Below are positions 1 to 25,032 of a DNA stretch of 25,032 nucleotides, in pieces. The translations under genes were made by a program, and so were the position numbers. This DNA is from a virus. Below the pieces are notes generated by a model that saw nothing but the letters and a program-made list of their open reading frames with translations, was not told where the DNA came from and did not search any database. The DNA is taken from positions 3,401 to 28,432 of the IMG/VR virus record IMGVR_UViG_3300002460_000137; one strand, given 5' to 3'. Numbering within the stretch: the stretch's first letter is position 1; each line of letters starts with the position of its first letter.

Positions 1-216
1 ACACGATGTAGAAATCTTATCTCGGAGTTTGAAACATATTCGTATGATGATGATATGGAAAACGACATAGATCGCAAGGAAAAACCGATTAAATTCAACG
101 ATCACGCTCTTGATGCGCTTCGATATGTGGTGATGATGAGTGTGCCGCAAGTAAGAGATGAGGCAGTTTTAAATATGTTAAGGAACTCCGAAAGCAAGTC
201 CGCCGATCCTTATTGA
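1..216 (+). CDS. terL: Phage terminase large subunit, C-terminal fragment
   Basis: The reading frame is open from the window edge to a TGA at 214 and gives the last 71 residues of a protein whose 5' part lies outside the window. It contains R-NLISEFETYSYD, then KPIKFNDHALDALRYVVM. This is the usual end of the RNase H-like nuclease domain of large terminases, where the Asp in the DHALDALRY motif helps bind the catalytic metal. The large terminase drives ATP-dependent packaging of DNA through the portal and cuts the concatemer. Its position upstream of the portal and capsid genes fits normal phage gene order. The motif match is strong, but the ATPase half cannot be inspected. Confidence 0.88.
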   Translation, partial: TRCRNLISEFETYSYDDDMENDIDRKEKPIKFNDHALDALRYVVMMSVPQVRDEAVLNMLRNSESKSADPY

Positions 217-220
217 GTTT

Positions 221-248
221 TTGCAAAGGAAAACATTTATGGTATAAT
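221..248 (+). promoter_or_regulatory. Extended -10 promoter P1, probably leaderless
   Basis: TTGCAA (221-226), a 16-base spacer and TATAAT (243-248) preceded by TGG (240-242) form a strong sigma70-type extended -10 promoter just after the terminase stop. The next ATG lies at 256, eight bases past the -10 box, so transcription would start at or one base from the start codon. The same ATGGTATAA core recurs near 3876 and 12626, each time at a gene boundary. Confidence 0.7.
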
Positions 249-255
249 TGTTCAA

Positions 256-417
256 ATGCCTCTTCGTAAGGGAAGGTCAAAAAAAGTTGTCAGTGAGAAC
301 ATATCCGAGTTGATGCATTCTGGAAGGCCGCAAAAACAAGCCGTTGCGATTGCGATGCGGAAAGCAGGAATGCCGATGCCGCGTCATAAAAGGCAATCAA
401 AGTATCATTCAAAATAA
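256..417 (+). CDS. Small conserved basic phage protein
   Basis: A 53-residue Lys/Arg-rich protein with the core SELMHSGRPQKQAVAIAMRKAG. This pattern (SG-P-KQAVAIA---A) is common in tiny phage proteins of unknown function encoded near packaging genes; I recall it from that setting and have not searched it. There is no Shine-Dalgarno site. The start at 256 is chosen because promoter P1 places +1 there and the motif begins soon after. The C-terminal RQSKYHSK resembles the QSKYRKGE end of the next small gene. Function unknown. Confidence 0.72.
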   Translation: MPLRKGRSKKVVSENISELMHSGRPQKQAVAIAMRKAGMPMPRHKRQSKYHSK

Positions 418-457
418 TAGACATTTTGAAAGGTCGCAAAACTTAATTTATATTTAG

Positions 458-604
458 ATGCCAAGAACAATAGATAGACAGCCGAAATATCAGAAGCTCG
501 GCGCTTCGTCCGGGGTTCGCAAGGGAAAGCAACCGAAGTATCAATCCTCAAACGAGAGCGGAGTGAAAAAAGTTCCGCAATCGAAATATCGTAAAGGAGA
601 ATAA
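458..604 (+). CDS. 48-residue basic QPKYQ-repeat protein
   Basis: Starts at ATG 458 and encodes 48 residues with three spaced copies of a short motif: RQPKYQ, KQPKYQ and PQSKYR, about 17 residues apart and separated by Ser/Gly/Lys linkers. The protein is very basic and probably disordered; it could bind nucleic acid. No known family is recognised. No Shine-Dalgarno site precedes it. It lies between the other small basic ORF and the homing endonuclease, and may be cotranscribed from P1. The repeats and the snug fit between neighbours support coding, but its shortness leaves doubt. Confidence 0.5.
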   Translation: MPRTIDRQPKYQKLGASSGVRKGKQPKYQSSNESGVKKVPQSKYRKGE

Positions 605-621
605 ACACAATACTAAATTAA

Positions 622-1377
622 GTGGCAGGATATTGGAAAGGGAAAAAATTGTCTACAGCACATCGCATTAAATTAAGCGAAGCGCATAAGGGACATACTC
701 CTTGGAACAAGGGCAAAAAGGGGGTACAGAAGTTTGGGCCACGTTCTTTAGAGGTAAGAGAGAAAATAAGTAAGTCGCATAAAGGAAGAAAGTTATCCGA
801 AGAAACCAAGAGGAAGATTAGCGAAGCACAAAAAGGAAGGCCAGGAAAGAATAAGGGGAGACACTGGAAGATAAAAGATACTTCCAAAATGCATCATGTT
901 GTATGGAGTAAGGGGAAAAAGCGGCCGGAAATATCTGGTGAATTACATCCTTTATTTGGTGGACATCACTCGGAAGAAACTAAGAAAAAGATGCGACTTT
1001 CAGCGACTGGAAGACAATATTCTCCTGAATCAATACTAAGGATGAAAGGGAAAGTACCTTGGAATAAAGGTAGAAAAAGCGAATTGACTGGAAGTAATCA
1101 CTACAACTGGAAAGGGGGCATAACGCCAATAAATCTTAAAATCAGAGCTTCATTAGAGTATAAATTATGGCGTGAGGCGATTTTCAAACGGGATAATTTT
1201 ACTTGTATATGGTGCGGAGATAGCCGAGGAGGGAATCTTCAAGCTGACCACATAAAACCCTTCTGCGATTATCCCGAACTTCGTTTTGCTATAGATAATG
1301 GTCGAACTTTATGCGTGGATTGCCATAGAAAAACAGATACTTGGGGAATTAAAGCGTATAAAAAATATGTCATATAG
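622..1377 (+). CDS. HNH homing endonuclease with NUMOD3 repeats
   Basis: A 251-residue free-standing homing endonuclease. Residues 1-150 carry several NUMOD3-type DNA-binding modules (SEAHKGHTPWNKGKKG near 19-34, KLSEETKRKISEAQKG near 57-72, and HSEETKKKMRLSATG near 116). Residues 183-236 form the HNH nuclease: W-EAIFKRD, zinc-type Cys195 and Cys198, ADHIKPF with Asp209-His210, Asn226, and CVDCH (Cys231, Cys234, His235). Such enzymes cut a cognate site lacking the insert and spread by repair copying. The frame begins at GTG 622 immediately after an in-frame stop; an AAGGAG sits too far upstream to help. Its last 11 bases overlap the portal start. It interrupts the usual terminase-portal order, suggesting a mobile insertion. 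Confidence 0.92.
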   Translation: MAGYWKGKKLSTAHRIKLSEAHKGHTPWNKGKKGVQKFGPRSLEVREKISKSHKGRKLSEETKRKISEAQKGRPGKNKGRHWKIKDTSKMHHVVWSKGKKRPEISGELHPLFGGHHSEETKKKMRLSATGRQYSPESILRMKGKVPWNKGRKSELTGSNHYNWKGGITPINLKIRASLEYKLWREAIFKRDNFTCIWCGDSRGGNLQADHIKPFCDYPELRFAIDNGRTLCVDCHRKTDTWGIKAYKKYVI

Positions 1378-3385
1378 TAATTCGCTATACAAATTAAGAG
1401 ACATCGCCAACGATGGCGATATTGCTGTTTCGAGCCGATACTCAAAAGAGGCCGAAAAGATTATCAAACCAAAAGTTAAGGGCGAGCCGAACGGCCAGCA
1501 CGAGTTTATTTTGAATCAAATTGAAACTGAATATCAGGAAGCATATACCGCATTCAAAACGAAAATAAGCAAATATCTTACCCGGTTAAAACTTTATAAT
1601 AATCAGATTAGGGCCGAAGACGCGGTGGGGTATCCGCTTATCTTCCAAAACCATCAAACAATTATCGCTTCGCTCTATTACGATCGCTTGCAGGTTGAAT
1701 TTGAGCCGCGCGAAGAAGGCGACACGCCGGTTGCCGAGAATATGAACTACTTGGCGGAGTTTGATTACGAGGAAATGTGGAAGCCATGGAACGATTATCA
1801 ATGGGATTGGGATGTGGGATTTTATGGATGGGGGCTAAAATGGTTTTACGAGTTTGATCGCAAGAGCAAAACGCCGATTCAAACAGTTGGGGACCCGGCG
1901 TCATTCCTGCGAGACCCGAGAGCAAAGAGCGTGAATGGAGACAGAATGGGAAGTGGCGCGATGAGATTCGGCGGGCTTGAAGTGTTTATGACGATGCGCG
2001 AGATGGAAGAGAATCCCGAATACTTTAATCTCGCTAAACTGCGAAAATACGGCAAAGGAGATTACAACACTCTTGCGTATGAAGCTGACAGGTCAAGGAG
2101 AACCGCACAAGGCATAGAATCGTTTAGTTCCGGTGCGGAAGGAGAAAATGAACATTACTGCGTTTTGCGATGGCTTACGCATTTGAGAATCGGCGACAAG
2201 GTAAAAAAGTGTATTGTAGAGACTGGTAATGAGAGAGGCGTTATTATCCGAATCACCCCACTTGAAACTGACTTATGGCCATTAGTAAAGCGTGATATGT
2301 ATCCTATGTCCCATTCGTGGGATGGGGTGTCTGTTTGCGACTTAACCGAAGACAAACAGCGATTCGGCGCGATGTTGGCGAATGTCTTGGCGAAAAGCGC
2401 AAGGGCGGACGTTGAGCCGATGTATCTTTTTGACAAGACGAAAGTGACTCCCCAAACCGATTTCAAGTTTGGATTCAATAAGTTTATCCCTATAAACGGC
2501 CCAGCTGGGGAAAGTGTTGTTTTCCCTTTGCGGAAAGCCCAGCCCGGAAGCCAGGCGTATCAGATACTTGCGTTTCTTGACGAATCTACACAGAGGGCAT
2601 TGGCAACTCCCGAAATCAGGCAGGGCGTTCCCTCAAAAGATCAGCGAACGCTCGGCGAGGTTCAGCTTCAATCTGCGGGAGTTGATACTCGTTATTCTTT
2701 GACTGCTCGTTTGTGGGGTATTTCGGAGAAAACCGAATGGGGATTTTGGTATAACAGTTATGAGCGGAACTTTGAAAAAGGCATAGACGAGAAAGCGTTA
2801 AGATTATCCGGCGCGTTCGGGCCGCAATGGAGGAAACTGACAAGAGAAAACATCGTGGCTAATAATCCTCAAGGATTGGATATAAAAATCGAGAGTAAAG
2901 AAGTGGCGAGCGCGAAGAAACAGAAAACTTACGCCGCGATTGGTTCTTATGTCGCGGCGATTGCTCAGGACCCGGAAGCGGATAGAAAATATGCGTTTCG
3001 TTTTCTTGGAAGGCAGATTGCTACTCGTGAACAAATAGAGCGAATATTGCCTTTAACTGCTGAAGAAATCTTGGCGAAGAAAGAGAATGAAGATTTGAAT
3101 GAAAACAAACCCGTCAAGGTTGAAATCTGGCACGACCATTCTTTACATCGCAGAATTAACGCCGAAGCGAAAGAAAGCGAAGCTAGAAAAGCACACTTGA
3201 AAGCTCACGAAGAAATGGAGATTGTAAAAAAGTTATATCCTCAATTATTCCCCCGAGTGCAGAATCCGCAAGCACAGGTGGATCAAGGGCTAGGCTCACA
3301 AGCTCCTGCAATGGCGAATCAGTTAGGCGGCAAGCGACAGCCAAATCAAAATCGTGTTCCGCAACCGAATGAATTGGGACAATGA
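1367..3385 (+). CDS. Putative phage portal protein
   Basis: A 672-residue protein placed between terminase and scaffold/capsid genes, where the portal normally lies. The portal is the dodecameric ring at one head vertex through which DNA enters and leaves. Residues about 100-210 include the aromatic stretch W-PWNDYQWDWDVGFYGWG followed by GDPASFLRDPRAKS, a pattern I associate with portals of short-tailed phages. The C-terminal 60 residues are Gln/Asn/Pro-rich and probably disordered. The start at ATG 1367 is preferred over an upstream TTG at 1298 because that extension lies wholly inside the endonuclease gene. Size (portals are often 500-750 residues) and position drive the call; sequence recognition is moderate. 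Confidence 0.7.
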   Translation: MSYSNSLYKLRDIANDGDIAVSSRYSKEAEKIIKPKVKGEPNGQHEFILNQIETEYQEAYTAFKTKISKYLTRLKLYNNQIRAEDAVGYPLIFQNHQTIIASLYYDRLQVEFEPREEGDTPVAENMNYLAEFDYEEMWKPWNDYQWDWDVGFYGWGLKWFYEFDRKSKTPIQTVGDPASFLRDPRAKSVNGDRMGSGAMRFGGLEVFMTMREMEENPEYFNLAKLRKYGKGDYNTLAYEADRSRRTAQGIESFSSGAEGENEHYCVLRWLTHLRIGDKVKKCIVETGNERGVIIRITPLETDLWPLVKRDMYPMSHSWDGVSVCDLTEDKQRFGAMLANVLAKSARADVEPMYLFDKTKVTPQTDFKFGFNKFIPINGPAGESVVFPLRKAQPGSQAYQILAFLDESTQRALATPEIRQGVPSKDQRTLGEVQLQSAGVDTRYSLTARLWGISEKTEWGFWYNSYERNFEKGIDEKALRLSGAFGPQWRKLTRENIVANNPQGLDIKIESKEVASAKKQKTYAAIGSYVAAIAQDPEADRKYAFRFLGRQIATREQIERILPLTAEEILAKKENEDLNENKPVKVEIWHDHSLHRRINAEAKESEARKAHLKAHEEMEIVKKLYPQLFPRVQNPQAQVDQGLGSQAPAMANQLGGKRQPNQNRVPQPNELGQ

Positions 3386-3699
3386 GAGAAAAACAAAATT
3401 CCAACATTGGCTACTTAAACCAGCTTTTAGAATCTCGCGGCTGGCGGCTTCTTAAACAAGAAATAGACAATCAAGTCAAGTGGTGTACTGATAAAGCTCT
3501 TGATCCTGAAGATGAGACAATGCGGGAAACGATAACGCTTACTAAACGTGAATTGATATTGAAATGGCGTAAGTACAACGAATTACTTTCAAAACTGCCA
3601 GAAAATCTGATTAGTTTTTATGAGAATGGGGAAGCGATAGAGTATCCGTCGGAATGGGATGTTTACCCAAAAGAGTCAGAAATTAAAGTGAAAGAATGA
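3382..3699 (+). CDS. Hypothetical protein, 105 residues
   Basis: The gene starts with a 4-base ATGA overlap with the portal stop, indicating translational coupling. The product is a charged helical protein with an N-terminal motif YLNQLLESRGWRLLKQEID. Similar LL-S-GW-LL--EI starts occur in small proteins next to phage portal genes, where they are of unknown role. Residues 50-75 look like a second helix rich in Leu, Lys and Glu. No membrane segment or catalytic motif is seen. It may be a portal- or packaging-associated factor; this rests only on location. Confidence 0.7.
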   Translation: MREKQNSNIGYLNQLLESRGWRLLKQEIDNQVKWCTDKALDPEDETMRETITLTKRELILKWRKYNELLSKLPENLISFYENGEAIEYPSEWDVYPKESEIKVKE

Positions 3700-3705
3700 T
3701 AAAGA

Positions 3706-3873
3706 ATGACGGAGTTATCAAGAGAAGAAGAATATCTTTTAGAGAAATGGCGCGGATTGCCGGATTGGGCGGTGATTGAAGTGCGGAAAAGCAATGGAAA
3801 GCTGTTTGAAATTGAGGTAAGGACACTGGATCGGTTTTCATCGAAATCGGAATTGTTTGCAAATAAAACTTAA
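3706..3873 (+). CDS. Hypothetical protein, 55 residues
   Basis: A short ORF from ATG 3706 to TAA 3871-3873, six bases after the preceding stop. The product starts MTELSREEEYLLEKWRGLPDW and continues as alternating hydrophobic/charged strands (AVIEVRKSNGKLFEIEVRTLDRF), suggesting a small helix-strand-strand fold. No family is recognised. Its 3' end contains the -35 and spacer of promoter P2, so coding and regulatory signals overlap. Confidence 0.6.
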   Translation: MTELSREEEYLLEKWRGLPDWAVIEVRKSNGKLFEIEVRTLDRFSSKSELFANKT

Positions 3874-3884
3874 TATGGTATAAA
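3857..3884 (+). promoter_or_regulatory. Extended -10 promoter P2 ahead of scaffold/capsid genes
   Basis: TTGCAA (3857-3862), 16-base spacer, TGG (3876-3878) and TATAAA (3879-3884). The -35, spacer length and TGG extension are identical in form to P1. Predicted +1 is near 3891, so the transcript would run directly into the attenuator hairpins and terminator that precede the scaffold gene. Confidence 0.68.
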
Positions 3885-3890
3885 CAGAGG

Positions 3891-3971
3891 TAATTGAATC
3901 GGCGGTCTGCACCGCAAATTGGGCGTAACGGAAACAACCGAAAGCTCGCAAGTAATTTGCGGGCTTTTTTT
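3891..3971 (+). promoter_or_regulatory. Transcription attenuator with mutually exclusive hairpins
   Basis: Three competing RNA pairings are visible. Hairpin 1 pairs GCGGT (3902-3906) with ACCGC (3911-3915) around a CTGC loop. An antiterminator can pair CCGCAAATT (3912-3920) perfectly with AATTTGCGG (3954-3962), nine base pairs. The terminator pairs 3941-3951 with 3957-3967. The antiterminator shares bases with both hairpin 1 and the terminator's 3' arm, so forming hairpin 1 would favour termination. This is the layout of an attenuator or riboswitch expression platform. The ligand, protein or ribosome signal that would switch it is unknown. If termination dominates, the product would be a small RNA of about 80 bases. 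Confidence 0.6.
3941..3971 (+). terminator. Intrinsic (rho-independent) terminator
   Basis: An 11-bp stem, AAAGCTCGCAA with TTGCGGGCTTT (one G-T wobble), closes a GTAAT loop and runs into seven T residues (3965-3971). It lies about 100 bases upstream of the scaffold ATG and downstream of promoter P2, inside what would be the leader of the capsid operon. Confidence 0.85.
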
Positions 3972-4071
3972 GCGGATGATTTCTTCAAGGCAAAGCCCAC
4001 AAAGGGCTTCCTGCCAGTCGAAGGCAGAGGATGTCGGACATAATAACTCTGTAAAAGTCCGGCGCAAAAAA
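3972..4071 (+). other. Structured non-coding leader of scaffold gene
   Basis: Between the terminator and the scaffold ATG are three further short inverted repeats: AAGCCC/GGGCTT (near 3993-4009), CTGCC/GGCAG (near 4011-4026) and CGGAC/GTCCG (near 4035-4061). Two frames happen to be open through this stretch, but neither has a plausible start or composition, so I treat it as untranslated leader. It may set mRNA stability or carry a further regulatory fold. Confidence 0.45.
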
Positions 4072-4749
4072 ATGCCAGAAGAGGAAAAACCCGGCAATGC
4101 CGGAGAGGGCGATCCTCAAGCGCCTGAAAATAAAGATGGGGCTGGTGCTGACGACCAGAACAAACAGGGAGGTGGTGGGACACCGCCTAAAGATTTCGTT
4201 GTTCCCAAGCGTAACGCGGAGTATTGGGAGGCCGCACAAAAACGTCGTGAGGTAAGAGAGGCGAGAAAGCAATTTTTCACCCAAAAGCCTAAAGACGAAA
4301 GGGAAGGCGAAGACGGGAGCGGTGGCGAAGACGAGCCACTGACCCGTAAAGAGTATGAGCGGCTTCGTGAAGAAGATCGTTTGCGGTGGCAGGAAGAACA
4401 GGATGGTCGGCTGATGGCACAGAGCGATTTAGCCGCAATTCAAAACTTCCTTGTAAAACCCGAAAACGAAAAATTCAGGAAGTATGAGAAAGAAGGGTCG
4501 GCGATTCTGAAAGATCCTGTTTATTCTCACGCTGATATTCGTCTTATATTCCGTGGGCTTGCCTATGAAGACGCGCTCGCCGAGGGCGCAAAGCGTGGAG
4601 CAAAAGCCGACGATAAGTCCAAGCGAAGCTCTGCGGGAGGTTCGGGACGGACGCAAGAACCGGAAGCTTCAGGATATACTCCTGATAAGCACGCCGACTT
4701 CAAAAAGAAATTGAAAGAAGGCAAGGCATCGTTTTCGGAACCTCAATAA
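4072..4749 (+). CDS. Putative capsid scaffolding protein
   Basis: A 225-residue, highly charged, low-complexity protein directly before the major capsid gene, where scaffolding proteins that template procapsid assembly usually lie. Residues 1-35 are acidic and rich in Glu/Gly/Asn; residues 45-120 are Arg/Glu-rich and helical (EYERLREEDRLRWQEEQD); a short ordered region (LKDPVYSHADIRLIFRGLAYEDAL) follows; the C-terminus ends DFKKKLKEGKASFSEPQ and could be the coat-binding end. The ATG at 4072 is chosen over an upstream TTG at 3919, since that extension would cover the terminator and leader hairpins. No Shine-Dalgarno site is seen. Assignment rests on position and composition. Confidence 0.68.
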   Translation: MPEEEKPGNAGEGDPQAPENKDGAGADDQNKQGGGGTPPKDFVVPKRNAEYWEAAQKRREVREARKQFFTQKPKDEREGEDGSGGEDEPLTRKEYERLREEDRLRWQEEQDGRLMAQSDLAAIQNFLVKPENEKFRKYEKEGSAILKDPVYSHADIRLIFRGLAYEDALAEGAKRGAKADDKSKRSSAGGSGRTQEPEASGYTPDKHADFKKKLKEGKASFSEPQ

Positions 4750-4779
4750 GTCGAACTCGGTACATTAATAATCTAATAA

Positions 4780-5730
4780 ATGAACGTCAACACATCTAAC
4801 CAGGTTTCTGCTGGCGTAGACGCTTATTTCGCACGGGAACTTCTTGAAAGACCCTTGCCTTATTACGTTTACGCGATGTTTGCAGACCTGAAACCGCTTC
4901 AATCAAAAATGAGCGGTACGGTACGATTCCGCAGGTTCACTTCGTTGTCGCCTGCGACGACCGCTTTAACCGAGGGTGTTACGCCTGATGGCAGCTTAAT
5001 GGCGAAAACCGATACAACTGCGGCAGTTTCGCAGTATGGCGATTTTCTTTACTTGAGCGATTATCTTCGTGCGACATCCTTGGAAAACATAGTCAACGAA
5101 TCACAAGACTTGCTTTTGGATCAGATGGGGCAGACGCTGAATCGTCTTGCGCGCACCGTGCTTATTGCTGGTGATAACGTGCAATATGCTTCAACTGCCG
5201 CTAGCACTGCGACTATCGCGGCAGGAATGATCCTTAATAGCGAAGAACTCGCTGAGGCAGTCCTTACGCTCGTAAACGGCGATGCAAAGCCAATTACAAA
5301 GCAGATTAATCCTGGATCGGGATTCAACTCGTCTCCTGTTCCGATGGCATTCGTATTGTTCGCTTCTCCGGCGACGGTTCGTGATCTTTCCAAAGATTCG
5401 AATTGGATCGGAGTTGCGGAATACGGATCGCAGGAAAAGTTGGGACCGTGGGAAGTGGGAACGATTCTTGCCGCGGGTTACGCGGTCCGTGTAATCACGA
5501 CCGGATCGGACGCTTCAACGGAATCTTCAACTGTTACTGTCCATAAGTCAGTTCTCATCGGGCAATATGCGTATGCGATGGTGGAAATCGATGAACTTTC
5601 GGTCGAGATGATCCACCAACCCGCGACCGATCCTCTGAAACAGAGAGAATCGTTCGGCTGGAAACTTGCAACGGTATTTAAGCGTCAAGCCGAATACGCG
5701 ATTGTGAGAATCGAGCACGCGGTATCTTAA
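4780..5730 (+). CDS. Major capsid protein, N4-gp56 family
   Basis: A 316-residue protein with the signature order of the N4-gp56 capsid family: an N-terminal YFARELLERPLP helix, an E-loop/spine region GTVRFRRFTSLSP then LTEGVTPDG, AAVSQYGDFLYLSDYL, a long helix DQMGQTLNRLARTVLIAGDN, the mid-protein FASPATVRDL, and the C-terminal DPLKQRESFGWKLATVFKRQ. It would assemble the HK97-fold shell. Its length is shorter than N4 gp56 itself (about 400 residues) but within what smaller relatives show. The gene lies 30 bases after the scaffold-like gene and has only an A-rich sequence before its ATG, despite being expected to be strongly expressed. The call is confident. Confidence 0.85.
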   Translation: MNVNTSNQVSAGVDAYFARELLERPLPYYVYAMFADLKPLQSKMSGTVRFRRFTSLSPATTALTEGVTPDGSLMAKTDTTAAVSQYGDFLYLSDYLRATSLENIVNESQDLLLDQMGQTLNRLARTVLIAGDNVQYASTAASTATIAAGMILNSEELAEAVLTLVNGDAKPITKQINPGSGFNSSPVPMAFVLFASPATVRDLSKDSNWIGVAEYGSQEKLGPWEVGTILAAGYAVRVITTGSDASTESSTVTVHKSVLIGQYAYAMVEIDELSVEMIHQPATDPLKQRESFGWKLATVFKRQAEYAIVRIEHAVS

Positions 5731-5748
5731 ACGCAATTCACTACAACA

Positions 5749-6297
5749 ATGAATAAAAACATAATTATAGCTGTTCTTGTTTCGCTGTTTGTTGGTGGGT
5801 TGGCGGGATACTTCATCGCGCCCGATGCACCAAGCGTTCCGCTCGGAGTAATTAGCGTGTCAACGACCGCAACAACTACGCATGGAACGGCCTTGCAGAG
5901 TTCGCTGCTCTACAACTGGCAATTCAATGCGGTGGAAAGTTTGCGAAACATTCGCGCGGAAGTTAATGGCATTACATCGAGTACCTCCATGAACGGAGGA
6001 ACGCTTGGGGTTGCCGGGCTTTCAACTTCTACCGCTTCAACAACCATCACCGGGTATACCGGGGTATCTGTCGGAGATTTTGTGGTATGGGGCGAAAGCA
6101 CTTCAACGGCTTCGGTTTCGTTGACCTGTCAAGTCTCTGCTGCAAACGTGGTTGCCTGTTACAAGATAAATACCGACGGCAGTGTAGCGGCTACACTTGC
6201 AACAAGCACGATTTATGCCACTGTGCTTCCGAGATCTACCTTTGGGGTATCGGCTTCGATTGATGTAACCACTTCGTCAACTCCTTACAATCAATAA
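5749..6297 (+). CDS. Secreted or membrane-anchored Ser/Thr-rich protein
   Basis: The 182-residue product begins MNKNIIIAVLVSLFVGGLAGYFIAP, a short basic head and a hydrophobic helix (residues 4-24) like a signal anchor. A Ser/Thr/Ala-rich beta-type ectodomain follows with GYTGVSVGDFVVWG and two Cys residues (LTCQVSAANVVACY) that could form a disulfide. It directly follows the capsid gene, where head decoration or head-fibre genes are common, yet such proteins rarely carry export signals. It could be a virion protein or a host-surface protein. No family is recognised. Pre-start sequence is ACTACAACA with no Shine-Dalgarno site. Confidence 0.7.
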   Translation: MNKNIIIAVLVSLFVGGLAGYFIAPDAPSVPLGVISVSTTATTTHGTALQSSLLYNWQFNAVESLRNIRAEVNGITSSTSMNGGTLGVAGLSTSTASTTITGYTGVSVGDFVVWGESTSTASVSLTCQVSAANVVACYKINTDGSVAATLATSTIYATVLPRSTFGVSASIDVTTSSTPYNQ

Positions 6298-6302
6298 CTG
6301 AC

Positions 6303-6761
6303 ATGAACACTAAAGCAGAAAAAGACGTTGCGAAAGCCGCAGCTAAAGCAGAAGAAGACGTTGCGAAAGCGGTTTCTGCCCCCGCTGTTGTGTCTGGGGA
6401 CCCGGTAAAGTTTATCTCAAACCAATACGTGTTTGTGAAACTTTCTGGGACGGCGAAGTCATACGCAACCGCAGAACGATTTGCGGGCGAACCGAAAGAA
6501 CGAATAGTGATCTTTCCCACATCGGAAGAAGGCAATTCGCAAACCCATTTTTGCGGAATCAACGGAGTGTTTTTCGCAATCGTGATGGGAGTTGAGGTTG
6601 AGCTTCCGAGGAGTGTGGCGCAATTCGTTCAAAAGAGTCGAATGGCAAATGCGCGAGCCGCGCGAAACATCATCGTGGTTAATCCGTTCACGGGAGAAAA
6701 AGTGAATGTGGATTTGCAAAGCGCACCCGATGAGACCAAGCGGCGGCTCGGAATACTCTAA
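6303..6761 (+). CDS. Conserved-looking hypothetical head protein
   Basis: 152 residues. The first 24 form an Ala/Lys/Glu helix made of two 11-residue repeats (EKDVAKA/EEDVAKA), then a compact domain: PVKFISNQYVFVKL, PKERIVIFPT, GVFFAIVMGVEVELPRSVAQFVQKS, and a C-terminal IIVVNPFTGEKVNVDLQ. The central VELPRSVAQFVQKS motif resembles small proteins encoded after capsid genes in short-tailed phages, function unknown. The last base of its TAA is the first base of the next ATG (TAATG), so translation of the two is probably coupled. Confidence 0.68.
   Translation: MNTKAEKDVAKAAAKAEEDVAKAVSAPAVVSGDPVKFISNQYVFVKLSGTAKSYATAERFAGEPKERIVIFPTSEEGNSQTHFCGINGVFFAIVMGVEVELPRSVAQFVQKSRMANARAARNIIVVNPFTGEKVNVDLQSAPDETKRRLGIL
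6322..6370 (+). repeat. Two direct 16-base repeats, 33-base period
   Basis: AAGACGTTGCGAAAGC occurs at 6322-6337 and again at 6355-6370. The 33-base period encodes two 11-residue helical repeats at the N-terminus of the 6303-6761 product. Confidence 0.75.
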
Positions 6762-7246
6762 TGCCAGGACGATTACAGCAGAAGTCAGATCAAAAGCAAG
6801 GCGATGTGGTGATAATCACGAAGACCATTGCGTCCTCGGATATTACCGTAGCCGCGAAAGACATCAGCACTCCGGCTTCGGGAAGATTCTATATCGAGGA
6901 TATTGTCGTGGAAACAGATGCTACCGGAATCGTAGGCCCAACCAACTTTCTCGTAGGAACCGACAATACTACGGGATTGGGTTCGGGGATGACTACTGGG
7001 CTTGCCAATTTTGAAACTGCGGTTTCGGGATTGGTTACGACACCCCAAACGCGAGCGCTCCGCAATGTAGGAGCAAGCGCTTCTACGGACAAATCCCCAT
7101 CAGTAGTTGGAGTTTCGGGAACTCTTAGTGCGGGAAAGAAATTCCAATACGCGGGGACGGCTGCTCCGGGTACGGGTGCGGGCATAGTGAAAATCACCAT
7201 TGTTCTTCGGAGAATTGACGCGTTTGCGAATATCTCCGCCGCATAG
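6761..7246 (+). CDS. Putative head decoration/structural protein
   Basis: 161 residues, Gly/Thr/Ser/Ala-rich and predicted mainly beta. After a basic start (MPGRLQQKSDQKQGD) come ITKTIASSDITVAAKDIS, a long loop with TNFLVGTDNTTGLG, and a C-terminal strand GIVKITIVLRRIDAF. The composition fits a small virion surface or joining protein. It is translationally coupled to the preceding gene by a one-base stop/start overlap. No named family is recognised, and the structural role is inferred from location. Confidence 0.65.
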   Translation: MPGRLQQKSDQKQGDVVIITKTIASSDITVAAKDISTPASGRFYIEDIVVETDATGIVGPTNFLVGTDNTTGLGSGMTTGLANFETAVSGLVTTPQTRALRNVGASASTDKSPSVVGVSGTLSAGKKFQYAGTAAPGTGAGIVKITIVLRRIDAFANISAA

Positions 7247-7247
7247 T

Positions 7248-7303
7248 CGTTCTCTTTTCTTGCCTCGGAATCTTGAGAGTTCCGGGGCGGGACAAAGAGA
7301 ATG
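7248..7303 (+). other. Long imperfect hairpin in intergenic gap
   Basis: The 85-base gap between two structural genes holds a nested stem: CGTTCTCTTT (7248-7257) pairs with AAAGAGAATG (7294-7303), ten pairs with one wobble. Inside it CCTCGGAA pairs with TTCCGGGG around a 9-base loop. No T-run follows, so it is not a clear intrinsic terminator. A role in mRNA processing or stability is possible. A 10-base palindrome, GTTAATTAAC, sits at 7313-7322. Confidence 0.6.
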
Positions 7304-7331
7304 AAAAAGGTCGTTAATTAACAAACAGCAA

Positions 7332-7685
7332 ATGCAAAAAGTATTATTGAATGCCGTTACCGCAACCACCACGTCCGATCCGGTAAACATCGAGAATCTT
7401 GACGACCTTACTTTACATTTCTTCGCGGCTTCGATTTCTTCGGGCAACGGCGTATTTGCGGTGGATGGCTCGAATGACGGGATAAATTGGCTGACAAGTA
7501 TCGCATTTCTTGATGCGGTTGCGACAGCCGTAGGAACATTCAAAGCATCGCATACGTTAAGCTCCAATGTGTCAGGAGCGGGGTATCTCAAAGATTGCGG
7601 ATTCAAGATGATACGAGTAGTGGTAACTCGCACGACTGACGGAGCATATTCGTGCATTCTTTCTGCCAATAAAAAAGTTGGATGA
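7332..7685 (+). CDS. Putative small virion protein, beta-rich
   Basis: 117 residues, all-beta by pattern: LDDLTLHFFAASIS, then GVFAVDGSNDGINWLTSIAFLDAVA, then FKMIRVVVTRTTDGAYSCILSANKK. The DGSNDGINW motif occurs in small domains of phage head decoration and tail proteins that report 'value plus noise' style beta-sandwich folds. No signal peptide. It begins after the hairpin gap with an A/C-rich leader (TAACAAACAGCAA) rather than a Shine-Dalgarno site, and ends in a 4-base ATGA overlap with the next gene. Confidence 0.65.
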   Translation: MQKVLLNAVTATTTSDPVNIENLDDLTLHFFAASISSGNGVFAVDGSNDGINWLTSIAFLDAVATAVGTFKASHTLSSNVSGAGYLKDCGFKMIRVVVTRTTDGAYSCILSANKKVG

Positions 7686-7846
7686 GGTTTATTGTTCAGG
7701 CACAACTTAATCTGGAATTGGAGACGATTGATTTGAAAAAAGCCGAAGAAGAAGCTGCGGAGAAGTTCCGAGAAATAGAGAAATCGGGAGTAAAAATTGA
7801 AAACGCGAGATTCGTTGATCGCGGTTCGGGATATTTTCTTAAATAA
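7682..7846 (+). CDS. Hypothetical protein, 54 residues
   Basis: A short gene locked between neighbours by overlaps on both sides (ATGA with the gene before, TAATG with the gene after), which strongly supports translation. The product is a strand MRFIVQAQLNLEL followed by a charged helix (DLKKAEEEAAEKFREIEKSG) and a final strand VKIENARFVDRG. This helix between strands could be a small ferredoxin-like half or a connector accessory. No family recognised. Confidence 0.65.
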   Translation: MRFIVQAQLNLELETIDLKKAEEEAAEKFREIEKSGVKIENARFVDRGSGYFLK

Positions 7847-8616
7847 TGACGGGGACTGAATGGTCTGCTTCATTTCGCCGACGAATGGGCAACGTTTCGA
7901 CGAACGTGCTTTCGGCGGCGAATCTTTTGGTGATTGCCAACGAAAGCAAGAACGATCTTGCCGAAAAAATCGTTGAGCGGAACTCGCAATACTTTACCGC
8001 TCCCGTTCTTTTTGATTTGGTTGCTTCGGATGTCGCGGCGAGAGAATACGCGTGGCCGGATGACATTCTTTCCCGTCTTGTTACGGTAGAAGCTGATTTT
8101 GAAGTGGGGAACAGCCCATTAAAATATATTCCCTTAAAACCCTATCCTGGCGGGATGGAAAGGTTAGTGGATGATGTTGGCGGAATTACCGAGGCGAATA
8201 TCATCGCTAACTTTTCAAATGACGATGCAAACCAGACTAATAATGGGGGCGCTTATTATGTTTTGACTCGCAGAGGTATCTATATTCTCTCGGCGGCAAT
8301 CGTCGCGGTTACGAATGGCGGGAAAATAAGGTATCGGGCATATCCGGCCGATCTTGCGAATCTTGCGGGAAGCACCGGACTTCATCTTGACCCCACGACT
8401 ACTACTTTCGGTATACCTTTGCAATTTCACAATTTATGGGTTGATTTGGCTTGTATTAAATATAAGACCGAACGTCCGAATCCGTTACCGCTTTCGGAAT
8501 GGGACAATGCGTATCCTGCGAGACTCGAAGATGCCTTGCGCTCAATCGGAAAAGATGATCAAAGGGAGGAGATGTTTGGGTCGCTTCCCTCATATAATAA
8601 CGGTTTAGATTGTTGA
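7846..8616 (+). CDS. Putative head-tail connector/adaptor protein
   Basis: 256 residues lying between capsid-associated genes and fibre genes, where head-completion or adaptor proteins sit. Visible pieces are an N-terminal helical region with YFTAPVLFDLVASDVAAREY, PDDILSRLVTVEADF, a beta section with GGAYYVLTRRGIYIL and GKIRYRAYPADLANL, and a late FGIPLQFHNLWVDLACIKYK-ER motif. The 'IP-QFH-L-----IKYKTER' pattern resembles phage proteins that build the connector below the portal. The exact family is not recognised, so the role is inference. Starts at ATG 7846 sharing a base with the prior stop. Confidence 0.55.
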   Translation: MTGTEWSASFRRRMGNVSTNVLSAANLLVIANESKNDLAEKIVERNSQYFTAPVLFDLVASDVAAREYAWPDDILSRLVTVEADFEVGNSPLKYIPLKPYPGGMERLVDDVGGITEANIIANFSNDDANQTNNGGAYYVLTRRGIYILSAAIVAVTNGGKIRYRAYPADLANLAGSTGLHLDPTTTTFGIPLQFHNLWVDLACIKYKTERPNPLPLSEWDNAYPARLEDALRSIGKDDQREEMFGSLPSYNNGLDC

Positions 8617-8801
8617 TGCCGAGTTATACGAAACAAGTTAAACCGAGCGTGAGCTATACGAAACAAACGCGATCTTTTTCGTCTAAAGCGGGCAGATTTG
8701 GCATGGGCAGATTTGGCAGCGCGAGGTTTGGAATGTCTGATGCTTTTACGAAGCAAGCAAGGCCGAGCGTATCATTTACTAAACAAGCTCGTCCGACATG
8801 A
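8616..8801 (+). CDS. Small TKQ-repeat phage protein
   Basis: 61 residues made almost wholly of repeats: SYTKQVKPSVSYTKQTR, then GRFGMGRFGSARFGM, then AFTKQARPSVSFTKQARP. Short proteins of repeated (Y/F)TKxxKP units occur next to structural genes in many phages and their function is unknown; I recall the pattern from such annotations. The basic repeat could bind DNA or a virion surface. The start is ATG 8616, overlapping the previous TGA by one base, and the end overlaps the next ATG by four. An FTKQV also appears near the C-terminus of the following fibre protein. Confidence 0.75.
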   Translation: MPSYTKQVKPSVSYTKQTRSFSSKAGRFGMGRFGSARFGMSDAFTKQARPSVSFTKQARPT

Positions 8802-9868
8802 GAAACCGCAATTATGGCTTTATAACAGAGATGGTTTTGCTTGTTGTGAGCGTCGCTTCTTTTGTCGCTCTCGGCGTCGCGTGGTTTGCGTTTCACAAAC
8901 CGCTATCGCCGACTGCGTTTAATTCCGGGGATCGTCTTGGCACAGTCGTTACGCCGAAGTTTCCAGGACAGCTTAATGATTTTGTGGAAGGAGACGTAAT
9001 TGAGGAGGAGGATTGGAATGCTATTGAGCAGGCCATCGGAACGACCTCAACTGCGACCACGACGGCCCTGAATTATCTCGTGCGCAATGCTTCATCGGTA
9101 AATCCCGGCCATATTCACGGCCTCTCTGGGAGCGGAGCGTCTGTTTCGGGGACGTTGCCCATAGTGAATGGTGGCACGGGCCTTACGACTTCGAGCGCTC
9201 GTTACAGCACGCTTATTTCCACGGGTTCCGGGTGGGAAACAACTTCCACTTTGCCGGTTGACGCAGGAGGACTTGGATTGTCCGCGGCTCCGTCCGACGA
9301 CCAGTTCCTTTCGGCGAGCGGGACTTTGCCGATTTGGAAAGATTTTACGGCAGGATCAGGCATCAGCATAACGCATCAAACTACAAGCGTGTCTTTTTCC
9401 GCGCTTGGACAAACAATCTACTACCCATCCAGCACTTCCGGGACGGGAATATCCGTTTCAAACAACAATACCGAGACCGGCATTGCAACATCAACAGTTA
9501 TTTCGGGTATGGGCGTAAATGACGTGTTGATAACGTCTTTTTATGTTCAGATGAGCGTTGCGCCGCAAGCAAATGAGGGATTCAAGTTTTACTGTAATGG
9601 CACGCGGATAGTGAGTTCTTCTCCCAGCACGGCGACAGTGGTTCTTTATATAGAATCTAAAATGTTCAATCGTAATTCAACGAGTTCGCAAATGTATCTT
9701 AGCTATCGAGATCTTGGTGCGGGCTACCCGAATACGACGTTTAATAGCGCTTTTTCTATAAACCTTGGTTCTGATTTTACTTGTAATGCGACATATCAAA
9801 TACCAGTCGCAAATACAGCGAAGACATTTACGAAACAAGTGTTTTCTTCGTATGTGATTACTCCGTAA
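8798..9868 (+). CDS. Fibre-like protein with N-terminal membrane segment
   Basis: 356 residues. Residues 11-32 (MVLLVVSVASFVALGVAWFA) are a clear membrane helix after a short basic head. The ectodomain contains GDVIEEEDWNAIEQAIG, a His-bearing NPGHIHGLSGSG, and VNGGTGLTT, the GGTG motif typical of phage tail fibre shafts. The C-terminal half is a beta-rich head with two or three Cys (FKFYCNG, FTCNATYQ) like a receptor-binding domain. Most tail fibres lack membrane helices, so this may be a fibre tethered to a membrane before assembly or a host-surface protein. It starts at ATG 8798, overlapping the repeat-protein gene by four bases. Confidence 0.68.
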   Translation: MRNRNYGFITEMVLLVVSVASFVALGVAWFAFHKPLSPTAFNSGDRLGTVVTPKFPGQLNDFVEGDVIEEEDWNAIEQAIGTTSTATTTALNYLVRNASSVNPGHIHGLSGSGASVSGTLPIVNGGTGLTTSSARYSTLISTGSGWETTSTLPVDAGGLGLSAAPSDDQFLSASGTLPIWKDFTAGSGISITHQTTSVSFSALGQTIYYPSSTSGTGISVSNNNTETGIATSTVISGMGVNDVLITSFYVQMSVAPQANEGFKFYCNGTRIVSSSPSTATVVLYIESKMFNRNSTSSQMYLSYRDLGAGYPNTTFNSAFSINLGSDFTCNATYQIPVANTAKTFTKQVFSSYVITP

Positions 9869-11296
9869 ATGAATATACTGCTTGATAAACATCGAGGGCT
9901 TGCGGATTCAATTTGGAGCGGGATTGAGGGAAGTTATGCGAAAGCCGTTGGCGTGGATTTCCACACCAAGCCCGGTGCGACTCAAGCCCATCAGAAACTT
10001 ACCAAAGATTCTTCAACGATAATTACCGCGTTATGTAAAGTAAGCATATCGGTTTCCGACGGATCAAAATTGTGGTTTTCGGCAACCGACGGGAAGATTT
10101 GGCGGGAAAGTTCGGGGACATACACCCTTAAACACACGACCACCCCGGCCGCGGGAGGCGCGGGATGTCTTGGCGCGGCGGAGTTTAACGGACGAATTTA
10201 TTGGGCGACTGAATCTCGATTGCACTATATTGCCGTTGCGAGCATTGGGGTGCAGCCGTGGGCCGCACAAGTGGAGAACAACGGAACATTCACCGATACG
10301 GACGATACGTATCATCCGATGGCTGTGCAGAACAACGAGCTTTTTATAGGAGACAAAACCCTGCTCGCGAGCGTAGATGAAGATTTTGTTTTTAACGCCA
10401 CGAGATTTGAGAACATCCTGACTCCTCATCGAGTGAGGGTTCTTTTGCCGTTTGACGCGGATTTGCTGATAGGGACGATTATTGCCGACAGCGTAAATTA
10501 TTGCGAGCTTTATAGGTGGGATACGATTGCCAGCAACTGGCAGTTTGCCGATCATATTTATCGTAACGGAGTAAGGGCGGGGATGGTGTTGGACGAAGTG
10601 CCTGTGTTCGCGGTGGGGAACCGGGGACACCTGATGTATTACGATGGGCAGAGATTGAGAAAGTGGAAAAGGTTGCCGGGGGCTTATACCGCTTCCGCAT
10701 ACTTGGAAATTCATCCGCAGTCAATGACTTATTTTGACGACAGAGCGGTAATTGGGGTTTCTAACGGATCGGGGAATCCGCTTGACGAGGGAGTATATGA
10801 TTTGGGTTCGTACTCGGCGGATTATCCCACTATTCTTTCGCTTGCGTTTCCTCTTTCTGAAGGAGTATTTACGGGCATTACTATTGGGGCGGTGATAGTA
10901 GACGGACTTAATCTCTACGTAGCGTGGGGTGAAGGAGCGGATTTCGGAGTGGATAAGCTGGACTATACAGCCAAATACGCTTCCGCCTATCTTGAATCGC
11001 GAGTGATTCGTTTGGGAACGCATTACAACCAATCGGTGAATAAGTTTTTTGCTTTATATGAATCTCTAAACGGCGGGTCGCTTGCGATTTCTTACAAGAA
11101 AAATCATGCGGGGTCATACACGTCTCTTACAATGAAAGACGACGATACGGTCAATTCTTTTATTTCCGAGGATTTACCGGAAGCAAGAAGTTTGCAGGTA
11201 AAATTGGAGTTTACTGTTTCGGGCAACAACAGTCCGGTCGTGGAAATGTGGGGCTTTTCACCCACTCCGACAATTTCAAACAATGCCACAGATTAA
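9869..11296 (+). CDS. Putative tail protein with beta-propeller-like repeats
   Basis: 475 residues with recurring short beta units: GSKLWFSATDGKIWRESSG, FNGRIYWATESRLHYI, VQNNELFIGDKTLLAS, FDADLLIGTIIAD, VFAVGNRGHLMYYDGQRL and YFDDRAVIGVSNGSG. These 'W/Y-G-D-blade' pieces suggest a beta-propeller such as the nozzle or tail accessory proteins of short-tailed phages (P22 gp10 and T7 gp12 have propellers). The C-terminal 90 residues (SGNNSPVVEMWGFSPTP) look like a separate beta domain often seen in phage tail proteins. It follows directly on the fibre gene stop and overlaps the tailspike by 14 bases. The fold is inferred by eye. Confidence 0.58.
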   Translation: MNILLDKHRGLADSIWSGIEGSYAKAVGVDFHTKPGATQAHQKLTKDSSTIITALCKVSISVSDGSKLWFSATDGKIWRESSGTYTLKHTTTPAAGGAGCLGAAEFNGRIYWATESRLHYIAVASIGVQPWAAQVENNGTFTDTDDTYHPMAVQNNELFIGDKTLLASVDEDFVFNATRFENILTPHRVRVLLPFDADLLIGTIIADSVNYCELYRWDTIASNWQFADHIYRNGVRAGMVLDEVPVFAVGNRGHLMYYDGQRLRKWKRLPGAYTASAYLEIHPQSMTYFDDRAVIGVSNGSGNPLDEGVYDLGSYSADYPTILSLAFPLSEGVFTGITIGAVIVDGLNLYVAWGEGADFGVDKLDYTAKYASAYLESRVIRLGTHYNQSVNKFFALYESLNGGSLAISYKKNHAGSYTSLTMKDDDTVNSFISEDLPEARSLQVKLEFTVSGNNSPVVEMWGFSPTPTISNNATD

Positions 11297-12623
11297 AGGA
11301 GTAAGAGCGAGAAATGTTTTCGATTCCGACGAACTGGTGCGTCAATCCGATCTCGGCGCGCCGATTTCCGTTCCGAAGAAAGATTTAATCCCGCCGTTTC
11401 AGGAACTTGAAAGAGCTTCGCAGTTGGAATTTCGTCGTCCTTCATTTGATGGTCGGGGTATCGCTTCGGCGACCATTGTGAACAGGACGGTCAACAGGTT
11501 TTCCCGGACTTACGATGCGATTGTGAATATCAATGGAGGCGCGGATTTTACTTTATTGGAAGACGCGATAAAGCACGTGATAGCCATCGGGGGAGGGGAT
11601 ATTTTCGTTCACGCCGGGACCTATACAATCACAAAAGACATTTCGACGCTTACGGTTCCCATAAACATTATCGGCACAAATTCCGCTTTGACGGTTATTG
11701 ATTTCAATTCCGCTTCGCGGAACTTTGTCGCCAATTCCGGCACGCCCTATACGACGGGTACGATTACCTCGGCGACCGGAACGGCCGTGGTCGGTTCTTC
11801 GACTGCGTGGCTCGGGAACGTCGCGGCGGGACAGTATATTTTCATCAGGACAAAATGGTACTTGATTGCGGCAGTAATTGATAATACGAATCTTGTGTTG
11901 GCCGAGGCGTTTGACGAAAACTTTACGACTTTTCCCGGCGCAAGTTACCGGATTGCGACTTTGACAAGGGGCATAGGATTCGACGGAGTTACGATAAAAA
12001 ACTCGACGGGCACCGCGATTGCGTTTACTGACGTGAGGGATATTAATCTCAACGATGTTTTGCTTCTTGCCAACAACAAAGGGTTTGTGTTTACAAATTG
12101 TTCAAATATCACTATTAACAGCACGACTTGCGCGACAAGCACGTCGAACGGATGGGAAATGACCAACTGCGGGCTTCTTACCGTTCGGGGGCTTGCTTCC
12201 GTAGGAAGCGGCGGGCACGGAGGGGTGATGAATGCGGTTGAAGTTGGAAGTTTTCTTGCGTGCAATTCAAGTGCGAACACGAACGACGGGCTTAATCTCA
12301 CCAGCGTTGCCGATGTGGATTTGAACTATGTGTTGAACTCAAACGGCGGGCAGGGGGCGGAATCGGTGGCCACGAACAACAACGTGTCCTTTCGCGGGGG
12401 TGCGGCAAGGAACAATACTTCGGATGGGATAAAGTTCACTGCAACATCTGATTACTGCAAGATTATCAACTATCATTTTGACACGAATGGAGGATGGGGA
12501 ATCAACAACGCGGCCTCAACGAACGACAAGTGCGTATTTGACGGAAACAGTTTTAACGGGAATGTGTCGGGGACGATAACAAATTCGGGAACGGGGACCG
12601 TATTGGGCGACAATACGACGTAA
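11283..12623 (+). CDS. Tailspike with parallel beta-helix
   Basis: 446 residues. Residues 1-60 are a likely virion-attachment region (RNVFDSDELVRQSDLGAP). At 87-116, ADFTLLEDAIKHV and GGDIFVHAGTYTI mark the entry to a right-handed parallel beta-helix of the pectate-lyase type. Residues about 158-226 look like an inserted beta domain (GTITSATGTAVVGSSTAW with YLIAAVIDNTNLVL) common in phage tail proteins. Then come regular coils of about 20-25 residues (GIGFDGVTIKNSTG, DINLNDVLLLANN, NITINSTTCATS) to the end. Such spikes bind and often cleave surface polysaccharide. Catalytic residues cannot be assigned. A signal peptide is absent, unlike several neighbouring fibres. Confidence 0.82.
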   Translation: MPQIKGVRARNVFDSDELVRQSDLGAPISVPKKDLIPPFQELERASQLEFRRPSFDGRGIASATIVNRTVNRFSRTYDAIVNINGGADFTLLEDAIKHVIAIGGGDIFVHAGTYTITKDISTLTVPINIIGTNSALTVIDFNSASRNFVANSGTPYTTGTITSATGTAVVGSSTAWLGNVAAGQYIFIRTKWYLIAAVIDNTNLVLAEAFDENFTTFPGASYRIATLTRGIGFDGVTIKNSTGTAIAFTDVRDINLNDVLLLANNKGFVFTNCSNITINSTTCATSTSNGWEMTNCGLLTVRGLASVGSGGHGGVMNAVEVGSFLACNSSANTNDGLNLTSVADVDLNYVLNSNGGQGAESVATNNNVSFRGGAARNNTSDGIKFTATSDYCKIINYHFDTNGGWGINNAASTNDKCVFDGNSFNGNVSGTITNSGTGTVLGDNTT

Positions 12624-12626
12624 AAA

Positions 12627-12641
12627 TGGTATAATTATACA
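12627..12641 (+). promoter_or_regulatory. Extended -10 promoter P3, leaderless
   Basis: TGG (12627-12629) plus TATAAT (12630-12635) lies seven bases before the ATG at 12642, so +1 should fall on the start codon itself. No good -35 box is seen at the usual distance (a TTGGGC at 12603 is 21 bases away). The promoter separates the tailspike gene from the block of large putative ejection proteins. Confidence 0.68.
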
Positions 12642-14069
12642 ATGACGTACTATCTTCAAGGATTAGAAAATACGTTCGAGAATGTTCAGAAAGACCCGAT
12701 AGTCGGAAGGGGCGGGTTGCTTGAATCAGGCCAATACCGCGACATACCCGCGAGCGTTATTAATAATTATCTTACTTCCAAAACCACCCAAGAAGAAACT
12801 ATCGCCGCAATCAGAGGAACGCCTGTTTTCAATCCCGCTATTGGCCCGCAGATCAATACGGGACAAGGATTTCAGCCATTCATTCCGGGACAGGGCGGAC
12901 AAGGATTTAACGCTCTGGGGCAAGGTTTTTTTACGCCCCAGATATTGCAAAACCAATTAAATGCGATTCAAGACGCAACGAAACTTATTAGTGATAGGGC
13001 CTCCGGCGTATCAACCGCAACTATCCCAACCGTTCCCACTCGCGGTACGACTCCAGTCCAACAGCCGGATTCCTTCGGTTCGTTTATGCAGCGACTTCAA
13101 TCGATTTTCGGCAATCTTTCACAACCCGCGCAACCTACTTCTCCCGAACAGCAAATTGCGGCCGCAAGACAGACAAGCGGATTCATCTCCGCGCAGAACG
13201 ACGTAACAAATTTGCAGAATGATTTGCGAAACTTTGAGGCGAATCTTTTAGTCGAAGCTGACAAGATAAAAGCGAAGAAGGGCGTATCGTCTGCATTCGT
13301 GCAGGGCAAGCTCGTGAAATTGGATGCGGATATGGCGGAACAGTACCGAGCCAAGAGGAACGCGGTGTCCGAAGCTACCGAGAGATTGCAGATGGCGAAT
13401 CAGACTGTGAATCAAATCATTCAGCTTACCCAGCAGAGTTATCAAAATGCGCGAGAGCAGTATGAGTTTGAGTTTAATAAGGGGATGCAGTTTATTCAGA
13501 TGTGGCAAACACAGCAAAATAGAGTTCAAGATGAAGCACAAGCGAATATCACCGCTTTTGTGAATGTCGCCAAAGCAAACCCGGCCGGATTTCAAAGCAT
13601 AACGCCGGAACAAACCGTCCAGTGGGAAAGTTTGGATTTGAAAGCGGGATACGAGTTAGGAACTACACAGGCACTTATTGAGGCAAGCGTGGCGGGGTTC
13701 AATGGTTACGACCTAATGGGAACATTGGGAAGTGCGGAAACAGGATATTACTCACAATGGTACAATCCCGCGACAAAGGATTTGAAGGTGGCGAGGATTG
13801 AGGGAACGGGGATGACACCGGATACGGTAATCGTTGGAGAAAAAGACCTTACTCCCGACTTGCGAAATAGTATTATTGACACCCTGACCGATAAAGAGGG
13901 GGCTAAATCTCTCGGCAAAGAACTTTCTTTGTTGGATATGATACGTTTATTCCCAGAAGTTAATCGGGAAACATTACAGGATTATATGAATGAATTTTAT
14001 GATTATGAAAGTTTAATTGAAGATGAAAAAAGTGGCGATGGTAAACCGTGGTGGAAATTTTGGAACTAA
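12642..14069 (+). CDS. Gln-rich coiled-coil protein, putative ejection protein
   Basis: 475 residues. Residues 60-100 are Gly/Gln/Phe-rich (GQGFQPFIPGQGGQGFNALG), followed by a low-complexity Thr/Pro/Gln linker and a long Gln/Asn/Ala-rich helical stretch (about 175-300) that should form coiled coil. A C-terminal compact domain (AGYELGTTQALIEASVAGF, YYSQWYNPATKDLKV) ends with the aromatic tail KPWWKFWN. Size, Gln richness and position before further large helical proteins resemble internal virion proteins that short-tailed phages inject with their DNA. No family is identified. It is the first gene after promoter P3 and has no untranslated leader. It overlaps the next start by one base. Confidence 0.6.
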   Translation: MTYYLQGLENTFENVQKDPIVGRGGLLESGQYRDIPASVINNYLTSKTTQEETIAAIRGTPVFNPAIGPQINTGQGFQPFIPGQGGQGFNALGQGFFTPQILQNQLNAIQDATKLISDRASGVSTATIPTVPTRGTTPVQQPDSFGSFMQRLQSIFGNLSQPAQPTSPEQQIAAARQTSGFISAQNDVTNLQNDLRNFEANLLVEADKIKAKKGVSSAFVQGKLVKLDADMAEQYRAKRNAVSEATERLQMANQTVNQIIQLTQQSYQNAREQYEFEFNKGMQFIQMWQTQQNRVQDEAQANITAFVNVAKANPAGFQSITPEQTVQWESLDLKAGYELGTTQALIEASVAGFNGYDLMGTLGSAETGYYSQWYNPATKDLKVARIEGTGMTPDTVIVGEKDLTPDLRNSIIDTLTDKEGAKSLGKELSLLDMIRLFPEVNRETLQDYMNEFYDYESLIEDEKSGDGKPWWKFWN

Positions 14070-15505
14070 TGGCAAGTAGATTATTACAACTTTTAGAGAC
14101 CAACGAGAAGGAAAAAATAAATGTCAAAAGTTTAACCGGCAGTAGGTTAAGTTTCCTTTCTGAAACTGATAGGTTTGCGATTCCTGAAGTTCCTGAAATT
14201 CCAAAGCTAGTACAAGCATTCCCTTCTACAATGGAAATGTTGGCGGATTTGCAAATTGATCCTCTTTCTCTAAAAGAAAATCCTATTGAAGTGCTTGGTG
14301 CGGCGTGGGATTCCCTTAAAACTACAGTAACCGAAAGTGCTACAAAAATAATAAGTCAATTTACGGGACAGAGAACTGTAGGTGAACAATTAAAAGGCGT
14401 TGCCGCCGTAGGACACCTTGTTTTTTCTCCAATCACGGCTTTATTTGAGGGAGCAAATAAAATTCCTATTCTCGGTTCTGTTTCTAAACTTATTTCTTTG
14501 CCTTTTATAGCGGTGGGGGAAGGTGCGACAAAAGTTAGCGACAAAATTGTTGATGAACTGCCGATACCAGACGAACAAAAATTAGACATAAAAGAAGGAT
14601 TGGGAGAGATTTTTGCTCTAGCGTCCCAAATTGCTTTAGGAAAGGTAACACATATTGCAGAAAAAAAAGTTCGGGAGCTACAAACAAGATTTGGAGAAAA
14701 AGACGCTCAAACAATCGTAAACAAGTCCCAAGAACTTGCGGATCAGGCACAAGAGCCGGTTCCAAAAGAAATCGCAGAAACTGAACCATTAAGGGTAAAA
14801 GACATTCCACCAGAAACAAAAATGGGAGATATAGCTGAAGTAGCAAAAGGAAGAGGATTTGAAGTCCCTGAATTTGGGGTTGAAGAAGTAACGTCTAAGC
14901 CAAGAGGTAAGTTTATTGATGTTCCGAGAGAGCAATTACCTATAAGAACAGAGGGAGCCGATAGAGGCGTGAGTGCGCTTGAAGCGAGAATGAAGGGAAT
15001 TTTTGAAACGGAAAATGTAAAAGTGGCGAAAGCAGAAGCGGAGGCAAGAGGATTAGATATTTCTATTTATGATAAAATGAGCAAGCCGGAACAATTACGA
15101 TTGGCGGCAAAATATGTTCAATCAACGTCTCAACGAAACGTTTTAGAGGTTTTGGAAGGGAAACGAGAGGCTCCGAAAGGATTATTGCACAATGCCATTA
15201 TGCTCGCGCTCGAAGAAAAAAGTTTGCGAGATAGGAACGTAGACTTGGGGATTAAACTTGCTTCCTTGAGATCAACAAGAATGGGACAAGAGATTAGTAT
15301 TCTTACGGAGGCAGGGTTGAGCTTTGTTTCGGGGTTGGATCAGATCATTAGAGCAAGACGTGAGGCAACTACAAGGAAGTTGAAACAAGGAGAAACCATA
15401 CAAGTCAAAAAATCTTCCACCATTGAAGAAATTAAAACAGAGCAAACAAAAACTCAGCTTAAATTGTCGGAGGTTGAAAAAATCTTAAAAAGTATAACCT
15501 GCTAA
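14069..15505 (+). CDS. Putative polyvalent/ejection protein with membrane-active region
   Basis: 478 residues, starting at ATG 14069 that shares a base with the preceding TAA. Residues about 108-192 are hydrophobic and Gly/Pro-marked (VAAVGHLVFSPITALFEGA, IPILGSVSKLISLPFIAVGE, GEIFALASQIALGK), a pattern seen in phage polyvalent proteins that may insert in the host membrane during DNA entry. The rest is Glu/Lys-rich helix, with a C-terminal KSSTIEEIKTEQTKTQLK coiled coil. The gene is clearly AT-richer than the fibre genes (21 of 60 G+C at 14101-14160). Role inferred from composition and neighbours. Confidence 0.55.
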   Translation: MASRLLQLLETNEKEKINVKSLTGSRLSFLSETDRFAIPEVPEIPKLVQAFPSTMEMLADLQIDPLSLKENPIEVLGAAWDSLKTTVTESATKIISQFTGQRTVGEQLKGVAAVGHLVFSPITALFEGANKIPILGSVSKLISLPFIAVGEGATKVSDKIVDELPIPDEQKLDIKEGLGEIFALASQIALGKVTHIAEKKVRELQTRFGEKDAQTIVNKSQELADQAQEPVPKEIAETEPLRVKDIPPETKMGDIAEVAKGRGFEVPEFGVEEVTSKPRGKFIDVPREQLPIRTEGADRGVSALEARMKGIFETENVKVAKAEAEARGLDISIYDKMSKPEQLRLAAKYVQSTSQRNVLEVLEGKREAPKGLLHNAIMLALEEKSLRDRNVDLGIKLASLRSTRMGQEISILTEAGLSFVSGLDQIIRARREATTRKLKQGETIQVKKSSTIEEIKTEQTKTQLKLSEVEKILKSITC

Positions 15506-17457
15506 TGCCAATTTGTTTGCCAAAAGTTAATCGTGAGCAGTTGCTAAATGCCTTGAAAAAGGCGGAGGTTACGATTGGAAAGTTGTACGAACTATCAGAT
15601 GTAGAGAGGAACACTCTTTTAAGCAAATACGTCGGAAAAGAGAATGCATCTTTTGTAAATGCGAAATTTGAGCAAGCAATGCTCTCTGCACAAAAACAGG
15701 CGTTTGTGAATTGGATCAAAAGAACCACGTCTTTTACCGACCCTATTCGCCAAGACATGCTAAAGAAAGTTGAAAATAACAAAAAGTTTCTTAGTGCAGA
15801 CGAATCGGGAAGATTTATGGATGATTTAGCGGAACTGAAATTGGGTATCAGGGTTTCTGAAATTGAAGCTAAAACACTATTAGAAATGAAAACTAAAGTT
15901 GATGACTTCAAATCAAAAATACCGGAAAATTCTCTTGACGGAAGTATTGAACGAATGTCATATGGGTATGCACTTGATGATTTTAAGCAATTTATAGGAG
16001 AACGAAAACTCGCCGCAGAAAACATAAAACTTAAAGAAAGGTTTTTACCGAAAAATTTATGGCGTAACATTGGTGATATTGCAGGAGTTACCAAGTCGTT
16101 GGTTGCTACATTAGACAATAGTTTTCTTGGGAGACAAGGCATAAAGACATTTTTACGCGGAGATTATCGTATTTGGGGAGAAACGGTTAAGAAATCTTTT
16201 GAGATATTGGGGAAAGAATTATTCTCCAAATCAGAGGGTTGGTTTGAATCAAGAAACGATGCGGTAATGCGTTCGCTTCGCGCTTATATTTTCTCATCGG
16301 AGAATGCTTTGAATGGAAAATATAAAGCGGCTAAAAATGGCTATGGGTTGGGCGTCTTGCACGAAGAAGTATTTCCAACTTCGTTACCAGAAAGGATTCC
16401 TGTTGTGGGCAGGGTTTTCAAAGCCGCAGAATCTGCATTTAGCGGGAGTGCTTTGTTTATGAGAAAAAAGCTCGCCGATGCGGTAATAAAAAATGGAGAA
16501 AGGAATGGTATTGATATGCTCGATCCGAAACAAGCAACTGCTCACGGAAAACTCGTTACTTCTTTGACGGGCAGAGGAGAGTTGGGACGGTTGGGTGCGA
16601 TAGGAAAAGAAATCAATGTGCTTATGTTCTCAGTAAAATTCTTGAAATCAAATTTTGATACTTTAACAGCACATCTTTTTGATAAAACATTCACTAGAGA
16701 AGCCAGAATAACATCCGCAAAATCTACATTAAGAATTGCTATGAGTATTACGGGATTGTTAGCGATAGCCGATATACTTGGATTTGATGTTCAGTGGGAC
16801 CCAAGAAGTTCGAGAGCGGGACAAATTTGTTATAAAAATCATTGCTACGATGTAACAGGAGGAATGAGGGGGCTTCTTACACTTGGATCGCGTATCGTGC
16901 CAACTCGTCATAATGGGGAATGGGGTTTTTGGACGAAAAGCGCTACGGGCAAATGGACTAAAATGAGTTCAGGAAACTTCGGAGAGCAAACTGCGTTGGA
17001 TACATTTGAACAGTTTTTTGAGGGGAAACTATCCCCGTCTGTTGGAATGTTAAGAGATATTTGGAAAGGACAGAATTTTCAAGGAGAGAAACCAAGTTTT
17101 GTTAATTCAACTATTGGACTTATTACCCCTATTTCCGCAGAAATGTTTGTTGATGAATTGAAAAAGGGAAATGACGATATTTTACTCGCAATGATCGCGG
17201 AAGTTTTGGGTATTTCAACGGTAGAAACTACTATGCGGGGGTATGGTAAACGATGGGAGGCGTTGAAAAATAAAGTTGATACCGAAACTTATAATCGGGC
17301 GTTGAAAATGGTTACGGAAAAATTTAACGAACGGGCAGATAAAATTCAAAAATCTTCTCGCTGGAGAAAACTGGATAATGATGAACGATCCAAAGAATTA
17401 GATAAAATAAGGGGAGAGGAAACAGAGAAAATTTTTGATAGATATAATATAAAGTGA
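15505..17457 (+). CDS. Large polyvalent-type phage protein (LPD38-like region)
   Basis: 650 residues, mostly helical. Two stretches match what I know of large polyvalent proteins of phages: SLVATLDNSFLGRQGIKTFL (about 198-217; compare 'DLSxxxRQG'), and a core from about 365 to 465 with INVLMFSVKFLKSNFDTL, a hydrophobic LRIAMSITGLLAIADILGF (409-427), DPRSSRAGQI and DVTGGMRGLLTLGSRIV. These proteins are carried in the virion and delivered with DNA; domain LPD38 is my best guess for the core and needs a profile search. The charged C-terminus (after 570) is coiled coil. The gene is joined to its neighbours by TAATG and TGATG overlaps. Confidence 0.6.
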   Translation: MPICLPKVNREQLLNALKKAEVTIGKLYELSDVERNTLLSKYVGKENASFVNAKFEQAMLSAQKQAFVNWIKRTTSFTDPIRQDMLKKVENNKKFLSADESGRFMDDLAELKLGIRVSEIEAKTLLEMKTKVDDFKSKIPENSLDGSIERMSYGYALDDFKQFIGERKLAAENIKLKERFLPKNLWRNIGDIAGVTKSLVATLDNSFLGRQGIKTFLRGDYRIWGETVKKSFEILGKELFSKSEGWFESRNDAVMRSLRAYIFSSENALNGKYKAAKNGYGLGVLHEEVFPTSLPERIPVVGRVFKAAESAFSGSALFMRKKLADAVIKNGERNGIDMLDPKQATAHGKLVTSLTGRGELGRLGAIGKEINVLMFSVKFLKSNFDTLTAHLFDKTFTREARITSAKSTLRIAMSITGLLAIADILGFDVQWDPRSSRAGQICYKNHCYDVTGGMRGLLTLGSRIVPTRHNGEWGFWTKSATGKWTKMSSGNFGEQTALDTFEQFFEGKLSPSVGMLRDIWKGQNFQGEKPSFVNSTIGLITPISAEMFVDELKKGNDDILLAMIAEVLGISTVETTMRGYGKRWEALKNKVDTETYNRALKMVTEKFNERADKIQKSSRWRKLDNDERSKELDKIRGEETEKIFDRYNIK

Positions 17458-17945
17458 TGCCCAAAACCATTTTTGATAACGGAAGAATACGGCTTATAGA
17501 AGAGAACGAAAATGTCTTGAACATTAAAACCGGCCAGATTTCACAACTTCCCCCGCGTCCGTTCCAAAATAAAACTTCCACCGTTCCTTTCGCGCCTCAA
17601 AAAGAACAACCACCCAAAGAAACTCCCGAACAGAAAGACCAGAATTTAAGGAAAACAGCCATTCAAGACGAAATAAAATCTTTGCAAAGTCAAGGCAAGA
17701 AGCCGGAGCACATTAAGGAGGCGATGAATTTATTTGTGGATAACGTGTTTACCGAATTTGGCGGGCAACTTAAAGACATCGCAACCGGGAAAACGCCACT
17801 TACGAGAGAGAAAACGCCGGAGGAATTACAACGCGAAGAAGGTGCAGGAAAACTTGTGGAAGGAATGAAGGGCGCGGCACGGGGCAATTATGGAAGTTCT
17901 GAACCTTCCTGCCACCGCAACAGAAGAAGAAATGAAAAAATCTGA
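17457..17945 (+). CDS. N-terminal part of an ejection protein, possibly frameshifted
   Basis: 162 residues as read. Residues 1-142 look genuine: a strand-rich start (KTIFDNGRIRLIEENENVLN), a Pro/Gln/Lys linker (PFQNKTSTVPFAPQKEQP), a helix DEIKSLQSQGKKPEHIKEAM and LVEGMKGAARG. The last 20 residues (NYGSSEPSCHRNRRRNEKI) are basic and unlike the rest, as expected for reading past a frame change. The following ORF is in the +1 frame and begins inside this one. Skipping one base of the CGGGGC run (17880-17885) would join them as GAAR-AIMEVLNLP. It could be an assembly error, a decayed gene, programmed +1 frameshifting, or two real overlapping genes. A TATAAT at 17443-17448 might also give a local start. 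Confidence 0.55.
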   Translation: MPKTIFDNGRIRLIEENENVLNIKTGQISQLPPRPFQNKTSTVPFAPQKEQPPKETPEQKDQNLRKTAIQDEIKSLQSQGKKPEHIKEAMNLFVDNVFTEFGGQLKDIATGKTPLTREKTPEELQREEGAGKLVEGMKGAARGNYGSSEPSCHRNRRRNEKI

Positions 17946-19014
17946 TAATCCTTTAGTGCAGAAACTTGCACCCTATGCTGGATTTTTGGTCGCCGCGATT
18001 ACACCGATGAAAGGAGACGACTTGATAATGGTAAAAAAACTTATGCAACGTATTTCAAAATCACAAGGGAAAACACAAGCAAAGGCGATTGCAATAGGAA
18101 ATGATTTAATGACTGGAGCGATTAACGAAAAAGACGCTGTGGCAAAAATTGATGGATTAGCAGATACATTTTTTAGAGAAGAGCTTGACAAAACATTCTC
18201 CGAATTTCAAAAACTTCCTCGTAAAAGCATTATTGAAAATCCGTTTTCTCTCGTGGAAACTCCGTATAAGATCACCCCGGAAGTTCTTGAGTTGATGGGC
18301 ACGAAAAATGGGCGAGTGATATTTACCCGCCGATCTCTTAAACATCTCGCGGACAAAGGAACGGAAGGAAAAGCCATACTGGATCAGCTCCCCGATATTC
18401 TTAAAAATCCTGATGAATTGCGCCAGGGAGTATTGGAAAACAGATTTATTATTTCTAAGTCAATTAAAAATAGTAAGGGCGGGCGACCCTATGCAATTAG
18501 TATGGAAATAATAGAAAAAGACGGCAACTTAATCGTTACCGCTTTTCCTACTGATACAAAGTATTTGGATGGATTTGACCTTCTCTGGAGGACGGGGGAG
18601 CCACGTGGCTCGGTTTCTCCATCTGCATATCCCAAAAGGGACGCTGGCAGCCGACCCGAATTTTCTGCTCTTAAAGAAGATCAGAACCTCGATACAAGCA
18701 TACTCCCAAAAGGAAAAGATGTCAATAAGGATACATCGGGCCATATTAGCGCAAAAACCGCAATAGGTGTGGGCACAACCGCCGTAGGAGCGTCCATTCT
18801 TGCCCCGCTTATTTCCGAAGTCATCAAAGATATTTCAACGGTAGACGATAAAGAAGCCGAACAATTCATACAAAAGTCGGAGAACTTAGAGGAATTACAA
18901 AAACTTCTTGATGTAGTAGAGAAAAGTGATGACGAGATAAAACGTCAAAAGTTTGGTAAAATAATCGTGGGGAGAATGCAGGAATTGAAAAATGAAAGGG
19001 CGATACCCGATTAA
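17890..19014 (+). CDS. Ejection-type protein with PBECR-like nuclease domain
   Basis: 374 residues from ATG 17890, or the C-terminal part of a joined protein of about 515 residues. Residues 1-100 are helical. Residues about 140-235 resemble the PBECR family (phage-encoded barnase/EndoU/colicin E5-D/RelE-like nuclease): RVIFTRRSLKHLADKG with His152, LPDILKNPDELRQG, ENRFIISK with Arg185, YAISMEIIEKDG, and LIVTAFPTD with Thr217. Such domains sit in phage polyvalent proteins delivered at infection and are thought to cleave host RNA. Residues 290-309 (AIGVGTTAVGASILAPLIS) are a hydrophobic, glycine-rich membrane segment, followed by a coiled coil. The nuclease call is by pattern only. Confidence 0.6.
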   Translation: MEVLNLPATATEEEMKKSDNPLVQKLAPYAGFLVAAITPMKGDDLIMVKKLMQRISKSQGKTQAKAIAIGNDLMTGAINEKDAVAKIDGLADTFFREELDKTFSEFQKLPRKSIIENPFSLVETPYKITPEVLELMGTKNGRVIFTRRSLKHLADKGTEGKAILDQLPDILKNPDELRQGVLENRFIISKSIKNSKGGRPYAISMEIIEKDGNLIVTAFPTDTKYLDGFDLLWRTGEPRGSVSPSAYPKRDAGSRPEFSALKEDQNLDTSILPKGKDVNKDTSGHISAKTAIGVGTTAVGASILAPLISEVIKDISTVDDKEAEQFIQKSENLEELQKLLDVVEKSDDEIKRQKFGKIIVGRMQELKNERAIPD

Positions 19015-19034
19015 ATAAAAACATTTCCCGACCA

Positions 19035-19727
19035 ATGCTAAAAACCCTTTCTGAAGCATTAACAATGATAGAGAAAAAATCCGATGTGCGGGAGGTTTTA
19101 CTTGCGATTTTGGATCGGGATGAATTGTCCCAGAAGGAAAGAAATAATATAATTAAGGGGATCATCGCCGATTTGTTGGAACAAAAACTACCCGAAATGA
19201 CAAAGATAATCACACAGGATATTCTTGCAAAAATCCCGTCTTTTATTCCAGATCCAATCCCTGGCGGCAAAGGAGAGCCCGGAAGAAACGCGCCGACACT
19301 TGCCGAAATTATACGTGCGGTTCCGAAGCCGAAAGACGGATATACGCCAAAGAAAGGCGTTGATTACGTGGATGGGAAAGACGGCCAAGACGCGCCGACA
19401 CTTGCGGAGATTCTCGCGGAAGTTGACAAAAAACTGCCCGAACTTGTTAAAACCTATGCTCCGCAAAGGAATTATTCGCTCGTGCCCCGGCGTTCAAACG
19501 CATATTTTAAGGTGCTCACCATTACTGGAACGCAAGACGGTTCTAACAGGGAGTTTTATCTTTCCGAAGCTCCCCGGCAGGGAGCCGACTTGTTCGTGTT
19601 TATGAACGGTTTGTGGCTTTCGCCAAGCGATCAGCTTACGGTAAGCGGCGTAACTCTTACTTTGGACAATTCAGTGCCCGCTCCGAGGTCGGGATGGGCG
19701 TTTTATGCTTTGACATTCAAGCCGTGA
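19035..19727 (+). CDS. Collagen-like tail fibre/connector protein
   Basis: 230 residues: an N-terminal helical bundle (1-75), a Pro/Gly stretch (IPDPIPGGKGEPGRNAPTLAEI, DGYTPKKGVDYVDGKDGQ), and a C-terminal beta domain (FYLSEAPRQGADLFVFMNGLWLSP, QLTVSGVTLTLD, WAFYALTF). The KGVDYVDGKDG pattern is typical of tail fibre shafts and trimerises. The phrase APTLAEI(I/L) occurs twice, near 88 and 125, pointing to an internal duplication. The C-terminal domain resembles phage 'functional hook' domains attached to tail proteins. Start ATG 19035, no Shine-Dalgarno site; the end overlaps the next gene by four bases (GTGA). Confidence 0.72.
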   Translation: MLKTLSEALTMIEKKSDVREVLLAILDRDELSQKERNNIIKGIIADLLEQKLPEMTKIITQDILAKIPSFIPDPIPGGKGEPGRNAPTLAEIIRAVPKPKDGYTPKKGVDYVDGKDGQDAPTLAEILAEVDKKLPELVKTYAPQRNYSLVPRRSNAYFKVLTITGTQDGSNREFYLSEAPRQGADLFVFMNGLWLSPSDQLTVSGVTLTLDNSVPAPRSGWAFYALTFKP

Positions 19728-22192
19728 AAAAGCTAATCGGATTTTTTCTGACAGCAGTTATTTTAAGCGGAGTCCATTACTTTACGACTTCAGCTCAATT
19801 CCAGCCCGTATTCCCAGAGCAGGGAGGAACTGGCACTACAAGCACTCCGTCAAACAATCAAATCTTGATAGGGAATACAAACAAGATTTATGTTCTTACG
19901 GCGATCCCCGACTGTACGGGTTCAAACAAACTTTTATTTAATTCTTCTACAAGAGTATTCAGTTGTTCGGCCGACGAGGGTGGCGGCGCCATTACTATTA
20001 ACGATATTCAAACCTCCACTTTTTCCTTTGAGGCCGGTTCGGGCATCCAAGTCGTTTCCTCCACCGGCGTCGGAGGCCTTGGAATCATCACCATCACGAA
20101 CACTGGCTCGGGTTCGGGCGGAGTGAACGGAACGGGAACCGCGAACTATGTGGCGGTGTGGTCTGGGCCTTCCACCATCGCCACGAATACGCTCTTTTTC
20201 GGCGGCGCAGACCTGTTTCAAGGCGGAGCGTTCAACGCGTCAGGCACGATTACGCAGAACGGCGTAGCGGTTCTCACGACTTCAACCGGATTGGGAGTGG
20301 CGAATTTTACGTCGGCCAACATCTCCCAGTGGACGAACAATACGGGATATACGACCTATGCCTCGGGTGGCCCGTGGACTGCGGCAATTTTCGAGATAGC
20401 GAATATCGCATCATCTTCCCAGCTCCGCACGCCGTCAGGCACGATTGCGGTTCTTTACGACGCTTCAGGGAACAGGTACGTGACCTCGACCAGTTCAGGC
20501 GGCGGCGTAGCGTCTTCCACCGGCTCTGCGGCGACCAGAGTGGCCTACTACCTCGACCCCTCGACTATTTCGGGGAGTTCGACATTTACCTTTGCAAGCT
20601 CCACGGGATTGCTCCAAGCTCCTGCACTCACCCTTTCCGCAGGCCCGCTTATTATTCAAGGTGGAGGGACGACCACGATTACGGGAGACGGAACATTGAG
20701 CATAGTTGGCGGTGATTTAGAGCCAGTCAACCTAAACATTATTCAGGGGAATGCGATATATTTTGAGAGCGCATCTGGGCTTGGAGATTGGGCTTCGATT
20801 TCAGGATTTGATGCTCAAACAATCGAGTTCACGCGGCCATCCGGTGGAGCGGCGCAATTACACCTTGGTAACCTTAACGAAACTCGTCTTTTCGAGCTTC
20901 CCAACCTTGTTCCTGTTTCAGGGGGAACGAGTTCAATAGCCATCACGAACGCCACCCAGACGTGGAGCGGGCTTCAAACCATTCCCGTTATAGCGTTCAC
21001 CTCCGCATCAGGTACTAACCTTACCGCGTCAGGGTACTTGCAAGCCGCTTCAATGGTGGATACCGGAACAACTGACGCTTTGATCCTTGCGAATAGTGCG
21101 GGGCTGTTCGGGGAATACGGAGGGAGTGCGTGCGGCGGGAGCGACCAAGTAGTTTCCATCTCGGCGACAGGAACCGTGCTCTGTTCCTCCCAAGGCGCGG
21201 GCGGAAGCGGCACGGTCTCAACTTCTTCTGCGGTGAGCGCAAACCATCTCCCCTATTGGACATCGGACGGGAAATTGAGCGGCACTTCTACCGCGCAATA
21301 CTCCGCAGGATTCTTGCACGTCTACGGCATAGCTTCTTCAACGGAAGTCCGTACGCCTTCCGGCACCATCGCCACGCTCGCTTTTACCAATGCATCAGGC
21401 ACCAACCTTTCTGCCACCGGATATTTACAGGGCGGGAGCGGTAATATCACGAACGTATCTTCCACGAACATCAGCGTCTCCGGTTATGGCCTCTTTCCTA
21501 CTCTTAACTTCACCAACGCCTCCGGCTCGGCGTTGAACGCCACGACCTATCTTCAGAGCGCGCGGGGCGAATTGACGAACGTTTCGTCCACGAACATTTC
21601 CGTCACCGGCTACGGGACGTTCCCGACGCTCTCATTCACCAACTCATCGGGCACCAATAGTTCGGTTTCGGGATACGGAACATTCCCTACGCTCAACTTC
21701 ACGAACGCATCAGGGACGAACATCTCCGGCACGGGATACGGCTCGTTCCCCAATCTCTACGACGGAAGCGGAAACAAATATAATACTTCCACGCTTGACG
21801 GAAACTATCTCTCGCTTTCGGGAAACACACTGCACGTAGACCCCGAAGTGGCGTCCTCATCGTTCACGCTGTTTCAAAGCTACGCCACCACCACGAACGG
21901 CGACCAGTATGTCCGGCACCGCGTGAACAAGGCGCAAACCATTTTACAGATTTCCTGCGATGCGTATTCCGGCACTTCGACGTTTGATATTTACAAAGGA
22001 AGTTCGCTCGGTTCGTATGCGGTGGGAACGCTCATCACGACTTCCACGGCCTGCGGCACGGGCGGGACGACAATAACCTCGTTCAACACGTCCACCCTCG
22101 CGGCGGGGGATTTCGTGATTGCCTCGACAACGGCAGTCGCAGGCACGTCGCAGATGCCCGCAATCTATATTTTCACGCGGATAAATGATTAA
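19724..22192 (+). CDS. Large secreted repeat fibre/adhesin-like protein
   Basis: 822 residues. GTG 19724 is chosen because it overlaps the prior TGA (GTGA) and gives a normal signal peptide, MKKLIGFFLTAVILSGVHYFTTSA; the longer frame from 19613 reads through the preceding gene. The mature part opens with FPEQGGTGTTSTPSNNQILIGN, a tail-fibre shaft motif, and continues in Ser/Thr/Gly/Ala-rich beta modules. Phrases are reused: LRTPSGTIAVLYDASGN / VRTPSGTIATLAFTNASG, IAFTSASGTNLTASGYLQ, and a tandem GYGTFPTLxFTNASGTN array near the end. The C-terminus (FDIYKGSSLGSYAVGTL) is a compact beta domain. A phage shaft fused to a signal peptide is unusual; it could be a virion fibre or a phage-encoded surface adhesin. 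Confidence 0.72.
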   Translation: MKKLIGFFLTAVILSGVHYFTTSAQFQPVFPEQGGTGTTSTPSNNQILIGNTNKIYVLTAIPDCTGSNKLLFNSSTRVFSCSADEGGGAITINDIQTSTFSFEAGSGIQVVSSTGVGGLGIITITNTGSGSGGVNGTGTANYVAVWSGPSTIATNTLFFGGADLFQGGAFNASGTITQNGVAVLTTSTGLGVANFTSANISQWTNNTGYTTYASGGPWTAAIFEIANIASSSQLRTPSGTIAVLYDASGNRYVTSTSSGGGVASSTGSAATRVAYYLDPSTISGSSTFTFASSTGLLQAPALTLSAGPLIIQGGGTTTITGDGTLSIVGGDLEPVNLNIIQGNAIYFESASGLGDWASISGFDAQTIEFTRPSGGAAQLHLGNLNETRLFELPNLVPVSGGTSSIAITNATQTWSGLQTIPVIAFTSASGTNLTASGYLQAASMVDTGTTDALILANSAGLFGEYGGSACGGSDQVVSISATGTVLCSSQGAGGSGTVSTSSAVSANHLPYWTSDGKLSGTSTAQYSAGFLHVYGIASSTEVRTPSGTIATLAFTNASGTNLSATGYLQGGSGNITNVSSTNISVSGYGLFPTLNFTNASGSALNATTYLQSARGELTNVSSTNISVTGYGTFPTLSFTNSSGTNSSVSGYGTFPTLNFTNASGTNISGTGYGSFPNLYDGSGNKYNTSTLDGNYLSLSGNTLHVDPEVASSSFTLFQSYATTTNGDQYVRHRVNKAQTILQISCDAYSGTSTFDIYKGSSLGSYAVGTLITTSTACGTGGTTITSFNTSTLAAGDFVIASTTAVAGTSQMPAIYIFTRIND
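21380..21760 (+). repeat. Tandem/imperfect repeats in fibre gene
   Basis: About 380 bases encode degenerate units with cores FTNASGTN and GYGTFPTL; the best-preserved pair have a 21-residue (63-base) period, and a longer unit with NVSSTNIS(V) is duplicated before them. The repeats are diverged at DNA level, so they are old or under selection. Confidence 0.7.
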
Positions 22193-22979
22193 AAAACGGC
22201 TCACAACCTGCGTTTTCTCCGGCCTCGCAATCCTGCTCGCGGCTTCCCTGTTGTTTGTTCCCGCCTACACGGTTCTTGCGACGTTTGCGAATGTTTCCTC
22301 GACCGAGCAGTTGTTCAACGCAGTAACCTCGGCTTCGGACAATGTGTCGTCTACCATCCCCGACCTCGGAGCCAATAGTATCGGAGTAGTGCTGGTGTTG
22401 AACGAAATTGTCGGTTTACCAGACCAGACAAACGCCGGAGTCACGTGGAACGGCGTGGCGATGACCGAAAGCGTGGATGATGTTAATGGAAATAGCGCCA
22501 AACGAGTGTCCATTTTTACTCTTGTGAACCCTGCCGACAACGGGACATACAGCATAAATCTAACCTACGGCATCTCGCGGATACACACCACCCACATCGT
22601 CGTGGCGTGGGCGGACGCGACCAACGCCATAAGCGTTGACGACACCTCGGTGGCAACGGGAACTTCGCAAAATCCCGCAATCGTCGTCACCCAAGCCAAC
22701 GCGAACGAGCTGGTGATGAGCGGATCCGCTTCGGAGGCGAACGCCGTGGGGAATCCCAGCACGACAGGTTGCACTGAACTTCAGAACGCCGACGGCGGAG
22801 CCAATACCTCGATAAGTTGCTACAGCCAGCCAGCAGGAAGCGGGAACGAAACCCACACCCACAATTACAGCCAGAGCGGAGTGTATGCTATTGCGGGCAT
22901 CTCATTCAAAGAAGCCGCAGGAGGCGAACCAGCGGAGGTTCCCGCGAAGAGAAGAGTTGCGGTTATCGTGAGCGAGTAA
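22185..22979 (+). CDS. Secreted Ser/Thr-rich beta protein
   Basis: 264 residues beginning MIKKRLTTCVFSGLAILLAASL and ending its hydrophobic segment at LFVPAYTVLATFA, a signal peptide with an Ala-x-Ala-like end. The mature region looks like one beta-sandwich domain: NSIGVVLVLNEIVG, AGVTWNGVAMTES, RVSIFTLVNPADNGTYSINLTY, HTTHIVVAWADATN, PAIVVTQANANELVMSG and YAIAGISFKEAAGG. The V-WNG-AM/T--I--L--P--G---I pattern is common in secreted bacterial and phage tail domains. Two Cys (GCTELQ, ISCYSQ) may pair. It overlaps the fibre gene by eight bases, so the two are coexpressed. Function unknown; it may be a partner or adaptor of the fibre. Confidence 0.68.
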   Translation: MIKKRLTTCVFSGLAILLAASLLFVPAYTVLATFANVSSTEQLFNAVTSASDNVSSTIPDLGANSIGVVLVLNEIVGLPDQTNAGVTWNGVAMTESVDDVNGNSAKRVSIFTLVNPADNGTYSINLTYGISRIHTTHIVVAWADATNAISVDDTSVATGTSQNPAIVVTQANANELVMSGSASEANAVGNPSTTGCTELQNADGGANTSISCYSQPAGSGNETHTHNYSQSGVYAIAGISFKEAAGGEPAEVPAKRRVAVIVSE

Positions 22980-22986
22980 TACGCCT

Positions 22987-23088
22987 ATGAAGAAACATAA
23001 AATCGTGGTTTGCAAAATACACCACCAGAGGAACAAGAATAAGTCCTGCTACTTCTGCCGGATTAAACAGGCAAAATCATTGAAATAG
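22987..23088 (+). CDS. Mini ORF with possible zinc-binding motif
   Basis: 33 residues, very basic: a run with CKIHHQRNKNKSCYFCRIKQ, giving Cys9, His12/His13, Cys21 and Cys24. That spacing (C-x2-H ... C-x2-C) could hold one zinc ion, as in tiny zinc-ribbon proteins. It sits in a small gap with no other feature and ends 6 bases before the next ATG. It is too short to be sure that it is translated. Confidence 0.4.
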   Translation: MKKHKIVVCKIHHQRNKNKSCYFCRIKQAKSLK

Positions 23089-23094
23089 CGCGGA

Positions 23095-23358
23095 ATGAAC
23101 TACGGACAACAAACAAATCAGGGCAACGGAAGCAAAGTAAGCTGGAAATGGCTTGCGGGGGTGTCTCTTATGCTTACGGTTACAATAGGCGGGAAGTATG
23201 TTACGGATATGGTCAGGGCGTTCCAAAAAGCTGACGACGTTCTGGACGCGCAAATCGGGCGTCTCAAAACCGAACAGACCGCGCTCATAGCGGAAATAAG
23301 TCGGATGAACGTGAATGTCGCCATCATCTGCGAGAAGGTGGGGGCGAAATGCAAATAA
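23095..23358 (+). CDS. Membrane protein, holin- or spanin-like
   Basis: 87 residues with an N-terminal soluble tip, one membrane helix at about 17-36 (WKWLAGVSLMLTVTIGGKY) and a coiled-coil tail (FQKADDVLDAQIGRLKTEQTALIAEISRM) ending VAIICEKVGAKCK. The topology (N-terminal anchor, periplasmic coiled coil) is that of an inner-membrane spanin, and some holin accessory proteins look alike. It is immediately before the endolysin, which supports a lysis role. If the host has a single membrane, a spanin would make less sense. No family is recognised with certainty. Confidence 0.55.
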   Translation: MNYGQQTNQGNGSKVSWKWLAGVSLMLTVTIGGKYVTDMVRAFQKADDVLDAQIGRLKTEQTALIAEISRMNVNVAIICEKVGAKCK

Positions 23359-24621
23359 ATGAACGAGCTTCAAAATTTCGGGTTCGTACCCGACGACATT
23401 TTAACCGCAGATTATATCTTCGCCGGAAAGACGAAACTTAAAGGTGCTCCGCTCACTGACGGTCATTGGGCAAGCTATTCTCCACTCCCAGAGTTCCAAA
23501 AACAAAACGATATTGAGACCTATGCGTGCACAATTTTCGGCACAGAAACCGCACTTCAATTTTTATGGAAACGACTGTATGGAGATACGAAAAACTGGTC
23601 TGAACGCTACAATGCCATTCTTATGGGACTCAAGGGCACGGAAGGCGGCTCGCCGCAAACAGCAGTTGAGACAATGCGGAAAAAAGGGCTTATCCGCGAT
23701 TCTCTGCTCCCGTTTGACGATTCAATTATGACCTATGATGAGTTCTATTCTCCTGATCCGATGCTCCAGGCGTATATTGATGAGGGGCAGAATTTCCTTG
23801 ACGAATACAAAATCGGCCACGAATGGGTGTATGGAGATTCGCCTGAAACCATCAAAGAAGCTCTAAAGTATTCTCCGTTAGGCGTTTCTGTGGTCGCGTG
23901 GTTTGAGCGTAATGGGTTTTACTATTTCCCGAAAGGAGTTCCCCCGAACCACTGGGTTTGTTTATACGATTATGTGGACGGTGAATACTGGCTCGTATTC
24001 GATTCCTACCTGAAGGAAATCAAGAAAGTAGAATGGGACGCGAAGTTCCAGCAGATAAAGAGATACCAGATCGGGCCGAATACCGACATCAATATAATCC
24101 GTCAACTCGTTCAGAAACTCGCGCAGCTCGTTTCGCTCTTTGCGTTTCTTGTGAATCGGAACGCTAAAAAACCCGTCGTACCAATAGACGAGGAGATTCC
24201 GCCGCCCGCGAAGCCCGTTGAACCAGCTCCACCTTCCCCCCTCGTAGCTTCCACGCTTCTCGACAAGTTCGCTCACGCGATACAAGAATACGAGGGATGG
24301 TATGCGGGCAGCCGTTCGTTCAGAAATCTCAATCCGGGCAACCTGAAAAGAACGGCCTATACCATATCCCTCGGCGCGATCGGCAGGGACAACGATAATT
24401 TCTGCATCTTCCCCTCTTACGAAACCGGATTCTCCGCCTTGTGTGCATTCATAAAAGATGCTTCGCTTGATAAATTGGCTAAGTACCATAATTGCTCGAT
24501 TCGGTCGTTCTGCGAATCCTACGCCCCAGTTGCAGACGACAACCTGCCGTTTCTCTATGCCCAATTCGTCGCCGCGAAAATAGGCAAACTCCCGGACGCG
24601 AAACTCAAGGATTTTATATAA
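23359..24621 (+). CDS. Two-domain endolysin: papain/C39-like peptidase plus muralytic domain
   Basis: 420 residues. Residues about 45-235 look like a papain-fold cysteine peptidase: NDIETYACTIFGTETAL with Cys57, helix motifs, NHWVCLYDYVDGEYWLVFDSYL with His198 and Asp215 as the likely triad. A hydrophobic helix (246-265) and a Pro-rich linker (PPPAKPVEPAPPSP) lead to residues 300-420, a lysozyme/transglycosylase-like domain: AIQEYEGWYAGSRS with Glu310/Glu312 as candidate acid, FRNLNPGNLK, and FPSYETGFSALCAFI. The second domain would cut glycan strands and the first could cut the peptide cross-links. It starts directly after the preceding stop. The C-terminal call is firm; the peptidase call is good by motif. 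Confidence 0.78.
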   Translation: MNELQNFGFVPDDILTADYIFAGKTKLKGAPLTDGHWASYSPLPEFQKQNDIETYACTIFGTETALQFLWKRLYGDTKNWSERYNAILMGLKGTEGGSPQTAVETMRKKGLIRDSLLPFDDSIMTYDEFYSPDPMLQAYIDEGQNFLDEYKIGHEWVYGDSPETIKEALKYSPLGVSVVAWFERNGFYYFPKGVPPNHWVCLYDYVDGEYWLVFDSYLKEIKKVEWDAKFQQIKRYQIGPNTDINIIRQLVQKLAQLVSLFAFLVNRNAKKPVVPIDEEIPPPAKPVEPAPPSPLVASTLLDKFAHAIQEYEGWYAGSRSFRNLNPGNLKRTAYTISLGAIGRDNDNFCIFPSYETGFSALCAFIKDASLDKLAKYHNCSIRSFCESYAPVADDNLPFLYAQFVAAKIGKLPDAKLKDFI

Positions 24622-24646
24622 AGGTCGCAAATACACTTCAACAAAA

Positions 24647-24835
24647 ATGTCGCTCACGTACGTAGGCGTTCTCGTTTTGCTCCTGTCTGGCATCCTCAAG
24701 TCCGCCGGAGTCGAAATAGCGAACGACCAGCTCACTAATTTTGTCCTCGTGTTCGGCCAGATTATCGGCGCCGCGGTGGCCCTCTACGGTCGCTTCCGCG
24801 CAGGCGGAATCAATATCTTCGGCGGACGGACTTAA
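24647..24835 (+). CDS. Phage holin
   Basis: 62 residues with two hydrophobic helices (about 5-20 and 30-46) and a polar, basic Gly-rich C-terminus: ALYGRFRAGGINIFGGRT. Two-helix proteins ending in xALxGRxxAGG are common class II holins beside endolysins. Holins open the cytoplasmic membrane at the set time so endolysin can reach the wall. Size, topology and position after the endolysin agree. The start at ATG 24647 follows CACTTCAACAAAA, with no Shine-Dalgarno site. Confidence 0.82.
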   Translation: MSLTYVGVLVLLLSGILKSAGVEIANDQLTNFVLVFGQIIGAAVALYGRFRAGGINIFGGRT

Positions 24836-24836
24836 T

Positions 24837-24910
24837 AATTCCCCGACACGCGGGGGGAATGCAACACGCCTTGCGCATAGTTCCTCCCGTCTGTGAGGGA
24901 ATTATCCCTC
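24837..24910 (+). other. Structured leader with alternative hairpins
   Basis: After the holin stop, ATTCCCC (24838-24844) can pair with GGGGAAT (24854-24860), or the same G-run (GGGGGGAA, 24852-24859) can pair with TTCCTCCC (24881-24888) enclosing GCAA/TTGC. The two exclude each other. A third perfect hairpin, GAGGGA-ATTA-TCCCTC, spans 24895-24910. No T-run follows. A leader or small RNA is possible; I see no coding potential here. Confidence 0.45.
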
Positions 24911-24931
24911 GGCTCATTGACAAGAGGTGCT

Positions 24932-25032
24932 ATGCCTTCCATCCCAGAGTGTTTGCCGGGTCGTCCTTTGCTTGTTCCGTACAAGGGTGGCTGGGTCTTC
25001 ATTTCCGCACACGACCGTTTTCACATTGAGGC
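24932..25032 (+). CDS. Start of an unidentified gene (partial)
   Basis: ATG 24932 is preceded by AGAGGTG at a normal distance, one of the few good Shine-Dalgarno sites in the window. The frame stays open to the window edge: MPSIPECLPGRPLLVPY, then GWVFISAHDRFHIE. 33 residues are too few to identify. It may open a new module with a different start-site style, after the structured leader. Confidence 0.5.
   Translation, partial: MPSIPECLPGRPLLVPYKGGWVFISAHDRFHIE

Follow-up and report, generated by a model that had tools for sequence, protein, structure and literature searches.

The window analyzed here is a 25,032-nucleotide stretch of a 28.4-kb virus record, and it carries, in order, the end of a terminase gene, a promoter-like site (220-248), an HNH gene, a portal gene of the SU10 type (Pfam E 4e-10), two small genes, a leader region, a scaffold-like gene, and the major capsid gene. 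The HNH endonuclease between terminase and portal (622-1377) has NUMOD3 motifs and is a probable homing endonuclease. The whole leader element falls within the intergenic gap at 3874-4071, ahead of the scaffold-like and capsid genes, as the preliminary description had it. We infer the identity of the scaffold gene and its ATG from its position and from the genes at the scaffold position in relatives, whose similarity is weak (best 4e-6). The segment between the terminator and this ATG (3972-4071) folds well (z about -2.5) into three GC-rich stems; no relative of it was found, and it could not be aligned convincingly with the structured leaders that sister phages have before scaffold.

The leader begins with a sigma70-type promoter and continues into an intrinsic terminator (Table 1), both present where the preliminary description placed them, with a predicted transcription start near 3891. 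The window has just two copies of TATGGTATAA, at 238 and 3874, each in an intergenic position, and its one-mismatch pattern is observed 5 times against 0.95 expected. Promoters of the form TGGTATAAT at 238-248 and 12625-12635 lie about 7 to 8 nt before an ATG, which suggests that leaderless mRNAs occur in this phage. The terminator hairpin (-14.7 kcal/mol; ensemble probability 0.9996) was missed by a consensus terminator scan and recovered by a custom scan, and the RNA at 3885-3975 as a whole is only modestly more stable than its shuffles (z = -1.6). There is no ATG between the predicted start and the terminator in the window, and a TTG frame from 3894 continues through the terminator; the window leader does not have the translated leader peptide before the terminator that marks trp-type attenuators. 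The GCGGT-CTGC-ACCGC hairpin proposed earlier is present too, within an insertion specific to the window phage, and the leaders of relatives have no room for it.

Table 1. Positions of leader features and adjoining head genes in the window
Feature	Position	Strand	Basis or remark
Sigma70-type promoter, extended -10	3856-3884	+	TTTGCA 3856-3861, 17-nt spacer, TATAAA 3879-3884, TG 3876-3877
Extra hairpin GCGGU-CUGC-ACCGC	3902-3915	+	Folding; peculiar to window phage
Whole element by covariance model R1	3919-3971	+	23.5 bits, E 3.1e-4 (E-values of the tool are rough)
Candidate antiterminator, 5' strand UGGGC	3920-3924	+	Helix covaries in relatives
Mini-hairpin CGG-AAACAA-CCG	3929-3940	+	NNG-AAAAA-CNN in relatives
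Terminator hairpin, 11 pairs	3941-3967	+	Stem 3941-3951:3957-3967, loop 3952-3956; directly after mini-hairpin
Candidate antiterminator, 3' strand GCUCG	3944-3948	+	Also part of terminator 5' arm
U-run of intrinsic terminator	3965-3971	+	Sequence
Possible outer stem, 3' strand	3970-3974	+	Pairs with 3924-3928; only in read-through RNA; weak in window
Scaffold-like gene	4072-4749	+	First behind putative attenuator; start predicted
Major capsid protein gene	4780-5730	+	phrog_1357, E 2e-43

Direct searches of viral contigs with the window leader, capsid, portal, and scaffold gave no match. An alignment of distant capsid proteins yielded 80 loci, and a second alignment built from the leader-bearing capsids yielded 80 more; the loci were thus chosen by capsid protein and not by RNA. 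Immediately ahead of the capsid gene, several first-round loci resemble the window in having a promoter, CGGAAAAACCG, a hairpin rich in GC, and a U-run. Where upstream DNA is present and the capsid shares 61% or more identity with that of locus L031, the order promoter, mini-hairpin, terminator, capsid ATG is kept in essentially all loci, and the element is absent from L166 (60.7% to L031) and from more distant loci, with a weaker version in L165 (59.9%). About 55 uncultured relatives share this arrangement, in which a sigma70-type promoter, mini-hairpin, and terminator immediately precede the major capsid gene. Terminase relatives were set aside as a source of homologous leaders, having other head genes there, and hairpins with T-runs upstream of scaffold genes in ten distant relatives apparently lie within coding genes and are not leaders. 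A bacterial genome collection contained no capsid relatives, and scanning bacterial genomes for the motif produced 50 matches, scattered in taxonomy and probably mostly chance, with one clear exception (L244, below).

The mini-hairpin of the relatives is 11 nt long with three pairs, and its loop is AAAAA in 44 of 49; in almost every relative it abuts the terminator stem without a gap, and 4 to 8 U's follow, often near the capsid ATG. Mini-hairpin, terminator stem, and U-run are contiguous in the window as well. Pairing in the mini-hairpin is 100%, with 20 double-change cells (0/500 shuffles) and double compensatory changes at all three pairs; the training-set hairpins were selected by complementarity, such that the complete pairing is partly built in, which does not hold for the diversity of compensating pairs. 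Covariation is seen in the terminator stem too, with double changes at 7/7 modeled pairs in an alignment that had been fitted to the model. Base pairing between the loop A's and the U-run was also considered, but loops like AUAUA would disrupt it and the idea was abandoned. Upstream, 50 of 51 leaders have a promoter score of at least 9 (27% of shuffled sequences do), at a narrow distance to the terminator. The -10 box lies a median of 19 nt from the mini-hairpin in relatives (13 to 29 nt at 5 to 95%) versus 44 nt in the window, because of the hairpin inserted in the window leader. We regard a promoter upstream of the mini-hairpin as a usual feature of the family and do not count it as essential.

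When leaders are folded only up to the terminator loop, a second helix recurs between the 5' flank of the mini-hairpin and the start of the terminator 5' arm. In the window this candidate antiterminator (3920-3924 with 3944-3948) encloses the mini-hairpin, contains two G-U pairs, and has a predicted energy of -7.6 kcal/mol with the mini-hairpin included. With geometry restricted, the helix is found in 48 of 51 leaders versus 22.3 ± 3.0 with swapped partners, and among non-redundant leaders in 26 of 27 versus 11.8 expected (0/5000 swaps), although the swap controls leave some shared ancestry in. There are 34 distinct antiterminator helices among the leaders, and two single-register sets show 27 and 24 double-change cells, totals that count the three mini-hairpin pairs and come from sequences sorted by register beforehand; slid controls fail. 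No excess pairing of the mini-hairpin 5' flank with the terminator 3' arm is seen. Antiterminator and terminator are mutually exclusive because they use the same 5' arm bases. Of the two, the terminator has the greater computed stability in each of 50 leaders (mean -14.3 versus -4.2 kcal/mol); the predicted default state is therefore off, and something would have to stabilize the antiterminator. The covariation check on related leaders thus yielded compensatory changes in mini-hairpin, terminator stem, and antiterminator helix, and these uphold the original idea of an attenuator built from mutually exclusive stems, but the segments first named for it are not the conserved ones.

We built a covariance model (R1) from 20 leaders of one register because MAFFT lost the register of the terminator stem; all 20 are relatives, with the window left out. 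At E ≤ 1 the window element is its sole match in the 28.4-kb record, and on 709 kb of other loci it has a single match, L035 (17.3 bits), which is probably a member. The window is a divergent member, with a six-base loop, two antiterminator G-U pairs, and 25 additional leader bases, and its element stands before the scaffold gene, whereas those of relatives are directly before capsid. An Rfam search returned no family at the gathering threshold, in agreement with the early view that no known riboswitch class matches, and the matches below threshold are weak ones that rest on the terminator. Judged from sequence comparison, this is a new family of putative attenuators of a known general kind.

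We consider it likely that the window leader acts as a transcription attenuator before the head genes, and such a switch would probably set the timing or amount of capsid production. RNA polymerase would transcribe the antiterminator first. Unaided, the more stable terminator would then replace it, and transcription would end near 3971 to give an RNA of about 80 nt. A factor binding the antiterminator, with its conserved A-rich loop and A-rich internal loop, would hold the 5' arm and block the terminator, and polymerase would continue into the scaffold and capsid genes. As a first guess the factor would be a phage late RNA-binding protein, which we rank ahead of a host protein or a small molecule. 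A passive, partial terminator would give the same picture. A 65- to 79-aa protein was considered as the regulator and set aside: eight of nine element-bearing phages encode it, as against none of the four that lack the element (G001-G008, e.g., G007:C1:36357-36554), but neither Pfam nor PHROG gave a convincing match and its presence split follows phylogeny. To the eye, the 55-aa gene just upstream of the window element (3706-3873) has a vague resemblance to this protein, but it gave no match to a profile.

In relatives, complete copies of the element are also found ahead of an adaptor-like gene and of other genes that are probably late. The L244 contig, which is binned as Candidatus Levyibacteriota (Patescibacteria), has it before a terminase small subunit gene, and this one metagenomic bin hints at the host. 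Copies of the mini-hairpin that lack a terminator follow promoters ahead of scaffold genes, and a few lie within the first codons. In most of 36 listed cases promoter and mini-hairpin lie directly before a gene ATG, usually that of scaffold, and a helix of scored strength extends towards the start codon in 26 of the 36. A single phage factor, possibly scaffold or capsid protein itself, might read the hairpin twice, turning on transcription through the capsid leader and blocking scaffold translation at the start codon; we hold this to be doubtful, and if true a single signal would balance scaffold against capsid. The scaffold-start copy of the mini-hairpin is absent from the window.

These sites indicate that the mini-hairpin tracks the promoter more than the start codon, which leaves room for a polymerase-modifying role. 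Under processive antitermination in the style of lambda PR'-tR'/Q or HK022 put, the mini-hairpin would modify RNA polymerase and the leader terminator would be only the gate. The position of the mini-hairpin about 19 nt past the -10 box, even without a terminator and sometimes inside the first codons, fits this, and a late promoter followed immediately by a terminator ahead of structural genes is the lambdoid arrangement (PMC6606751), an order that the window shares. Likewise, put is a structured RNA near a phage promoter that relieves termination, with putL just downstream of PL (PMC9378689). However, Q, which acts via sites in the DNA, does not depend on pairing of an antiterminator RNA, and put RNA measures about 70 nt, has two long stems, and acts on distant terminators, whereas here an 11-nt hairpin lies beside its own terminator. 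Processive antitermination also has no need of a covarying helix with the terminator 5' arm, and we regard it as unlikely.

Less likely still is a 5' leader that stabilizes an abundant mRNA or aids its translation, with a hairpin and U-run that have no role in regulated termination. The outer stem over the U-run is enriched in relatives (0/500), strong in one subclade, and possible only in read-through RNA, all of which would suit such a leader, as would the frequent proximity of the U-run to the capsid ATG. It would not account for retention of the U-run immediately behind the stem, nor for retention of an antiterminator helix able to unfold the terminator stem. It is very improbable that the terminator merely ends portal-gene transcription and that the promoter match is chance; terminators are common between gene blocks and the window -35 box is poor, but promoter-like sequence recurs upstream at the frequency and narrow distance given above. 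Equally improbable is the capture first proposed, in which CCGCAAATT (3912-3920), governed by the hairpin at 3902-3915, would take the terminator 3' arm: the segment occurs once in the window and is an exact nine-base complement of 3954-3962 (chance about 4e-4 versus shuffled leader, post hoc), but as an antiterminator this pairing has an ensemble probability of 1.6e-4 and is present in 0 of 50 relatives, which have at most five matching bases at the site.

We note two other conserved leader types in this group. Sister phages (L044 at 3055-3226, L050, L054, L056, and L039) have a different, strongly conserved 160-nt pre-scaffold region, ACTCGCAAAGGGAAG...GGGGTTGGCGACGCTCC...CCCTGCGAGTCCGTGTCGGACTC, that looks like another structured leader. 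A third conserved scaffold leader type, TAATCC...GGTNTCGCC...GTGAG, has inverted pairs and is present in L027 (2667-2766), L043 (1693-1785), L038 (3215-3309), and L032.

If functional, the element described here would be a compact RNA switch of about 50 nt by which a widespread group of uncultured phages controls head production. It would provide a small part for synthetic biology, and would imply an RNA-binding factor that awaits discovery and is open to direct search.

Bacterial metabolic operons offer well-known examples of attenuators with a covarying antiterminator, and we found no earlier report of one before phage capsid genes in the open-access literature. The RAT sites of BglG, SacY, and LicT are short hairpins with an internal loop that overlap the terminator 5' arm, and the antiterminator predicted here is likewise a short hairpin with an internal loop over the terminator 5' arm. 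The phage leader differs in having no Rfam match, and no CAT_RBD domain was found in ten phage records (the control was positive), a search that covered phage-encoded proteins. A search of ten phage records for an ANTAR domain also found none, and the control genomes gave no match either. In the ANTAR (EutV) system a small hairpin overlaps the terminator stem, the two being mutually exclusive, and bound protein holds the hairpin to allow read-through (PMC8934654). The phage leader is similar in that its small-hairpin structure is exclusive with the terminator stem, but ANTAR targets have two six-base loops with A1 and G4, whereas the phage leaders have one hairpin with an AAAAA loop (44/49; AAACAA in the window) and no G4.
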